A stretch of DNA of 64,000 bases from Geoalkalibacter subterraneus (GTDB taxonomy: Bacteria; Desulfobacterota; Desulfuromonadia; Desulfuromonadales; Geoalkalibacteraceae): contig NZ_CP010311.1 in the NCBI RefSeq assembly GCF_000827125.1, positions 558,001 through 622,000 of the forward strand. Reading direction: 5' to 3'. The position numbers and the translations under genes were made by a program. Positions 1 through 64,000 of the stretch are shown here, piece after piece. Position 1 is the stretch's first letter. Every line of letters begins with the position of its first letter. The notes under the pieces are model-generated. The model was given only the letters and a program-made list of their open reading frames with translations, was not told the origin of the DNA and did not search any database.

Positions 1-381
1 GATGATGAGATCAATCGCCTGGCGCAGGAAAAGCAGGAGAAGGACGAAGAGCTGGCTGCCCAGGAAGCGAAGGTCTCCGAGCGCAAGGGTGATATCGACG
101 AGCAGTTGCGGCAGATTGACACGGCGTTGTCTTCGAGGGAGGATGAACGCAAGGCGCTGTTTGATCGCCTGCCCAGAATGCTGGGCAAGCGCTATCAGAT
201 GCTGGTGGACCGGCGCGCAGGACTCGCCGTGGTCGAGGCACGTGACGGCGCCTGTCTGGGCTGCAACATGCAGCTTCCTCCCCAGTCGTTCAATGAACTG
301 TTCCGCAACGATGAAGTGCTGACTTGCCCCCACTGCAACCGCATCATTTACCTGGATCCGGAAACGCCGGGACAAGCCTGA
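1..381 (+). CDS. C4-type zinc ribbon / coiled-coil protein, C-terminal part (5' truncated)
   Basis: The reading frame is open from the first base, so the gene begins before the window. The visible 126 residues start with a highly charged, Glu/Lys/Arg-rich helix that fits the end of a long coiled coil. They finish with two CxxC pairs, CLGC and CPHC, about 25 residues apart, next to the phrase RIIYLDPE. This is the arrangement of the bacterial C4 zinc-ribbon family formerly called DUF164. Members are thought to bind nucleic acid or translation components, but their role is poorly defined. The RNase P RNA gene begins 10 bases after the stop, so the two may be cotranscribed, or the rnpB promoter may lie inside this gene. 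Confidence 0.85.
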   Translation, partial: DDEINRLAQEKQEKDEELAAQEAKVSERKGDIDEQLRQIDTALSSREDERKALFDRLPRMLGKRYQMLVDRRAGLAVVEARDGACLGCNMQLPPQSFNELFRNDEVLTCPHCNRIIYLDPETPGQA

Positions 382-390
382 TTGATTTTG

Positions 391-798
391 CAATGGCCGA
401 AGAAGCACAGGTGATCGCCGCCCGTCCTGCCTGAAGGCATGATGGGGGGAGGAAAGTCCGGGCTCCGCAGGGCGCGATGGTTCCTAACGGGAACCGGGGG
501 TGACCCCAGGGAAAGTGCCACAGAAAGCAAACCGCCCGCTTTGGCCCTGTGCCGAAGCAGGTAAGGGTGAAAGGGTGAGGTAAGAGCTCACCAGTGCCGG
601 TGGTGACACCGGCAGCTCGGTAAACCCCATCGGGAGCAAGACCGAATAGGGGAGCGTTTGAGGGCGGCCCGTCCGAAGCTCCCGGGTCTGGTCGCTTGAG
701 GCCGTCGGCAACGGCGGTCCTAGATGAATGATCACCGCCTCGCCCCGGGTAACCGGTACGGGGAACAGAACCCGGCTTACGGGCTTCTTCGGCCATTG
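391..798 (+). ncRNA. rnpB: RNase P RNA (M1 RNA), bacterial type A
   Basis: This is the catalytic RNA that removes 5' leaders from pre-tRNAs. The conserved core is visible at both ends: GAGGAAAGTCCGGGCTCC near 449-466, and AGATGAATGATCACCGCC followed by ACAGAACCCGGCTTAC near 722-780. The outer strands 391-406 and 783-798 are exactly complementary (caatggccgaagaagc against gcttcttcggccattg), which fixes both ends of the P1 helix. The length of about 408 nt is normal for the type A fold. No mature protein gene overlaps it if the downstream gene starts at 841. Confidence 0.97.
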
Positions 799-840
799 TA
801 TTATTTTGCGCCGCCGATCCCTGGCGGAAGGGTGTTTTTA

Positions 841-1419
841 TTGAATCCTGTCGATGTTCATACGCGTGATGCGCAGCTGTGGGAGTCCGGGCTTGCCGCG
901 CTGCGGTCCGACTGGGCGTGTCTGGCGGATGAAGAGAAAAGCTGGATTGTCACACGCCTCGATGCTGTCGAGCGTTTGCAGCAGGGATTGCATCGGCTTT
1001 TCGTCGAGGGGGAGGGCGAGGAACATTGTCGAAAGTGCGGGGGGCTCTGCTGCGGCCACGGCAAGCATCACGTGACCCTGGTCAACCTGTTGTTTTTCAT
1101 CTCCCGCAATAGCGATCCGCCATCTCCCGACTTCTCGGCTACCTGCCCCATGCTGGCGGCCGAAGGCTGCCGTCTCTCCCCCGGGACTCGTCCCTTCAAC
1201 TGTGTCACCTTTGCCTGTGATTCCATCGAAGAAAACATGAGTTCGGATGCGCGCGCAGCCTTTTATGCCGCCGAGCGCTCCCTGCGCCACCTCTATGACG
1301 AGTTCGCGCAGCGCTATGCGGGCGCCGGCATGCGTGGCTTTCTGCTGGCCCGGGCGCGTCTTGACGGCGGCTCATCTCTGCAGCGTCTTGATATTTCCCC
1401 GGCGGATGCCGGTATCTGA
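841..1419 (+). CDS. Cysteine-cluster protein of the YkgJ (putative zinc- or iron-chelating) type
   Basis: The 192-residue product carries a dense metal-ligand cluster, HCRKCGGLCCGHGKHH, at about residues 61-76. Further cysteines follow in CPMLAAEGC and RPFNC. This spacing resembles the YkgJ family of CxxCxxxCC proteins, which are presumed Zn or Fe-S binders without an assigned reaction. I chose TTG at 841 because GGAAGGG at 826-832 lies 8 bases upstream. A longer frame from 724 would overlap RNase P RNA and is unlikely. GTG at 832 is the other possibility. The LOG-family gene follows after 21 bases, so the two are probably cotranscribed. No signal peptide is seen, so it should be cytoplasmic. 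Confidence 0.75.
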   Translation: MNPVDVHTRDAQLWESGLAALRSDWACLADEEKSWIVTRLDAVERLQQGLHRLFVEGEGEEHCRKCGGLCCGHGKHHVTLVNLLFFISRNSDPPSPDFSATCPMLAAEGCRLSPGTRPFNCVTFACDSIEENMSSDARAAFYAAERSLRHLYDEFAQRYAGAGMRGFLLARARLDGGSSLQRLDISPADAGI

Positions 1420-1440
1420 TCCCGAAGGAGGCTTCACTCC

Positions 1441-2469
1441 ATGGACATTTCCTTTAATCGCGACAACGGTCCGGTCGATGAACTGATCCGGCAGCTCATG
1501 GACCAGGTGGGCGTGCACAATCCGGCTCTTATCCGCGAAATGATTCTCAGCGCTCTCAAGGCCGGCCATGAAATTGATTACCCCGCAGACCTCAAGCTGA
1601 TGCGCACCACCATGAAAGAGATGCGCTATACCAGCAAAGTTTTTCGCCCCTACCGCAATCGACGCAAAGTGACCATTTTCGGTTCTGCCCGCACCGCGCC
1701 CGAAGAACCCATTTACCAGAAGTGCGTCAAATTCTCCCGCATGCTGGTCGAGCGCAACTACATGGTCATTACCGGCGGCGGGGGGGGAATCATGCATGCC
1801 GGAAACGAAGGCGCCGGGGCGGAAAACAGCTTTGCTGTCAATATCCGCCTGCCCTTCGAGCAGGAAACCAACCCGGTCATGTCCAAGGACGACAAGGTTC
1901 TGACCTACAAGTATTTTTTCAACCGCAAGGTGGCTTTCCTCAAGGAGGCCAATGCAGTGGCCCTTTTTCCGGGGGGATTCGGCACCCTGGATGAGGCGAT
2001 GGAGACCCTGACGCTGATTCAGACCGGTAAGAATCCGCCCGTGCCGCTGGTGCTCATCGATGGTGACGCCGGCGACTATTGGGGGCCCTGGTTCGAATTC
2101 GTGAAGAAGACCCTTTATGCCAAGGGGATGATTTCGGGCGAGGATTTCTCCCTGTTCACCATCACCTCCGATCCCGAGGAGGCCGTGCAGGTGATCGATG
2201 ACTTCTACCGGATTTACCACTCCAGCCGTTTTATCGGCAATACGCTGGTGATCCGCCTCAACCGGAATCTGAGTGAAGACGATGTCAGGACGCTGGGCGA
2301 GGAGTTCGGTGAAATTATTCAGCCCGGCGGACATCTGCAACTTGGCGCGGCGTTCCCCGAAGAGCAGGACGAACCCGACCTGTTTCACCTGCCGCGCTTG
2401 AGCTTTGCTTTCAGTCAGCGCAATTTCGGATTGCTCAAGGCGTTTATCCGGCGTATCAACTCCTTCTGA
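1441..2469 (+). CDS. LOG family (lysine decarboxylase-like Rossmann) protein
   Basis: The 342-residue product carries the two hallmarks of the LOG/TIGR00730 family: a glycine-rich loop TGGGGGIMHAGNEGA and, at about residue 178, the motif PGGFGTLDEAMET. Family members hydrolyse nucleoside 5'-monophosphates to release the base and ribose 5-phosphate; the older label lysine decarboxylase is misleading. About 90 residues precede the Rossmann core and about 80 follow it, making it longer than the roughly 190-residue plant-type LOG. It belongs to the larger bacterial subgroup. AAGGAGG lies 9 bases before the ATG. Its substrate cannot be read from sequence. Confidence 0.85.
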   Translation: MDISFNRDNGPVDELIRQLMDQVGVHNPALIREMILSALKAGHEIDYPADLKLMRTTMKEMRYTSKVFRPYRNRRKVTIFGSARTAPEEPIYQKCVKFSRMLVERNYMVITGGGGGIMHAGNEGAGAENSFAVNIRLPFEQETNPVMSKDDKVLTYKYFFNRKVAFLKEANAVALFPGGFGTLDEAMETLTLIQTGKNPPVPLVLIDGDAGDYWGPWFEFVKKTLYAKGMISGEDFSLFTITSDPEEAVQVIDDFYRIYHSSRFIGNTLVIRLNRNLSEDDVRTLGEEFGEIIQPGGHLQLGAAFPEEQDEPDLFHLPRLSFAFSQRNFGLLKAFIRRINSF

Positions 2470-2594
2470 GCTGCGCTTGACAGCAGGCGGGGGGCTGGTA
2501 GCTTTATGAAATCCATTACTTGAATGCTTCTTCCCTGAGAGATGATTGTGCCCCCCTTGCCGGCACGATCAAGCCGAACACGAAGGAGAACCCT

Positions 2595-3587
2595 ATGAAA
2601 CGCTTGCTCGTCTTTGTTCTGGTGTTGTTTTTTCTGCCGGGATGCCAATCCGAATCGGATCAGAAAGGTGAGGGCGCATCTGGTCCGACAAGGTTTGTGA
2701 CCATCGGCACCGGTGGCGTCACCGGTGTGTATTATCCTGTCGGCGGTGCCATCAGCAAGCTGGTCAACCAGAAGCGCGATCAGTACAACGTGCGTACTAC
2801 GGTGGAATCCACCGGCGGTTCGGTGTTCAATGTCAATGCATTGATGAACGGCGACATTGAACTCGGCGTGGTTCAGTCCGACCTTCAGTACCAGGCCTTC
2901 AAGGGTCTTGGCGAATGGGAAGGGCGCCCGCAACAGAAGCTTCGCGCCATGTTTGCCCTGCATCCGGAGGCCGTGACTATCCTGGCTGCTGCTGACGCCG
3001 GGATTGATAGCGTTGAGGATCTCAAAGGCAAGATCGTCAACATCGGCGCCCCCGGCACCGGCCAACGCGTCAATGCCCTCGACCTGTTTGCTGTGGCGGG
3101 TATCAATCCCGATACCGATCTCAGGGCTGAGGGGATCAAGCCGGCCGAAGCCGCCGGAATGCTTCAGGACGGCCGCATCGATGCCTACTTTTATACGGTG
3201 GGCCACCCCAACGGCTCCATTAAGGAGGCGGCCGCCGGTACCCGCAAGGTTAAATTCGTGCCGGTGAGTGAGCGCTATGTGCGCGACCTGGTCGAAAAGC
3301 TGCCTTTCTATGCGCCTGCCGATATTCCGGTTGAACCCTACCCCGGCGTTGCCAATGAAGCGCCGGTTCCCACCTACGGTGTCAAAGCGACCATCTGCAC
3401 CTCAACCGATGTGCCGGAAGATCTGATTTATCTGCTGACCCGCGAAGTCTTTGAAAATCTGGACAATCTCACGACCCTGCATCCGGCTCTGGCCGGCCTG
3501 ACGCAGGAGAACATGCTCCAGGGCCTTTCCGCGCCGCTGCATCCGGGCGCTGAAAAATACTTTCGGGAGGTAGGCCTGATCGAATAA
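2595..3587 (+). CDS. TAXI-family TRAP transporter substrate-binding lipoprotein
   Basis: This is the periplasmic binding component of a tripartite ATP-independent transporter. The N-terminus is a classical lipoprotein signal: MKRLL, a hydrophobic run, then LPGC at residues 15-18, so it should be tethered by Cys18. The mature part begins with FVTIGTGGVTGVYYPVGGA, the TAXI (TRAP-associated extracytoplasmic immunogenic) signature. The length of 330 residues is normal. AAGGAGAA stands before ATG 2595; an upstream in-frame codon would spoil the signal peptide. The fused permease starts 66 bases downstream, completing the system. TAXI systems often import dicarboxylates or amino acids such as glutamate, but the ligand here is unknown. 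Confidence 0.92.
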   Translation: MKRLLVFVLVLFFLPGCQSESDQKGEGASGPTRFVTIGTGGVTGVYYPVGGAISKLVNQKRDQYNVRTTVESTGGSVFNVNALMNGDIELGVVQSDLQYQAFKGLGEWEGRPQQKLRAMFALHPEAVTILAAADAGIDSVEDLKGKIVNIGAPGTGQRVNALDLFAVAGINPDTDLRAEGIKPAEAAGMLQDGRIDAYFYTVGHPNGSIKEAAAGTRKVKFVPVSERYVRDLVEKLPFYAPADIPVEPYPGVANEAPVPTYGVKATICTSTDVPEDLIYLLTREVFENLDNLTTLHPALAGLTQENMLQGLSAPLHPGAEKYFREVGLIE

Positions 3588-3653
3588 GGTCTACAGCGGT
3601 TTTTCAGCACCCAATCGATACTGGGTACCTTCTTCGACGGCAGGGGGCAGTAC

Positions 3654-5720
3654 ATGGTGCATCAGGATAAGACCGTCTCGGATGAGGGCCTTGCGGCCGC
3701 TCAGCGGCTCAAGGAAGAGGAAGAGCTCGGACTGCGCCGCCCGCAGGGGCCGATGCGTTATACAGTGCCGGTGATTGCACTGTGCTGGTCGCTTTTTCAG
3801 CTCTCACTATCCAGCTGGTTGTTGCTCGATTCGACCTATATCCGTTCCATTCACCTCGCCTTTGGCCTGGCCATTGTCTTTCTGTCCTACCCTACACTCA
3901 AGCGCGATGTGACCATTCCAGGTCTGCGCTGGCTGGGGGAAAAGCACACCATCCCCTGGCCCGATCTGATCATCGCTCTGCTGGCAGCCGGTGCCGCGCT
4001 CTATATCGTTCTTGATTACGAGGGGATCGCCAACCGTGTCGGGCGCCCCAATACGCGCGACCTGGCCGTTGGTATTTTCCTGGTGCTGACCCTACTCGAG
4101 GCGGCGCGCCGGGTGATCGGCCCCGCTCTGCCAGTAATTGCCATCGTATTCACCTGCTATGCGTTTTTCGGTCCCTATATGCCGGATTTTCTGGCATTCA
4201 AGGGGGTAAGCCTCGATCGCTACATCAGTCAGATCGCCCTGACCACCGAGGGGATCTTCGGGATTCCCATCGGGGTTTCGGCCCGCATTGTCTTTCTCTT
4301 CGTGCTGCTCGGTTCCATGCTCGACAAGGCGGGAGCGGGTAAGTTTTTCATCGATCTGTCGATGTCGCTTCTGGGGCGTTTTAAAGGGGGACCGGCCAAG
4401 GCCGCGGTGCTGGCAAGCGGTATGACAGGTATGGTGTCCGGCTCCTCCATTGCCAATGTGGTGACGACCGGAACGTTTACCATCCCGCTGATGAAAAAGG
4501 TCGGCTACCCACCCAAGAAGGCGGCGGCCATCGAAGTGGCGGTCTCCACCAACGGCCAGTTGATGCCGCCGATCATGGGCGCTGCGGCCTTCATTATCGC
4601 CGAGTATGTCAACGTGGCGTATATCGAGGTCATCAAGGCGGCGGCCGTTCCGGCTTTCGCTTCCTATTTCGCGCTTTTCTATATCACCCACCTCGAAGCG
4701 TCCAAGCTCGGCATGAAGGGGCTGAGCAAGGTCGACCTGCCGCAGTTCTTTCAGGTGCTGCGCAACGGCCTGCACTACCTGGTGCCGATTTTTCTGCTGC
4801 TGTACGAGTTGATCATCCCGCGCCACTCTCCCGATCTGGCGGCCTACCGCGCAATCCTCGTGCTGGCGGTGATCATGGTGTTTCAGCATCCCATCAAGGC
4901 GCGCATCTGGGGCGGCGACATGGGCGAGGCCTGGCGGCAGGGCTTCTTCGATATTGTCAACGGCATGATCGCCGGTGCGCGCAACATGGTGAGCGTGGCG
5001 GTAGCCACTGCTGCTGCGGGGATCATCGTCGGGGTGGTGACCATGGGGCTCGGCGGACTGATCACCAACATCATCGACACCCTGAGTCAGGGCAATATCT
5101 TCCTGATGCTGGTGATTACCGCTCTCGCCAGCCTGATTCTCGGCATGGGGCTTCCGACCACGGCCAATTATATTGTCATGGCCTCGCTGACGGCCCCGGC
5201 GCTGGTCACCATCGCCCACGGGCAGGGCTTTGTCGTGCCGCTGATCGCCGCCCATCTGTTCGTCTTCTATTTCGGGATTCTGGCCGACGATACGCCGCCG
5301 GTGGGCCTTGCGGCCTATGCGGCAAGTGCTATTGCCCGATCCGACCCCATCCCGACCGGCATTCAGGGTTTCATGTACGATATCCGCACCGCGGTGCTGC
5401 CGTTCATGTTCATCTTCAACACCGACATGCTGCTGATCGGGATCGACAGCTTTCCGCTGGCCATCTATATCTTCTTTATGACCTGTATCGGCGCATTTGC
5501 CTTCGCCGCGGCGACCCAGGGCTGGTTCCTGATCCGTTTGCGCTGGTATGAACTGTTGCTGCTGCTCGGGGTGGCGGCCATAATGTTTCGTCCGGGATTT
5601 TTCGCTCATTATGTCGGCATCGACAACCATTATCTGAGTTATCTCGTGGGGCTGGCTCTCTACCTGGGAGTCATGGCTCTGCAGGAGCTGCGCGGCGGCA
5701 ATACACCGCACAGCGCCTGA
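3654..5720 (+). CDS. TRAP transporter fused permease (small and large membrane subunits in one chain)
   Basis: At 688 residues this is the fused DctQM-type permease that partners TAXI binding proteins. It is very hydrophobic, with about 16-18 membrane segments. The N-terminal part (to about 130) corresponds to the small four-helix subunit. The remainder resembles the large DctM subunit, with signatures such as SGMTGMVSGSSIANVV, PPIMGAAAFIIAEY and LGMGLPTTANYIVMAS. Together with the lipoprotein upstream it makes a complete sodium- or proton-driven secondary importer. The C-terminal 80 residues add extra hydrophobic helices, common in TAXI-linked permeases. AGGGGG precedes the start codon. Confidence 0.93.
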   Translation: MVHQDKTVSDEGLAAAQRLKEEEELGLRRPQGPMRYTVPVIALCWSLFQLSLSSWLLLDSTYIRSIHLAFGLAIVFLSYPTLKRDVTIPGLRWLGEKHTIPWPDLIIALLAAGAALYIVLDYEGIANRVGRPNTRDLAVGIFLVLTLLEAARRVIGPALPVIAIVFTCYAFFGPYMPDFLAFKGVSLDRYISQIALTTEGIFGIPIGVSARIVFLFVLLGSMLDKAGAGKFFIDLSMSLLGRFKGGPAKAAVLASGMTGMVSGSSIANVVTTGTFTIPLMKKVGYPPKKAAAIEVAVSTNGQLMPPIMGAAAFIIAEYVNVAYIEVIKAAAVPAFASYFALFYITHLEASKLGMKGLSKVDLPQFFQVLRNGLHYLVPIFLLLYELIIPRHSPDLAAYRAILVLAVIMVFQHPIKARIWGGDMGEAWRQGFFDIVNGMIAGARNMVSVAVATAAAGIIVGVVTMGLGGLITNIIDTLSQGNIFLMLVITALASLILGMGLPTTANYIVMASLTAPALVTIAHGQGFVVPLIAAHLFVFYFGILADDTPPVGLAAYAASAIARSDPIPTGIQGFMYDIRTAVLPFMFIFNTDMLLIGIDSFPLAIYIFFMTCIGAFAFAAATQGWFLIRLRWYELLLLLGVAAIMFRPGFFAHYVGIDNHYLSYLVGLALYLGVMALQELRGGNTPHSA

Positions 5721-5738
5721 GCCGTCGGGAGGCGCGTC

Positions 5739-6227
5739 ATGATTCCTCGATACCGCACCATCGTCTATGCCACCGACCTGTCGGACAACGCCGCCCATGC
5801 TTTCCGGCACGCAGTGAGCCTGGCCCGCTCACATGAGGGAGTCATTCACATTCTGCATGTCCTTCCGGAAGTGGAGTCGGCGGTGATGAACTATGTCTCG
5901 ACCGTGATCGGGCCGGACCAGCTCGCCGATATGGAGCTGGGACACAAGGATGAGGTGCGCAGACTGATTCAGCAGCGGTTGAAGCAGTTTGCCGAAGACG
6001 AATTGAAGGATCATCCCGAAGATCTCGCCCGGGTCACCGAAATTCATGTGCGGCACGGGCAGGCGGTGGGGACGATTCTCACCCTGGCGCGCGAACTCGA
6101 CGCTGACCTGATTGTCATGGGAACCCACGGTAAAGGTCGGCTGCATTACACTTTTCTTGGAAGCGTCGCGGAAAAAGTGCTGCACCGGGCCAAGCGCCCG
6201 GTACTGGCAGTTCCGCTTTTGCCCTGA
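5739..6227 (+). CDS. Universal stress protein (UspA family)
   Basis: A single 162-residue Usp domain. The ATP-binding signature G-x2-G-x9-G-S is intact in MGTHGKGRLHYTFLGS, followed by KRPVLAVP at the C-terminus. The N-terminus YRTIVYATDLSDNA is the usual first strand and loop. It starts 18 bases after the TRAP permease with GGGAGG before the ATG, so it is part of the transporter operon. A Usp linked to a TRAP transporter is known from TeaD of Halomonas, which binds ATP and restrains transport; a similar role here is an inference. Confidence 0.92.
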   Translation: MIPRYRTIVYATDLSDNAAHAFRHAVSLARSHEGVIHILHVLPEVESAVMNYVSTVIGPDQLADMELGHKDEVRRLIQQRLKQFAEDELKDHPEDLARVTEIHVRHGQAVGTILTLARELDADLIVMGTHGKGRLHYTFLGSVAEKVLHRAKRPVLAVPLLP

Positions 6228-6264
6228 TTTCTTCTTTTCATGACACCCTCTGTGTTTTAACTGG

Positions 6265-6280
6265 CCGGTTGAGAAACCGG
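6265..6280 (+). terminator. Possible weak terminator after the TRAP/Usp operon
   Basis: The inverted repeat ccggtt-gaga-aaccgg lies 37 bases after the usp stop. The trailing sequence is T-rich only in patches, so it may be a weak or Rho-assisted end. Confidence 0.3.
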
Positions 6281-6322
6281 GCATTTGGCATTTAAAGACT
6301 TGCCGAGGACGGTATCCTCAGC

Positions 6323-6352
6323 TTGACTTTATTTCTCCTGCTCACCTAACAT
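6323..6352 (+). promoter_or_regulatory. Candidate sigma-70 promoter for gspA-gspB
   Basis: TTGACT and TAACAT are separated by 18 bases and end about 38 bases before the ATG of the ATPase gene. Both hexamers are close to consensus. Confidence 0.45.
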
Positions 6353-6390
6353 AACGCTCAAATTACTGGACCTTTTAACCTGTGAGCGGT

Positions 6391-8028
6391 ATGTATCTCG
6401 ATTATTTCGGCCTCAAAGAGGCTCCTTTCTCCATCGCCCCCGATCCCCGCTACCTGTTCATGAGCGAACGTCATCGCGAGGCGCTGGCTCATCTGGTTTA
6501 CGGGATTCGCGGCGAAGGTGCGTTCGTGCTGCTGACCGGCGAGGTCGGAACCGGCAAAACCACGGTGTGCCGCTGCCTGCTGGAGCAGCTCCCCGAGGAT
6601 TGCGAATCCGCCTTTATTCTGAATCCCCGCGTCACTACCAGCGAACTGCTGGCCACCCTGTGCGACGAACTGCAGATCAGCTATCCGGACGGCAATCAGA
6701 GCAACAAGGTTTTTATCGACCGCATCAATGCCCGCCTGCTTGAGAACCATGCCGCCGGTCGACAGACGGTGCTGATTATTGACGAAGCGCAGAATCTCGA
6801 TTTCGATGTTCTGGAACAGCTGCGCCTGCTCACCAACCTGGAAACCAACCAGCGCAAGCTGCTGCAGATTATCTTGTTGGGGCAGCCTGAATTTCTGGAA
6901 ATGCTCGAGCAGCCCCGGCTGCGTCAGCTGGCGCAGCGTATCAGCGCCCGCTATCATTTGACCCCACTGACCTATGACGAAATGGTTGGCTACGTGCATC
7001 ACCGCCTGCGGGTGGCGGGGCTGCCCCGCGGCGGCCTTGATCTCTTTCCGCCGCCGATTCTGCGGCGTCTGCATCGCTTGAGCGGGGGAATTCCCCGCCT
7101 GGTGAACCTGTTATGCGACCGGGCGCTGCTGGGGGTCTATGCCCGGGAACGATCCCGGGTCGATCGCGGAATCCTTTCGCAGGCGGCACGTGAAATTTTC
7201 GGAGGGGAAGTTCGCCAGGCCGGAAAGCGTGCCGTTCGGGCGACTGTCTTCGCGTTGCTGTTTGTGGCCATCGCAGGCGCGGGGGTTTATTTTTTAAAAT
7301 CCTGGTGGGTCGCAGAACCTTCCAGCTCTGTCGCTTCCGTTGAGAACCGGGATGCTCCTGAACCGGAGAAAAAACCTGTTGATGAGAGGCATCAGGCCCA
7401 GAAACAGGCCGGATTCTCTCCTCTGGTCGTTCCTGAAGTTCGTGGTGATCTTGAAGCTTTTGAACGGTTGTTTGCCGCCTGGGGCCTGCCCGGCGTATCG
7501 GTCGACGAGAGCAGGGCTTGTGAAACGGCCGCGCTGCACGGCCTCAGCTGCTTGCGCGATCGCGGCACCCTGCATGCCCTGGCGCGACTGGATCGTCCGG
7601 CGGTTCTGACTCTTTATGGCGATGATGGCGAAACTTTCTACGCAGCGCTGGTCGAACTGGGTGAGAATTGGGCCGTTGTGGATGTGGCGGGGGAACCCGT
7701 CAAGGTGGGGCTGCCGGCATTGGAGCGGCGCTGGCTTGGAGAATTCACTCTGTTCTGGCGACCACCGCCCGGCTACCGCGGCAATCTGCGCCCCGGAGAT
7801 GAGGATCCGTTCGTCTCCTGGCTTGATGCAGGGCTCTCCGCGGCAGAAGGGCAGGCACCTGTTCTGGAGGGGGGCACTCGCTATAATGACCGGTTGGAGC
7901 GCAGCGTCAAGCGTTTTCAGCTGTCACGCGGGCTTGACCCTGACGGGATTATCGGCAGCAAGACCCTGATTCAACTCAATTCCGCACTGGGCGGATCAGA
8001 GCCGCGGCTCAAGGTGGAGGGACACTGA
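6391..8028 (+). CDS. gspA: GspA/ExeA-like AAA ATPase with C-terminal peptidoglycan-binding domain
   Basis: ExeA-type proteins remodel peptidoglycan so that the type II secretion secretin can assemble. The cytoplasmic AAA+ domain occupies about residues 1-270, with Walker A GEVGTGKTT near residue 50 and Walker B LIIDEAQN. One membrane helix follows (FALLFVAIAGAGVYFL, about 285-305). The periplasmic part ends in a peptidoglycan-binding repeat (SVKRFQLSRGLDPDGIIGS). The N-terminus MYLDYFGLKEAPFSIAPDP is the family start, so I use ATG 6391; GTG 6382 is also possible. gspB follows after 5 bases. No secretin or pseudopilin gene is in the window, so this pair acts on a machine encoded elsewhere. Confidence 0.88.
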   Translation: MYLDYFGLKEAPFSIAPDPRYLFMSERHREALAHLVYGIRGEGAFVLLTGEVGTGKTTVCRCLLEQLPEDCESAFILNPRVTTSELLATLCDELQISYPDGNQSNKVFIDRINARLLENHAAGRQTVLIIDEAQNLDFDVLEQLRLLTNLETNQRKLLQIILLGQPEFLEMLEQPRLRQLAQRISARYHLTPLTYDEMVGYVHHRLRVAGLPRGGLDLFPPPILRRLHRLSGGIPRLVNLLCDRALLGVYARERSRVDRGILSQAAREIFGGEVRQAGKRAVRATVFALLFVAIAGAGVYFLKSWWVAEPSSSVASVENRDAPEPEKKPVDERHQAQKQAGFSPLVVPEVRGDLEAFERLFAAWGLPGVSVDESRACETAALHGLSCLRDRGTLHALARLDRPAVLTLYGDDGETFYAALVELGENWAVVDVAGEPVKVGLPALERRWLGEFTLFWRPPPGYRGNLRPGDEDPFVSWLDAGLSAAEGQAPVLEGGTRYNDRLERSVKRFQLSRGLDPDGIIGSKTLIQLNSALGGSEPRLKVEGH

Positions 8029-8033
8029 ACACC

Positions 8034-8855
8034 ATGTCGTTTATTCTTGATGCGCTGCGAAAATCAGATAAGAAAAGGCCGCAAGGGCAGGCCCCCGATC
8101 TGAGTACCGAGCATTTTGTCGCACAGCCTCGCTCCTCCCGGCGGGGATTGTTGATCCTCGGGATCGTCGTGTTTGTGCTCGTGCTCAATGGCGCGATATG
8201 GCTGTGGTGGGCGTCCAGACCCTCCATGCCGCCCCAATCCCCTGCGCCGACTGAAGCGGAGGTTGCGAAAGAGCCTGAACCGGTCGTTGCCCCCCCTCAC
8301 TCGGGTACTGTAAAACCGCAAACCTCTGCAGACGTTGTCTCGCCGCCTGCAGCCGGTTCGCTTCCGGTTGCTGAAACACCGCCTGCCGTTCCTGTCGTCC
8401 CGCAGGAGACGGTAGGCCGGACATTGATCGTTGCCGACCGGGAAAAATCGGACACACGTTCCGCAGAGATTTCCGTACCTGCAGCCGCTGAGGATACCGG
8501 GCCTGCGGAACTGAACGTCGAGCCAACCGAACCACTTGCGGAGCCGGTTGTCCCGCCGGCGACTCCCGCCGAGACCTTTTTGGATGAAGCACCGGCAGAG
8601 TTCGATGAAGCTGAAGAACCTGGGGGCGTGCTCGCTCTGCGGGATCTGCCGTCTTCGATTCGTTCCGGTCTGCCTGCCTTCTCATTCTCGCTGCATTATT
8701 ACACGGCTGAACCCACCCAGCGTATGGTGCGCATCAACGGCCGGATGCTGCGCGAAGGGCAGCTGCTGCAGGACGATCTGCTGCTGGAGGAGATTACGCC
8801 GGCCGGTGCGATCTTCAGCCACCGGGACCTGCGCTTCGAAGTGGTGCGCTATTGA
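8034..8855 (+). CDS. gspB: GspB/ExeB-like type II secretion assembly protein
   Basis: The 273-residue protein starts with the family signature MSFILDALRKSDKKR. One membrane helix follows (about 40-60, LLILGIVVFVLVLNGAIWLW), then a long Pro/Ala/Glu-rich periplasmic linker (about 65-195). The C-terminal GspB domain is recognisable from RINGRMLREGQLL through HRDLRFEVVRY. In Aeromonas, ExeA and ExeB form a complex that couples peptidoglycan remodelling to secretin multimerisation. Translation is probably coupled to gspA upstream. Confidence 0.87.
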   Translation: MSFILDALRKSDKKRPQGQAPDLSTEHFVAQPRSSRRGLLILGIVVFVLVLNGAIWLWWASRPSMPPQSPAPTEAEVAKEPEPVVAPPHSGTVKPQTSADVVSPPAAGSLPVAETPPAVPVVPQETVGRTLIVADREKSDTRSAEISVPAAAEDTGPAELNVEPTEPLAEPVVPPATPAETFLDEAPAEFDEAEEPGGVLALRDLPSSIRSGLPAFSFSLHYYTAEPTQRMVRINGRMLREGQLLQDDLLLEEITPAGAIFSHRDLRFEVVRY

Positions 8856-9319
8856 TTCGGCCGGGTTGGAGTCTTCGTCTGTTCGATGCTTTGGTGGCCC
8901 GCAGGTTTCAGTGGTGGACGCCTCCCCGCCGGGTTGCGGCTCTGCTGCCCCCGTTGCTCTTGATGGCGGCGATTTTCTTTGTATCCTCCCTGCCGTCCGC
9001 GCCCCGCTCCGAGGCGGCCAACCCCTTTGATTATGTGCCGCCAGCTCTGAACAACCTGCTGCATATCCCCGCCTTCGGCCTGTTGACCCTGCTGTGGCTG
9101 CGCGGGGTTGAGGCGCTCGGCTGTGGTCCGCGGGCCCGTTATTTCTGCGCACCTGCCATTTCGTTTCTGTTCGGCGTGTTCGACGAATGGCATCAGTTGT
9201 CCGTGCCGGGCCGGTATGGCTCGATCCTGGATGTCGGATTCAACCTCATCGGCATTCTTCTCACTCTAAGCCTCTGCGCCTGGGCTGAACGTCGCCGCGG
9301 CGCTCCGTCTTCGAACTGA
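8852..9319 (+). CDS. VanZ-like membrane protein
   Basis: A 155-residue protein with about four membrane helices. The VanZ-type hallmarks are NNLLHIPAFGLLTLLW in the middle and FGVFDEWHQLSVPGRYGS near the C-terminus. The family is widespread and of unclear function; VanZ itself is linked to teicoplanin resistance. The suggested start is the TTG that overlaps the gspB stop (TTGA). No convincing Shine-Dalgarno is seen, and an in-frame GTG at 8894 is a fallback. Its position points to cotranscription with the secretion genes. Confidence 0.75.
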   Translation: MIRPGWSLRLFDALVARRFQWWTPPRRVAALLPPLLLMAAIFFVSSLPSAPRSEAANPFDYVPPALNNLLHIPAFGLLTLLWLRGVEALGCGPRARYFCAPAISFLFGVFDEWHQLSVPGRYGSILDVGFNLIGILLTLSLCAWAERRRGAPSSN

Positions 9320-9355
9320 CAAGAGGTCTTCATCCTCCTTCTGGAGAATTTCATA

Positions 9356-9841
9356 ATGGTCTTCCTTTTTGCTCATCCTCCTCAGCTTACATCGATCAGG
9401 GATCTTCTGGCTCGTTGCGGCTTGCCGCATGATGACCTGAATCCGGATAATATCGTTCATTTTCTCACCTGCCGAACCGACGGCATGCTGGCCGGCGCGA
9501 CGGGGATGGAGATCCTTGGCGAGGAGGCCGTTCTGCGCCCACCGGCGGTGGAGGCTGATATGCGCGGACGCGGCATTGCCTCTCTGCTGCTGGTGCGCAT
9601 CGAGAGGTTTGCCGCCTTGGGGGGGGCAAGGCGTTTTTTCGCGCCCAGCGGTCCCAACGACGACTACCTTCTGCAGCGTGGCTATCGTCGGGTGGAAGGG
9701 GAAGAAATCCCCGAAGAAGTGCGCCGTCATGCTGTTTTTTGCGGCGTCGGAGATTCCGGGGCGTCGGCTTTGACCAAGAACCTGGTTGCGACCAAGATGC
9801 CCGCTGCCAAAAAAGCCGCCCTCGCATCTGATCGTCAGTAA
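9356..9841 (+). CDS. GNAT-family N-acetyltransferase
   Basis: The 161-residue product has the GNAT core: a substrate-side strand (GMLAGATGMEILGEEAVLRP) followed by the acetyl-CoA pyrophosphate loop ADMRGRGIASLLL, which matches Q/R-x-x-G-x-G/A. Its first half resembles small ArsN2-like acetyltransferases, but no arsenic genes are nearby, so I leave the substrate open. GGAG lies about 11 bases before the ATG. The C-terminal Lys/Ala-rich tail of about 25 residues looks unstructured. Confidence 0.75.
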   Translation: MVFLFAHPPQLTSIRDLLARCGLPHDDLNPDNIVHFLTCRTDGMLAGATGMEILGEEAVLRPPAVEADMRGRGIASLLLVRIERFAALGGARRFFAPSGPNDDYLLQRGYRRVEGEEIPEEVRRHAVFCGVGDSGASALTKNLVATKMPAAKKAALASDRQ

Positions 9842-9868
9842 CTGCAGACCGGTCAAAGCAGCTTGAAA

Positions 9869-9896
9869 TTGCGCTCGCGCTGCGTTTTGTTATACT
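9869..9896 (+). promoter_or_regulatory. Candidate promoter for sucA-sucB
   Basis: TTGCGC and TATACT are 16 bases apart, and the -10 has an extended TGT just before it. The -10 ends about 50 bases before the preferred sucA start. Confidence 0.45.
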
Positions 9897-9948
9897 TCAT
9901 GCGCTGAATGTTGCGACGCCATCACTTTTGACCGGGATGTGTTCTGAT

Positions 9949-12651
9949 ATGCCTTTTTCCGCCCAACTTGACCCGGCGTGGATCGATGCTCTGTACCAAC
10001 GCTGGTTGCGGGATCCCTCCAGTGTCGGTTCCGACTGGCATGGTTTTTTTGAAGGGTTTGACCTGGGCAACGAATCGCCTTCCTGCCCCCAAACCTGTGT
10101 CGATCCCGAATTTGCCCTGAAGCAGTCCGGCGTTCAGTCGCTGATCTACCGATATCGCGATATCGGGCACCTGCTCGCCTGTACCGACCCCCTCGAACCC
10201 TGCCCCCTCAATCACCCGCTGCTCGATCTGAGTGTTTTCGGCCTGTCGGAAGCCGATCTCGACACGGTGTTCCATACCCGTCGATTCGTCAAGGAGCACG
10301 CCACCCTGCGGGAGATTGTCGCTGTGATGCGCGAGACCTACTGCGGCGCCATCGGGGTGGAATTCATGCACATCCAGGACCCCGAGCAGCGCCAGTGGCT
10401 CAAGGACCGCATGGAGGGGACGCGCAACCGCACCGAATTTTCGGAGCAGCACAAATGGCTGATTCTGCAGCAGCTGCAGGAAGCCGCCCTGTTCGAAGCG
10501 TTTCTCCATCGCAAATTCCTGGGGCAGAAGCGCTTTTCGCTGGAAGGTGCCGAAACGCTGATTCCAGTCCTGCACGATATTGTCACCGCGTCCAATCAGC
10601 GCGAGATCAAGGACCTGGTTCTGGGGATGGCCCATCGCGGACGGCTCAACGTCCTGGCCAACATCTTCCACAAACCGCTGGAAAACATCTTTGCCGAGTT
10701 CAAGGACAACCTCGAGTACGCCTTTGTCGGAGAAGGCGACGTCAAATATCACAAGGGATTCTCCCGTGACGTCGCGCCGCTTGGGCGTCACGGAATTCAT
10801 CTGTCGATGGCTTCAAACCCGAGCCACCTGGAGGCGGTGGACCCGGTGGTGGAGGGCAAGGCGCGGGCGCGGCAGGACTACCACGGCAGCGGTGGGCAGG
10901 AGGTCCTCCCGGTGCTGATCCACGGCGATGCTGCTTTTGCAGGGCAGGGCGTGGTCGCCGAAGTGCTCAATCTCTCCCAGCTGGAAGGCTACTCCACCGG
11001 CGGCACCCTGCATATCGTGCTCAATAACCAGATCGGCTTTACCACTCTGCCGCCCGAAGCGCGTTCCACCCACTACGCCACCGATGTCGCCAAGATGCTG
11101 CAGGTGCCGGTATTTCACGTCCATGGCGAAAATCCGGAGGCCGCGGTGCATGCCGCCTCGCTGGCGCTGGACTATCGCTGCCGCTACGGACGCGATGCGG
11201 TGATCGACCTGATCTGCTATCGCCGCCAGGGACATAACGAAGCCGACGAGCCGGCCTTTACCCAGCCGTTGATGTACGAAAGAATCAAGGATCGGCCGCC
11301 GGTGCATGAACTCTATGCCGAGCGCCTGGCTGAGGAGGTCGCGGATAAGGACCGCATCGAAACGCAGGAGCAGGAGATCGAGCATCGACTGGAACAGGCC
11401 CTGGAGCGGGATCAGCAGCCCGCCGATGCCGGCCACGAAGGGAAATGGAGCGAAATCCAGCGTGAATTCACGATACCGGACGATGTCCGCACAGCGGTCG
11501 ATCTCGATACCCTCCAGAATCTCGGACAGCGCATCCTCCAGCTGCCTGAAGGGTTTGAGCCTCATCCCAAAATCGTCAAGTTTCTCGAGCGACGGCGCGA
11601 AGCGATGGACACGGGTGATGAGATCGACTGGGCGCTGGCCGAAGCGCTGTCCTTTGCCACGCTGCTGAACGAAGGGCATACGGTGCGGCTCTCCGGCCAG
11701 GATTCCCGCCGCGGCACCTTTAATCAGCGCCACGCCGCCATCGTCGATCTGAACACCGGCAAACCCTTTCTGCCGCTTGCCCAAGTGGCCGCCGAAGGGG
11801 CGGATTTTCACTGCCACAACAGCATGCTCTCCGAGTTTGCCGTGCTCGGCTTCGAATACGGCTATTCGCTGGAGGTGCCGCAGGGGCTGGTCATCTGGGA
11901 GGCCCAGTTCGGTGATTTCGTCAACGGCGCGCAGGTCATTATCGACCAGTTCATTGCATCGAGCGGCAGCAAGTGGGACCGTTCCTGCGGGCTGGTGATG
12001 TTTCTGCCGCACGGCTACGAAGGGCAGGGCGCCGAACACTCCAGTGCCCGCATCGAGCGTTTTCTGCAGCTCTGCGCCCATGAGAACATGCAGGTGTGCT
12101 ACCCGAGTACCCCGGCGCAGATCTTTCATCTGTTGCGCCGCCAGCTCAAGCAGCCCTTCCGGCGACCGCTGATCGTTTTCACCCCCAAAAGCCTGCTGCG
12201 TCATCCTGCCTGCCGGTCGACCCTCGACGATCTGGCCGGAGGCCGTTTCGAGGAGGTGATCGCCGATCCGATCGAGCCGGGGCAGATCAAATCGCTGCTG
12301 TTATGCTCCGGCAAGATCTATTACGACCTTGTGGAGAAGCGGGCGGACCTTGGACGCAAGGATGTGGCCCTGGTGCGGATCGAGCAGCTCTATCCCCTGC
12401 ATCGCGAGAGGCTGGCCGAGGTCGTCTCCCTTTATGGAGAGCTGGAGCACGTGGCCTGGGTGCAGGAGGAGCCGCGCAACAACGGCGCCTGGTCCCATCT
12501 CGCACCGCAGTTGACCCGCGTGCTGGGACGGCATCCGCGCTACGTCGGCCGGGAAGAATCCGCCGCCCCCGCCGTTGGCAGCCACCGCCTGCACAAGCAG
12601 CAGCAGGAGGCGTTGCTGGAAGAGGCTTTCAACCTGCCCGAAGGCAAATAG
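9949..12651 (+). CDS. sucA: 2-Oxoglutarate dehydrogenase E1 component
   Basis: This thiamine-diphosphate enzyme decarboxylates 2-oxoglutarate and passes the succinyl group to the lipoyl arm of SucB. About 900 residues is the normal length. Visible signatures are the E1o N-terminal peptide DPAWIDALYQRW, MAHRGRLNVL, GDAAFAGQGVVAE with LNNQIGFTT in the ThDP region, and PHGYEGQGAEHSSAR near the C-terminal half. ATG 9949 gives the alignment expected for this family; ATG 9937 and TTG 9928 are in frame upstream and cannot be excluded. sucB follows after 129 bases occupied by a palindromic repeat. The gene implies an oxidative TCA step, as in Geobacter-type acetate oxidisers. Confidence 0.95.
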   Translation: MPFSAQLDPAWIDALYQRWLRDPSSVGSDWHGFFEGFDLGNESPSCPQTCVDPEFALKQSGVQSLIYRYRDIGHLLACTDPLEPCPLNHPLLDLSVFGLSEADLDTVFHTRRFVKEHATLREIVAVMRETYCGAIGVEFMHIQDPEQRQWLKDRMEGTRNRTEFSEQHKWLILQQLQEAALFEAFLHRKFLGQKRFSLEGAETLIPVLHDIVTASNQREIKDLVLGMAHRGRLNVLANIFHKPLENIFAEFKDNLEYAFVGEGDVKYHKGFSRDVAPLGRHGIHLSMASNPSHLEAVDPVVEGKARARQDYHGSGGQEVLPVLIHGDAAFAGQGVVAEVLNLSQLEGYSTGGTLHIVLNNQIGFTTLPPEARSTHYATDVAKMLQVPVFHVHGENPEAAVHAASLALDYRCRYGRDAVIDLICYRRQGHNEADEPAFTQPLMYERIKDRPPVHELYAERLAEEVADKDRIETQEQEIEHRLEQALERDQQPADAGHEGKWSEIQREFTIPDDVRTAVDLDTLQNLGQRILQLPEGFEPHPKIVKFLERRREAMDTGDEIDWALAEALSFATLLNEGHTVRLSGQDSRRGTFNQRHAAIVDLNTGKPFLPLAQVAAEGADFHCHNSMLSEFAVLGFEYGYSLEVPQGLVIWEAQFGDFVNGAQVIIDQFIASSGSKWDRSCGLVMFLPHGYEGQGAEHSSARIERFLQLCAHENMQVCYPSTPAQIFHLLRRQLKQPFRRPLIVFTPKSLLRHPACRSTLDDLAGGRFEEVIADPIEPGQIKSLLLCSGKIYYDLVEKRADLGRKDVALVRIEQLYPLHRERLAEVVSLYGELEHVAWVQEEPRNNGAWSHLAPQLTRVLGRHPRYVGREESAAPAVGSHRLHKQQQEALLEEAFNLPEGK

Positions 12652-12659
12652 ACAAAAAT

Positions 12660-12767
12660 CTTCAACGCAGAGCCGCAGAGAGCAAATAAAGAGCGCAGAG
12701 AAATCTATTCCTTAAAATGTTTTTCTCTCCGTCTCACTTTCTCCGCGTCTCTCCGTTGAAAATTTCA
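12660..12767 (+). repeat. Imperfect palindromic GAG-rich intergenic repeat (copy 1)
   Basis: Between sucA and sucB, the left arm (ttcaacgcagagccgcagag, continuing to about 12704) is answered by a right arm that ends ctccgcgtctctccgttgaa. Reverse-complemented, the right arm matches most of the left. The transcript could fold into a long hairpin between the two cistrons. Related sequence occurs near 26325 and 28641. Confidence 0.6.
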
Positions 12768-12780
12768 TTCAGGAGTTTTT

Positions 12781-14013
12781 ATGGAAATCAAAGTCCCCGA
12801 AGTCGGTGAATCGATCTATGAAGCGCAGGTTTCCACCTGGCATAAAAAAGACGGAGAGCGGGTGGAGAAAGGCGATCTGCTGTGTGAGCTTGAGACCGAC
12901 AAGATTTCCCTTGAACTCAACGCCGATGCCTCGGGCACGCTGCAGATTGCCGTGGGCGAGGGGGAGACGGTGAAGGTGGGAGCCGTGATCGGCACCATCG
13001 CTGACGAGGAAGAGGGTGAAGGCGAGGATGAAAAAGGCGCCGCCCCTGCGAAAGATGAAAAAGAGGCTGCGCAGAAAGAGGACAAGAACGCTGCCGCAGA
13101 AGAGGCGGAGGAAAAGGGCTCCGCTCAGCAGAAAAAGAAGGCTGCCAAAAACAAGGAAAAGCCGGAGTCCGAATCGGCCGGAAAAGCGGTGCCGGCGGCC
13201 GAAAGCCCTTCGAAGGAGCCTGAGAAGAAGGAAAGAGTGCCGGAAAAAAAACAAAAGGAGTCGGCTGAAGATCAGGAGAAGAAACCCGCTCCTCGTGGAA
13301 GCGCCGAGCAGGATGGACGCGTCACCCGCACGCCTATGTCACCCATTCGCAAGCGCATCGCCGAGCGGTTGCTTGCGGCCCGGCAGCAGACCGCCATGCT
13401 GACAACTTTCAACGAAGCGGATATGAGCCGGGTGATGGCCCTGCGCAAAAAACACCAGGAGAGTTTTCAACAGCGTCACGGCGTCAAGCTGGGGCTGATG
13501 TCCTTTTTCGTGAAAGCCTGCGTAGAGGCGCTGAAATCCTTTCCCGAAGTCAACGCCAGCATCGACGGAGACGATATACTCACGTATCACGACTACCATA
13601 TCGGGATTGCCATCGGCGCCGAAAAGGGACTGGTGGTGCCGGTGCTGCGCAGTGCGGATGAGATGCATTTCGCCGAGATCGAGCAGGCCATCGCTGACTT
13701 TGCCGAGAAGGTTGAAAACAACAAGATTACCCTGGCCGATCTGGAAGGGGGGACTTTTACCATCACCAACGGCGGCGTGTACGGCTCGGTGCTTTCCACC
13801 CCGATTATCAACCCGCCGCAGAGCGCGGTGCTGGGGATGCACGCCATCCAGGACCGCCCGGTCGTGCGCGACGGAGAGATTGTCATCCGCCCCATCATGA
13901 ACCTGGCTCTCTCCTACGACCACCGCCTCATTGATGGACGCCAGGCGGTGAGCTTCCTCAAACGCATCAAGGACCTGGTGGAAGAACCGGAAGAGATGCT
14001 GCTGGAGTTGTAA
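12781..14013 (+). CDS. sucB: Dihydrolipoamide succinyltransferase (E2 of 2-oxoglutarate dehydrogenase)
   Basis: The E2 core transfers succinyl from its lipoyl arm to CoA. Residues 1-77 form one lipoyl domain, with the modified lysine K41 in ELETDKISLEL. Residues from about 181 to 410 form the acyltransferase, starting TRTPMSPIRKRIAERLL and including the catalytic SYDHRLIDGR with His381 and Asp385. The intervening 100 residues are almost all Glu, Lys, Ala and Gln. I see nothing there like a peripheral subunit-binding domain, which bacterial E2o normally has at this position. AGGAG precedes the ATG. The lipoylation genes lipB and lipA lie nearby on the other strand. No E3 gene is in the window. 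Confidence 0.94.
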   Translation: MEIKVPEVGESIYEAQVSTWHKKDGERVEKGDLLCELETDKISLELNADASGTLQIAVGEGETVKVGAVIGTIADEEEGEGEDEKGAAPAKDEKEAAQKEDKNAAAEEAEEKGSAQQKKKAAKNKEKPESESAGKAVPAAESPSKEPEKKERVPEKKQKESAEDQEKKPAPRGSAEQDGRVTRTPMSPIRKRIAERLLAARQQTAMLTTFNEADMSRVMALRKKHQESFQQRHGVKLGLMSFFVKACVEALKSFPEVNASIDGDDILTYHDYHIGIAIGAEKGLVVPVLRSADEMHFAEIEQAIADFAEKVENNKITLADLEGGTFTITNGGVYGSVLSTPIINPPQSAVLGMHAIQDRPVVRDGEIVIRPIMNLALSYDHRLIDGRQAVSFLKRIKDLVEEPEEMLLEL

Positions 14014-14014
14014 G

Positions 14015-14434
14015 ATGAATACACTGAATACGCACAGCAAGCTTATCGGATACATCCTGTGGATCTTCGGCTTCATGGGGGCCCACCGCTTCTATTACGG
14101 CCGCCCCATCAGCGCAACGATCTATTTCTTCACCCTCGGTCTGTTTTTCATCGGCTGGATCATCGACCTGTTTCTGATCCCATCCATGGATCGCTCCGCC
14201 GATCTGCGCTTCACCCCCGGGGCGAGAGACTACAACATCGCCTGGGTGCTGCTCACTTTCGTCGGCGTATTCGGCGTTCACCGCTTTTATCTGGGCAAAT
14301 GGCTGACCGGGTTGATTTATCTACTCACCGGCGGTTTGTTTCTTGTCGGCATCATTTACGATTACTGGACGCTCAACGCCCAGGTCAGTGAGGTGAACAG
14401 CCGTTTGGGAGGAGTGAACGGGGTCGTCTCCTGA
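14015..14434 (+). CDS. TM2 domain-containing membrane protein (two copies)
   Basis: The 139-residue protein is an internal duplication of the TM2 domain. Each half has a G-[AV]-HRFYxG motif between two membrane helices: GFMGAHRFYYG at about residue 20, and VGVFGVHRFYLGKWLTG at about residue 85. TM2 proteins are small membrane proteins of unknown function. Its ATG comes one base after the sucB stop with GGAG inside the sucB end, so it is translated with sucB. Why it rides with the dehydrogenase is not evident. The phosphofructokinase gene converges from the right. Confidence 0.85.
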   Translation: MNTLNTHSKLIGYILWIFGFMGAHRFYYGRPISATIYFFTLGLFFIGWIIDLFLIPSMDRSADLRFTPGARDYNIAWVLLTFVGVFGVHRFYLGKWLTGLIYLLTGGLFLVGIIYDYWTLNAQVSEVNSRLGGVNGVVS

Positions 14435-14465
14435 CGTGGCAGGAAACGGCCCCGCTGCGTGTTTC

Positions 14466-15662
14466 TTACAGATCGCTGGTCATGATGAACAGGGGCTGGC
14501 GCTGGAAGGATTCGTATTTGGGGCGCAGCCGCTCGATATTGTAGTACTTCTCCACGTCGACCACTTTTTTCTGGCCGGTGACGGTCGTGATCGGCACTGT
14601 GTCGTAATGGCCGTTGTGGATGCTGACCAGCCGTCCCGAGGTGCCTTCGAGCACCAGGTCGAGGGCGATATTGCCGAAGGCCATGGGAACGATGGAGTCC
14701 AGTGCGTCCGGTTCGCCGCTGCGCACCAGGTAGCCGAGGCGCTGGTTGAGCACATTGATGCTGCGGCCGTTATTAAACCCGGGCGAGAGTTCCTTGAGCA
14801 TCGCCGAGACTTTGTCCCCGATCCCTCCCAGCTTGCGGTGACCGTACTGGTCGACCTCCTCCCCCTCGAACGACATATCCTGCTGGTGGCGCATTTTGGC
14901 CCCTTCGGAAACCAGGACCACGGCGTATTTGCTCGGATGCTTGTTGCGATCCTCGGTGAGCAGGCGCGCTAACTGCTCAATGTCGAAGTTGTGCTCCGGG
15001 ATGATGCAGCGATCCGCCGCTCCGGCCATGGTCGGCAGCAGCGCGGTAAACCCGGCGTAGCGCCCAAAGACCTCGATCACCAGGTAGCGCTCGTGTGAGC
15101 CGGCCGAGGTGCGCAGGCGGTGGGTCAGCTCGATGGTGCGGGTGACGCAGGTGGAAAAACCGATGCAGTAGTCGGTGCCCGGCACGTCGTTGTCCATCGT
15201 TTTGGGGATGGCGACCACTTTGACCCCTTCCTCGTGCAGGCGCTGCGCATAGCTCAGGGTGTCGTCACCGCCGATGGGGATCAGAAAATCGAGCCCGAGA
15301 AATTCGATGTTTTTCAGCACCTCGGGGGTGACGTCGTTAATCTTTTCCGTGTACTTGTCCCGCAGGTGCGCGGGCAGATTGTCTTTCGGCAGATGGCTCG
15401 GCCGGGTGCGCGAGGTGTGTAGAAAGGTGCCGCCGGTGCGGCCGGCGCGGTTGACCACGTCGCGGGTCAACTCCTGCACGCACGAGCTGTTGTCGGCCTG
15501 CGGCTCTGCTACCAGTTCAACCAGTCCCGCCCAGCCGCGGCGAATTCCCAGAACCCGGTAACCTTCGCGCAGCGCACGGATGGTAATGGCGCGAATCGCC
15601 GGATTGAGTCCCGGCACGTCGCCGCCGCCTGTGAGAATTCCGATGGTTCCTTTGTTTGCCAT
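14466..15662 (-). CDS. 6-Phosphofructokinase, probably pyrophosphate-dependent
   Basis: This 398-residue protein is a PfkA-fold enzyme that interconverts fructose 6-phosphate and fructose 1,6-bisphosphate. Signatures are GILTGGGDVPGLNPAIRA, PIGGDDTLSYA and PKTMDNDVPGTD. In the family, Gly at the GGDG site and Gly before TxDND mark ATP enzymes, whereas Asp (GGDD) and Lys (PKT) mark PPi enzymes. Both PPi-type residues are present here, at about residues 131 and 152. The start has GGAGG 6 bases upstream; a longer frame is unsupported. It is downstream of trxB on the same strand, 66 bases away. A PPi enzyme is reversible and can serve gluconeogenesis. Confidence 0.9.
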   Translation of the reverse strand: MANKGTIGILTGGGDVPGLNPAIRAITIRALREGYRVLGIRRGWAGLVELVAEPQADNSSCVQELTRDVVNRAGRTGGTFLHTSRTRPSHLPKDNLPAHLRDKYTEKINDVTPEVLKNIEFLGLDFLIPIGGDDTLSYAQRLHEEGVKVVAIPKTMDNDVPGTDYCIGFSTCVTRTIELTHRLRTSAGSHERYLVIEVFGRYAGFTALLPTMAGAADRCIIPEHNFDIEQLARLLTEDRNKHPSKYAVVLVSEGAKMRHQQDMSFEGEEVDQYGHRKLGGIGDKVSAMLKELSPGFNNGRSINVLNQRLGYLVRSGEPDALDSIVPMAFGNIALDLVLEGTSGRLVSIHNGHYDTVPITTVTGQKKVVDVEKYYNIERLRPKYESFQRQPLFIMTSDL

Positions 15663-15728
15663 GATGACACCTCCAAGGGTTGTGAATAAAACTGACGGAG
15701 ATCTTTTTCGCACACAGATGTGCCGGAC

Positions 15729-16676
15729 TTATTCCACGCCAAGATCATCCAGGTAGCGCGCGGCCTGCATGGCGGCGGTACAGCCGGAGCCGGCGGCAGT
15801 GATGGCCTGGCGGATGTTGGGATCCTGCACGTCGCCGGCGGCAAAAACACCGGGGATGCTGGTGCGGCATCCGTCATGAGTGAGGATGTAGCCGTCCTGG
15901 TCCATGTGCAGCTGCCCCTTGAACAGGTCGGTGTTGGGGTTGTGGCCGATGGCGACAAACAGGCCGTGGCAGGAGAAATCCTCCTCCTCGCCGCTTTTCA
16001 CATTTTTCAGGCGCACGCCGGTCACCCCGGTTTGAGGATCGCTGTGGATAGCCGTAACCACCGTATCCCAGCGGAAATCGATCTTCTTGTTCTCCATGGC
16101 TCTTTTCTGCAGCGGCGGTGAAGCGCGCAGCTCGTCGCGGCGATGGACGACCGTGACACGGGAAGCGAACCGTGCGAGAAAAGAAGCCTCTTCCATGGCG
16201 GTATCGCCGCCGCCCACGATCACCACTTCTTTCTCCTTGTAGAAGAATCCGTCGCAGGTGGCGCAGACCGAAACGCCGCGGCCGTAAAGGTCCCATTCGT
16301 TTTCCAGGCCCAGCATGCGCGGCGAGGCACCGGTGGCGATGATCAGGGTGCGGCACTGATGGCATTGGTCGCCGACCCATACGCGAAAGGGCGTTTTCTT
16401 CAGGTCGACCCGGGTGACCTCCTCCTCGGCGAACTGCGTCCCGAAGCGCTCCGCCTGGCGCCGCATGCGATCCATCAGCTCATTGCCGTCGATGCCCTCG
16501 GGGAAGCCGGGAAAATTATCGATGACCGTGGTGGTGGTCAGCTGGCCGCCGGGTTGACGTCCGTGCACCACCAGCGGGCAGCAGCGGCTGCGCGCGGCAT
16601 AGATGGCGGCGGTCAGGCCGGCGGGGCCTGAGCCGAGGATAAGAGTCTGCAGAATTGAATCACAGCTTTGGGGCAT
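15729..16676 (-). CDS. trxB: Thioredoxin-disulfide reductase
   Basis: This low-molecular-weight flavoenzyme reduces thioredoxin with NADPH. The FAD-binding motif GSGPAGLTAAIYAARS is at the N-terminus. The redox-active CATC occurs in CATCDGFFYKEKEVVIVGGG, directly followed by the NAD(P)-binding loop. The C-terminal FAD motif is FAAGDVQDPNIRQAI. The 315-residue length is typical. AAGGAG lies about 6 bases before the ATG. The start overlaps the 3' end of lipA by 17 bases, so lipB, lipA and trxB are translationally coupled. Confidence 0.94.
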   Translation of the reverse strand: MPQSCDSILQTLILGSGPAGLTAAIYAARSRCCPLVVHGRQPGGQLTTTTVIDNFPGFPEGIDGNELMDRMRRQAERFGTQFAEEEVTRVDLKKTPFRVWVGDQCHQCRTLIIATGASPRMLGLENEWDLYGRGVSVCATCDGFFYKEKEVVIVGGGDTAMEEASFLARFASRVTVVHRRDELRASPPLQKRAMENKKIDFRWDTVVTAIHSDPQTGVTGVRLKNVKSGEEEDFSCHGLFVAIGHNPNTDLFKGQLHMDQDGYILTHDGCRTSIPGVFAAGDVQDPNIRQAITAAGSGCTAAMQAARYLDDLGVE

Positions 16677-17541
16677 GATGAGACTCCTTGAACTGTTGTT
16701 CGGCGTGATAACTGGAGCGCACCAGCGGACCGGATTCGACATGAACAAATCCCAGTTTGAGAGCGTCCTGGCGCAGATCTTCAAATTCTTCGGGAGGGAC
16801 GTAGCGGTGCACCGGGTGATGGCTGCGGCTCGGGGCCAGGTACTGTCCCAGGGTCAGAAAAGAGACCTCCATGGCGCGCAACTGGTGCAGCACCTCAATG
16901 ATTTCGACGTATGACTCACCCAGACCCAGCATTAAACCGGACTTTGTGGGGATATGAGGAGCCAGTCGCTGTGCGTCCCGCAAAAGAAGCAGGGAACGAT
17001 TGAAGTCCGCGCCCTGTCTCACCTGCGGGTAAAGGCGGGGCACTGTTTCCAGGTTGTGTCCGAGAATATCCGGGCCGGCATTGAGAATTGTTTCAAGGGC
17101 TTCGGGGTTGCCGAGCAGATCCGGGATCAGCAGCTCAACGCGGCAGGATGGCGCCTCCAGGCGCAGCGCCCGCACCAGGGCGGCAAATTGCTCGGCACCG
17201 CCATCGGGCTGGTCATCGCGAGTGACGGAGGTGATGACGGCGTGTTTGAGCTGCAGCGTGGCGACCGCCCGTGCAACTTTTTGAGGTTCGCCTTCATCCA
17301 GCGGCTGTGGCGTCCCGCCCTGAACATTGCAGAAGGCGCAGCTGCGGGTGCAGGTGTTGCCGAGAATCATGAAGGTGGCGGTGCCGCGGTCCCAGCATTC
17401 GCCCAGGTTGGGGCAGGCGGCGCTGCGGCAGACGCTGTGCAGCCCCTGCTCGCGGTGCAGGCGGTCGATGCGCGCCCACTGCGGTCCCTGCGGCAGGCGA
17501 ACTTTAAGCCAGTCAGGTTTGCGTGAATGAGGCGAGGTCAT
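16660..17541 (-). CDS. lipA: Lipoyl synthase
   Basis: This radical SAM enzyme inserts two sulfur atoms into protein-bound octanoyl groups. Both iron-sulfur clusters have their ligands: the auxiliary-cluster motif CRSAACPNLGEC (C-x4-C-x5-C), and the radical SAM motif CTRSCAFC (C-x3-C-x2-C). The conserved C-terminal RSSYHAEQ serine region is also present. It overlaps lipB upstream and trxB downstream. The preferred start gives 293 residues; an in-frame ATG three codons earlier (17550) is equally plausible. Likely targets include SucB and glycine-cleavage H protein. Confidence 0.95.
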   Translation of the reverse strand: MTSPHSRKPDWLKVRLPQGPQWARIDRLHREQGLHSVCRSAACPNLGECWDRGTATFMILGNTCTRSCAFCNVQGGTPQPLDEGEPQKVARAVATLQLKHAVITSVTRDDQPDGGAEQFAALVRALRLEAPSCRVELLIPDLLGNPEALETILNAGPDILGHNLETVPRLYPQVRQGADFNRSLLLLRDAQRLAPHIPTKSGLMLGLGESYVEIIEVLHQLRAMEVSFLTLGQYLAPSRSHHPVHRYVPPEEFEDLRQDALKLGFVHVESGPLVRSSYHAEQQFKESHHAPKL

Positions 17542-18262
17542 GGCATCCATGGTGTTGAAGATTGAAGGTGGCGGCGAAGGCGCGAATGATTTGCTGCTCG
17601 ACTGTCGTGCGCGAAGGAGCATTGGCACATTCAACGGCCAGTGAGGTCATGGTGACATCCTGCAGCCCGCAGGGCACAATGGCTTCAAACGCGCGAAGAT
17701 CGGGAGCGATGTTGAGGGCGAAGCCATGCCAGGAAATCCAGCGGCGCACACCAATGCCGATGGAGGCGATTTTGCGCCCCCCGACCCAGACGCCGGTCTT
17801 GCCCGCCTGCCGCTCACCCTGCAACCCGAAGGCAGACAGCGTTTGGATCAAACATTGCTCAAGCAGCCGCAGATAGCGATGCAGGTCCCGCCCGATCTGG
17901 TCCATATGCAGGATGGGGTAGCCGACCAGCTGTCCCGGCCCATGCCAGGTCACGTCGCCGCCCCGTGAACTCTCATGACAGGCGATCCCCTGCCGCGACA
18001 GTTCGTCCGGCGGCAGACGCACATGGGCCTGGTTGCTTCCTCGCCCCAGGGTAATCACCGGGTCGTGTTCGAGCAGCATCAGGTACTCTGAATCCGCGTC
18101 ATGCAGACGGCGCTCGATCAGTTTTTCCTGAAAGGCAAGGCCGGCCTCGTAAGAGAGCCGGCCTGCCTGCAGTACATGAAAACCCGTCGGCAGCGACGGG
18201 AGGGTGACGGTCCGGTCAGTCTTCCCAGGCAATGCAGGAGACCGGGCAGTTGTCGATTGCAT
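17513..18262 (-). CDS. lipB: Octanoyl-[acyl carrier protein] transferase
   Basis: LipB moves octanoate from acyl carrier protein to the lipoyl lysine of target proteins, supplying the substrate of LipA. Family motifs are SSRGGDVTWHGPGQLVGYP, GRKIASIG (catalytic lysine) and IVPCGLQD (catalytic cysteine). The homologous region begins only at GFHVLQAG, so the true start is uncertain. ATG 18262 overlaps the ferredoxin gene by 47 bases; an internal TTG at 18232 would shorten the overlap. The end overlaps lipA by 29 bases. Confidence 0.92.
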   Translation of the reverse strand: MQSTTARSPALPGKTDRTVTLPSLPTGFHVLQAGRLSYEAGLAFQEKLIERRLHDADSEYLMLLEHDPVITLGRGSNQAHVRLPPDELSRQGIACHESSRGGDVTWHGPGQLVGYPILHMDQIGRDLHRYLRLLEQCLIQTLSAFGLQGERQAGKTGVWVGGRKIASIGIGVRRWISWHGFALNIAPDLRAFEAIVPCGLQDVTMTSLAVECANAPSRTTVEQQIIRAFAATFNLQHHGCHDLASFTQT

Positions 18263-18407
18263 CCTGAATCTTTTCTTCCGCAGCGCCCTGGGGCGCATAC
18301 ACTTCCGCCACGCCGTCCTCGTTCAGTTTGAAAACTTCGGGGACCAGGTCCACGCACAGATTGCAGCTGATGCAGGTGTCCTGATCGACAACGGGAGTTC
18401 TAGCCAT
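18216..18407 (-). CDS. [4Fe-4S] ferredoxin
   Basis: A 63-residue small ferredoxin. CISCNLC supplies three ligands and NCPVSCIAW the remainder, the pattern of single-cluster [4Fe-4S] ferredoxins. It is acidic, with no signal peptide, so it is a cytoplasmic electron carrier. It sits just upstream of, and overlaps, lipB. LipA needs low-potential electrons for radical SAM chemistry, so the ferredoxin could supply them; that is an inference from position. Confidence 0.92.
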   Translation of the reverse strand: MARTPVVDQDTCISCNLCVDLVPEVFKLNEDGVAEVYAPQGAAEEKIQDAIDNCPVSCIAWED

Positions 18408-18499
18408 GGCAACCTCGTTTATCTCAGATTTGTAACCGTTGCGCCTGAGGGCGCGGCTCCCATGTCAAAGAAGCTGTGTCCCCAGTGGTGAATCGATCT

Positions 18500-18658
18500 T
18501 TAAATTTTTTCGAAATTGCTCTTGTCCGCACCACACAGGGGGCAGACCCAATCCTCGGGTAGATCTTCAAAGGGGGTGTTGGGCTCGACACCGCTGCCCG
18601 GATCGCCTTCGGCGGGGTCGTAAACGTAGTCACAGATGACACAGCGATACTTGGACAT
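18500..18658 (-). CDS. Rubredoxin
   Basis: A 52-residue canonical rubredoxin with a single Fe(Cys)4 site formed by CVIC and CPLCG. The flanking [10 protein letters not shown] and [10 protein letters not shown] are textbook. GAGGA lies a few bases before the ATG. Rubredoxins carry electrons to oxygen- or superoxide-detoxifying enzymes in anaerobes. The partner is not in this window. It lies 92 bases upstream of the ferredoxin gene and may share its transcript. Confidence 0.96.
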
Positions 18659-18792
18659 GCTTTCCTCCTGATTAATAGACTTCTTGGTTTCGTGCTTTCT
18701 GTTGCTGAAAGACGAGAGACGGAAACGATTCTCCATTTTAGAACATTTCCGCCATCTGGCAAGCGCGGGGCGAAATTCGGAACCGGTTCTGC

Positions 18793-18832
18793 AAAAAGCG
18801 GGTGAACGCTTTGCTGCGCCCACCCGCTTTTT
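18793..18832 (-). terminator. Rho-independent terminator of elbB (bidirectional shape)
   Basis: A 12-bp perfect stem, aaaaagcgggtg against cacccgcttttt, with a 16-base loop, lies 34 bases after the elbB stop. T-runs occur on both strands. Confidence 0.75.
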
Positions 18833-18866
18833 CATCAGGATCCCCCTCTTTTTCTGAAGGATTCGA

Positions 18867-19526
18867 TCACGCCATCTTCAGTAGAGCCTGAACTGTTTTC
18901 TCAATCCCCTCGGCCGCTTCGCTGATGCGTCCGGCCAGCATATAGGCGGGGGTGGAGATGATTTTGTTCTCTTCGTCGACCACGAATTCGTTGACCGGGC
19001 ACTGGACATGCTGCGCGCCCATCTTTTCCATGCCGCCGGCCACATCCGCGTCGTTGCCGATGGTCAGTTTGGGCTTCTGGTCGCCAAGGACTTTTGAAAT
19101 CAGTGCCGGCGCGATGCAGACCGCGGCCAGCGGTTTCTTTGCCGCGACAATTTCCTTGACCAGACGTGACACTTCGGGGTGCACGGTGCAGTCGGGCCCT
19201 TTAACGGCAAAATCACATAGATTTTTAGCCACGCCAAAGCCGCCCGGCATAAACAGGCCGTCGAGCTGGTCCGCTTTGATGTCGGCGATATTCTTAATGT
19301 TGCCGCGGGCGATGCGGGCGGCTTCGACCAGGACGTTGCGCGTCTCCCCTTCAGCAGGTTCGCCGGTCAGGTGGTTGACGACATGCATCTGCTCCATGTC
19401 GGGCGCCATGCAGATGATTTCGGCGCCGGCCCGGTCAAGGGCGAGCATGGTGATGACGGCCTCATGGATTTCGCTGCCGTCATAGACTCCGCAACCTGCA
19501 AGAACAACACCTATTTTTTTTGCCAT
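18867..19526 (-). CDS. elbB: Isoprenoid biosynthesis glyoxalase ElbB (DJ-1/PfpI-like)
   Basis: The 219-residue product belongs to the DJ-1/PfpI superfamily. [21 protein letters not shown] is the ElbB N-terminus, and [15 protein letters not shown] contains the nucleophilic cysteine. ElbB of E. coli has weak glyoxalase activity and was implicated in early isoprenoid synthesis. Its true role is unsettled. I use the second in-frame ATG because AAAGGAGG lies 9 bases before it. It is followed by a strong terminator, so it forms a monocistronic unit. Confidence 0.88.
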
Positions 19527-19680
19527 GTTCGCAACCTCCTTTGCTGGGGATGTGGTTGACATCCCTGATTCGATGATTTCCGATAGTCAGCAAAACTGAT
19601 GTCAAAAAATATAGACCAGGGACCCGTCATGGTCAACCACAGGCCCTTTGGATCGAACAGTGGAGGCTGAATGCTGGAAT

Positions 19681-20274
19681 TTACTCGCGGGAATAAAGAA
19701 CCGCCACGGCCTGGGTGCGTCCCGGTGCGCGCGCGACGTAGCCATGAGGTTCGCTTGAGTCGTGATAGACTGAATCGCCCGGCTTCATGATCAGCACCTG
19801 ATCGCCAAAATGCAGCTCAAGCTCGCCTTCAAGTAGAAAGAGAAATTCCTCCCCTTCGTGGCGGACCTTCATCTCTTCCGACCACTCGCCCGCCTCGAAT
19901 TCGACCAGAAAGGGTTCCATGTGCTTGTGGCGCAGCCCGTAGGCGAGGCTGTGGTAGATATAGGGGGGGATCGGCTGTTCAGGGGTGTGGCGTCGTCGCA
20001 TCTGCCGGCGTTGATCTGCACGCACCAGAACGCATTTGTCGGTGCCGTCTTCTTCTTCGAAAAAAGTGTGCAGATCGACTTTGAGCGCTTTCGAGATGCG
20101 CAGCAGGGTCGCCAGCGGGGGGATGACCTGGTTGTTTTCGATCTGGGACAGCAGGGGTTTCGATAAGCCGGTGGCATCGGAAAGTGCCTGCAGCGTCAAG
20201 CGTTTATGCTGACGCAGACGTCGCACCTTGAGTCCAATTTGAAGCTCTTTGACTTCTTCGCGGATGTTGTCCAT
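19681..20274 (-). CDS. XRE-family transcriptional regulator with C-terminal cupin domain
   Basis: The 197-residue protein joins a helix-turn-helix domain (about residues 14-70, LTLQALSDATGLSKPLLSQIE) to a small cupin barrel (about 120-190). The cupin contains RHEGEEFLFLLEGELELHFG and PGDSVYHDSSEPHGY. Cupin-HTH regulators such as PuuR sense small molecules or metals. The effector here is unknown. It is divergent from the HAD hydrolase gene, with 183 bases between. Confidence 0.88.
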   Translation of the reverse strand: MDNIREEVKELQIGLKVRRLRQHKRLTLQALSDATGLSKPLLSQIENNQVIPPLATLLRISKALKVDLHTFFEEEDGTDKCVLVRADQRRQMRRRHTPEQPIPPYIYHSLAYGLRHKHMEPFLVEFEAGEWSEEMKVRHEGEEFLFLLEGELELHFGDQVLIMKPGDSVYHDSSEPHGYVARAPGRTQAVAVLYSRE

Positions 20275-20413
20275 GGTCTTTCTTGTCCTTGGGAGTGAGT
20301 CCGATTTATGACCGAGCGATCCGATGGAGTCAAGAAAAAATCAATAATACCATCTGGTTCGATTCCGTCCATGATCAGGTTTTCTTTATGATTCCACCGC
20401 GCCGACAGTTCTG

Positions 20414-20430
20414 TTAAAATGACATTTTAA
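20414..20430. promoter_or_regulatory. Short AT-rich palindrome between divergent genes
   Basis: ttaaaat-gac-attttaa is a perfect 7-bp inverted repeat, 27 bases before the HAD hydrolase start and 140 bases from the regulator start. It could be an operator or simply AT-rich promoter DNA. Confidence 0.25.
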
Positions 20431-20457
20431 GATCACTTTCATTTTGGATTTACTTAT

Positions 20458-21186
20458 ATGGTGCATTATCCTTCCGAAAAACCGCTGAAAGCTGTATTGT
20501 TCGATCTCGACGGGACCCTGCTGGATGTGGAAATGGCTGAATTCATACCGGCCTATGTGCAGGGATTGGCTTCGCATTTCACCGATCTGGCTGAGCCGGA
20601 CCGTTTTGCCGATACGGTGCTGGCGGCGACCTTCGCTCTGATTCGCGACGACAGGGTACGTGCGAGCAATGAAGCGCTTTTTCTTGAAGCCATGCACAGC
20701 CGCCTGGGTATCGAGGCGGTCGAGTTTGGCCGTCGTCTCGATGCTTTTGTCGAAGACGGGCTGGGAAGGCTGGCTACCATGGTGCGTGCGTTGCCGGCGG
20801 CCAGAGATATTCTGCAGCTCTGTTTCGACAGGGAGCTGACGGTAGTGATCGCCACCAACCCGGTTTTCCCCCGCCCTGTCATCGATGCTCGCCTGCAATG
20901 GGGGGACTTGCATGATTTTGACTATTCACTGGTGACCAGTTATGAAAATACCCGCCTGTGCAAACCGCACCCGGGGTATTTCCATGACATTCTGACACAG
21001 TTCGACCTTGACCCTGAACAATGTCTGATGGTCGGCAACGACACCGAGCACGACCTGGCCGCTGCCCAGGTCGGAATTCCCACCTTCCTGGTGGAAACCT
21101 GGATGATCGACCGGCTCGACGGCGCGTTTCAAAGCGATATGCGCGGAGATCACGACGGTCTGCTGGAGTTTTTGCAGAAAGTCTGA
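20458..21186 (+). CDS. HAD-superfamily hydrolase
   Basis: The 242-residue protein has all HAD motifs: AVLFDLDGTLLD (motif I, nucleophile and acid Asp), VIATNP (motif II), a conserved Lys in CKPHPGYF (motif III) and MVGNDTEHDLAAA (motif IV). The cap is helical, as in phosphoglycolate phosphatase-like enzymes. The substrate is not predictable. The Shine-Dalgarno is weak. A small orphan gene follows 132 bases downstream. Confidence 0.85.
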   Translation: MVHYPSEKPLKAVLFDLDGTLLDVEMAEFIPAYVQGLASHFTDLAEPDRFADTVLAATFALIRDDRVRASNEALFLEAMHSRLGIEAVEFGRRLDAFVEDGLGRLATMVRALPAARDILQLCFDRELTVVIATNPVFPRPVIDARLQWGDLHDFDYSLVTSYENTRLCKPHPGYFHDILTQFDLDPEQCLMVGNDTEHDLAAAQVGIPTFLVETWMIDRLDGAFQSDMRGDHDGLLEFLQKV

Positions 21187-21318
21187 TTCTGCTTGCAGGC
21201 AGCCCGTATGATTAATTGACACAAATTATTTTTGCCGGTATTCTGATCTGGATTCATGGTTCTTGTTTAAGCGTCGGTCTTGAGCAGGGCAAGATCCATA
21301 AACCTTGATGGAGGTCCC

Positions 21319-21588
21319 ATGCCCCGATTGGTTGACAATCCAAATCTGGCCTTTCGCCTGGCGCGAGCCATTGTTTCCGACATTGCCCTTTACAACCAGG
21401 AGAAGGTCGCGTCCGGAATCAAGAATGACAACATTTTCGATGTTCTTGCAGAAGAACTGGAAGAGGGTCGCGAACATTTTCATACCCGCGTAGCGGAGGA
21501 TCTGGCCGGACGCGACCAGCTTTATGATCGCGCCATCGTTGATGTGATGATCAAGCAGGCGGGTAAAATCGAAAGCGCAATCTGGTAG
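21319..21588 (+). CDS. Small conserved-looking protein of unknown function
   Basis: An 89-residue soluble protein, mostly helical and acidic, with no cysteine, signal peptide or membrane segment. I do not recognise a named family. It has the phrases RLARAIVSDIALYN and FHTRVAEDLAGRDQLYDRAIVDVMI. GATGGAGG lies directly upstream of the chosen ATG, which is better placed than an upstream in-frame codon. The pseudouridine synthase gene starts at the base after its stop, so the two are coupled. Confidence 0.7.
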   Translation: MPRLVDNPNLAFRLARAIVSDIALYNQEKVASGIKNDNIFDVLAEELEEGREHFHTRVAEDLAGRDQLYDRAIVDVMIKQAGKIESAIW

Positions 21589-22557
21589 ATGGCAACTGAG
21601 CATAATTTTTTATTCGAGGCGCAGCAGGCACCACGCCGTCTCGATCATTTTCTCGCGGACGAACTGCCCGAACTGAGCCGATCCCAGATCAAAAGGCTGA
21701 TTGAGGATGGACAGGTCCAGGTCGACGGCAGGGTGACCAAGGCTGGAGAAAAGCTTAAAGGGGGGGAGCGCCTGCGTGTCATCGAGCCCGCCCCGCAGGC
21801 TGCCCTGCCTGTCGCCGAAGCGATTGAACTCGAAGTTCTTTACGAAGATTCACACCTTATCGTCATCAATAAGCCGGCCGGCCTGGTGGTGCACCCCGCT
21901 GCGGGGCACTCCAGCGGGACGCTGGTCAATGCCCTGCTGCACCACTGCACCGATCTCTCGGGGATCGGAGGGGAGTTGCGGCCAGGCATCGTCCACCGTC
22001 TCGACAAGGAAACCTCTGGCGTGATGGTGGCGACCAAGGACGACGCCACTCATCAAGAGCTGTCGCGACAGTTTAAAGAGCATTCCATCACACGGCGCTA
22101 TCTTGCCCTGGTGCACGGCATGGTCCAGAACAACCAGGGAGTGATCGACCGCCCCATCGGGCGCCACCCCACTGATCGCAAAAAGATGTCGAGCCGCAGC
22201 GGGCGAGGGCGGCGTGCCGTGACCCGGTGGCAGGTGCTGAAGCGTTTTGACCGCGATCGCCTGACGCTGCTGGAATTGACTCTGGAGACGGGGCGCACGC
22301 ATCAGATACGGGTCCATTTCGCCGACATGAATCTGGCCCTGGTAGGCGACCCGGTCTACGGCAGTACCTCCCGGACCAACGCCCTGCATGATCTGGATCT
22401 GCGCCGGCTGGTGCAGCGTCTGGGGCGGCAGGCGCTGCATGCGCAGCTTCTGGGTTTTGTTCACCCCGCTACGGGCGAGTATCTGGAGTTCAAATCCCCT
22501 CCGCCCGCCGATCTCCAGGCGGTGCTCGACTATCTCGACCGGCTCTACGCCGAGTGA
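21589..22557 (+). CDS. rluD: RluD-type 23S rRNA pseudouridine synthase
   Basis: RluA/RluD enzymes convert uridines to pseudouridine in 23S rRNA. An N-terminal S4 RNA-binding domain spans about residues 14-70 (RLDHFLADELPELSRSQIKR). The catalytic domain contains IVHRLDKETSG with the essential Asp139, and TGRTHQIRVHF. The 322-residue length and S4 domain favour RluD over RluA or RluC, but paralogue assignment is not certain. Translation begins directly after the previous stop, and pgeF follows, as in many bacteria. Confidence 0.9.
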   Translation: MATEHNFLFEAQQAPRRLDHFLADELPELSRSQIKRLIEDGQVQVDGRVTKAGEKLKGGERLRVIEPAPQAALPVAEAIELEVLYEDSHLIVINKPAGLVVHPAAGHSSGTLVNALLHHCTDLSGIGGELRPGIVHRLDKETSGVMVATKDDATHQELSRQFKEHSITRRYLALVHGMVQNNQGVIDRPIGRHPTDRKKMSSRSGRGRRAVTRWQVLKRFDRDRLTLLELTLETGRTHQIRVHFADMNLALVGDPVYGSTSRTNALHDLDLRRLVQRLGRQALHAQLLGFVHPATGEYLEFKSPPPADLQAVLDYLDRLYAE

Positions 22558-22654
22558 TTGCGGGCTTGACCCGCGCCCCCCTCTGCATTTAATCTCTGTA
22601 GCAACGCGGCGTACGCTGCGCTCCTCATTCCACCAATCGGAGATACCTCCCCAA

Positions 22655-23458
22655 ATGAAAATGGCACGTCAAGGAAAAATAAATTATCTGCAGCCTTCAT
22701 GGGCGGCCGATTCTGCGGTGTGTGCCGGCTTCACCTCGCGCAACGGCGGTGTGAGTCGCGCACCCTATAATTCACTCAATCTCGGCTTCAATACCGAGGA
22801 TCCGAGACATAACGTGGAGGCCAACCGCTCATCCCTGTCACGTTCTTTCGGCCTGCCGCCGCACCTGCTGCTGACCGTGCAGCAGGTCCACGGCACCGAT
22901 CTGCTGGTGATCGATCAGCCCAACCCCGATCTTTCTCATTTCCAGCAATTGAGCTGCGACGGCATCATTACCAACCAGCCGGGAATTCTGATAGGGGTTC
23001 TGGTGGCGGATTGTTTCCCCGTCCTGATCTATGATCCGCGTCAGCATGTGGCCGCTACGATCCACGTCGGCTGGCGTGGCGCGGCGGCGGGCATTCTCGG
23101 CAAAGCGGTGCGTTCCCTGTCCCAGCTGTTCGATAGCACTCCCGACACCCTTATGGCGGGGATCGGTCCCGGCATCGGCGCGCATAAATATGAAGTCGAC
23201 CGTCCGGTGCGCGATGCGTTCCGCGCAGACGGGCAGCCCTGGGATGAGCTGGCGAGCCCCCAGGGTCTGGGCAAATGGCGCCTCGACCTGCGTAAAGCCT
23301 GCTTCCTGCAACTGCTCAAGGCAGGGCTGCGGGAGGAACATATCGAAGCGGCCGATGAATGTACCTGCTGCCATCGGGAGCTGTTTTTCTCTCATCGGCG
23401 CGACCAGGGTAAAACGGGACGCCAGATGGGATTCATGCTCCTGTCTTCTCGAGGCTGA
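22655..23458 (+). CDS. pgeF: Peptidoglycan editing factor PgeF (YfiH/DUF152, laccase-like fold)
   Basis: The 267-residue protein has the family signatures TSRNGGVS, QQVHGTDLL, LIGVLVADCFPVLI and HVGWRGAAAGI. These contain the conserved His-Cys-His metal or catalytic triad. In E. coli the protein removes peptidoglycan precursors carrying L-serine in place of L-alanine; relatives also act on purine nucleosides. I use ATG 22655, with GGAGAT about 10 bases upstream, because the long in-frame region before it overlaps rluD. ATG 22661 is an alternative. Confidence 0.9.
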   Translation: MKMARQGKINYLQPSWAADSAVCAGFTSRNGGVSRAPYNSLNLGFNTEDPRHNVEANRSSLSRSFGLPPHLLLTVQQVHGTDLLVIDQPNPDLSHFQQLSCDGIITNQPGILIGVLVADCFPVLIYDPRQHVAATIHVGWRGAAAGILGKAVRSLSQLFDSTPDTLMAGIGPGIGAHKYEVDRPVRDAFRADGQPWDELASPQGLGKWRLDLRKACFLQLLKAGLREEHIEAADECTCCHRELFFSHRRDQGKTGRQMGFMLLSSRG

Positions 23459-23507
23459 AAATTGACGACACCTCATCCGGTTGTCTTTTTTCACTGAAGT
23501 ATTGCTC

Positions 23508-24155
23508 ATGTCCATCAAAATAATCTTTGCGGATGATCACGAAATCTTCCACGACTGTGTCAAGGCCCTGTTCGATTCTCATGGCAGAATCGAAGTGCTG
23601 GCCACGGTGAGCGATGGTCGCGCGGCGGTGAGGCTGGCAGAGGAGCTCAAGCCCGATGTGGTGGTGATGGATCTGGCCATGCCGTTTCTCAACGGCTTCG
23701 ATGCCACCCGCCGCATTGTGGCCGAAACTCCCGGTGTAAAGATCGTCGCTTTGTCGAGCCACAAGGATCGAAAGTTCATTCTTTCCATGCTCAAAGCCGG
23801 TGCACGGGGCTACGTGGTGAAGGATTCAGTCATTGCCGAACTTGTGCAGGCGATCGAGGTGGTCGTGGCCGGTGGAATGTACCTGAGCCCCGGCGTGACC
23901 GATATTGTCATGAACAATCTGCTTCATGGCGACGAAGAGGGGGCCTCCTCTCCCTTTGACAAGTTGACCCCCCGCGAACGTGAAACCCTGCAATTGCTGG
24001 TTGAAGGCACCCCGGTCAAGGATATCGCGGACCTGTTGAACGTCAGCGCCAAAACCGTCGAAACTCATCGCCATAATATAATGCAGAAGTTGGGGGTGGA
24101 ATCCCTGCCTGAGTTGACCAAACTGGCGATTCGAGAAGGCTTGACGACCTTGTAA
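23508..24155 (+). CDS. NarL/FixJ-type response regulator
   Basis: A 215-residue two-domain regulator. The receiver domain has the phospho-acceptor Asp55 in VVVMDLAMPF, acidic residues in FADDHE and the conserved Lys in YVVKDS. The DNA-binding domain (about 150-212) is LuxR type, LTPRERETLQLLVEGTPVKDIA with KTVETHRHNIMQKL. No sensor kinase is adjacent, so it is an orphan regulator. A stem-loop follows about 107 bases downstream. Confidence 0.92.
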   Translation: MSIKIIFADDHEIFHDCVKALFDSHGRIEVLATVSDGRAAVRLAEELKPDVVVMDLAMPFLNGFDATRRIVAETPGVKIVALSSHKDRKFILSMLKAGARGYVVKDSVIAELVQAIEVVVAGGMYLSPGVTDIVMNNLLHGDEEGASSPFDKLTPRERETLQLLVEGTPVKDIADLLNVSAKTVETHRHNIMQKLGVESLPELTKLAIREGLTTL

Positions 24156-24475
24156 AACCTTTTCCCCTCCTCCTCTCTTCTGATTCTATCCACAGTTTGT
24201 CCACAGAAAGTGCTCCCATCTAAGGAATTTCGAAGTATAAAATAATCAAATATCGGGTAAAAATCAGGATTTTCCTGATAGGCATTTTTAAAAAAAAGAG
24301 TTATGGTATTTTCATCATTTTGGTTGAAACGGATTTGTTCCGTTATTTCAAAGAGATCGCATGTGAAGGAGGGGTTCCGGAGTTTTCTTCCGGGGCTGGA
24401 GAATCATTGCCGTGAAATGGAGGGCCTGTTCGGATTTATTCCGGGCGGGCCAATTTTTTTGCCTGACTGCTGAAT
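24156..24475. other. AT-rich intergenic region between convergent operons
   Basis: This 320-base stretch contains no credible gene. Two DnaA-box-like 9-mers (CTATCCACA at 24186 and TTGTCCACA at 24197) stand before an AT-rich segment (24230-24345). Three small inverted repeats follow: atcagga/tcctgat (24263-24279), aacgga/tccgtt (about 24329-24345) and ccgga/tccgg (about 24377-24393). The first is listed as a terminator. The others could end transcription of the nickel operon coming from the right. Confidence 0.5.
24263..24279 (+). terminator. Possible terminator after the NarL-type regulator
   Basis: A 7-bp stem (atcagga, tcctgat) with a 3-base loop, followed within 5 bases by a T-run and then an A-run. 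Confidence 0.4.
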
Positions 24476-26311
24476 CTAATGGTCTTCGGGGTGGTCGTGA
24501 TCGTGGGGTTCCAGCTCATGATGGGGATGGGCATGGTCATGGTAGCGGGGGCGCGGTGGATGACAGTGGGCCTCACTGTCGGCGCCATGCAGGTGGGTAT
24601 AGGTGTGCGCGTGAGTATGCTCGTGCTCATGGAGGTGACTGTGCTCCAGCTCGCCATGGCGATGGCGGTGTTCATGCAGGTGCCGGTGCGGGTGTTTGTG
24701 GGCGTGCTGGTGTTGCAGGGCCCTGATCTCGCGACAGTGCTCCCGGCGTGAGGTGAGGGTCAGCAGGTTGAGCCGTGCGCGGTCCTGGTCATGCAGAAAC
24801 TCCCGTGTGCTGTAATCCCGTATGATCTCTCCCCGGTGCAGAACCACTGTCCTCTGCGTCAGCCTTGCTGTCAGATAGGGGTCGTGGGAGACAAGGATCC
24901 GGGTCTGGGGCAATTCCTGCAGAATGTTGAGCAACATTTCTTCCCCCTGTGGATCAAGCCCCGCAGTGGGCTCATCGAGGATCAGAATTTCGGGCTGCAT
25001 AGCCAGCACGGTGGCGATGGCCAGCCGTTTGCGCTCTCCGCCGGAGAGATGCAGGGGGATGCGATCTTCGTAGCCTTGCAGGTGCACCTGCGCCAGTGCC
25101 TGATGCACGCGCCGGGCGAGCTCTTCTTTTTTAACTCCCATCTGGCGGGGTCCGAAAGCCACCTCTTCTGCACAGGTGGGGCAGAAAAGCTGGTCGGCCG
25201 GATCCTGAAAGATGATCCCGACCCGCCGCCATAGATCACGCCGCCTGCGTCGGTTGATCGGCATTCCCTCGAAAAGGTGTTCGCCGCTCCCCTCCAGGAT
25301 GCCCAGCAGGCAATGCAACAGGGTTGTTTTGCCGGCGCCGTTTTCGCCGACGATGGCAACGCTCTCGCCGCGATTGATCTTGAAAAGGATCTTGTTAAGC
25401 GCCTGCGTTCCGTCAGGATATCTGAAGGAATAGTCCCTGACCGCGACCAGCGGCGAACTTTCCGGCCTGGGTAATGCCGCAGGGTCATTGGCTTCCGGCA
25501 GCAGGGGGTCGCAGCGGGCGGCTTCCGCCGCGAGGATGTCGTCAATGCCATCCAGGCGAAAAGAGAAATCCAATCCGTGCTCACGCAGGGAGCTGCGGTG
25601 GGAGACCAGTTCTCGCAGGGTATAGTCATGATGCACGCGCCCCTGGTCGAGCACAACGGCGCGCTCACAGAGATCGTAGGCAAATAGCAGGTCGTGGGTG
25701 ATGCAGATCAGCGTTCCGTCGTAGTCGCGCAGCAATTCCCGCAGGATGTTGTCCTGTGCCGGGTCGAGGTTTGCCGTCGGTTCGTCCAGGATCAGAACCT
25801 GGGGGCGCATGGCCAGTAAAGTGGCCAGGGCGGCGCGTTTTTTCTGCCCGTAGCTTAGATGGTGAGAGGGCTTGTATGCCAGATCGGCCAGCCCCACCTG
25901 CGCAAGTGCGTTCCGTGCCCGCTCTGCACATTGCTCCGCACTCAGCTCCTGATTGCCCGGTCCGAAAGCCACGTCTTCGAGCAGGGTATTGCAGAACAGC
26001 TGGTCGTCGGGGTCCTGAAACAGCAGGCCCACTTCAAGGCGCGCCCGTCGCAGATGCTCGCCCTGCAACGGCTTCCCCTTGTAGATGACGGCACCGGCCT
26101 GGGCCTCGAGCAGACCGTTGAGGTGACGCGCCAGGGTGGATTTCCCGGAACCGTTCTGTCCCACCAGCGCGATGCGGTCGCCGGGCCGAATGGTCAGGTT
26201 GATCTGCCGCAGCGCCTGAGAACCGTCAGGATAGCTGAAATCAAGATCGCGAACCTCGATCAGCGCCTTGCGCTCCCGTGGTAAAGATGTTTCAGAGTCA
26301 ATAAAGTGCAT
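24476..26311 (-). CDS. nikO: Nickel ECF transporter ATPase: two fused ABC domains and a histidine-rich tail
   Basis: This 611-residue protein energises metal uptake. The first ABC domain (about 17-250) has Walker A GQNGSGKST, signature LSYGQKKRAALA and Walker B VLILDEPTANLD. The second (about 295-510) has GENGAGKTT, LSGGERKRLAIA and ILILDEPTAGLD. Most CbiO/NikO proteins have a single ABC domain and dimerise; here both are in one chain. The last 80 or so residues contain about 29 histidines, mostly alternating with other residues (HKHPHRHLHEHRHRHGE), a likely Ni or Co reservoir. It is the last gene of the operon. Specificity for nickel is inferred from the NikR site and nikK/nikL neighbours. 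Confidence 0.92.
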   Translation of the reverse strand: MHFIDSETSLPRERKALIEVRDLDFSYPDGSQALRQINLTIRPGDRIALVGQNGSGKSTLARHLNGLLEAQAGAVIYKGKPLQGEHLRRARLEVGLLFQDPDDQLFCNTLLEDVAFGPGNQELSAEQCAERARNALAQVGLADLAYKPSHHLSYGQKKRAALATLLAMRPQVLILDEPTANLDPAQDNILRELLRDYDGTLICITHDLLFAYDLCERAVVLDQGRVHHDYTLRELVSHRSSLREHGLDFSFRLDGIDDILAAEAARCDPLLPEANDPAALPRPESSPLVAVRDYSFRYPDGTQALNKILFKINRGESVAIVGENGAGKTTLLHCLLGILEGSGEHLFEGMPINRRRRRDLWRRVGIIFQDPADQLFCPTCAEEVAFGPRQMGVKKEELARRVHQALAQVHLQGYEDRIPLHLSGGERKRLAIATVLAMQPEILILDEPTAGLDPQGEEMLLNILQELPQTRILVSHDPYLTARLTQRTVVLHRGEIIRDYSTREFLHDQDRARLNLLTLTSRREHCREIRALQHQHAHKHPHRHLHEHRHRHGELEHSHLHEHEHTHAHTYTHLHGADSEAHCHPPRPRYHDHAHPHHELEPHDHDHPEDH

Positions 26312-26324
26312 TTTTATCCAAGAA

Positions 26325-26383
26325 TTAAAGGGTTTTCTCTGCGTCTTAGATATTCTCTCTCCGCCTCAGCGTTGAAAAAATAA
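26325..26383 (+). repeat. Partial GAG-rich intergenic repeat (copy 2)
   Basis: The gap between nikQ and nikO holds ttttctctgcgtc, a short break, ctctctccgcctcagcgttgaa. This resembles the right arm of the repeat at 12660-12767. The other arm is not evident. Confidence 0.45.
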
Positions 26384-26384
26384 C

Positions 26385-27317
26385 TCAACCCCCCAGATAG
26401 AACCGATCAACCCCCAGCAGCACCGCTCCCAACAGAATCCAGAAGGTTGCCTTGAGCCAGTCTCCTGCTGAGGAGCGAAAGCGATGCAGTTCCTGGAACG
26501 TGCCGTCGTAGCCGCGTGCCTGCATGGCGTCATAGACGCGATAGGTGCGCTCAAAGCCACGCACGAACAACATGCCGAGAAAATTGCCGGTCACGCGCAG
26601 CGTTTCCATATTGGTCCTCTTGCGAAAACCGCGCACCTTCATCCCCGTTGCCATGCGGCGCGTTTCCTCCAGGACGACGAAAATGTACCGGTGCGCCAGA
26701 TGAATCATGCGGGTGATCTTGTCGGGAACACCCAGCCGGGTGAGCCCTTCAAGCGTGACAGACAGGGGCGCGGTAGCCAGCAGGGGCTCCATCAGCAGGG
26801 CGACTGCAAAGGCTTTGCAGCAGATCGTCAGCGCCAGCGCCGCACCGCGCAGGTTGAAGGAAATCCCCTCCATGCCTGTAAAAACGACAAGCGTATCCTC
26901 TGGCTGGGTGGGGACGGTCAGGGGCATAATGACGATGAACATGACCAGAAAACCCGACATGGCGAGCAGACGGCGAAGGGTCCGATGAAACGGCAGGCGT
27001 GCAAGTGGTACACAGATCAGGGCCAAAAGCATCGCCGCGGATGCCGCGGGCAGGGAGCGAACGGCCACAACGAAAAAGGCGAATGTGATCAGGGAAACCA
27101 GCTTGAAGCGCACATCCCAGAGGTGAAAAAATGATCGGTTGGATGCGTTGTTGTCGAGTTGGGGGATGGACCAGTCGCGATCAGTGCGGCTGCCGTTGCT
27201 GCGCTCGCCACGGCGTACCCACCAGGCCAGCAGAGCCCATCCGGCCATCAGTCCCGCCGCCATAGCGGCCAGCACGGAGCTCGGCAGGATGATCGTGGCG
27301 CCGGGTGTGATATTCAT
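26385..27317 (-). CDS. nikQ: Nickel ECF transporter transmembrane (T) component
   Basis: The 310-residue T protein couples ATPase movement to the substrate-binding component. Two arginine-containing coupling motifs are present: GMKVRGFRKRTN at about residue 225 and MQARGYDG at about residue 272. About five to six membrane helices form the usual CbiQ/NikQ core. An additional N-terminal helix (about 12-34) precedes a charged linker (WWVRRGERSNGSRTDRDW). Such an added helix is not part of the minimal CbiQ fold and may replace an NikN-like partner. The start overlaps the nikM stop by 4 bases. Confidence 0.9.
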   Translation of the reverse strand: MNITPGATIILPSSVLAAMAAGLMAGWALLAWWVRRGERSNGSRTDRDWSIPQLDNNASNRSFFHLWDVRFKLVSLITFAFFVVAVRSLPAASAAMLLALICVPLARLPFHRTLRRLLAMSGFLVMFIVIMPLTVPTQPEDTLVVFTGMEGISFNLRGAALALTICCKAFAVALLMEPLLATAPLSVTLEGLTRLGVPDKITRMIHLAHRYIFVVLEETRRMATGMKVRGFRKRTNMETLRVTGNFLGMLFVRGFERTYRVYDAMQARGYDGTFQELHRFRSSAGDWLKATFWILLGAVLLGVDRFYLGG

Positions 27318-27940
27318 GAAGCCTCTGCGGAAAAGGGAGTGGAACCCGCACGCAGCAGTTCAGGTTTAACCCGCAGCAGAAAGGATACGGTAAAGGCGCT
27401 GACCGCGCCTTCTATCGCGATTACCGGCAGATGAGCCAGAAGAGCGAGGCGGGCGACGCCGGAGAAATCCTCCCCTCCGGTGGTCAACAGAAGCGCCAGA
27501 AGCAGCGCAGAGAGCACCGTGCCGCCGCCACCGGCCAGGGCGGCAGCCAGCATGTGGCGTTTCGGCCCATGTCCTTTGAGTTTCTGGAAGGCAAAACCGC
27601 ATGCCAGGGCCGGTACCCCCATCATCAGGGTGTTGGCGCCAAGAGCGGTCAGCCCGCCGAATTGAAAAAGCAGACTCTGCAGCAGCAGGCCGATAGCAAT
27701 CGCGAGAAAGGAAGAGGGCCCGAGCAGAACCCCGACCAGCCCTGGAATCAGCATATGGACACTGGTTGGCCCCAGCGGCACGTGAATCAGGGAGGCAACG
27801 AAAAAGGTCGCGGTGATGACCGCCACTTTCGGCAGGTCTTTTTCTCCGGTCCGTCGCACGCTCCACGCGGCGATGGCTACGGATGCCACGGCGCATCCCA
27901 GGGTGACGCCGACCGGCAGGACTCCATCGGAAATATGCAT
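27314..27940 (-). CDS. nikM: Nickel ECF transporter substrate-binding (S) component
   Basis: The 208-residue membrane protein begins MHISDGVLP. In CbiM/NikM proteins the free N-terminus and His2 are metal ligands, together with a later histidine; LIHVPLGPTSVHML here supplies candidates. About six to seven membrane helices are visible, with glycine-rich loops such as FQFGGLTALGANTL. GGGAG stands before the ATG. Cobalt-specific CbiM looks similar; the NikR-like operator upstream and the nikK/nikL neighbours argue for nickel. Confidence 0.92.
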   Translation of the reverse strand: MHISDGVLPVGVTLGCAVASVAIAAWSVRRTGEKDLPKVAVITATFFVASLIHVPLGPTSVHMLIPGLVGVLLGPSSFLAIAIGLLLQSLLFQFGGLTALGANTLMMGVPALACGFAFQKLKGHGPKRHMLAAALAGGGGTVLSALLLALLLTTGGEDFSGVARLALLAHLPVIAIEGAVSAFTVSFLLRVKPELLRAGSTPFSAEAS

Positions 27941-27946
27941 GAGGCT

Positions 27947-28264
27947 CTACTCCCGCCGCCGCTCGCGGCGCCCGGCCACAAAAAAGGCTACTCCGAAAAG
28001 ACCCAGGATATAACCGATGCCGCTGAAGATCTCTTCTGCTCCCGGCTTCTCAAGCTCCTGGCGCAGTGCGGCGACCTCCCGGTGCAACCGGCGCAAATCG
28101 CGCTCCATCTGCGCGTGACTTTCTTCAAACGCGGCCAGCATTTGATCGCAGCTCTCACCGGCAGCGCAAGCTCTCTCACCGGCAGCGCAAGCTCTCTCGC
28201 CGGGGGCGCAGACAAGGAGAAAAAAAATCGCCAAGGCAGTCAATCGACGTTTCCATCTTGCCAT
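27947..28264 (-). CDS. Small membrane protein of the nickel operon, unknown family
   Basis: A 105-residue protein with an N-terminal hydrophobic signal or anchor (LTALAIFFLLVCAPG). Two and a half copies of a Cys-containing heptapeptide follow (GERACAA), then a charged coiled-coil stretch (AFEESHAQMERDLRRLHREVA, about 45-70) and a C-terminal helix ending in RRERRRE. I do not recognise the family. It lies between nikL and nikM with gaps of 5 and 6 bases, and GGAG precedes the start, so it is clearly part of the operon. It could be an accessory subunit like CbiN/NikN, but no sequence motif proves this. Confidence 0.75.
   Translation of the reverse strand: MARWKRRLTALAIFFLLVCAPGERACAAGERACAAGESCDQMLAAFEESHAQMERDLRRLHREVAALRQELEKPGAEEIFSGIGYILGLFGVAFFVAGRRERRRE
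28150..28212 (-). repeat. 21-bp tandem repeat within the small nickel-operon gene
   Basis: Three imperfect copies of ctctctcaccggcagcgcaag occur back to back on the plus strand. The first two are nearly identical over 19 bases and the third is diverged. The copies encode the GERACAA heptapeptides. Confidence 0.75.
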
Positions 28265-28269
28265 AGGAC

Positions 28270-28608
28270 TTATTCTCCAAAGGTGGATTTTTTCAATTTG
28301 AAGCGGGTTTTATGGCCCATCCCGGCATCGAGAATAATGACCAGATCCTCTTTTTTTGGAATCGCGAACGAGAACAGCCCCTCCTTATTGGTGCGGCCTT
28401 CAAGCAGAGCTTCTTCGTTCGAGTCGACCACGGTGATTTTGCCGTCTTCAACGGCCCGCCCGTCAGGGAAATAGCTTTCGGTGTAGACCGTGACGCCTTC
28501 GATATAGGCAAAGATATTGACCTTGTGAGCAAGGGCTGTGCCGGCCTGCAGGGTGAAGAGCACAATCATGCTCAACAGCAGGAGCAGCTTGGGGGATTTA
28601 ATGGTCAT
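28270..28608 (-). CDS. nikL: NikL-like periplasmic component of the nickel transporter
   Basis: A 112-residue protein with a signal peptide ending TALAHKVN, so the mature form starts with or near a histidine, as in many metal-handling proteins. The body is a small beta-sandwich of the carboxypeptidase-regulatory or DUF4198 style: FAYIEGVTVYTESYFPDG, then NKEGLFSFAIP. NikKLMQO systems carry a NikL of this type, of unknown precise function. I chose the internal ATG because GAGG precedes it and it gives a clean signal peptide. An upstream ATG (28632) would add eight residues. Confidence 0.7.
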   Translation of the reverse strand: MTIKSPKLLLLLSMIVLFTLQAGTALAHKVNIFAYIEGVTVYTESYFPDGRAVEDGKITVVDSNEEALLEGRTNKEGLFSFAIPKKEDLVIILDAGMGHKTRFKLKKSTFGE

Positions 28609-28640
28609 GATGGATCCTCTATTTTTGGTCAAGAGCTTGA

Positions 28641-28787
28641 ACCACGGAGAGCACAGAGAGCACAGAGAAAAACCGAGAAGCAGATCGGAGTGTAAGATTG
28701 CTTGGGAGAAAACTGAACCCTATGAAGTTCATGTTTTTCAAAATCTCTGTGGACTCTCTTTTTATCTCTGTTTTTTACCTTTGTGGT
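28641..28787 (+). repeat. Imperfect palindromic GAG-rich intergenic repeat (copy 3)
   Basis: The left arm accacggagagcacagagag continues to about 28672; the right arm (about 28738-28787) ends acctttgtggt and contains tctctgtggactctc. The arms are roughly inverse complements, separated by about 65 bases. The element fills the gap between nikK and nikL. Confidence 0.6.
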
Positions 28788-28808
28788 AAAAGCGTTTTTG
28801 TCGATTGG

Positions 28809-29603
28809 TTATTTCATCTCCCGCGTATGCACCCAGTAGACCGCGCCGATTTCGACTTCCTTCTGTTCCCCTTCATGCTCCAGGGTCCAGTCCGCCAGGC
28901 TGAGGGCGGAGAATCCCCACCAGCCGGCGCGCGGCATGGCATAGTGGAAGACACCGTCGGCATCGGACTTGATCACCTGGGTGACAAAGGCGTCAGCGGG
29001 TGCGGTGATCCATTGGGGGTTGTCGGGCGATTCATTCAGATATTCCACTTCGATCTCGGCGAAAGGGACGGGCTGCCCGTCGCGCAGGACGCGGCCGGAG
29101 AAGAGGTTGCCGCTCCACAGGCCATAGGGGCGGGTCAGGGGGACGATCTCTGTTTCGAGCCCAACCGGCTCATCCCACCCTTGCTGCAGACCGTAAGCGT
29201 TGACGCAGACCTTGGTGTAGTGGACGATGAAAAGATCTTCCGCCGGCTCCCAGTAAGGGGTTGGCTCCATGTAGAAGGTGTAGTCTCCGGGACGCTTGAG
29301 GGTTGTCTCGGCGACCCAGAAAGTGAAGTCTTCCTCCTGGTCGGCGCTTTTGCCGCGGACTGCAGAGAGGGCCGGGAGCAGATCTGCTTTTACACCGTCA
29401 TGCAGCACCCCGAAAACCCGGGGCCCGGCCATCTCCATGTAGTGACCTTCCATGGGATGGATGAACTTGGCTGCAAGCTTCAGGAAAGGGCCGCTGTCGG
29501 AGGTAACGAGGGGTGAAGAGGGGATTATGGCGCCGAAATGGGCCCCGGCGGAGGTGCACAGGACGAACAGCAGGGCGGCTGTGGAGAGAAGAAGCCGAAT
29601 CAT
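28809..29603 (-). CDS. nikK: DUF4198 periplasmic nickel-uptake protein (NikK-like)
   Basis: A 264-residue exported protein. The signal peptide ([21 protein letters not shown]) is followed by AHFGAIIPS, placing a histidine at the mature N-terminus. DUF4198 proteins share AHFxxxxP at the start and a conserved later section; here [13 protein letters not shown] and [26 protein letters not shown] are visible. NikK-type DUF4198 genes accompany nickel ECF transporters in deltaproteobacteria. It is the first gene of the operon, 75 bases after the predicted NikR site, with AAGGGAG before the ATG. Probable role: periplasmic metal capture and delivery to NikM. Confidence 0.8.
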
Positions 29604-29677
29604 GTCAGGTCGCTCCCTTGAAAAAAAGTCATGACAGGATCATGTAAAAGGTGCTCTTTGAAAGGGATGGAATATGT

Positions 29678-29705
29678 TTGCTACCGAAATGCGTTTTAGT
29701 AGCAC
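29678..29705 (-). promoter_or_regulatory. Predicted NikR operator of the nickel operon
   Basis: TTGCTAC, 14 bases, GTAGCAC: a 6-7 bp inverted repeat with the 14-base spacing of deltaproteobacterial NikR sites, for which GTGTTAC-N14-GTAACAC has been proposed. It sits immediately downstream of the -10 of a strong promoter, so binding would block transcription. nikR itself lies 3.4 kb away. Confidence 0.75.
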
Positions 29706-29709
29706 GGAC

Positions 29710-29738
29710 AACATAGAAAGAGACTCAACAATTGTCAA
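29710..29738 (-). promoter_or_regulatory. Sigma-70 promoter of the nickel operon
   Basis: On the minus strand TTGACA and TATGTT are separated by exactly 17 bases. The consensus -35 is perfect. The nikK start is about 107 bases downstream. Confidence 0.75.
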
Positions 29739-29835
29739 GTTTCAAGCGAACCGGGGCGAAAAGATGAGGGTATTTTCAGGTTTTCTGATTATTGCTCCGG
29801 AGCAGGGCGCCCCGGATGGCTGGGCCGACGGGATG

Positions 29836-30531
29836 TTACAGGCCGCGTAGGGAGACTTGGGCGGCGTATTGGGAAGCGATTTCTTCAAAGCGGCGCAGTG
29901 TCGCGGCACTGTGGGCGCTGCGCTTGCGCCAGTCGGGTGCCAGGGCGTGCTCGGGCACGAACTGCTGCAGAATCCAAAGCGGTGCGCCCTGCAGCAGCTT
30001 GCCGAGTTGATGGAGGTCGGGTTCTTCGATCAACCCCGGCACGCAGGTGGTGCGCAATTCGTAATCGATGGTTCCGCTGCGCAGCAGCTCGATCGATTGG
30101 GGCAGAAGCTCGAGATCGACCGGAGCCCGATGCAGTTCATTGTAGCGTCCAGGAGCCGTCTTGAGATCCAGGGCGACGTAGTCTACCAGGCTTTCGTTCA
30201 TCAACTGCTCAAGCACCGCGGGAGCGAGGCCGTTGGTATCAAGTTTGATCAGCAGGTCGAGTTCCCTGATGCGGGCGAGAAACGCCGGCAGTTCCGGATC
30301 GAGGGTTGGTTCGCCGCCGGAGATCACTACACCGTCGATGAACTTGCGTCGATCTTCGATCTCGCGCAGAAGGGTATCGGCTGGATAATCGGGATGATCC
30401 TCGGGGGTGAGAACCAGGGAACCGTTGTGACAGAACGGACAGGTGAGGTTGCAACCGCCGTAAAAAACGAGGGAAGCGATCCTGCCCGGATAATCGAGCA
30501 GGCTCGTTCCCTGAAATCCTTTAATGCCCAT
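29836..30531 (-). CDS. nrdG: Anaerobic ribonucleotide reductase activating protein (radical SAM)
   Basis: This 231-residue activase generates the glycyl radical of class III ribonucleotide reductase from S-adenosylmethionine. The cluster motif CNLTCPFCHN (C-x3-C-x2-C) is near residue 27, followed by VVISGGEPTL. The N-terminus GIKGFQGTSLLDYPGRIAS is characteristic. It follows the 48-aa glycyl-radical gene by 8 bases, so reductase, radical peptide and activase form one transcription unit. The N-terminal start has little Shine-Dalgarno support and may be coupled to the upstream stop. Confidence 0.92.
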   Translation of the reverse strand: MGIKGFQGTSLLDYPGRIASLVFYGGCNLTCPFCHNGSLVLTPEDHPDYPADTLLREIEDRRKFIDGVVISGGEPTLDPELPAFLARIRELDLLIKLDTNGLAPAVLEQLMNESLVDYVALDLKTAPGRYNELHRAPVDLELLPQSIELLRSGTIDYELRTTCVPGLIEEPDLHQLGKLLQGAPLWILQQFVPEHALAPDWRKRSAHSAATLRRFEEIASQYAAQVSLRGL

Positions 30532-30539
30532 GGCCAGTG

Positions 30540-30686
30540 TCAGTTCCGGCCCTGGCCGTGCTCGACCAGGAACTCGCGGCGATCCTTGAACTCTTCTTTC
30601 TTGCCCTTGTTCCATTGCTGTACGGGGCGGAAGAAACCGCAGACGCGGGAGTAAACTTCAACTTTTGCTTCACATTTGCTGCTCAT
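30540..30686 (-). CDS. Separate glycyl-radical peptide of class III ribonucleotide reductase
   Basis: A 48-residue product with an excellent AGGAGG Shine-Dalgarno. Its sequence is the missing C-terminus of NrdD: KCEAKVEVYSRVCGFFRPV, then QWNKGKKEEFKDRREF. The RVCGFF segment matches the RVCGYL glycyl-radical loop of E. coli NrdD, so Gly17 is the expected radical site. Cys5 matches the last zinc-ligand cysteine before EVYSR in single-chain enzymes. The large nrdD gene stops 26 bases upstream in a different frame and lacks this loop. Readthrough cannot join them, so this looks like a genuine two-polypeptide split rather than a sequencing error. Whether such splits are catalogued I cannot verify here. 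Confidence 0.88.
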   Translation of the reverse strand: MSSKCEAKVEVYSRVCGFFRPVQQWNKGKKEEFKDRREFLVEHGQGRN

Positions 30687-30712
30687 TGGACTCCTCCTGT
30701 GGGTGAGACGGT

Positions 30713-32698
30713 TCAGGCCGCCTCGTGATCATGGTAAGGGCACTCGAAATGTTCGCCGGGGATGTAGCCATGCTCGGGGCAGATGGTAAATGTCGGCGTA
30801 ATGGTGAAATAGGGCAGATGGAAATTCTCGGCGATGCGCCGCGCCAAGAGTCGCGCGCTGCGCCAGTCCTCGAGGCGTTCACCGAGGAAGCCGTGAAAGA
30901 CGGTGCCGCCGGTGTAGCAGGTCTGCAGGGCATCCTGGTGACGCAGGGCCTGAAAAATATCGTCGGTGCTGCCTACCGGCAGCTGGGTGCTGTTGGTGTA
31001 GTAGGGCTGGTCATCGCCAGCGGCATGGATTTCGGGAAAACGCTCGCGGTCGGCGCGTGCCAGGCGGAAACTGGTGCCTTCACCCGGCGTGGCTTCCAGG
31101 TTGTAGAGGTGACCTGTCTGGTCCTGGTAGCTTTCGAGCTTGCCGCGCATGAACTCCAGGGTTTCCTCCGCCAGCTTGTTGCCCGCGCCGGTGGTGATGT
31201 CGCGCCCGACGAGGTTGACACAGGCTTCATTCATGCCGATCAGGCCGATGGTGGAGAAGTGGTTGTCCCAGTGGCTGCCGGAGCGCTCCTGAATTCCCTG
31301 CAGGTAGAAGCGGCTGTAGGGATAGAGGCCGTGCTCGGTGAAGCGCTCGAGTTGCTTGCGCTTGATCTCAAGGGAATCGCGGGCGATATCCATCAACTCG
31401 CCGATGCGGGCGAAAAAGGCCTCTTTGTTTTCGGCCTGGTGGGCGGCGCGGGGCAGGTTGATGGTCACCACACCGATGGAGCCGGTCAGCGGGTTGCTGC
31501 CGAACAGACCGCCGCCGCGACGGCGCAGTTCGCGATTGTCGAGCCGCAGGCGGCAGCACATGGAGCGCGCATCCTCGGGGCTCATATCGGAATTGATAAA
31601 GTTGCTGAAGTAGGGGATTCCGTACTTGGCGGTCATCTCCCAGATCGGCTCGAAACGGATGCTGTCCCAGTCGAGGTCGCGAGTCAGGTTGTAGGTGGGG
31701 ATCGGGAACGAGAAAATGCGCCCCGAGGAATCCCCCTCCATCATCACTTCGCAGAAGGCACGGTTGAACAGGTCCATCTCCTCCTGGAATTCGCCGTAGA
31801 CCGAATCCATGAGCTGTCCGCCGATCACCACGGCCTCCTCGGCCATGCCCGCCGGGGGCGACATGTCCATGGTGACGTTGGTGAACGGAGTCTGGAAGCC
31901 GACCCGGGTGGGGACGTTCATGTTGAAGATGAACTCCTGCATGGCCTGCTTGACGTCCTTGTATTTCAGTCCGTCATAGCGGATGAACGGCGCCAGCAGG
32001 GTGTCGAAGTTGGCGAACGCCTGCGCGCCTGCCGCTTCCCCCTGCAGGGTGTAGAAGAAATTGACCACCTGCCCGAGGGCGGTGCGGAAATGTTTCGCCG
32101 GGGCGCTCTGCACCTTGCCGTAGGCGCCGGTGAATCCTTTGAGCAGCAGATCCTTCAGGTCCCAGCCGCAGCAGTAGACCGAGAGCATGCCGAGGTCGTG
32201 AATGTGGAAATCCGCTTCGCGATGGGGCGCGGCGATGTATTCGGGGTAGATCTTGTTGAGCCAGTAATTGCTGGTGATATTGCTGGCGATATGATTGTTG
32301 AGTCCCTGCAGGGAGTAGCCCATGTTGGCGTTTTCGTTGACCCGCCAGTCCTCCTGGGCCAGGTAGCTGTCGATGGACTCGACCGACTCGCGCATGAATT
32401 CGCGCGTGCGGCGCAGCGATTCGTGCTGACGGCGATAGAGGATATAGGCTTTGGCGACCTGGGCGTGGCCGTTTTCGATCAGGATCTTTTCCACCAGGTC
32501 CTGAACGTTTTCGACTGTGGGGACGCGATCGTCCTTGTAGATCACCTCAAGGATGCCGACCACCTGGCGTGCAATATCCGCGGGGCGCTCCATGTCCGTG
32601 CCGCCCACGGCCCTCACCGCTTTGCAGAGTGCTTCAACGATCTTGTCCTGTTCGAACGCGACCACGCGCCCGTCGCGTTTGCGGATGAAAGGTACCAT
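30713..32698 (-). CDS. nrdD: Class III (anaerobic) ribonucleoside-triphosphate reductase, large chain without the radical loop
   Basis: This enzyme reduces ribonucleotides for DNA synthesis without oxygen. Residues 3-95 form an ATP-cone regulatory domain (VPFIRKRDGRVVAFEQDKI). The barrel follows with NMNVPTRVGFQTPFTNVT, SMCCRLRLDNR and GSIGVVTINLPR. The chain ends CPEHGYIPGEHFECPYHDHE: zinc-site residues are present, but the final CPxC cysteine is replaced and the RVCGYL loop that carries the glycyl radical is absent. That loop is on the 48-aa product downstream. The 661-residue length is close to a normal NrdD minus its tail. GGGGG precedes the start. Confidence 0.94.
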   Translation of the reverse strand: MVPFIRKRDGRVVAFEQDKIVEALCKAVRAVGGTDMERPADIARQVVGILEVIYKDDRVPTVENVQDLVEKILIENGHAQVAKAYILYRRQHESLRRTREFMRESVESIDSYLAQEDWRVNENANMGYSLQGLNNHIASNITSNYWLNKIYPEYIAAPHREADFHIHDLGMLSVYCCGWDLKDLLLKGFTGAYGKVQSAPAKHFRTALGQVVNFFYTLQGEAAGAQAFANFDTLLAPFIRYDGLKYKDVKQAMQEFIFNMNVPTRVGFQTPFTNVTMDMSPPAGMAEEAVVIGGQLMDSVYGEFQEEMDLFNRAFCEVMMEGDSSGRIFSFPIPTYNLTRDLDWDSIRFEPIWEMTAKYGIPYFSNFINSDMSPEDARSMCCRLRLDNRELRRRGGGLFGSNPLTGSIGVVTINLPRAAHQAENKEAFFARIGELMDIARDSLEIKRKQLERFTEHGLYPYSRFYLQGIQERSGSHWDNHFSTIGLIGMNEACVNLVGRDITTGAGNKLAEETLEFMRGKLESYQDQTGHLYNLEATPGEGTSFRLARADRERFPEIHAAGDDQPYYTNSTQLPVGSTDDIFQALRHQDALQTCYTGGTVFHGFLGERLEDWRSARLLARRIAENFHLPYFTITPTFTICPEHGYIPGEHFECPYHDHEAA

Positions 32699-32780
32699 GA
32701 GTTTTCCCCCTCTTGTCGAAATTTGCACGCCTGTCTGCCACGATAATTCATGCAGCCGACGGCGTCTGAAACCGAAATTG

Positions 32781-32808
32781 AATTTAGCATAGAGATGGAC
32801 GCAGTCAA
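32781..32808 (-). promoter_or_regulatory. Candidate promoter of the nrdD operon
   Basis: TTGACT and TAAATT lie 16 bases apart on the minus strand, with an extended TGC before the -10. The leader to nrdD would be about 75 bases. Confidence 0.55.
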
Positions 32809-32816
32809 GGCAAAAA

Positions 32817-32832
32817 GCCCAATATGTAGATT
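32817..32832 (-). promoter_or_regulatory. NrdR box, proximal
   Basis: GCCCAATATGTAGATT matches 11 of 16 positions of the NrdR consensus (ACACWATATATWGTGT), 8 bases upstream of the -35. It is the weaker of a pair whose starts are exactly 32 bases apart, the usual three-helical-turn spacing. Confidence 0.6.
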
Positions 32833-32848
32833 AAAATTATCGGCCGCA

Positions 32849-32864
32849 ACACCATATATTGTGA
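32849..32864 (-). promoter_or_regulatory. NrdR box, distal
   Basis: ACACCATATATTGTGA matches 14 of 16 positions of the palindromic NrdR consensus. NrdR is an ATP-cone repressor of ribonucleotide reductase genes. The remainder of the 396-base gap (32699-33094) holds one DnaA-box-like 9-mer (TGTGGATAA at 32882) but no gene. Confidence 0.8.
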
Positions 32865-33094
32865 TCAGCCGGTGGACAGGTTGTGGATAAGCAGAGGATG
32901 AAAAAGACGGGTCGGCCCCTGCAACCCCTCCTCTGGCCGCGCTTGACCGCAATAAGGGAGCATGCTAGACAGTTTTTCAACTCGACCCGTTTTCCCCTGT
33001 ATGCGTTGCTGTATTCGGTTGCCCGACTCTCAGGTCTTGCCGGATGACCAGGAGGGGCAGGAAACAGGTTTTCATCTTACTCCTGGAGGACCCT

Positions 33095-33514
33095 ATGGCT
33101 GAAACCACCCGCTTCGGCATTTCCATCGACGAACGTCTGCTGCAGCAGTTCGACGAGCTCATCGAAAGCAAAGGGTATGACAATCGCTCCGAAGCGATTC
33201 GCGACCTGATCCGTAATGCCCTTGTGGAGCAGCAGTGGTCCGGTGATGACGAGGAAACCGTGGGAACGGTGACCCTGGTCTACGATCACCACACCCGCGA
33301 CCTGGCGGACAAACTCACCGAGCACCAGCATTCGCACCATGAGGCGGTGATCTCGACCCTGCATGTGCACCTCGACGCGCATCACTGCCTGGAAGTGGTT
33401 GTGGTCAAAGGTCGCACGTTGAAGGTGCGCCGTCTGGCCGATGAGTTGATCGGCACCAAAGGGGTCAAGCACGGCAAGCTGGTGACCTCTACCACAGGAA
33501 AAGGCTTGCAGTGA
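33095..33514 (+). CDS. nikR: Nickel-responsive transcriptional regulator NikR
   Basis: A 139-residue protein with an N-terminal ribbon-helix-helix domain ([20 protein letters not shown], then [11 protein letters not shown]) and a C-terminal ACT-like nickel-binding domain. The nickel ligands are recognisable: His in [14 protein letters not shown] and the Cys of HHCLEV, equivalent to His76, His87, His89 and Cys95 of E. coli NikR. CTGGAGGA precedes the ATG. A matching palindrome stands before nikK. I see no clear copy of that palindrome in front of nikR itself. Confidence 0.93.
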
Positions 33515-33559
33515 ACTCAGTGTGGCGGCGTGTTGCGACAGAAAAAGTCGCATTGATGG

Positions 33560-33591
33560 CTTCGCCCCCTGTCATAAGGCAGGGAGCGAAG
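33560..33591. terminator. Strong hairpin between convergent nikR and cytochrome genes
   Basis: cttcgccccctg against cagggagcgaag gives 11 of 12 paired bases with an 8-base loop. A second stem, tgcgac/gtcgca (33534-33552), lies just before it. T-runs are lacking, so it may act as a bidirectional structural terminator or be part of a repeat. Confidence 0.45.
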
Positions 33592-33642
33592 CTGAAGCGA
33601 AGGGGTCGTGCGGGTCGAAGATGAACGGAGGGGCGGAACAGA

Positions 33643-33927
33643 TCAGCGATCTTCCAGCTTGTGACAGAAAAGGCAGCGCATGGGCGCATCGCCGGGCTTG
33701 GCCGGGTGCTCCGGCGGGAAGGCGATCTGTTCTCCGTCGTGGCACTGCTCGCACTGGGCGTCGACCTCGATCTTTTTCATGCCGGCTTCGCGCATTTCGT
33801 AGAAAGGGCGGTGGGTTTCGTCGTAGGGAACGCGCGTCGTTTTGATGGAACCGGAGATGACATAAAAAGTGATGAAAACCGCTGCCACGATGAGCAGAAA
33901 CAGCCCGTCTCTCTTGCGAAAAGTCAT
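33643..33927 (-). CDS. Small membrane-anchored dihaem c-type cytochrome
   Basis: A 94-residue protein with an uncleaved N-terminal membrane helix (LFLLIVAAVFITFYVISG) and a periplasmic domain. The domain holds two haem motifs, CEQCH and CLFCH, about 25 residues apart. Two haems per 94 residues fits a short electron-relay protein like those next to NapC/NrfH-type or quinol-oxidising modules. No such partner is adjacent. The upstream 107-bp palindrome separates it from the dehydratase-like genes. Confidence 0.85.
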   Translation of the reverse strand: MTFRKRDGLFLLIVAAVFITFYVISGSIKTTRVPYDETHRPFYEMREAGMKKIEVDAQCEQCHDGEQIAFPPEHPAKPGDAPMRCLFCHKLEDR

Positions 33928-33969
33928 AAGAATCGATCCTTGTTCAAGGGTGGTCGGTTACTGTTCAGT

Positions 33970-34076
33970 GCGGGGTCGCAACTCCCATGACAAGGGCCAC
34001 TTTTCGCCATCCCTGGCCGTTTGATTGGCGCCATACCTGGCGCCAAACACCCTTGTCATGGGAGTTGCGACCCCGC
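33970..34076. repeat. 107-bp palindromic element with perfect 27-bp inverted arms
   Basis: The left arm (33970-33996) begins gcggggtcgcaactcccatg; the right arm (34050-34076) is its exact reverse complement over 27 bases. A second perfect 9-bp inverted repeat (ttggcgcca, tacc, tggcgccaa; 34025-34046) lies inside. It contains no gene. The perfect arms suggest a young or actively maintained element such as a REP or MITE. Confidence 0.9.
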
Positions 34077-34096
34077 GCGGTAAATCGGTACGATCT

Positions 34097-34870
34097 TTAT
34101 TCCCTGCCGGCCAGCACCGCACAGCCGATGGCACCGTTGTGCTGGGGGTGTTCGGGCGGCAGGGGAGCGCACCCGACGGCCTGGTGCAGCAGGTGCAGGA
34201 AGGCCTGGTTGCGCGCCACCCCTCCTGTGACGAGCAGGGTGTCGCGGGGGAAGCGGCGCAGCATCGGCATCACCCGCTTGATCAGGGTCTGGTTGATCCC
34301 AGCGCACAGCTCCGACAGGGGGTAGCCCTCGACGATCTTGCCGATCAGCTCGCTTTCCCCGAATATGCCGCAAGTGGCATCCAGAGGTACAGGGTTTTCG
34401 CTGTGGCGCGAGAGCTCGTCAAGGTCGATTTCCAGAACCTGTGCCATGTTTTCCAGGTAGCGCCCGGAGCTTGCGGCGCACTTGTCGTTCATCAGGAAAT
34501 CCTGCAGGATACCGTTTTCCACCCGCGCGACCTTGGTGTCCTGGCCGCCGAGATCAAGCAGGGTGAAGGTTTCGAGGCCGGTCTGAAAACGGGCGCCGGC
34601 GACATGAGCCTGAATTTCCGGAATGACCCGCGCGCCGGCCAGGTTGATGGTGTTGCGGCCGTAGCCGGTCACCACCATGGCTTCGGCCTCCTCCTGGCCG
34701 TCAAACAGGTCGAGAGCCGGGAAGTCGATCGTCAGGGCGCCGTCGCGCAAGCCGCCGTAGCGGCGGTAGAAGGAGATGGTGTCGAATTCGCGCAGCCACA
34801 GCAGTTTATCGTTGTCCATGGCGGCGAATTTGACTTTGCGGCTGCCGAGATCGATGCCGAGAGTTCTCAT
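34097..34870 (-). CDS. 2-Hydroxyacyl-CoA dehydratase activator-like ATPase (BadF/HgdC family)
   Basis: These ASKHA-fold ATPases drive single electrons into low-potential Fe-S partners. The ATP motifs are MRTLGIDLGSRKVKFA at the N-terminus and LLDLGGQDTKV in the middle. The two cysteines that bridge a subunit-shared [4Fe-4S] cluster are in NDKCAASSGRYLE and ATCGIFGESE. The 257-residue length is normal. It overlaps the dehydratase-like gene upstream by 4 bases, so the two proteins form an activator/acceptor pair. Confidence 0.9.
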   Translation of the reverse strand: MRTLGIDLGSRKVKFAAMDNDKLLWLREFDTISFYRRYGGLRDGALTIDFPALDLFDGQEEAEAMVVTGYGRNTINLAGARVIPEIQAHVAGARFQTGLETFTLLDLGGQDTKVARVENGILQDFLMNDKCAASSGRYLENMAQVLEIDLDELSRHSENPVPLDATCGIFGESELIGKIVEGYPLSELCAGINQTLIKRVMPMLRRFPRDTLLVTGGVARNQAFLHLLHQAVGCAPLPPEHPQHNGAIGCAVLAGRE

Positions 34871-35859
34871 GCCTTACGCCCCTTGAGCATTTCAACAAAC
34901 CCTTCCAGGCGGATGCGGCCGCGGGCATCGAGAGGGCCGGGGCGATCTCCTTCCAGAGTCATAACCGGAACGTCGAGCTTGCGGCGCACGATCAGGTCCT
35001 CGATCTGTCGAAAGCAGAACGATTGGACGTAGTGGATGACGCCGTCGATGCGCCGCCTTGCCACCTCCCGCTGGATGTCTTCCAGGCGGGTGAAAATGTC
35101 GTAGGGATAGGTGTAGCGCAGGTACTGCTCCTCCATGCCGGTGCAGGAAAAGGGCATGGAGAACTGGCGCTGGGTTTCGTTGAACACCACCCGCGCCTGC
35201 ATCTCCTCCAGCGCCTCGTAGAGACCGCCGACAATGGGAGGCACCCCGATGTAGGCCAGTCGAAGGGCGTCCCGGCGCGGCTCGCGGGCGCGCGCCTGTT
35301 CGAGAAAGGCGTCAACCTGCTTTTCATAAGCCGCCACATCGCCGTTCATGTCCGAGGTGCACAACTGGTAGAAGTTGTTCTCCTCACCGCTAACGCGGTT
35401 CTCCTCCCAACTGAGCCGATCGATTTCGTGAACCTTGGCGCGGACCCGCCCAAGTTCACCACGGGCGTCTTCAATCTCGGCGCGGGTGACGGCGAAATAT
35501 TCGGCCAGCTGATCGATCTGGCGCCCGATCGCTTGTTGCGAGCGGTCGTGGGGGTAGGAGAAGGGGATGGTCGCGGTCCCTCTGAGCGAGAGCACTTCCA
35601 TCAGGGCGCGCGTATTGGAGCAGTCGCCTTCGGTGACCGCAATCACTTCATCGATGCCATGACGGACCACCGCGCCGTAAAGACCTTTGATCCAGGCGCA
35701 GATGTTGCGGGGAAAGCCATCGATTTCCGCCTCCTCGATCAGGGCCTGAGGGTCGGGTGCCGTAATGAAGATATTGTTGAGGTCCACCGGCCGCCTGCCT
35801 GCGGCTACCAGAACTTCAAGGGGAATTGTGGTGGTGAATCCGACCGTGGCGTGCGTCAA
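34867..35859 (-). CDS. 2-Hydroxyacyl-CoA dehydratase subunit-like / double-cubane-type Fe-S protein
   Basis: The 330-residue protein belongs to the HgdB superfamily. Cysteines occur in NICAWIKGLYG, EGDCSNTRAL, FYQLCTSD, FSCTGMEEQ and QSFCFRQIED, the last matching the family C-terminal ligand. Only one such subunit is present, not the alpha/beta pair of a true dehydratase. A single subunit plus activator is the gene arrangement of double-cubane [8Fe-9S] proteins described from Carboxydothermus, whose physiological substrate is unknown. No CoA-transferase or dehydrogenase is nearby, which argues against a fermentation pathway. Confidence 0.85.
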   Translation of the reverse strand: MTHATVGFTTTIPLEVLVAAGRRPVDLNNIFITAPDPQALIEEAEIDGFPRNICAWIKGLYGAVVRHGIDEVIAVTEGDCSNTRALMEVLSLRGTATIPFSYPHDRSQQAIGRQIDQLAEYFAVTRAEIEDARGELGRVRAKVHEIDRLSWEENRVSGEENNFYQLCTSDMNGDVAAYEKQVDAFLEQARAREPRRDALRLAYIGVPPIVGGLYEALEEMQARVVFNETQRQFSMPFSCTGMEEQYLRYTYPYDIFTRLEDIQREVARRRIDGVIHYVQSFCFRQIEDLIVRRKLDVPVMTLEGDRPGPLDARGRIRLEGFVEMLKGRKA

Positions 35860-35914
35860 TCTTGAAAAGCTCCAGGGGTGTCAGGGTTGATGATTCCCCG
35901 CGGTGGGAATGTGT

Positions 35915-36247
35915 TCAGTCCGTGCGGATGAAAACCAGGTAGATGACAATGCCGACCAGCACGACCCCGCCGCCGATGAAAACAAGCAGCGCGTCGTTGG
36001 TTCCCTCTTCCAGCGAGGTTCCACGCCCCATCGTGTAGGAGAGCAGCCAGGCGAACCCGACGCAGCCGACCAGGGTGGCCAGCAGCGTGCGCCATTTCAT
36101 GACCAGCGCGACCAGCGCCAGAACCCCGCAAACCGCCAGGAACCAGGGATTCGTGATCAGTTCACCGAGGTTTGCCTCCTGCAGGGTGCGCACGACTTCA
36201 TCGGTGCGCAGGTGGCGAAAAAAATCGGCAATGCGCGAAAGATCCAT
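35915..36247 (-). CDS. Small two-helix membrane protein, unknown function
   Basis: A 110-residue protein with an amphipathic, charged N-terminus (DLSRIADFFRHLRTDEVVRTL) and about three hydrophobic segments (about 35-50, 57-72 and 85-107). I recognise no named family. AAGGA precedes the ATG. It is 55 bases upstream of the dehydratase-like genes on the same strand, so it may be the first gene of that transcription unit. Confidence 0.7.
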   Translation of the reverse strand: MDLSRIADFFRHLRTDEVVRTLQEANLGELITNPWFLAVCGVLALVALVMKWRTLLATLVGCVGFAWLLSYTMGRGTSLEEGTNDALLVFIGGGVVLVGIVIYLVFIRTD

Positions 36248-36352
36248 GATGAAAAGGAATCCTTATGCTGTTTGGTTGTTTTGCGCGAAAGCTTACTATA
36301 GCAGTTTCCTAATGGCTGCGGAAGGGGAAGACTGGGGAAGCCGCCATTTTTC

Positions 36353-36381
36353 TTGACTTTGCATGGGCCGTTTTCTACGAT
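36353..36381 (+). promoter_or_regulatory. Sigma-70 promoter for murI
   Basis: TTGACT and TACGAT are separated by exactly 17 bases; the murI GTG is 95 bases further on. Confidence 0.55.
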
Positions 36382-36475
36382 GAGCGGCCGATTGATGCCT
36401 TTTTCCGGGCATGATCGGGGACTGCGGTTCCGCTTATTGAATCAGGGCTGCGGAGCCTTCATCGGGAGAGAGCGG

Positions 36476-37276
36476 GTGATTTCAGAACGTGCCATCGGGG
36501 TTTTCGACTCCGGAGTCGGCGGCCTGACGGTTCTCAAGGAGTTGAGCCGTCAGCTGCCGGAAGAGGAACTGGTTTATCTTGGAGACACGGCGCGTGTCCC
36601 TTACGGCACCAAAAGCCCCGCCACTGTCACCCGCTACGCCCTGGAGGCGGCGGCCTTCCTGGTTTCCCTCGGCGTCAAAGCCCTTGTCGTCGCCTGCAAT
36701 ACGGCTTCGGCGGTGGCCCTGCCGGCCCTGGCGGCACGCTATCAGATGCCCGTTTTCGGCGTGATCGGTCCCGGTGCCGCGCGCGCCCTTCAGCTCAGCC
36801 GCGGCAGGCGCATCGGCGTCATCGGCACCGAGGGCACCATTAAAAGCGAGGCTTATGCCCGCGCTCTTCACCAGCTCGACAGCCGCGTTCATGTGTTCGG
36901 CGTGCCCTGCCCGCTGTTTGTTCCTCTTGCGGAGGAAGGGTGGGCCGATCATCCCATTGCGCACATGGCGGCCAGTGAATACCTGATGCCGCTGCTGACC
37001 GAGAAAATCGATACACTCGTTCTTGGTTGTACTCATTACCCCCTGCTCAAGAACACCCTGTCTCAAGTGCTTGGTCCCCAGATCGCCCTGGTCGATTCCG
37101 CTGAGGAAACAGCGGCCGCAGTTGCGTGCCGCCTGAATGAAGACTCCCTCACTCGCCATACCCCCTGCTCGCCTCACCGTTTTTTCGTCACCGACGTGCC
37201 CGATCGTTTTGAACGGGTTGGCGGAGCCTTCTGGGGGGAGCCGCTGCATGGTGTCAAACAGGTGGAGATCGGTTGA
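36476..37276 (+). CDS. murI: Glutamate racemase
   Basis: MurI supplies D-glutamate for peptidoglycan. Both catalytic cysteines are in their motifs: VVACNTASA and LGCTHYPLL. The N-terminus is GVFDSGVGGLTVLKEL. The gene starts with GTG 36476 after GGGAGAG; upstream in-frame codons lack a binding site. The 266-residue length is typical. The following GerMN gene is 44 bases away and appears to share the transcript. Confidence 0.94.
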   Translation: MISERAIGVFDSGVGGLTVLKELSRQLPEEELVYLGDTARVPYGTKSPATVTRYALEAAAFLVSLGVKALVVACNTASAVALPALAARYQMPVFGVIGPGAARALQLSRGRRIGVIGTEGTIKSEAYARALHQLDSRVHVFGVPCPLFVPLAEEGWADHPIAHMAASEYLMPLLTEKIDTLVLGCTHYPLLKNTLSQVLGPQIALVDSAEETAAAVACRLNEDSLTRHTPCSPHRFFVTDVPDRFERVGGAFWGEPLHGVKQVEIG

Positions 37277-37320
37277 TTGAATGCCGGGCTCAAAGCCGGG
37301 CTGAAAGCGGAGATTCAGAT

Positions 37321-37935
37321 ATGTTTTCAAGGCGCTCCATTCTCGCATCGGCAGTTATTGTTCTCGGACTGGCGGCAGTTTTTGCCCTCGCTTTCTGGGC
37401 CGGCAAAATCAATCTGTTCGCCCCCGCGCCGCCTGAAGTAGCGCCCACGTCCACTGAGCCGCCGGTGATGCGTGAAATCATCCTTTATTTCAGCGACCCG
37501 CAGGCGGAATTTCTGGTGACGGAAAGCCGTGAGATCGTCGAGTGCGGCAGCGACCGGGAGTGCGTACGCGCGGTGGTTGAGGAGTTGATTCTCGGTCCCA
37601 GGGAAGGGCTCATTACGGTATTGCCGCCCCAGGCGAAACTGCTGGCGGTGGATATAGAGGGGCCGATTGCCGTTCTTGATTTCAGCCGTGATCTGATTAC
37701 ACGCCATCCCGGCGGCAGCATATCGGAATTGCTGACGGTGCATGCGTTGGCCAATACGGTTGCGGTCAATTTCCCCCATCTGCGACAGGTGAGGATACTG
37801 GTCGCCGGAGAGGCGGTGGAGACCTTGAAGGGGCATGTGGATGTGAGGGCGCCGATCGCCGCTGACTTCCGCCTGACGCGCCCGCCATCGGATGGCGAAA
37901 CGGATGATCACCCTGATCAAGGAGGCTCGAAATGA
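37321..37935 (+). CDS. GerMN-domain membrane-anchored protein
   Basis: The 204-residue protein has an N-terminal membrane anchor (ILASAVIVLGLAAVFALAFWAG) and a Pro-rich linker. A GerMN domain (about 55-185) follows: REIILYFSDPQAEFLV, ELILGPREGLITVLPP and LDFSRDLI. GerMN domains, first described in the sporulation germination protein GerM, are presumed to bind cell-wall components. The location after murI fits a cell-envelope role. Its stop overlaps the metH start (ATGA). Confidence 0.85.
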   Translation: MFSRRSILASAVIVLGLAAVFALAFWAGKINLFAPAPPEVAPTSTEPPVMREIILYFSDPQAEFLVTESREIVECGSDRECVRAVVEELILGPREGLITVLPPQAKLLAVDIEGPIAVLDFSRDLITRHPGGSISELLTVHALANTVAVNFPHLRQVRILVAGEAVETLKGHVDVRAPIAADFRLTRPPSDGETDDHPDQGGSK

Positions 37936-40328
37936 ATTCTTTTCTCAACGCCCTCAAGCAACGCGTGCTGGTCCTAGACGGCGCCATGGGGACCATGTTG
38001 CAGGAGCGGGGACTGGCCCCCGGCGCCAGCCCCGAGGCCATGAACCTGGAGTCGCCCGAAGTGGTGGCGGCAGTTCACCAGGCCTATGCCGAAGCCGGGG
38101 CCGATATCATCGTGACCAATACCTTCGGTGGCAACCGGGTCAAACTCAGTCATTATCAGCTTGAGAACCGGGTCGAGGAGATCAATGCGCGCGGGATCGA
38201 GCTGGCTCGCCGCGCCGCGCCGCAATCCTTCATTGCCGGTTCCATCGGGCCCACCGGCCGCTTTCTCGAACCGGTCGGAGATGCCGGTTTCGACGAAATG
38301 GTCGAGGTGTTCGGCGAGCAGGTTCGAGCTTTTGCCGTTGCCGGTGCCGACCTGATCACCCTGGAGACTTTTCTCGATATACGTGAATTGCGGGCGGCGG
38401 TGGTGGCCTGCAAGGAGTTTTCTCAGCTGCCGGTGGTAGCGCAGATGACTTTTGACGACGGCGGGCGCAGCGTGCTGGGGACGCCGCCGGAAGCTGCAGC
38501 CGTGACCCTCGATGCGCTCGGGGTGGATGTGGTGGGGTCCAACTGCGGTCTCGGCCCCGAGGGAATTCATGCCCTGCTCGAGAAGATGCGTGCCGTGACC
38601 GCTCTGCCTCTTATTTCACAGGCCAATGCCGGGCTGCCGCAGCTGGTGGGTGATCAGACGGTTTTTCCTGCCGGCCCCGACGATATGACCGTTCTGCATG
38701 ACCGCCTGATCGCCCTGGGCGTGCGCATCATCGGCGGCTGCTGCGGCACCACGCCGGACCATATCCGCGCCATCCGTGCGGCCCTCGAAGGGCGCGACCA
38801 GAACTGGACCCCGCCCGCTCGCGGCCTGTATCTCTCCAGCCGCGGCACGGTGGTGCCGGTCGGGGGAGAGGCGGCCTGCGCCATTATCGGCGAACGCATC
38901 AACCCCACTGGCAAAAAAGGTTATGCCGCCGAGCTGCGGGAGGGCAAAACAGCCTATATCCGACGGGAAGCCCAGGAGCAGACCGACGCCGGGGCCGTTC
39001 TGCTCGATGTCAACTGCGGGGCGCCGGGGGTGGATGAGCCCCTGTCTCTTGAGCGTGCCGTGTTTGCAGTCAACGGGGTCAGTTCGGCGCCGCTGGTGCT
39101 TGACTCCTCCGACCCGGAAGCCCTGGAGCGAGGACTCAAAGCCGCAGACGGCAAAGTGCTGATCAATTCGGTCAACGGCGAGCGTAAAAGCCTCGATACG
39201 GTCTTGCCACTGGCCCGCAAATACGGTGCCGCTGTAATCGGCCTGGCTCTGGATGACCAGGGAATTCCGGCCGACGCGCAAGGGCGCGTCTCCGTAGCGC
39301 GCGCAATCCTCGATGCGGCCGTGAAGGCTGGTCTTCCGGCCCGCGATGTGGTGATCGATGCGCTGGTTCTGACCGTCTCCGCCGAGCAGAAAGGGGCGGC
39401 AGTGACGCTGGAGGCTCTGCGGCAGATCAAGCAGGAGCTTGGCCTGGCCACCGTGCTGGGGGTCAGCAATATCTCTTATGGTTTGCCTGATCGCCCCGTT
39501 CTGTCTTCCGTATTTTTCGCCATGGCGCTGCAGGCCGGTCTTGACGCCGCCATTGTCAACCCCAAGGAAGAGCGGATGATGGATGCTTTCCGCGGTGCCA
39601 TGGTTCTGTTGGGCCGCGATCTCCGCGCCGAAGAATATATTGCTCATTACGGCAGCTTCAAGGCGCCGCCCCATGTGCCGCAGGCCGAAGGCCAATCTCT
39701 CGATATCCGCGCGCAGCTTGCCGCTGCCATTATCGAAGGGGACTGCGAAGGAGCGCCGGCTTTGGTGCGTCAGGCTTTCGATGAAGGCTTGAGCGCCATG
39801 CAGATCAGCAACGAAGGTCTGCTGCCGGGGCTGGAGGAGGTCGGGCGTCGCTTCGGCGAGAAGCAGATCTTTCTCCCCCAGGTTATGTTGTCAGCCGACA
39901 CCATGCATGCGGCATTTGATGTGATCAAGGAGCGGATGCAGGGTGAGACGGGCCCCTCTTCGGGGAAAATCCTCATGGCTACGGTCGAGGGAGATATTCA
40001 CGATATCGGTAAGAACATTGTCTGCACCCTGCTGGAAAATCACGGCTTCGAAGTCATCGACCTCGGCAAAAATGTGCCTGCGCACCGGATCGTTGAGGCG
40101 GCGCTGCACCACAGGGTGGATGCCGTGGGGCTTTCGGCCCTGATGACCACGACCCTGGCGCGCATGGAAGAAACCCTGGAGCGGTTGCGGCAGGAAGGCG
40201 TCAAAGTGTTTACCATGGTGGGCGGTGCAGTGGTGACCGAGGATTATGCCGCGCGCATCGGAGCCGATCTCTATGGAGGCGACGCCATGGATGCGGTTCG
40301 CAAAGTTAAGCAGCTTCTGGTTAAGTGA
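37932..40328 (+). CDS. metH: Cobalamin-dependent methionine synthase, short form
   Basis: Domains in order: homocysteine S-methyltransferase (about 1-290) with zinc ligands in GSNCGLGPEG and IIGGCCGTTPDH; pterin-binding domain (about 310-570) from IIGERINPTGKKG; cobalamin cap (about 600-675, LPGLEEVGRRFGEKQIFLPQ); and cobalamin domain with base-off ligand His690 in GDIHDIGKN. It ends at 798 residues, straight after the cobalamin domain. The C-terminal AdoMet activation domain of the 1,200-residue E. coli enzyme is missing, so reactivation must rely on another protein. The ATG overlaps the previous stop by 4 bases. Confidence 0.93.
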   Translation: MNSFLNALKQRVLVLDGAMGTMLQERGLAPGASPEAMNLESPEVVAAVHQAYAEAGADIIVTNTFGGNRVKLSHYQLENRVEEINARGIELARRAAPQSFIAGSIGPTGRFLEPVGDAGFDEMVEVFGEQVRAFAVAGADLITLETFLDIRELRAAVVACKEFSQLPVVAQMTFDDGGRSVLGTPPEAAAVTLDALGVDVVGSNCGLGPEGIHALLEKMRAVTALPLISQANAGLPQLVGDQTVFPAGPDDMTVLHDRLIALGVRIIGGCCGTTPDHIRAIRAALEGRDQNWTPPARGLYLSSRGTVVPVGGEAACAIIGERINPTGKKGYAAELREGKTAYIRREAQEQTDAGAVLLDVNCGAPGVDEPLSLERAVFAVNGVSSAPLVLDSSDPEALERGLKAADGKVLINSVNGERKSLDTVLPLARKYGAAVIGLALDDQGIPADAQGRVSVARAILDAAVKAGLPARDVVIDALVLTVSAEQKGAAVTLEALRQIKQELGLATVLGVSNISYGLPDRPVLSSVFFAMALQAGLDAAIVNPKEERMMDAFRGAMVLLGRDLRAEEYIAHYGSFKAPPHVPQAEGQSLDIRAQLAAAIIEGDCEGAPALVRQAFDEGLSAMQISNEGLLPGLEEVGRRFGEKQIFLPQVMLSADTMHAAFDVIKERMQGETGPSSGKILMATVEGDIHDIGKNIVCTLLENHGFEVIDLGKNVPAHRIVEAALHHRVDAVGLSALMTTTLARMEETLERLRQEGVKVFTMVGGAVVTEDYAARIGADLYGGDAMDAVRKVKQLLVK

Positions 40329-40416
40329 TTTTACTTAGAGCTCCTTTAGTATTGCGCCATTTCGCGGAGTGTGATATCAAGGACCGACGTATAAAGCAGT
40401 TTTCGCGGGGGACGAC

Positions 40417-40911
40417 ATGGTTGTCGGGTTCAATCACAATGTGCGCTACAAGGGTGAACTCTACCATGTGCAGACCGAAGACGGGGGGCTGAAAAAACCT
40501 CAGATTATCACTCACCTTTACCGTGCCGGCAGCATCCTGTCCAGCAAGCGGGTTTCCTATGCCGACATTACCCGGATCGAGAATCTGGCACGGGTGGTTG
40601 AGGACCTGATGAAGGAGCAGCACAAGGAGATGCTGCGGCGACTCAAGAACGGCGATTTTGACGGAGTCATTCTGGAGCGTTTCGGTGAGAATTGCGCTTT
40701 GGCTGCTCAATCCACCTCCGTGGATGAAAATACCGCGCCTGACGTCCCCGAGATGCTTCCACGGGCTGTTGAAGTACGGCGCGAACCGGTGGCGGAAGAG
40801 CTGGAAAATTCAGCATCGCCTGAAGACAAACCTTCCGATGAGCGTTCGCCGGAAGGTCTCAGCCTTGATGATCTCGTTCTGTCCTATCTGACCGGTGGGA
40901 AGGACGAATAA
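40417..40911 (+). CDS. Conserved-looking cytoplasmic protein of unknown function
   Basis: A 164-residue protein. The N-terminal half (to about 90) is compact and beta-rich (VGFNHNVRYKGELYHVQTE, SILSSKRVSYADI). It is followed by a low-complexity acidic tail and ends in LSLDDLVLSYL. I recognise no named family; the first part suggests a small sensor or adaptor fold. It lies between metH and the transketolase genes. GGGGG stands about 8 bases before the ATG. Confidence 0.75.
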   Translation: MVVGFNHNVRYKGELYHVQTEDGGLKKPQIITHLYRAGSILSSKRVSYADITRIENLARVVEDLMKEQHKEMLRRLKNGDFDGVILERFGENCALAAQSTSVDENTAPDVPEMLPRAVEVRREPVAEELENSASPEDKPSDERSPEGLSLDDLVLSYLTGGKDE

Positions 40912-40912
40912 A

Positions 40913-40934
40913 TAACGGATAGACAACGGATAGA
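40913..40934 (+). repeat. 11-bp tandem duplication
   Basis: aacggatagac occurs twice in tandem directly after the stop of the preceding gene, followed by aacggg. Short slippage-type repeat. Confidence 0.7.
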
Positions 40935-41004
40935 CAACGGGTGCCTCGACACTTGTTGTCGGATGACTCATTCAGATTATTGCTTTGGAAGGAGAGAATC
41001 ATTC

Positions 41005-41832
41005 ATGCTCGATGAGCAGAAGGTCCAGGAGTTGAACGATACCGCCCGTCAGTTGCGGGTGGATGTTCTCAAGATGCTCAACACCGCCCGTTCCGGCCAC
41101 ACCGGGGGAAGCCTCTCGGCGCTGGACGTGTTGACGGTTCTGTTTTTTCAGACCATGCGCCACGATCCCACCAATCCTCACTGGCCTGATCGCGACCGCT
41201 TTGTGCTCTCCAAGGGGCATGCCGCGCCGGCGCTCTATGCCTGCCTGGCTCATGGCGGCTATTTTCCGCCCGAGGACCTCAAGACCCTGCGTCGCCTCGG
41301 CAGTCACCTGCAGGGGCACCCCGACATGCGCAAGACGCCCGGGGTGGAGGTCTGTACCGGCTCTCTCGGGCAGGGGCTGTCCCAGGCTGTTGGGCTCTCT
41401 CTGGCCGCCCGTCTGCAGAAGCGATCCAGCCGGACTTACTGCCTGCTGGGTGATGGCGAGGTTCAGGAGGGGCAGATCTGGGAAGCGGCGATGGCCGCCG
41501 CCCACTACCAGCTTGACAACCTGTGCGTTCTGCTGGACTGGAACGGGTTGCAGATCGACGGTGAGGTGCAGAAAGTTATGGGGGTGACGCCCCTGGGACC
41601 CAAATTTCTCGCCTTCGGCTGGCATGTCCTGGAAGTGGACGGGCATGACATCTCGGCGATCAACCGCGCTCTGGACGAAGCGGCCCGGTATTCCGGCAAG
41701 CCGACCATGATCGTTGCCCGCACCGTCAAAGGCAAGGGCGTGCCGTTTTTCGAGCACAAGGCCAACTACCACGGTGTGCCGCCCAGCGACGATGAGCTCG
41801 ACCGCGCACTGGAGCACCTGGGGCATTCCTGA
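41005..41832 (+). CDS. Transketolase, N-terminal (thiamine-binding) subunit
   Basis: In many anaerobes transketolase is split into two genes. This 275-residue half has the thiamine diphosphate motif LGDGEVQEGQIWEAAMAAAHYQLDNL (written from LLGDGEVQEG) and the N-terminal GHTGGSLSALDVL. It acts with the following gene product to exchange two-carbon units in the pentose phosphate pathway. AAGGAGAG precedes the ATG; a longer frame to 40963 lacks this. The spacing to the C-terminal subunit is 67 bases. Confidence 0.93.
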   Translation: MLDEQKVQELNDTARQLRVDVLKMLNTARSGHTGGSLSALDVLTVLFFQTMRHDPTNPHWPDRDRFVLSKGHAAPALYACLAHGGYFPPEDLKTLRRLGSHLQGHPDMRKTPGVEVCTGSLGQGLSQAVGLSLAARLQKRSSRTYCLLGDGEVQEGQIWEAAMAAAHYQLDNLCVLLDWNGLQIDGEVQKVMGVTPLGPKFLAFGWHVLEVDGHDISAINRALDEAARYSGKPTMIVARTVKGKGVPFFEHKANYHGVPPSDDELDRALEHLGHS

Positions 41833-41899
41833 TTTTCTGGGGATGCTGTCCGCCGCCCGTGAATTTATCAGATATTCAATACATGGAGTTTAGAACGCC

Positions 41900-42844
41900 G
41901 TGAGCGAAAAAATAGCGACCCGTGATGCCTACGGGAAGACATTGCTGGAGTTGGGGCGCGAAAATTCGAAAATCGTGGTTCTCGATGCCGATCTCTCCGG
42001 TTCGACCAAAACCGGACTTTTTGCCAAGGAATTTCCCGAGCGGTTTTTCAATGCCGGCATTGCCGAAGCCAACATGGTGGGAATGGCGGCAGGCCTGTCG
42101 GCCGGCGGGATGATCCCCTTCGCGTCCACTTTTGCCGTATTTGCCTCGGGGCGGGCCTTTGAGCAGATTCGCCAATCCCTGGCCTATCCCAGGCTCAATG
42201 CCAAGATCGTTGCGACTCATGGCGGCATCACCGTCGGGGAGGACGGCGGTTCGCATCAGTCCGTTGAGGATCTCGCCATCATGCGGGCTCTGCCCAACAT
42301 GACCGTTCTCTGCCCTGCCGATGGCCCGGAAACCGCCGCTGCGGTGCGGGCGGTCGCCGAATATGATGGCCCGGTCTACATGCGTTTAGGACGCGCCAAG
42401 GTGCCCTGCGTGTTCGAAGAGGGATTCGACTATCGCATCGGTGCCGGCAAGCTGGTGCGCGAAGGTACGGATCTGACCTTTGTCACGACCGGTCTGATGA
42501 CCGCCCAGGCCCTGGATGCCGCCTGCATCCTGGAAGAGGGGGGCGTCAGCGCCCGGGTTGTGCACCTGGGCACCGTCAAGCCTCTCGATGTTGATCTTGT
42601 TTTAAAAGCCGCCCGGGAAACCGGCGCGCTGGTCACCGCAGAAGAACACTCCGTTATCGGCGGTTTGGGCGGTGCCGTTTGTGAAACCCTGGCCGAGGGA
42701 TTTCCGGTGCCGGTGGAGCGGGTCGGCCTGCGGGACGTTTTCGGCCAGTCCGGAACGGCCGAAGAGCTTCTGCTTCACTACGGGCTGACGCCGGCAGAAC
42801 TGGTGGAGGCCGCACAAAGAGTGCTCAAGCGCAAGTCACGCTGA
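41900..42844 (+). CDS. Transketolase, C-terminal (pyrimidine-binding) subunit
   Basis: The 314-residue partner of the upstream half. Family features are GIAEANMVGMAAGLSAGG, THGGITVGEDGGSHQ and EEHSVIGGLGGAVCE, covering the pyrimidine-binding and C-terminal transketolase domains. It starts with GTG after ATGGAG. The order N-subunit then C-subunit matches that in Geobacter-type genomes and archaea. Confidence 0.93.
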   Translation: MSEKIATRDAYGKTLLELGRENSKIVVLDADLSGSTKTGLFAKEFPERFFNAGIAEANMVGMAAGLSAGGMIPFASTFAVFASGRAFEQIRQSLAYPRLNAKIVATHGGITVGEDGGSHQSVEDLAIMRALPNMTVLCPADGPETAAAVRAVAEYDGPVYMRLGRAKVPCVFEEGFDYRIGAGKLVREGTDLTFVTTGLMTAQALDAACILEEGGVSARVVHLGTVKPLDVDLVLKAARETGALVTAEEHSVIGGLGGAVCETLAEGFPVPVERVGLRDVFGQSGTAEELLLHYGLTPAELVEAAQRVLKRKSR

Positions 42845-42915
42845 GCGTGCCGCGACGTCCCGGCCGGTAACCTGTGAAAAACGCCTGTGGCACCCTTACT
42901 GGGGGATGACTCATT

Positions 42916-44442
42916 TTGCCGTTGAAGACCACCGATGTCAGTGTGATCACCAAGGTGATCATTTTCAGCGTTATGCTTGTGGTGGTGGGGATTTCCAGCT
43001 TTGGAGCCTTTCATCTCAAGCGCGAGCGCGAACACCTCTATCAGGTGTCGCGCAAGAACGCCCAGGTTCTGATATCGACGATTGAGCGGTCCATTTTCAA
43101 CTCCATGTGCCTCGGCAATACCGAAGAGGTGCAGACGATGCTGGAGACGGTCGGCAACGGCCCCGATCTGGTCAACGTGCGCATTTTTCATCCTTCGGGT
43201 GTCGTGCTCAAGTCTTCCAACCCGGCGGAGCTGGGGCAGCTGGTCAATGCCGGAGATTACGCGCTTTTTACCGAAGGGCGGCATGAGGGGATTTTCACCC
43301 TTGGCGACCAGGAAGTGATCGGGATTGTTTCCCTGATCCGCAATCAGCCCAATTGCGCCCGCTGTCACGGCCCCGGTGAGCAGGTGCTCGGCATTCTAAA
43401 TCTCAATGTATCTCTGGCGGAAACCCACGGTCAGCTGCGTGAAACCACCCGCCTGTTTCTTTTTTCGACTCTCAGCATGATCGCAATTCTGGCTGCCGGA
43501 ATCAGTTGGGTGCTGGTGCGGTTTGTCAAGAGTCCCCTGCGGCATCTTGCACGCCAGATGGCCCGCGTGCAGAACGGTGACCTGGGAGTGCGCATCACGC
43601 CGCGTTTCGATGACGAGATCGGCCAGTTGTCCCATAGTTTCAATGAGATGGTGGATAACCTGGAGAAAGCCCGCGAGGAACTCAAGCATTATCATTATCG
43701 GCAGATGGAGCGGGCTGATCGCCTCGCTGCAGTGGGAGAGATGGCCACCGGGATTGCCCACGAAATCAAAAACCCGCTGGCGGGCATCAGCGGCGCCATG
43801 TCTGTGCTGGCCGATCAGTTTGATGAAGACGACGAGCGCAGAACGATTATCGCCGAGGTGCTTGACCAGCTGGGGCGCCTGAACAAGATCGCGACGGATC
43901 TGCTGCACTTCGGACGCCCGGCCAAGCCTCATTTCAGCCATATCGACGTCAACGAGCTGGTGCGCAAGACACTCTTCTTCTCGGCTCAGCATCCGGAAGG
44001 GCGCGAGGTTGAAAAAGTTCAGGAGCTGGCCGACAACCTGCCCTTGATCTGGGTGGACGAAAAGCAGATTCAGCAGGTGCTGTTCAACATCATTGTCAAT
44101 GCCCTGCAGGCCATGCCGGAGGGCGGTGTCTTGCGGATATCAACCTCCCGGGCTGAAGATGCCGATCGTATACGGATCACCATCAGCGACACCGGACGGG
44201 GTGTGCGCCCGGAGCAGATTGAACAGATTTTTACCCCGTTTTTCACCACCAAGACCCAGGGCACAGGATTGGGTTTGGCCATCTGCAAGCAGATCATTGA
44301 ACACCATGGCGGCGTGATTATGGTCGAAAGCCGCCTGGGTGAGGGAACAACCTTCATTATTGAATTGCCGACCGCCGCTGCGGGCGGCTCAGAAACCAAG
44401 GGAGAAGCGCCCGGTGCCGAAACAGAAAATACTCGTCGTTGA
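42916..44442 (+). CDS. Membrane histidine kinase with a haem-binding motif in its sensor domain
   Basis: The 508-residue kinase has one membrane helix at each end of an extracytoplasmic sensor (TM1 about 15-35, TM2 about 180-202). The sensor contains NQPNCARCHGPGEQV, a CxxCH c-type haem site at Cys147-Cys150-His151. HAMP (about 200-255), the phospho-acceptor His282 in GIAHEIKNPLAG, and the ATPase domain (GLGLAICKQIIEHHGG) follow. Haem-c sensor domains are known from Geobacter chemotaxis sensors, so redox or ligand sensing is likely. It starts at TTG with GGGGGATG upstream and overlaps the partner regulator by 29 bases. Confidence 0.9.
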   Translation: MPLKTTDVSVITKVIIFSVMLVVVGISSFGAFHLKREREHLYQVSRKNAQVLISTIERSIFNSMCLGNTEEVQTMLETVGNGPDLVNVRIFHPSGVVLKSSNPAELGQLVNAGDYALFTEGRHEGIFTLGDQEVIGIVSLIRNQPNCARCHGPGEQVLGILNLNVSLAETHGQLRETTRLFLFSTLSMIAILAAGISWVLVRFVKSPLRHLARQMARVQNGDLGVRITPRFDDEIGQLSHSFNEMVDNLEKAREELKHYHYRQMERADRLAAVGEMATGIAHEIKNPLAGISGAMSVLADQFDEDDERRTIIAEVLDQLGRLNKIATDLLHFGRPAKPHFSHIDVNELVRKTLFFSAQHPEGREVEKVQELADNLPLIWVDEKQIQQVLFNIIVNALQAMPEGGVLRISTSRAEDADRIRITISDTGRGVRPEQIEQIFTPFFTTKTQGTGLGLAICKQIIEHHGGVIMVESRLGEGTTFIIELPTAAAGGSETKGEAPGAETENTRR

Positions 44443-45784
44443 CGACGAACACCTGATCCGTTGGTCGCTGGAGCAGAATCTCAACAAGCAGGGCTATGAA
44501 GTACTGACTGCCGGCTCCGGCGAGGAAGCCCTCAAGGTGATCCACGACGAATCACCCGACCTGATGCTGCTTGATATCCAGCTGCCGGGTATAAACGGCT
44601 TGGACGTGCTGGAAAAAGCCAAAGCCATCGATGAGGAACTCATTGTCATCATGATTACCGCCCTGGGGGTGCTGGAGACGGCGGTCAAGGCGATGCGCAT
44701 GGGAGCCTACGACTATATCAGCAAGCCGTTCAACCTTGACGAGCTGGCGATTACCATCAAAAAAGCGCTGGAAACGGGAGAGCTCCGGCGAGAGGTGGCG
44801 CATCTGCGATCCTCTCAAACGCAGAAATTCGGCATTCACAACATCATTGGTGAAAGCCGCCACATGCACGACATGCTCGACATGGTCAAAAAAGTGGCTC
44901 AGAGCGATGCCAGCACTGTGTTGATCCAGGGAGAGAGCGGCACCGGCAAGGAGGTCATTGCCAAGGCCATTCATTTCGAGAGTGCGCGCGCTGACAAGCC
45001 TTTTATGGCGATCAACTGTGCGGCGGTGCCGGAAACATTACTCGAAAGCGAGTTGATGGGGCATGAGCGCGGTGCCTTTACGGATGCCAAGGTGCAGAAA
45101 AAGGGCCTGTTTGAAATGGCCGACGGCGGCACCATCTTTCTCGATGAGATCGGTGACATGGCCATGGGGATGCAGGCCAAGCTGCTGCGGGTTCTTGAGG
45201 AGCGCTCCTTCCGCCGCATCGGCGGTTCCAAGGATATCACCGTCGATGTACGCATCATTTCCGCAACCAACAAGAATCTGATGCAGTCCATCGAGGAGAA
45301 GAGCTTCCGCAACGATCTGTATTATCGTTTGCAGGTCATCCCGATTTTTCTGCCGCCGCTGAGGGAGCGAAAGGATGATATTCTGCCTCTGACCGAACAT
45401 TTCATTCAATTCTTCAACAAAGAGTTCGGCAAGAACGTGCGCGGGATCTCCAGAATGGCGGAAAAATTTCTGTTCGAATACCACTGGCCCGGCAACATCC
45501 GTGAACTGCGCAACGTGATCGAGCGCGCGATCATCCTGGAGAATGAAGAAACGCTGTTGCTCGAGCATCTGCCCCAGGAGATCGTCGGCAAGACCAGTAC
45601 GGCGGCTTCTGCGCCGTTGAGCTTTCGGATTCCACCGGAAGGGGTGGACATCGAGGAGGTCGAGCGTGAGCTGATCCGCCAGTCACTCGAACTTGCGGAA
45701 GGCAACCAGTCCAAGGCCGCGAAAAAGCTACACATGGGGATCGATGCTTTTCGCTATCGGATGAAAAAATTCGGCTTTCTTTGA
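44414..45784 (+). CDS. Sigma-54-dependent response regulator (NtrC/AtoC type)
   Basis: A 456-residue activator. The receiver domain has phospho-acceptor Asp54 in LMLLDIQLPG. The AAA+ domain has Walker A GESGTGKE (about 173), the sigma-54 contact loop GAFTDA and Walker B GGTIFLDEIGDM. A Fis-type helix-turn-helix ends the protein (NQSKAAKKLHMGIDAFRYRMKK). It pairs with the overlapping haem-c kinase, and the next cluster downstream encodes extracellular cytochromes, a plausible target. It starts with GTG inside the kinase gene. Confidence 0.94.
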   Translation: MPKQKILVVDDEHLIRWSLEQNLNKQGYEVLTAGSGEEALKVIHDESPDLMLLDIQLPGINGLDVLEKAKAIDEELIVIMITALGVLETAVKAMRMGAYDYISKPFNLDELAITIKKALETGELRREVAHLRSSQTQKFGIHNIIGESRHMHDMLDMVKKVAQSDASTVLIQGESGTGKEVIAKAIHFESARADKPFMAINCAAVPETLLESELMGHERGAFTDAKVQKKGLFEMADGGTIFLDEIGDMAMGMQAKLLRVLEERSFRRIGGSKDITVDVRIISATNKNLMQSIEEKSFRNDLYYRLQVIPIFLPPLRERKDDILPLTEHFIQFFNKEFGKNVRGISRMAEKFLFEYHWPGNIRELRNVIERAIILENEETLLLEHLPQEIVGKTSTAASAPLSFRIPPEGVDIEEVERELIRQSLELAEGNQSKAAKKLHMGIDAFRYRMKKFGFL

Positions 45785-45791
45785 TGGCGTC

Positions 45792-45900
45792 GCAAAAAGT
45801 CCGCCCTACGGCGTTACGGCACTTTTTCAGGACCTCGACATACCTGATGTATGCCTTCGCCCCTGAAAAACCGCCAGGGCTTGTAGGACGAAATTTTTGC
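45792..45900. repeat. 109-bp imperfect palindrome
   Basis: Two 52-bp arms (45792-45843 and 45849-45900) surround a 5-bp centre. The left arm begins gcaaaaagtccgccctacgg and the right arm ends cgaaatttttgc; roughly two thirds of positions pair. It lies 8 bases after the response-regulator gene, and a terminator follows further on. The 331-base gap 45785-46115 holds only these elements and the next leader. Confidence 0.75.
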
Positions 45901-45981
45901 TTAGCCATCCTCTGAGTTTTTGCGAATGCACCTTCTTTAAAATTTTCTTTTGAACAGCGACCTTTTTTGTTTCTTTTTCTG

Positions 45982-46018
45982 CCCGCACGGCTCAATCGAG
46001 TCTGCGGGTTTTCTTTTG
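45982..46018 (+). terminator. Rho-independent terminator of the two-component operon
   Basis: Stem cccgca/tgcggg with a 15-base loop, followed by ttttctttt. It separates the regulators from the cytochrome cluster. Confidence 0.6.
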
Positions 46019-46115
46019 GTACCTCGCTTGCATAAAACTTAACAATAATTCATAAGTCAGGATGAATCTCAACTTAAAGTATCTCTCGGAACGCAGTCGT
46101 TCAGGAGGATCGTAT

Positions 46116-49082
46116 ATGCGCGCTCACTCAGCCGAAAAATCCCTGATTCTGGCCATTTGGCTGATTTTCGGAGTGATATGGCTGGGCCTTGTGCCCGTCG
46201 CCCAAGCCGCGAGTGTCCCGAACATCACCTCGTTGGGGCATATCGATGAAGGGATGTCCGTGCCTACCGATCTGGCGATGGATGGTGAAGGCAACCTTTA
46301 CGTGGCTGAGCCGCGGTCCAAAACTGTGGTCAAGTACGACCCCTATGGAGTGCCGGTGAAAACCCTGGGGCCTTTGCCGGTTTCGGTGGCTTCTCTGGCG
46401 GTGCATACAGATTCCGACGGTCATATTACTCTCTATGGTGCCGGCGAGTCGGCGGTGCTGCGCATGAACGCTGAAGGAGAGGTTCTCGATTATGTGGGCG
46501 GCGGTCCCGATGCCTTTGAACGCGCTTTCGATCTGGCCGTGGATCACCAGGGCTTCCTGTTTGTGGCGGACAGCCAGGCTCGGCAGATCAGCGTATTTGA
46601 TGGTTCCGGCAGCCTGCAGTTCCGTTTCGGATCTCCCGGCACTGGCGACAGCCAGTTTTCCACTCTGACCGCCATGGAAGTCGACCCCTACGCCGAAGAG
46701 ATTTATGTCGCCGACAATTACGCTGAAGGGTCCACCGTCGAGCCCAGAATCCGTGTTTTTGATTTCAGCGGAAATTACAAGCGGTCCCTGCCGGCCAAGT
46801 CCGGATTCGGCTCATCGGCACTTGTTTCTTTTGGCGGAATAGCCTTTGATGACCAGGGTCGAGGCTACTTTCTGGACAGTCTGAAGAATCAGGTCCGTAT
46901 CCTGTCCCTTCCTTCCACTTTTCTCAAAGTTCACTCATCCTCAGGATACAATCCGGGGCAGTTGGTGGCGCCGTCTTCCCTGATATACGATGGCATCAAC
47001 AGCCGTCTACTGGTGTTGTGCCCTGACGGGCGAATCGAGCTGTTTGGGGTCGATGGCGGGTCCAACCCGGTAAAGCTCAACAGCCCGCCGCAAACACCCG
47101 TGCCCGTTTCGCCTCTCGGCGGCAGCGAGGTCGATTCCCTGCGCCCGACCCTGATTTTTGACAATGCCCATGATGGGGATGACGATCTTTTGACTTATGA
47201 TGTTCAGGTGTGGCGGGACGGAGCTGTCGTGGCAGAGATGTTCGATGTCTCTGAAGGTGCTTCGCAGACCAGTGCGGTTGTTACGCAGGATCTTGAAGAG
47301 AATATGGAGCATACCTGGCGGGTTCAGGCTTTCGACGGAACGGATATCAGTGACTGGAGCGCCTTTGAACGGTTTTATGTCAATGCAGTGCAGGAACCGC
47401 CCACCCGGCCGGTGATTACTCTACCGGAGCAGGGAGCCGTGATCGAGGCGGAGGATTTTCTTGCGTGGGATGCCTCTCTGGACCCCGACCCCTCTGATAA
47501 GGTCAGCTATCAGATTGCGCTGTTCGACGGTGCGGAAGAGACCGAACCGCTGGTTGAGCAGGATGTGGAGACCACCTCAGTCACGCTGGGCGACCTGTCT
47601 TCTCCTATTTCTCTCAGAGCGGGACAGACCTATTACCTGCAGGTGCAGGCGGTGGATGAACATGGTGAATGGTCGGACCCGAGTGAGAGGCGTGAGTTTG
47701 TTTACGGCGCAAGCGTGTTGCAGGTCAGGGCCAACCTGCCGGGATGCCGTGTTTATCTGGGCGGCAACCATGCCTATCCCGGACGTTATATGGGGGAAAC
47801 GCCCCTTGAAGTTTCCGAGCTCGCTCCCGGCGAATACACGCTGGTCATTGAGCGGGCCGGGTGCGAAACTGACCTACGTCGAGTCGAAGTGGTGGCTGCG
47901 CAGGAGACGGTTGCTTCTTTTGACCTACGCCCCGTTTTGATCCCCGAGGATTTTGTCCGGCGTGCGGTCACCGTCACTCGCGGCGGCGGTGAACTTGTGG
48001 CGCCGTTCATGGTTGATTGGGATGGTGACGGCTCCCTCGATCTGCTGGCGGCCGATCGCTCGGGGCGCTTGCTGCTGCTCTCCGGTTCTGAAGCCGGGGT
48101 CGATTTCTTCGACTCCGCTGAAGTCCTGCCGCTGCCGCTGATTCCCGGGGCCACCCCCTTTGTTGCAGACTGGAACAACGACCAGATCCCCGATCTGCTG
48201 GTGGGCGGCCAGGATGGCAGCGTGCTTTTGTTTCGTGGAACCGCTGCAGCGACAGGAGGACTCTCCTTTGATGGCGGCAGCTATCTGCAGGCCAACGGCG
48301 CGCCTTTAGCCGTCGCGTCCGATGCGGTTCCGGTTGTGGTCGACTTTAATCTCGATGGGGCCAAGGACCTGATCGTGGGTGACGGAGACGGAGAGGTGCG
48401 GTTGTTTCTCAACCAGGGCAGTGACGCCGCTCCGCAGTTTGCCCAGGGAATCCTGCTGAAAAAATTCGATGCTGCTGCGGCGCCGTTTTTTGCCGATCTT
48501 GACGGGGATGGCCGCCGTGATCTGGTTGTTGCCGCAGGCGGTGAAATAGACGGTTTCTCGATCCATGGCGAAAAGGACCTCTCTTCTCTGCCCGGAATCC
48601 ATCTTTCTGTTCACGAAGGCGTGCGGAAAGGCGCAACCTCTCTCCCGGAGGTGGCCCAGGCCGAGGAGGTCTACGACAAGCGCCGCAAGAAAAGCAAAGC
48701 TCCCAAGAAAACCGAAAATTTCATGCCCGAGGTGCGCCATTTTTTCATCGCTGACCTGGATGAGGGGGCCGGCAAGGACATGATGGTAGTGGATGATGAA
48801 GGGATGATCTACTTTTTGGAAGCACAGGGAGAGAAACTCAGCCCGCATTTTATCGAGGCCATGCAGGAGAAGCTTGATTTCATGGCAGCAGACTTTTCCG
48901 CCTCCGCAGCTATCTGCAGCGAAATCAGTACCAAGCTGGCAGACGGTCGCTTTGGTTCTGCACGTGAGCTGGTTGAAGACTGGGCGGAAAGTGTCGCTGT
49001 TGATACGGAGTTGGGGCTGCAAGTCATGGAGTTGCGCGCCCTGATGCCACATCCGAGCGACAAGGTTTGGGAAAGTCAATGA
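46116..49082 (+). CDS. Exported NHL beta-propeller / fibronectin-like / PEGA / FG-GAP protein
   Basis: A 988-residue exported protein with a signal peptide ending PVAQAASVP. Regions in order: NHL-type propeller repeats (about 30-310, GEGNLYVAEPRSKTVVKYDP); two Ig/fibronectin-like domains (about 330-535); a PEGA domain (about 545-615, GCRVYLGGNHAYPGRYMGETP); FG-GAP/VCBS-type repeats (about 620-835), each with a D-x-D-x-D-G calcium-type loop such as DWDGDGSLDLL. A charged helical tail ends the protein. AGGAGG precedes the ATG. It heads a cluster of cytochromes, suggesting a surface scaffold or matrix role in extracellular electron transfer. Confidence 0.85.
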   Translation: MRAHSAEKSLILAIWLIFGVIWLGLVPVAQAASVPNITSLGHIDEGMSVPTDLAMDGEGNLYVAEPRSKTVVKYDPYGVPVKTLGPLPVSVASLAVHTDSDGHITLYGAGESAVLRMNAEGEVLDYVGGGPDAFERAFDLAVDHQGFLFVADSQARQISVFDGSGSLQFRFGSPGTGDSQFSTLTAMEVDPYAEEIYVADNYAEGSTVEPRIRVFDFSGNYKRSLPAKSGFGSSALVSFGGIAFDDQGRGYFLDSLKNQVRILSLPSTFLKVHSSSGYNPGQLVAPSSLIYDGINSRLLVLCPDGRIELFGVDGGSNPVKLNSPPQTPVPVSPLGGSEVDSLRPTLIFDNAHDGDDDLLTYDVQVWRDGAVVAEMFDVSEGASQTSAVVTQDLEENMEHTWRVQAFDGTDISDWSAFERFYVNAVQEPPTRPVITLPEQGAVIEAEDFLAWDASLDPDPSDKVSYQIALFDGAEETEPLVEQDVETTSVTLGDLSSPISLRAGQTYYLQVQAVDEHGEWSDPSERREFVYGASVLQVRANLPGCRVYLGGNHAYPGRYMGETPLEVSELAPGEYTLVIERAGCETDLRRVEVVAAQETVASFDLRPVLIPEDFVRRAVTVTRGGGELVAPFMVDWDGDGSLDLLAADRSGRLLLLSGSEAGVDFFDSAEVLPLPLIPGATPFVADWNNDQIPDLLVGGQDGSVLLFRGTAAATGGLSFDGGSYLQANGAPLAVASDAVPVVVDFNLDGAKDLIVGDGDGEVRLFLNQGSDAAPQFAQGILLKKFDAAAAPFFADLDGDGRRDLVVAAGGEIDGFSIHGEKDLSSLPGIHLSVHEGVRKGATSLPEVAQAEEVYDKRRKKSKAPKKTENFMPEVRHFFIADLDEGAGKDMMVVDDEGMIYFLEAQGEKLSPHFIEAMQEKLDFMAADFSASAAICSEISTKLADGRFGSARELVEDWAESVAVDTELGLQVMELRALMPHPSDKVWESQ

Positions 49083-49164
49083 AAAGATTGCGAGAAAAGG
49101 GCGTGTCGGTTTATTCTTTTACTGAGCGACTGACCCTCTTCTCGTGCGGGAGTTCCGGTCCAAC

Positions 49165-49944
49165 ATGATGCGCATTATTCTAGCGATGTTTTTTATCCTT
49201 TTGCTGTTTCAGGCGTCGGCTGTCGCCGTCATGGGACCGCAGGGAGTTGCTAATACCGCTCATAACCTCTCTTCTCAGGATGGTGGGACCCTGGATTACT
49301 ACGTGTCCGACAATGAGGATGAGATCTGCATCTTTTGTCACACTCCCCATGGTGGTTCACTTGATGGTCCTCTCTGGAACCGCAGTTCCCCAGGAAACAG
49401 CACCTTTACCCATTACACTACCGCCACTCTGGACTCCATCAGTGCCGGTGCAACACGGGTTCTCAGCGATGAGTCGCTGATCTGCATGAGCTGCCACGAT
49501 GGCGCCATGGCGATCAATCATGTCCTCAACCCCAGTAACCGCACTGGCACCCAGCCGACCATTGGCGGCATGACGGATGTGCAGATCGTCACACTTCCTG
49601 GCACCATTGGCGGCGCGATTGGAAAATCGCTTCAAGACGAATATGCCACGACCGATCTGACCGATGATCATCCGATCTCTTTCAGCTATGATGATGTCCT
49701 GACATTTTACGGCAGCAGCGGCAAGACAGGGCAGCTGCACAATGTCGCTGCTGCGATCGGTAGCGGAGTTCGATTCTACGGCGAAAAGAACAGGGTCGAA
49801 TGCGGTTCCTGCCATGACCCTCATGTCAACTATGATTCCGGTATTCCCGACGGCAATGATCCCACTGCCAACGAAGACTACCGCCCTTTTCTGATTACTC
49901 CTAACATCGGCAGCGCCCTCTGCCTGGCCTGTCATAACAAGTAG
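49165..49944 (+). CDS. Exported tetrahaem c-type cytochrome
   Basis: A 259-residue periplasmic or extracellular cytochrome. The signal peptide (RIILAMFFILLLFQASAVAVMG) leads to four haem motifs: CIFCH, CMSCH, CGSCH and CLACH, the first followed by TPHGG. The spacing is wide and irregular, typical of Geobacter-type small cytochromes. GGGAG lies about 12 bases before ATG 49165; ATG 49168 or GTG 49144 are alternatives. It is 82 bases downstream of the propeller gene. Confidence 0.9.
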   Translation: MMRIILAMFFILLLFQASAVAVMGPQGVANTAHNLSSQDGGTLDYYVSDNEDEICIFCHTPHGGSLDGPLWNRSSPGNSTFTHYTTATLDSISAGATRVLSDESLICMSCHDGAMAINHVLNPSNRTGTQPTIGGMTDVQIVTLPGTIGGAIGKSLQDEYATTDLTDDHPISFSYDDVLTFYGSSGKTGQLHNVAAAIGSGVRFYGEKNRVECGSCHDPHVNYDSGIPDGNDPTANEDYRPFLITPNIGSALCLACHNK

Positions 49945-50064
49945 TCCAGCCTTTCTGCTACCTCTTGTTGGTTCTGCTGTATTTCGGTGGTAGGCGTCTT
50001 TCGGCCAAATTTGACATCCGCTGTCTTTTTGGCGGATAAAGGGGCATCCATCGGGAGGATTATA

Positions 50065-50868
50065 ATGCGGCATCTTTTATCTTTTTTCCTGCTTTTATTG
50101 ATATCCCCACTGCTTTCGCACGCGGAACTGCCCCCTCAGGGTACGGTAGTGGGCCAGGTCGCTTTTGACACGCACAAACCGCTGCGCGGCGTAGCTGCCC
50201 TGTGGGATGTGGCTTCGGGCAAGGTTCCTGATCCCCGCAAGTATATTCTTATTCCCGCGGCGGTTGTGCCTCTCTCTGCCGAGGGGCGCTTTGAATTGAA
50301 AGCGACTCCGGGCGAGTATTACCTGGGCGCCATTGTGCGCACTACTTCAGGCCCCGTTGTTGCCCCCCCCCGGCCAGGTGATCGTGTCATGATGAGTCCC
50401 GACGCGCAGGGGGGGGCACTCAAAGTCCACATCAAAGCCGGGCAGACGCTGGATGTGGGTCTACATCGGGACGGGTGGGTTTACGAAGGATTCGCGTCCG
50501 AGTCAGAGTTGGCGCTGACTGGTGTCGTGCGCGATGTAAACGGTAAGCCAGTCCAAGGGGTGCTGGTTTTCGCTTTTGCCGATGCTGCCATGTCTACGCA
50601 GCCGGTGGCGGTTTCCGACCGCAGCGGAGAGGACGGCGTTTACTTTCTACGGCTCAACAGCTCAAGGCCGGTTTTTCTTCGAGCCCGGGAGTCCTACGGC
50701 GGCGGTCCGCTGGCGGGCGGTGGTTATGTGGGCGTTTACGGAGGTCACGAACCGCAGGCGGTCAAGCCGCCGGAAAAAGGTCGGGTGTCGGGGCTCGATA
50801 TCGAAGTGCTGAGTCTCCCGTCCGCCGGGAACCGTGGACAGGGCCGGCCGGAGGCTCCCTCTCAATAA
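50065..50868 (+). CDS. Exported carboxypeptidase-regulatory-like beta-sandwich protein
   Basis: A 267-residue exported protein with signal peptide LLSFFLLLLISPLLSHAEL. Two regulatory-like beta-sandwich modules appear: TVVGQVAFDTHKPLRGVAAL at about residue 28 and ALTGVVRDVNGKPVQGVLVF at about residue 158. The latter is typical of carboxypeptidase-regulatory (CarboxypepD_reg) domains, which act as surface adhesion or binding modules. It carries no haem motif. GGGAGG precedes the ATG. It sits between the tetrahaem and giant cytochromes, so it is likely part of the same complex. Confidence 0.8.
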   Translation: MRHLLSFFLLLLISPLLSHAELPPQGTVVGQVAFDTHKPLRGVAALWDVASGKVPDPRKYILIPAAVVPLSAEGRFELKATPGEYYLGAIVRTTSGPVVAPPRPGDRVMMSPDAQGGALKVHIKAGQTLDVGLHRDGWVYEGFASESELALTGVVRDVNGKPVQGVLVFAFADAAMSTQPVAVSDRSGEDGVYFLRLNSSRPVFLRARESYGGGPLAGGGYVGVYGGHEPQAVKPPEKGRVSGLDIEVLSLPSAGNRGQGRPEAPSQ

Positions 50869-51113
50869 GTACATAATATTCCAACTATCTTTTCCTTTTT
50901 TTCCCAAGATAGCCTCCCTTTCCCTTCCTGACTTTCCTTTTAAATCACCACTGTTTCTTTTATCCGGCTGTCCAGAAGGGTCTGTGCGTTTTCCTGTGCT
51001 AAACACACCCTTTCAGGTGGAAAACGGAGTGAAGTTTGCATGCTTGATAAGGTACAAATCTTTGCATTTTGAATATTAGTGATTTTAAATGACCTTTTGC
51101 TAAACCTGGCGGA
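50869..51113. other. Leader region before the giant cytochrome
   Basis: No gene is evident. A weak stem-loop (ctatctt/aagatag, 50885-50912) could terminate the upstream transcript. An imperfect hairpin around 50976-51012 (aaggg-ctgtg paired with cacac-cctt) lies in what may be the 5' leader. TTGCAT-17-TTAAAT (51062-51090) is a marginal promoter. I looked for a cyclic-di-GMP riboswitch and did not find its core. Confidence 0.35.
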
Positions 51114-54100
51114 GTGAAAAACTCCGATCTTCGTCAAATGGCGTGTCGGGTCGGTGTTTTGACGAAAAAACGAGGGGTGTGGAGCCTTGATTTGAAGAGC
51201 CGGAATGACAGCATCATCGCTTTTTTGGGGTCGATCCTGATTTTTCTGTGGATCGCCATGCCGGCGCATGCGATCGAAGTGCATAATTTCGACTGCAAGA
51301 ACTGCCATAAGTTGGGTGTTTCCTACACAGATCTGGGTAACTCTGCTACCAATGTCTGCCTGGAGTGCCATAAAGACAACCCTCCTTCGGTCACCATGCT
51401 TGATGGGACCAGTGCCACCCCTACAGGGCTGTTCGCGCCCACCGATGCCAGCAATGCCATGGGATCCTATCCCTCCGGTCTGTCGGAGGGCAGTGGTGCC
51501 GGCGCTCAGACCTCCCACATGTGGGCAGGGCGCGATGTTAAGGAAGCGGCCGGTGCACAGGCGCCGAGTGGTCGCGTATTTTACGGCCGCTATGGGATTT
51601 CAACCGGCAAACTGACCTGCCAGCGCTGTCACGACCCCCACAGCCGCGACGCCACCAATACCAAGATTCTTCGCCTGGGCACAAACGGCAAAGAGCAGAT
51701 GTGTCTCGACTGCCATAAACCCTGGAACCTCGACAACACCGATCATGGCCTTTTGACGCATCCCGTCGTTTCAGACTACCAGGCGGTGTACGATACCGCG
51801 CCGGATAAATACAGGAGTCCGGCGCAGGTGGCAGAAGCGCAGGGCGAAGTGACCCTGGTGGAGGGCGGAGTTTCGTGCTCATCCTGTCATGGTGTGCATT
51901 TTACCGATTCCGACGGCACCACCGTTGATGGTCCCGCCCAGGCTTTGAGTGAGGGGGACGGAAAACTTCTGCGTGCCGATGGCCCTAAAGGAACCGACCC
52001 CTCTGCCCTGTGCCAGGCTTGCCATGCCTATAAAGAACATGGCAGCGGGACTGAAACTGTCGGTTGCCTGGTGTGTCACAGCGGCCATTCCTACAACGGC
52101 GGGACCCCCAATTACTATATCCTGCGGGGACAGGCTGAAACTACGACTTACGGGGTCGTCAATTCGCTCTCCTACACCGACCTGGCAAGCGACCTGGGCG
52201 GCACTTCAAGCACGGCGCAATTGTGGGCCGGCAGCGCCGGCAGCGCAGACGGTTACTGTGAACGCTGTCACGGTGAGTTGACCAGCATGCCTGGCAGCAC
52301 CCGTATGCATATCGAGGGCGAGGACTGCAACGGCTGTCATGGGCACAATGCGGCGGGCAATGATTACGCCTTCGGTGCCAATTGCACCGACTGTCATGGG
52401 TGGCCGCCTTCCACCATAACCGCGGGCGGACCTGACGGCTACGCCTTTGTCTCCGGAAGCCGAGATTACAGCCTTGACGCGAACTACAAACCGGAAACCA
52501 CCACCGCCCATCTGACTCATGCCGGCTCCGTCAGCGGTTACGGACTGGCCTGCGCTCACTGCCACGACGATGATTTCGCCACGACTCATAACGATGGCAA
52601 TTTCCAGAATGTGTTCAGCGGTGTCAGCGCCCATTCCGTCACCAGTGCCGGTGGCCTGCTTTCGCCGAGCTATGATAAGACGGGGGATGGAAGCTGCAGC
52701 AACGTCTATTGCCACAGCAACGGCGGCGGGCGCAATGCCACCGGCACCAAGGTCCTGAGCGACTACACCACTCAGACCGTCTCCTGGGCCAATACCACGA
52801 TCAGCAGCTGCGCAGCCTGTCATGGTAATGACTCCATAACCATGACAGACCTTGGCAATTCAAGGGCGCATAATGCTCATCTCGACGCCGGCTACGCCTG
52901 TGTCATCTGCCACGAACAGACTGCCCTCGACGCTCATAACCTGGTCAGTGGCGCTGAGTCGGGCCTGCATGTCAACGGTGCGGCGGATGTCCTTTTCGCC
53001 AACGATTACGAATTGAGCACAGGCAATGTCCTCGGGTCGGGATCCTATGGCACGGACGGCAGCTGCGCGGTGTACTGTCATTCCGACGGCCTCGGCACAA
53101 CCGCGACTCCCGATTGGGACGCTCCCGCCAGCGGCGCCTGCGGCACTTGCCATGGCAACGCTCCGGAGAGCGGCTCCCATCTCCGCCACGTGACCGATGA
53201 AAGCGGTCCGCAGCTGACCTGCAGCGCCTGTCATCCGACAAACTCTGATGACGCGACCCACACGGCACATGTCGACGGCAAGATCGATGTCACTGACGGC
53301 ATCTGTGACAGCTGCCATGCGGTGGATGAAGGTGAAACTGTTCCTGTATGGGGGAATGCCGGCACCCTGGATTGCCTGACCTGCCATGGCGGTGCGACCC
53401 TCTCCGTGATTGGCGGGAAGACGGCCCCTGACAAATCGCTGGCCACGGGCAGCGGGCACAACCGCCCGACCGCCGACGGACCCTATCCCGTATCCGGCAA
53501 TGCCGCGGCCGCGCGGGCCTGCCTCGACTGTCACGACGGCAGCGCGCCCGGGCATTTCGACGGCATCAGCGGCAACGACGCAAGAGTGATCGAGGCAGGC
53601 GCATTCCCAGCGGATTACAGTCTCGACAAAAACGGTTTCTGTGCAGGGTGTCACGCCTCGATCCTGACCCATCAGAGTAAAGATTGCGTGGCCTGCCACG
53701 ATCCGCACGGTACCGCCAATATCGAGATGGTTCATCGCGCGCAATCCGTGCAGAACAGCAAGGATCTCAGCGGTAGCGGCGCGTTCAGCGGGGACGTTGT
53801 CTTTACGGCACGCACGGGCGTCGATTCCTTCGACGAACTCGATGACGGCGCCGGCGCCAACGCCGATGATATCTGCGCCACCTGTCACAGCAGCGCCAAC
53901 GGCATCAGCCACAACAACCGCGAAGTGACCGGGCTGCACAGCGCCGGCGACATGCGCGGGACCGACTGCACCCAGTGCCACGGTCACGCAAAGAATTTCA
54001 GCCCGGTGGGGACCGCCTGCAACCAGTGCCATGGCAATCCCCCGACCAGCGGCGCCCACGAGGCTCATGCGCTGGTAACCCTTCACACCGATGCAGAAGA

Positions 54101-57100
54101 TCTCAGCGATTGCGAGGCCTGCCACACCGGCGCGGCATCCTACAGCTACGATCCGGCCGGTGATCGCACCGCCGGATACAATCACAGCTATTCAGTTGGG
54201 CGCAAGACAGTTCTGACCTCGGCGGTGGGCTATGATGAGGCGACTCAGACCTGCGCGACGGCCTGCCATCTTTCAAGTGAGGCCGACGGTGCCTGGGCCG
54301 ACTCCGACGGACTGGCCTGCGACGCCTGCCATTACTATGCGGCAAATCCCACTTCGGCTGGCAATCAGGCCTACACTGGCCCCCTGGCCGCAGCTCTGCC
54401 ACTGAGTTCCCGGCACAACGCCCATTTCGACGCCGGAACCCAGTGCGCCGATTGTCATGGCACGCTCGAAGCCCAGGGACCGGGGCTCGATCACAACAAC
54501 AGCAAGGATGCGGTCAGCGACGCGGACAAGATCCGCTACCAGGGATATGAATATCTCAATCCCACCGGCACCGATGTGCAGGTCGATGACAGCGCCTTCA
54601 ACCAGGGCGGCGGCAGCACCTGGCTCAACAGCGCCGTGAGCAATGACGGCGGCAATACCTGCGCCAACCTCGACTGCCACAATCCATCAGGCACAAGCTA
54701 CAAGGCCGACTGGGATGTCGACACCGCCGACTGCACCCTGTGTCACAGCGCAACCGACCCGACCACCGGCGCGCATACCAAGCACCTGGGTGGTCGCGAT
54801 CCCATGTATGGCGGTAATTTGGTCTGCATCACCTGCCATGTGGACAATGGCTCCGATACGGCTCACCGAGATGGAGCTGTTAGCCTGAGGCAGTCGGCGT
54901 ATTCGACGTGTAACTGGTGTCACCAAGGTCATGATTCACAAAATTATGGATGTTTAGACTGCCATCCGATGGTTGACGGCGACATGCAGCGGGATGTGTC
55001 GAGTATGTGGCAGCAGACTGACTTGATTGCAGGAAACTGCTGGGTCTGCCACGAATCATCTCCTTCTTCCACGGCGCATCCGATACATCTTTCGGGAAAT
55101 TCCGGGCCAGGGATTGGTACCAACTGCAACACATGCCACCAGTCCAATGCGAACAACAGTTCCATGAGCGGCATGCTAACCCATATGAACGGCACAATCA
55201 CATTTGTCAATCGTGCGACACCGGCTTCACCTTATGAAGCTGCCTCCGGTACCATCCACCAGCCCGCCAATGACGGGATCCACAGTTGCGACAACTGCCA
55301 CGGTGGCTCAACAGCGGCTAATCTGGCCAAGGATGCCTGGAGTGCAGGAACGTCGGTGACCTGTGCCAGTTGTCACGGCCAATACGACGCCGCCAACAGC
55401 GCCGCCGACGGCAGCGGAGTGACTGCCCCGGCGCGGGCGGGCTCCTTCGACAGCGTCGGTCACGGGCGGAGCAGCGGCGAGTTCCCGCCGGCACAACAGT
55501 GTGTCAACTGTCATGACAGTACTTCCGCCCATATCAGTGGCGTGCTTGATGATGCCGACCGGCTCTCAGTCAGTACGGGAGGATACGACTTTTCTGTGGC
55601 AGGGCAGAAAAACGCCTATTGCCAGGATTGTCACATCAACCTGGGCGGGATGGTGGTTCATTACGGCAACACCCGGACCGCTGGTGGCAGCAGCACCGAC
55701 GCCCTTCACTGCGCCACCTGTCACGACCCTCACGGCCAGGGCGGCCAGGATGCCATGATCCGCGGAGAGATCGGTGGACTTAACGTCACCGGCTTTACCG
55801 ATCGCAGCGCCCGCAGCAGCTACTTTACCTCCGCTGCTGAACTGAGCGGGGGCAATTACGGTGTATGCCAGGTGTGCCATGACAGCGTCGAGGTGGCTTA
55901 TTTCAACCGCGCGGCCGAAGACGATGCCGGTCACAATCCGGGATCGGTCTGTACCGGATGCCATGTTCACGACAGCGGCGAAACAGCATTTGAAGCGGAT
56001 TGCATGGGATGCCATGGCGGCGGACTTGCCGCGGAAAACTTTGAGAATTTCTGGCCCGATGTCGACAGCAAGGATCCGGTCGACTGGCCCAACCGCGCCG
56101 GTGCCCATGCACAGCATGTTATTACCATCGGCGATATCATCAATGGCGGCGGTCCCGGCAGCGCCACCACCGCCGACAAGAACCAGTCCTGCGTTTTCTG
56201 CCATCCGCAGGGGGCGCACAGCGGCGACCAGGCCGCAGCGCCGGCCGACACCTATCGCGACGGCCAGGCCGGCAACGATGATGCTGGAGATTACTACCTC
56301 TACCTGCTGGATGATCCGGCCAACCCGGGCAGCCTGTTTCCGTTGGACACCGATGGCAGCTATACACCCTATAATTATGCCGATCGCACCAACCAGAGCG
56401 TCAATTACAGCACCTGCAGCAATCTCGACTGCCATGGCAACGCCCCCTATACCCCGCAATGGTACGGGGACGAGGTTGTTCCGGGGGCACCTGCCGGCCT
56501 GAGCGCGGCCACCCATGATGCCAGTGGAACCCATGTGGCGGGTGAGACGGATGAACCCGGCACGGTGCTGCTGACCTGGACGGCTCCCGGGGATGACGGA
56601 CAGCTCGACGGGACGGTGTATCGCTACGATGTGCGCTGGAGCACTGCACCGATCGATGACGCCAACTTCACTTCCGCCAACCCGGCCGGGAAGCCCCCCA
56701 TTCCTCAACGCCAGGGGCGTGCCCAACGCATGGTGGTCGACGGCTTGACGCCAGGCCAGAACTATTATTTTGCAGTGCGGGCCTACGATGAAGCGGGGAA
56801 TGCAGGGGATATTGCGGCGACGGTATCTGCAGCGACGGCCCACGAAGACGACGTTGTGCCGATCTTCTGGGGTATCGATCGCGTTGAAACGACCCTGGAA
56901 TACAGCAATGACGGCACAAAGACCTCTTCCGCTCTTGACCTGAGCTGGGCGGCGGCCAAGGACCATACGCTGCCTCTCGATTATCGCATCTGGTGGAGCA
57001 CCTATAATCTCAAGACGCATCTTTCGCGCGGCGGCTCTCTGCCCGAGGTAGAAACCTCCTATACCGAGGATGGCGGCGGAGGCGCACCGACGGAAGGCGG

Positions 57101-60100
57101 CAGCGACTACACCATTTACACGGCCACAACCACCGCATTGCGCTATCGGGTTCAGGATCTGCAGATCGGCATCCTCTACAATTTCCTGGTGCGGGCCGAG
57201 GATGGGGCTTCCCCCTCCAATCGGGAAGAAAATCTTGTGACTCTCTACGGCATGGCGGAAGCGCAGCAGCCGTTGCCGACCGAACTGCTTGTTTACCTGG
57301 CAGACGGCGGCACGACTAGTGCCGCCGGGGGGCTGGATCCTCAACTCGATCCTGCCGATCCGGACTGGGCCGGTGTTTCATCTTCAACTGTTGAACTGTG
57401 GCCCGGCAATTCCATTGCCTGGATTGCCGGCAGCGCCTACAGCGTCGATACCAAGGTGACCGGCATCAGTTTTGACATCCGTGTCGAAAACTGGAATCGT
57501 GACCCACAGATGCTCGATTACGAATTAGGCTATGCCGATGGCGGCGGTGCATGGGTCGATACCCTTGGTTCAATTTCTGCGGAATCGGTCAGCATGGGGA
57601 AAAAGGCCCGTCGCGTGGTGCGGATGCCTATGTCGCATTTTGACGGAACCGTTCCTGCCGGACATCGACTGGCCGTGCGCGTGACTTCCGATTCAAGCAA
57701 CACCCAGGATATGGATATCCGGTTTGGCGATTCTACCAACAAAGGGCAGCTTCTGGTGCGAGAGCAGGTTTACAATCATGCGCCTGATGCCGTTGCCGGT
57801 CTGTCGATTACCGAACAGGCCAATGGGGGGTATCTGGATCTCAGTTGGAGCGCATCCAGCCCCAACGACACGGGACAGACCGTAACTTACGATGTCTTCG
57901 GCTCCGCCGATGCCGGCGTGACCTTCCCGTATGTGGTCGCCGCGCAAACGACAGACACCTCAGTGACCTGGGATACGGTGGGAGACGGTCTGACCGGCGG
58001 CAGCTTCAACTGCGTGGTCCGCGTGGCGGTCAACGACGGTTATCTGCACGAAACCGGCATGGCTTACCCGGATAATTATGCCAGTTTTGCAACCGCCGAC
58101 AGCGCATCCTATGCCCTTGACAACAGCCTCGATACGGAAGCCCCGGCCGCAGTGTCTCTGCAGGTCCCCGAGACGCGACCGAAGCAGGGTTCCGTTGTGC
58201 TGGCCTGGGAGGCGGTGGGCAACGACGGCTACAATCACGGCACCCGCGCCTCGCAGTATGACATTCGTTACCAGAAGACGGCGCAGGGCGCCTACGACTT
58301 CAATACGGCGACTGCGGCTGAAGACCCACCGGCTCCCGGTTTCAGCGGCACGGCGGAAACTTATGAACTGCTGGGGCTGGAGCCCGACCAGGAATACTAC
58401 GTGGCCATGAAGGTGGGTGACGAAGCGGGCAACTGGTCGCCGCTCTCCAACATCATCACCACCCAGAGCGGACCGAAATACTGCGGTATCTGCCATTCGA
58501 CCCCGCCGGACGAACCGGCCATGGCCGGTGTGCATGCCGCCCACGGTTATACACTGGCGGATTGCGCCAAATGCCATGGAGAGGAGGTTCTCGACTTCAC
58601 TGTGCGTCACCAGGACGGGCAACTCAAGCTCGGCTGGGGGTACAATGTCGGCGGCGACGGCTCGCGCAACCCGACGGTGACGGCCAATATCTCGGGCGAA
58701 ACCGTCACGTACACCCAGAACGGCGTGGTGATCTATGAGGATACGGACGGTGCGGGCGGGTTCAATGCCACCGGCACTTATGACGAGGTCACAGGCGTGC
58801 ATGGCGACAGCGGCACCTGCATGAATTTCACCGCTCTCGGCAACCAGGCATCCGGGTGTCATGGACCCTTCACTCCGCGTTGGGATAGCGGTCGCGACGG
58901 CGTTAGAGAAGAGCCGAAGTGCGCCGATTGTCATGGGGATCACAGCGCAGCACGCGATGTGGATCCTTACGGTCGCATCTGGGATGACAATATCAACGAC
59001 GCGCCGGTTCCGGAAATTCAGGCTTCCCCGCCGGTGGATAATCACGGCTATGACGCCGGCCGTTATGTCGGTGCGCACCTGGTGCATCTCAATTCGTCCT
59101 TCCGCTTCGCAAAGGGGGATTCCTGTCGCCTTTGTCACAAGGACACCATGACCTCCGGGTTGCACGCGGACGGCAAGCCGGATGTGGCTTTCGACATCGC
59201 AGCGGACTACGATGATGAGGCCCCTGCGCAGTTTACCCCCAATGCCTCGGGGCCGGGCACGCCGGGCACCTGTGCCAGCCTCAATCCTTACGGCTGTCAC
59301 GATACGGGTGCGACCTGGACCACCAATACCACCGCCAAGTGCAACGAGTGTCACGGTTTCTACGGGAAAAATTATGATGTCGCCGGCAACAGCAGCGAAA
59401 TCCCCCACGTCAGTGACGGCGGAGTGGTGCGCGAATGCACCTACTGTCACGTGGCCGGGCATCCCCAGTCGCCTGACGGTGTCAGCTCCGGGGACCCCGA
59501 CGCGCTGCTGATCAACAACAATCCCGCAGTCGGGATCAGTTACCGCTCCGGCGGTATCCATCTGCGCTGGGAAATCGGCGGTCGCACTCAGCTGGCGAGC
59601 GGCGACCCCATCGACACTCTGGCCGAGATCTGCTGGGGCTGTCATGAAGCGCAAAGTCCGGTGATTTCCGAGTGGGGCACCAATACCTCCGCCGCTACCG
59701 GCAACAGCCCCTATGATTACGGCACCCTCAACCAGAGTTCCTGGGTCGGTGCGGTATGGTCGAGCGCCTATGGACAATCGTCGGGAGACCCCTTTTATTA
59801 CAAGCGGGGGCAGATCCAGTCGATTCATACCACCAACCCCGACGGAACTTCCGCAGTGAGCTGGAATGCCGATGGCGGGCGCTATGACGAGACGGTCGAC
59901 CCGGTAGCGAAGATCCGCTGCTCCAACTGCCATGATGTGCATGACAGCAACCTGGCGCCCGGCGACGAGATGAGCGGCGCCCCCTATCTGCGCGGCACGT
60001 GGATGGGCAATCCCTATGAAGAAGATGGTGCGCCCTGGAACAAGACCTATTCGCTTCCTTCTTTCAGCCCTTCCGGTGCTGCAAGCAATAAATACGGGCG

Positions 60101-60932
60101 TGTTCCGCGCGGCGGATCGGCATACGGGGAGTTGGGCGGCTATTATATCGACCAGAACAATGTCGTGCCGGGGACCGGCGCCACAACACAGACCTCGGCT
60201 CAGTTCCCGACGACCGGGTGGACCCTTGAAAATTCAGCCGGCCTTTGCGTTCTGTGCCATGGCTCCAATGTCGACAACATGGATCAGGCGAGCGGAGAGA
60301 ATCTGTGGCTGGGCACCAATGGCCACAGCAACTCCGCTATTGGAGCAGACTTTGTCAACGCCGCCAACATCTTCGATTATAGTCACGGGCGGCCTGCGCC
60401 GAATGTCAATACCTTTGGCGGAAAGGGGCGTCCCGACAGCAGCTACACCAGTATTGTTCCTGATATGGGGTTCGTCAGCCAGGGCGCCGACTCATTAGCG
60501 GGAGGAGGCTATCGTGGCACCTATTCGGAATCAGGTGGATACAGCCCCAGCATGACGGAATATTATGCCTATGGATTCAATGACTATGACTGGGGAGCCT
60601 CGGTCGATAGCACAAGTATCGATGTCATGTACCATCAGTTCTCCTGCTCCAAGTGCCATAACCCGCACGCCTCGCGGCTGCCGAAGCTGATGATCACCAA
60701 CTGCCTCGACATCCGCCACAACACCTGGGATGACGCCCAGTCCAGCTCTCAGACGAAGTACACGGATTCCAGCCTGGACAACGTGGATCGTAATAAGCGG
60801 GCGGCCTACTATGCTTCGGCGCAGAACTGCCACCGCTACGACGACAGCCGCTCCACGCAACAGCTCAAGGGAGGATGGAACAAGGTGACGCCCTGGATGA
60901 AGGACAATCTGAATGAGGTGGTGCATCCCTAG
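51114..60932 (+). CDS. Giant multihaem c-type cytochrome with internal fibronectin-type domains (51 CxxCH motifs)
   Basis: A 3,272-residue exported protein. I count 51 CxxCH motifs: 41 between residues 50 and 1780, then 10 between about 2455 and 3200. Between the blocks lies about 660 residues of fibronectin/Ig-like sheet (DEPGTVLLTWTAPGDDG, YRYDVRWSTAPI, YYFAVRAYDEAGN). Five further motifs have expanded spacing: CX4CH at residues 528, 1183 and 1768, and CX3CH at 651 and 1047. CX4CH followed by CX2CH is a known Geobacter cytochrome domain pattern. The signal sequence IIAFLGSILIFLWIAMPAHA is preceded by a long n-region; a TTG at 51192 with GGAG upstream would shorten it. There is no C-terminal anchor. 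Confidence 0.93.
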   Translation: MKNSDLRQMACRVGVLTKKRGVWSLDLKSRNDSIIAFLGSILIFLWIAMPAHAIEVHNFDCKNCHKLGVSYTDLGNSATNVCLECHKDNPPSVTMLDGTSATPTGLFAPTDASNAMGSYPSGLSEGSGAGAQTSHMWAGRDVKEAAGAQAPSGRVFYGRYGISTGKLTCQRCHDPHSRDATNTKILRLGTNGKEQMCLDCHKPWNLDNTDHGLLTHPVVSDYQAVYDTAPDKYRSPAQVAEAQGEVTLVEGGVSCSSCHGVHFTDSDGTTVDGPAQALSEGDGKLLRADGPKGTDPSALCQACHAYKEHGSGTETVGCLVCHSGHSYNGGTPNYYILRGQAETTTYGVVNSLSYTDLASDLGGTSSTAQLWAGSAGSADGYCERCHGELTSMPGSTRMHIEGEDCNGCHGHNAAGNDYAFGANCTDCHGWPPSTITAGGPDGYAFVSGSRDYSLDANYKPETTTAHLTHAGSVSGYGLACAHCHDDDFATTHNDGNFQNVFSGVSAHSVTSAGGLLSPSYDKTGDGSCSNVYCHSNGGGRNATGTKVLSDYTTQTVSWANTTISSCAACHGNDSITMTDLGNSRAHNAHLDAGYACVICHEQTALDAHNLVSGAESGLHVNGAADVLFANDYELSTGNVLGSGSYGTDGSCAVYCHSDGLGTTATPDWDAPASGACGTCHGNAPESGSHLRHVTDESGPQLTCSACHPTNSDDATHTAHVDGKIDVTDGICDSCHAVDEGETVPVWGNAGTLDCLTCHGGATLSVIGGKTAPDKSLATGSGHNRPTADGPYPVSGNAAAARACLDCHDGSAPGHFDGISGNDARVIEAGAFPADYSLDKNGFCAGCHASILTHQSKDCVACHDPHGTANIEMVHRAQSVQNSKDLSGSGAFSGDVVFTARTGVDSFDELDDGAGANADDICATCHSSANGISHNNREVTGLHSAGDMRGTDCTQCHGHAKNFSPVGTACNQCHGNPPTSGAHEAHALVTLHTDAEDLSDCEACHTGAASYSYDPAGDRTAGYNHSYSVGRKTVLTSAVGYDEATQTCATACHLSSEADGAWADSDGLACDACHYYAANPTSAGNQAYTGPLAAALPLSSRHNAHFDAGTQCADCHGTLEAQGPGLDHNNSKDAVSDADKIRYQGYEYLNPTGTDVQVDDSAFNQGGGSTWLNSAVSNDGGNTCANLDCHNPSGTSYKADWDVDTADCTLCHSATDPTTGAHTKHLGGRDPMYGGNLVCITCHVDNGSDTAHRDGAVSLRQSAYSTCNWCHQGHDSQNYGCLDCHPMVDGDMQRDVSSMWQQTDLIAGNCWVCHESSPSSTAHPIHLSGNSGPGIGTNCNTCHQSNANNSSMSGMLTHMNGTITFVNRATPASPYEAASGTIHQPANDGIHSCDNCHGGSTAANLAKDAWSAGTSVTCASCHGQYDAANSAADGSGVTAPARAGSFDSVGHGRSSGEFPPAQQCVNCHDSTSAHISGVLDDADRLSVSTGGYDFSVAGQKNAYCQDCHINLGGMVVHYGNTRTAGGSSTDALHCATCHDPHGQGGQDAMIRGEIGGLNVTGFTDRSARSSYFTSAAELSGGNYGVCQVCHDSVEVAYFNRAAEDDAGHNPGSVCTGCHVHDSGETAFEADCMGCHGGGLAAENFENFWPDVDSKDPVDWPNRAGAHAQHVITIGDIINGGGPGSATTADKNQSCVFCHPQGAHSGDQAAAPADTYRDGQAGNDDAGDYYLYLLDDPANPGSLFPLDTDGSYTPYNYADRTNQSVNYSTCSNLDCHGNAPYTPQWYGDEVVPGAPAGLSAATHDASGTHVAGETDEPGTVLLTWTAPGDDGQLDGTVYRYDVRWSTAPIDDANFTSANPAGKPPIPQRQGRAQRMVVDGLTPGQNYYFAVRAYDEAGNAGDIAATVSAATAHEDDVVPIFWGIDRVETTLEYSNDGTKTSSALDLSWAAAKDHTLPLDYRIWWSTYNLKTHLSRGGSLPEVETSYTEDGGGGAPTEGGSDYTIYTATTTALRYRVQDLQIGILYNFLVRAEDGASPSNREENLVTLYGMAEAQQPLPTELLVYLADGGTTSAAGGLDPQLDPADPDWAGVSSSTVELWPGNSIAWIAGSAYSVDTKVTGISFDIRVENWNRDPQMLDYELGYADGGGAWVDTLGSISAESVSMGKKARRVVRMPMSHFDGTVPAGHRLAVRVTSDSSNTQDMDIRFGDSTNKGQLLVREQVYNHAPDAVAGLSITEQANGGYLDLSWSASSPNDTGQTVTYDVFGSADAGVTFPYVVAAQTTDTSVTWDTVGDGLTGGSFNCVVRVAVNDGYLHETGMAYPDNYASFATADSASYALDNSLDTEAPAAVSLQVPETRPKQGSVVLAWEAVGNDGYNHGTRASQYDIRYQKTAQGAYDFNTATAAEDPPAPGFSGTAETYELLGLEPDQEYYVAMKVGDEAGNWSPLSNIITTQSGPKYCGICHSTPPDEPAMAGVHAAHGYTLADCAKCHGEEVLDFTVRHQDGQLKLGWGYNVGGDGSRNPTVTANISGETVTYTQNGVVIYEDTDGAGGFNATGTYDEVTGVHGDSGTCMNFTALGNQASGCHGPFTPRWDSGRDGVREEPKCADCHGDHSAARDVDPYGRIWDDNINDAPVPEIQASPPVDNHGYDAGRYVGAHLVHLNSSFRFAKGDSCRLCHKDTMTSGLHADGKPDVAFDIAADYDDEAPAQFTPNASGPGTPGTCASLNPYGCHDTGATWTTNTTAKCNECHGFYGKNYDVAGNSSEIPHVSDGGVVRECTYCHVAGHPQSPDGVSSGDPDALLINNNPAVGISYRSGGIHLRWEIGGRTQLASGDPIDTLAEICWGCHEAQSPVISEWGTNTSAATGNSPYDYGTLNQSSWVGAVWSSAYGQSSGDPFYYKRGQIQSIHTTNPDGTSAVSWNADGGRYDETVDPVAKIRCSNCHDVHDSNLAPGDEMSGAPYLRGTWMGNPYEEDGAPWNKTYSLPSFSPSGAASNKYGRVPRGGSAYGELGGYYIDQNNVVPGTGATTQTSAQFPTTGWTLENSAGLCVLCHGSNVDNMDQASGENLWLGTNGHSNSAIGADFVNAANIFDYSHGRPAPNVNTFGGKGRPDSSYTSIVPDMGFVSQGADSLAGGGYRGTYSESGGYSPSMTEYYAYGFNDYDWGASVDSTSIDVMYHQFSCSKCHNPHASRLPKLMITNCLDIRHNTWDDAQSSSQTKYTDSSLDNVDRNKRAAYYASAQNCHRYDDSRSTQQLKGGWNKVTPWMKDNLNEVVHP

Positions 60933-61022
60933 AGGATGCGAGGTGACATCTGCTTTCCAACTGGATTCTTTTTCAGTCATTTGCTGATCGGTTTTTATCC
61001 GGCGATGCGGGGTGGAGACTGA

Positions 61023-63533
61023 TCAGCTTCCCTCGATCTCGGCCGCCCTGCGCATGAAATGGGCGGCTTCGTTTTCCATGCCGGCCCGGGCGAAACTTTT
61101 GCCCAATTCGCGCATCGCCTCTGCCGCTTCCGCTGCCGTGTCTCCCAGGTTCGACAGGGGGAGCCAGGCCTTCTGTCGCGCCGCAAGCAGGGCATTCATA
61201 TTGTTGCGCTGGTGCAGACCAAGAACCTGCTCTCCCAGGTTGAAGCGGGCTGAAAATTCCAGGATCGGGCGGTCGTCGGTATTCATGCGGTCGGCAGCCG
61301 CTGCAAGGCGGTGCGCGGCGTCGGAACCGAACAGGTAGTGGCGCGCGATCAGATCGCCCGGGGCGCGGATGTCGATTTCTGCCATGACCTTCCCTATCTC
61401 CGGAAGAGTCAGACGGTCGGCAAGAAGTTGATAGTCGAAGGAAAAATCGCCTTGCGCCCCCAATAGAATGATGTCGGCGCCGGTTTGAAAGACCTGCACG
61501 TGCGGGAAAATGTCGACGAAAGTCCTGAAGGCGAGCCTGAGATTGTCGGGAGTGATGTCGTAGAGCCCGATCCATTGGCAGAAAATACCCTCCGGCGCCA
61601 GGCGTGAGGCGGCGAGGCGGTAGAAGTCATGGGTAAAGAGGCTGGCATTGCCCACCTGCCAGGGGTTGGAAGGTTCTGAGATGATGATATCGTAGATTTT
61701 TTTCTGGGTCAGCAGCAGATGGCGGCCATCCTGCACAATGAGATCGATTTTCGGATTGTTCAGAGCATGGCCGTTGGCTTCCCTGAAGTAAGGTTCCACT
61801 TGGACCACTTCCGGTGAAATTTCGACGCAGTCGATGTTCCGGGTGGGGTGCTGCGCCAGCCCGCGCAGGGTCACGCCGGTGCCGAGCCCGATCACCAGCA
61901 CTTCGTGCGGCTGCGGATGAGCCAGAAGCGGGAGGTGCCCAACCAGGACCTGGGTGCTCATGTCGCGTCCCGTGCCGCCATCGGTCTTGCCGTTGACTGT
62001 GAAAAAGCGATGGTTGCCATCAAGGCTTTCGTGAACCGCTACGGTCGTCCCCCGCCCTTCGATCACTTCGAGAATCCGTTCATCCTTGAGAACTTCCTTT
62101 ATGCCCCCCATGGCGAGGTATTTCGGGGCGTAGCAGTAAACGCCACTGTTCATCAGCTTGGTGTCCCAGGTCAACGTCTGCAGCAGTATTCCTGCGAGCA
62201 CCGCTGTCGCTGCCGTTCCCCAACGCACAAGGGCGGGAAAGGGACGGAAGCGAAAAATCAGATAGAGGCCGAAAGCGGTATTGAGCAGAGCGAGAGCCTG
62301 GATGCTTTCCAGCAGTCCCAGCGCCGGGACCAGAAAAAAACCGGCGGCAAGGCTGCCGAGCACCGCGCCGAGAGTATTGTGCAGAACCACCAGCCCCACG
62401 CCCGCGCCGGTCTGCCGCTTGCCGGGATCAAGAATCGCCACCGCTGCGGGCAGCAGCGCGCCGGAAAGGATGGTCGGCGGTCCGACAATGCCGAAGGTGA
62501 TCAAAAAGGATAGAAAAGACAGCAGCCACCAGCGTTCTGCAGAAACGTCATGGGCCCATTGAAAAGCCAGCGCCAGCTGATCGTAGAATGGCGCCATGAC
62601 GGTCACAGTCAGGCCCATGCATAATGTCAGCAGGCAGAACAACCGTTTTTCATTCATGTCCGGTCTGGCCAGTCGCGCGTACAGTGCACCTCCCAGTGAA
62701 ATCCCCACCAGAAACGCCGAGAGCATCATGGAAAAGGCATAGACCGTGTTGCCCAGGAAAAGCAGCAGAACTCGAGTCCAGAGCACCTCGTAGGCCAGAG
62801 AGAAAAGACCGATCAGTGCAATGCCGACTAGAATCGGGCGGTGATGAGCTGCACGGGGCTGCCAGGAAGGCAGGCTGGTTGTGGGGAGCACCGGCGTTGG
62901 ATCAGGCTGTTTTCGCGCAAGCAGATAGGCGGCCTCGGCGATCGCCAGGTTGAGAGCAACGGCCAGGTAGCCGGTCCATGACAAGCCCAATGCAGGGATC
63001 AGCCAGAAGCCGGCGGCAAGGGTGCCAAGTGTCGCACCCAGGGTGTTCATGGCGTAGAGGCGTCCGATCTGTCCGCCACATTTGCGGCGTGCAAACAGGC
63101 GGCACATGACCGGAAAGGTGCCGCCCATCAGAATAGCGGGCGGCAGCAGCAAAATGGCGCAGAAGAACAGGTGCAGGCTTTGAGTGAGCAGGGGAAGACC
63201 CGGCAGTACCTGAGCCCAGAAAATATAGATTGTCTCCACCAGCCGCAGAGTCGGGGGAAAAAGCAGGGCGGTGACAGCGATACCGACTTCAAGGACGGCA
63301 TAGGTGCGCAGCAGATTGACTCTGGGGTGAACCGTGTAGCGACCCAGCAGAAACGAACCCAATGCCAGCCCCGCCATGAAGGTCGCAGTGACGATGCTGA
63401 CAGCCCACATGGTGTTACCGAAAGTCAGGGAGAGGTACTTGCTCCACAGCACCTCGTACACCAGTGCGCAGAAGCCTGACAGGGCGAAGAGGATATAGAT
63501 CAGCTTTTTGCGGGAAGAAGAGAGTTCCGGCAT
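61023..63533 (-). CDS. Spermidine synthase-like methyltransferase-fold domain fused to a polytopic membrane domain
   Basis: An 836-residue protein. Residues 1-470 form about 12-14 membrane helices in two related halves (GFCALVYEVLWSKYLSL; LIGLFSLAYEVLWTRVLLLF). Residues from about 500 to 740 resemble spermidine synthase: VLVIGLGTGVTLRGL, NIDCVEISPEVVQ and IISEPSNPWQVGN. The C-terminal 90 residues are helical and look like TPR. Such fusions are common in deltaproteobacteria and their substrate is unknown; a polyamine role is not proven. GGAGG precedes the ATG. The gene converges on the giant cytochrome. Confidence 0.85.
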   Translation of the reverse strand: MPELSSSRKKLIYILFALSGFCALVYEVLWSKYLSLTFGNTMWAVSIVTATFMAGLALGSFLLGRYTVHPRVNLLRTYAVLEVGIAVTALLFPPTLRLVETIYIFWAQVLPGLPLLTQSLHLFFCAILLLPPAILMGGTFPVMCRLFARRKCGGQIGRLYAMNTLGATLGTLAAGFWLIPALGLSWTGYLAVALNLAIAEAAYLLARKQPDPTPVLPTTSLPSWQPRAAHHRPILVGIALIGLFSLAYEVLWTRVLLLFLGNTVYAFSMMLSAFLVGISLGGALYARLARPDMNEKRLFCLLTLCMGLTVTVMAPFYDQLALAFQWAHDVSAERWWLLSFLSFLITFGIVGPPTILSGALLPAAVAILDPGKRQTGAGVGLVVLHNTLGAVLGSLAAGFFLVPALGLLESIQALALLNTAFGLYLIFRFRPFPALVRWGTAATAVLAGILLQTLTWDTKLMNSGVYCYAPKYLAMGGIKEVLKDERILEVIEGRGTTVAVHESLDGNHRFFTVNGKTDGGTGRDMSTQVLVGHLPLLAHPQPHEVLVIGLGTGVTLRGLAQHPTRNIDCVEISPEVVQVEPYFREANGHALNNPKIDLIVQDGRHLLLTQKKIYDIIISEPSNPWQVGNASLFTHDFYRLAASRLAPEGIFCQWIGLYDITPDNLRLAFRTFVDIFPHVQVFQTGADIILLGAQGDFSFDYQLLADRLTLPEIGKVMAEIDIRAPGDLIARHYLFGSDAAHRLAAAADRMNTDDRPILEFSARFNLGEQVLGLHQRNNMNALLAARQKAWLPLSNLGDTAAEAAEAMRELGKSFARAGMENEAAHFMRRAAEIEGS

Positions 63534-63622
63534 CGGATGCCTCCGATGAGAGTTGATGGGCCGTTGTTCGCACCTTGTGCGCTTTAGGAGAATATGTGCG
63601 AATCGCGTGATTCTAGCATTGC

Positions 63623-64000
63623 CTATTCCTGAAAGACAAATGATTTCAAATCATTTTCAGTGAGTGTCGATATTCTGGAAAGCTGCTCTTCAGTCTCGGG
63701 ATAGTAGATGTCGGACCAGGGCAGACGTGCCAAGTCTTGGGCAAGATCCCGAAGAGGAGCGATCTGTTCAAGTTCAAACAGCAGGCCGATGCGCCGCATT
63801 CTGATCAATGGGTCGTTCGGCAGGGCCTTCTCCGCCAGTTCCTGCATCTGCAGGGCTTTTTCGAGACGCCCCGCATCGCGCGCGGTTGTAGCCAGCGGCA
63901 GATATTCGAGGGCATAGACCGAATCAAGGGAGACGGACCGTTCGAGGGCTGCAAGGGCCTGGTTCCCCTGTTTCACCGCTCGAAGAGCCCGGTAGCGGGC
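63623..64000 (-). CDS. TPR-type protein, C-terminal part (truncated at window edge)
   Basis: The frame is open to the last base, so the gene starts outside the window. The 125 visible residues show the A-x-x-Y-x-x-A spacing of tetratricopeptide repeats (ALERSVSLDSVYALEYLPLA, KALQMQELAEKALPNDP). No catalytic motif is visible. It ends 89 bases before the membrane synthase gene on the same strand, and may be cotranscribed with it. Confidence 0.7.
   Translation of the reverse strand, partial: ARYRALRAVKQGNQALAALERSVSLDSVYALEYLPLATTARDAGRLEKALQMQELAEKALPNDPLIRMRRIGLLFELEQIAPLRDLAQDLARLPWSDIYYPETEEQLSRISTLTENDLKSFVFQE

Follow-up and report, generated by a model that had tools for sequence, protein, structure and literature searches.

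A split class III ribonucleotide reductase gene in Geoalkalibacter subterraneus and other Desulfuromonadales, with the predicted glycyl-radical residue on a separate small protein

The gene for the anaerobic ribonucleotide reductase NrdD is divided in Geoalkalibacter subterraneus into a body that ends ahead of the glycyl-radical loop and a 48-aa ORF that carries the loop. We consider it likely that this pair, located in a stretch of 64,000 nucleotides analysed as a whole (hereafter the window), constitutes a two-subunit class III ribonucleotide reductase with a possibly exchangeable radical subunit. The split is real, and its extent goes much beyond what the earlier note on this DNA had described, which contained neither the conservation throughout the order Desulfuromonadales nor the copies in phages.

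Results

Anatomy of the locus

The body, the radical subunit and the activase gene nrdG2 lie in a row on the minus strand (Table 1). A separate small gene 26 bases past nrdD, in another frame and with AGGAGG ahead of it, had been claimed before, and both the ORF coordinates and the sequence bear this out. The accompanying claim that NrdD stops before the radical loop also stands, although the C-terminus reported with it lacked the final AA of the actual end, ...CPEHGYIPGEHFECPYHDHEAA-stop. The small ORF translates as MSSKCEAKVEVYSRVCGFFRPVQQWNKGKKEEFKDRREFLVEHGQGRN.

The Pfam NRDD profile, which has 562 positions, matches the body at profile positions 1-525 (E 2.6e-177) and the 48-aa protein at 526-562 (E 4.4e-11), so that the two chains tile the profile without overlap. 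The only other Pfam match of the body is the ATP-cone (4-93), the class I/II family PF02867 being absent, and the body scores 1021 bits with NF006126, for which the cut-off is 548. Up to an E value of 1, NRDD is the only Pfam match of the 48-aa ORF, with no pyruvate formate-lyase-type glycyl-radical domain, and a PHROGs search with the small proteins gave weak matches only. The ORF downstream, scanned from a longer start, reaches 183 bits with the NrdG2 model TIGR02495 (cut-off 131) and has a Radical_SAM Pfam match. Three cysteines, C176, C381 and C382 in the numbering of the relative L053, are invariant in 41/41 alignment rows including the window body; their assignment as catalytic positions is our own mapping from excerpts of PMC9669993. 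Upstream of nrdD, on the opposite strand, an ORF at 33044-33514 was named by eye as a NikR-like regulator.

Table 1. Features of the split nrdD locus, with positions counted within the window
Feature	Position	Strand	Remarks
nrdD body	30713..32698	(-)	661 aa; ATP-cone, catalytic barrel and first three zinc-ligand positions C640, H643, C653
Gap between body and small ORF	30687..30712	(-)	26 nt; AGGAGG at 30693-30698, 6 nt ahead of ATG
48-aa glycyl-radical subunit ORF	30540..30686	(-)	frame differs from body
Radical subunit Cys5, fourth zinc-ligand position	codon 30674..30672	(-)	
Radical subunit Gly17, predicted radical glycine	codon 30638..30636	(-)	
nrdG2 activase	29836..30531	(-)	231 aa from MGIKGFQG; 8 nt past radical subunit
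NrdR-type box 1, TCACAATATATGGTGT	32849..32864	(-)	assigned by consensus
NrdR-type box 2, AATCTACATATTGGGC	32817..32832	(-)	32 bases after box 1; assigned by consensus

In its ATP-cone (present in most), barrel, double-cysteine motif, zinc ribbon, glycyl-radical loop and NrdG neighbour, the pair resembles the one-chain NrdD of T4, E. coli, T. maritima and P. copri. It differs from these in that a break separates zinc-ligand position 3 from position 4 and places the radical loop on its own 48-aa protein rather than on the body chain, which makes it a variant among NrdD.

Conservation of the split

Within the same family, the small ORF was matched in five of six genomes searched, the sixth being 81% complete, and four relatives from another genus (G001-G004) show the identical split arrangement. 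Of 88 genomes in the order, 82 encode NrdD. Where two pieces share a frame, the genome search reports them under a single open-frame length, and the listing alone cannot separate fused from split genes; we therefore read, in the sequence, the tails of 82 bodies, which come from 76 genomes of the order. They comprise 75 split tails, no fused one, and 7 for which the motif found only the body. In the 75 genomes concerned, the third ligand is the last that the body carries, and the radical loop lies on an ORF of its own; together with the own genome and G001-G004, the split thus occurs in 80 of the 82 genomes with NrdD, none being fused. The two others are G080, whose only body is truncated and shows no radical part in the sequence that was read after it, and G021, where the contig ends. 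Apart from G080, the body-only tails belong to six second bodies: for those of G027 and G031 a separate part with another loop type, EVWTRVMGYHRP, was read, and for those of G022, G023, G026 and G028 the motif found the body only. The sole uninterrupted NrdD in the order listing is an extra copy in Geoalkalibacter (G000:C2).

In the class sample, NRDD matches are found in 81 of 165 genomes, the order included; the NrdD of G158 is uninterrupted, as is the C-terminal piece in G172. In the phylum sample of 99 genomes, 64 have NrdD, of which by our count from the listing 51 are intact, 11 split and 2 cut by contig ends. One of the 11 is Geoalkalibacter itself, which has both forms. The split is the rule in the order and the exception in the phylum.

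The gap between body and part ranges from 5 to 290 nt and reaches 418 and 422 nt in second copies, and the two ORFs stand in any of the three relative frames; this variation makes recoding into one chain unlikely. A sequencing error, or the joining of both frames into one chain by frameshifting or stop read-through, is to be given practically no weight, since the same split recurs in independent assemblies of many genera and the gap differs among them in length, frame and stop count. Sequencing error, pseudogene and one-chain recoding were all rejected on the grounds of conservation, selection and the varied gaps.

Selection and regulation

As judged from substitution rates, the radical part is under purifying selection: the median dN/dS is 0.107 for the 145 usable of 1540 pairs (56 loci; 38-codon core), and between the radical parts of the window and L006 dN is 0.039 and dS 1.16. 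Box pairs with a score of at least 24 are present upstream of 41 of the 48 split genes, compared with 0 of 960 base shuffles. The pair in the window scores 25. We take these boxes to be NrdR-type from the known consensus. Taken at the sequence level, the split nrdD cluster looks like one that is kept and regulated.

Other reductase genes in the same genome and elsewhere

The Geoalkalibacter genome (G000; 3.72 Mb, two contigs) has NRDD matches at four places. An intact NrdD is encoded on the 242-kb contig C2 (G000:C2:98384-100090). At C1:3428063-3428200, a radical part stands alone; it shares 61% identity with the small ORF of the window and lies in a Mu-like prophage that also encodes Mu transposase, an AAA ATPase, DUF3164, GemA and Mu Gp27. 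A class I/II-type reductase is likewise encoded. Near the intact NrdD (L207, G000:C2:90000-108000), the ORF list contains no obvious NrdG among the close neighbours.

The intact gene would suit a reading in which this genome no longer uses or needs the split pair and relies on the copy on the second contig. An intact nrdD elsewhere, combined with an untranscribed pair, had been named in the earlier note as what would overturn its proposal. The former does exist, but relatives in the order listing keep the split pair and show no intact copy, and the latter is countered by the purifying selection on the pair and by the twin NrdR-type boxes ahead of it. We regard a dispensable pair as very unlikely.

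Essentiality of the split enzyme in Desulfuromonadales is unsupported: PF02867 is present in 86 of 86 genomes searched in the order, so that split NrdD is not the sole reductase there. Among the 20 genomes behind the Lentisphaeria, planctomycete and other loci (see below), 10 have no PF02867. Six of the 20 (G243, G244, G245, G247, G250 and G251) have neither PF02867 nor an intact NrdD, which leaves the split NrdD as the sole reductase found; all six are MAGs and may be incomplete. Since ribonucleotide reduction is generally required for growth, this situation favours a working enzyme without amounting to proof.

Further splits, cut points and part counts

The loci search was queried with small proteins and covered the best 80 of 495 genome loci and the best 80 of 253 viral-contig loci; the sample therefore favours split genes. 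Among the matches listed, together with the window and its relatives, the cellular loci consist of 73 split, 12 stand-alone and 2 intact ones by radical-loop occurrences, where L008 and L013 appear to be one contig, and the viral loci among the matches listed consist of 70 stand-alone and 10 intact ones. The search of the small ORF across genomes, which had been suggested as a check, thus yielded separate radical parts in many genomes well outside Geoalkalibacter. Split NrdD also occurs in Lentisphaeria, in a planctomycete MAG and in an FCPU426 genome. The plasmids pFER4 of Paracoccus ferrooxidans and pTB101 of Aquabacterium olei carry a body, a radical ORF and NrdG in a row, as in the window; their radical part differs in having 60-63 aa and their nrdD in forming a separate branch of a quick tree. 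Public records label the short plasmid ORFs 'hypothetical protein' or 'nrdD'.

Geobacter-like bodies keep all four ligand positions (CPxHGY...CPxC) before the stop; these are some second bodies of the order, ten bodies from the rest of the class (L311-L320) and G261, as well as L280, L293 and L308. Where checked (G027, G031, G115, G097, G183 and G261), the loop EVWTRVMGYHRP is encoded 3' of such a body on a small ORF of its own, and going by the retained ligand motif this Geobacter-like split is a third cut point. A loop of the E. coli/T4 type, RRITGYLVG, is found on a separate ORF in G306 (L218, G306:C1:1966500-1970500), G328 (L309) and G346 (L310); the G306 body keeps a CxxC pair ahead of its end, so its cut point differs. 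In G259, G271, G296, G319 and G338, an NrdD of another family is split, and the small part has no Cys at position -12 from the glycine. Separately, the NrdD frames of L143, L158, G296, G319 and G338 are about 1000 to 2000 aa long, some with profile gaps, and inteins are likely. In the quick tree, a single tree with long branches, the split label changes 3 times, and at least 2 of the changes are forced by starred branches. A single origin with later re-fusion may also account for the distribution.

Radical parts outnumber bodies in G244 and G245 (1 body and 4 parts each) and in G246 (1 body and 3 parts). In L071 and L072, a single body precedes two radical-part ORFs in tandem, whose loops read VCGYF in one and VVGYF in the other. 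Such counts bear on plain gene fission, by which the two chains would form a permanent complex made from one cluster, with no exchange and no benefit of the split itself. The adjacency of the two genes in Desulfuromonadales, the nearness of NrdG in most loci and the usual count of one body and one radical part in the order all agree with fission; the surplus parts, the tandem parts, the stand-alone copies in phages and prophages (see below) and the origin of the split at more than one cut point do not. Because one body with one adjacent part is the usual cellular case, gene fission stays a serious rival, to which we would give somewhat less than an even chance.

In the phylum sample, G301 encodes an intact NrdD alongside two stand-alone parts of a different type that are extended at the N-terminus. 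One of the two scores below the family cut-off. These domains are candidates for GrcA-like partners of an intact NrdD. Their open frames (L216 and L217) are about 140 aa long, with the loops RITGYF and RVTGYY.

The zinc site and the fit of the two chains

In T. maritima NrdD, zinc is bound by a CxxxHx6CxxC motif directly ahead of the radical loop, as stated in excerpts of PMC4493059, and an intact relative aligns with T. maritima NrdD through this region. The break had been proposed to fall inside the zinc finger, and all 68 split pairs agree with it: the body supplies Cys-His-Cys and the small protein a Cys exactly 12 residues ahead of the glycine, i.e. 3 + 1 ligand positions over two chains. 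With the cut between positions 3 and 4, both chains would have to contribute to a site of four Cys/His ligands such as T. maritima has. The body's own fourth ligand position is Cys in 0 of the 68 pairs and His in 24, including the window, and five bodies (L024, L040, L044, L045 and L060) have a Cys one place before it. Therefore, the zinc site may also form within the body alone, with His as the fourth ligand.

A model of NrdD with the peptide, another of the suggested checks, was run for the relative L053 with the body and the small part as one tethered chain, one stop codon being read as serine. The AlphaFold model (64 alignment rows) has a pLDDT of 85.7 and a pTM of 0.83; by region, pLDDT is 79-86 for the blocks of the radical part, 51 for the linker and 43 for the last ten residues. 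An earlier model with 41 rows resolved the radical part poorly, and the result improved once stand-alone rows were added. Compared with solved class III reductases, the model gives Z values of 28-35 over ranges that take in the radical part, and superposition places model residues 126..692 on T4 26..587 and 100..699 on T. maritima 33..635. Provided that the last residues are ungapped, Gly685 of the model, the equivalent of Gly17, falls on Gly580 of T4 in 5/5 T4 rows and on Gly621 of T. maritima in 4 of the 5 rows that reach the end, with 4u3e_B off by one. The radical part is thus predicted to dock into the body. Since intact homologues in the alignment help such docking, the model provides consistency rather than proof.

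Radical parts in phages and prophages

Whole-record searches covered 50 of the 80 listed viral records, mostly stand-alone ones. A radical part alone is present in 49, and L109 has an intact NrdD. Among the 49, PF02867 was found in none and NrdG2 above the cut-off in none, with three weak matches; NrdG2 was the only model among the NrdG types used, and the viral records may be fragments. The neighbours in 22 viral loci include terminases of many PHROG families, a Mu Gam-like protein, a DNA transposition protein and primases, and this variety indicates that unrelated phages are involved. A Shine-Dalgarno-like site precedes 34 of 54 viral parts with a near ATG, where 6.5 are expected. An extra radical part also lies among Mu-like genes, assigned by eye from the ORFs, in G088 and G006 of the Desulfuromonadales. 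In the ANMV-1 virus, the match is annotated as a 144-aa 'anaerobic ribonucleoside triphosphate reductase', which is too short for a reductase.

Of the 69 listed stand-alone viral parts, 55 retain the Cys at -12 and 14 lack it. The glycine in these 69 is given by the construction of the search; all 50 profile-searched records match across the radical loop. It is conceivable that the phage copies interfere with the host NrdD, by blocking the radical site or sequestering NrdG, and thereby control the dNTP supply. With no body or above-cutoff NrdG2 in the phage records, the part must act on host proteins, and the 14 parts lacking the Cys would also suit this idea. However, retention of the Cys in the majority of viral parts, the matches across the loop and the phage's own need for dNTPs argue against it, and we consider interference improbable.

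Discussion

The proposed two-subunit enzyme would function as follows. The large chain would contribute the ATP-cone, the barrel with the catalytic cysteines and three of four zinc ligands, and the 48-aa chain the fourth ligand and the glycyl-radical loop. We infer that the chains meet at the shared zinc site, where zinc would be bound, and that upon assembly the loop is inserted into the barrel. The NrdG2 encoded in this cluster would install the radical on Gly17, from which it would move to the active-site cysteine as in one-chain NrdD.

Oxygen destroys glycyl radical enzymes at their radical residue. According to excerpts of PMC3019208, oxygen cleaves NrdD at the glycyl radical, and cleavage at this glycine would give the split a purpose. 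Oxygen damage would be confined to a cheap, replaceable part of 48 aa, and phages or prophages that carry the part alone would probably keep or restore the host enzyme, much as Y06I of T4 serves pyruvate formate-lyase. We tentatively extend this to a mobile, exchangeable family of radical parts, several in some genomes, whose phage-borne copies keep or repair host dNTP synthesis after exposure to oxygen; our confidence in this extension falls only slightly short of even.

The closest analogues are GrcA/YfiD of E. coli and Y06I of phage T4, which are also small stand-alone glycyl-radical domains, phage-borne copies included. The part in the window, on the other hand, belongs to another family, matching the NRDD profile only. 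GrcA and Y06I are extra to an intact enzyme, whereas the part in Desulfuromonadales adjoins a loop-less body, and a repair role there is one that we infer. Excerpts of PMC8683613 (2021) describe two validated spare parts, both for pyruvate formate-lyase, and consider others possible for glycyl radical enzymes. The likeness to GrcA drawn in the earlier note holds up at the sequence level. In the split class II reductase NrdJa + NrdJb, as described in part of PMC5704485, the C-terminal Cys-rich domain is likewise a separate gene; that enzyme is, however, class II and B12-dependent, and its separate piece serves reduction, not radical storage.

Neisseria is a betaproteobacterium, like Aquabacterium, and the class III reductase of Neisseria bacilliformis is reportedly the subject of Wei et al. 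2014 in PNAS. Since the Aquabacterium NrdD is split and both organisms are betaproteobacterial, the N. bacilliformis enzyme may be split as well, and a split NrdD may thus already have been described in that work. This reductase is an active enzyme according to excerpts of PMC9176816 and PMC4493059. In the open-licence literature searched, seen as excerpts and with a scope outside which the original N. bacilliformis work falls, neither a split NrdD nor an NrdD spare part was found. As far as those sources extend, what is already known comprises split class II reductases and, for pyruvate formate-lyase, two spare parts; the split NrdD is new here.

If the proposal of exchangeable radical parts is true, the spare-part principle would extend for the first time to an enzyme other than pyruvate formate-lyase, and it would act on the synthesis of DNA precursors. 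With a two-part enzyme, the radical carrier could be prepared and labelled by itself for chemical work, and short 'nrdD' entries in public annotation would have an explanation. With the predicted radical residue on a 48-aa protein of its own and related copies in phages, exchange, repair and phage takeover of a ribonucleotide reductase would become open to direct test.
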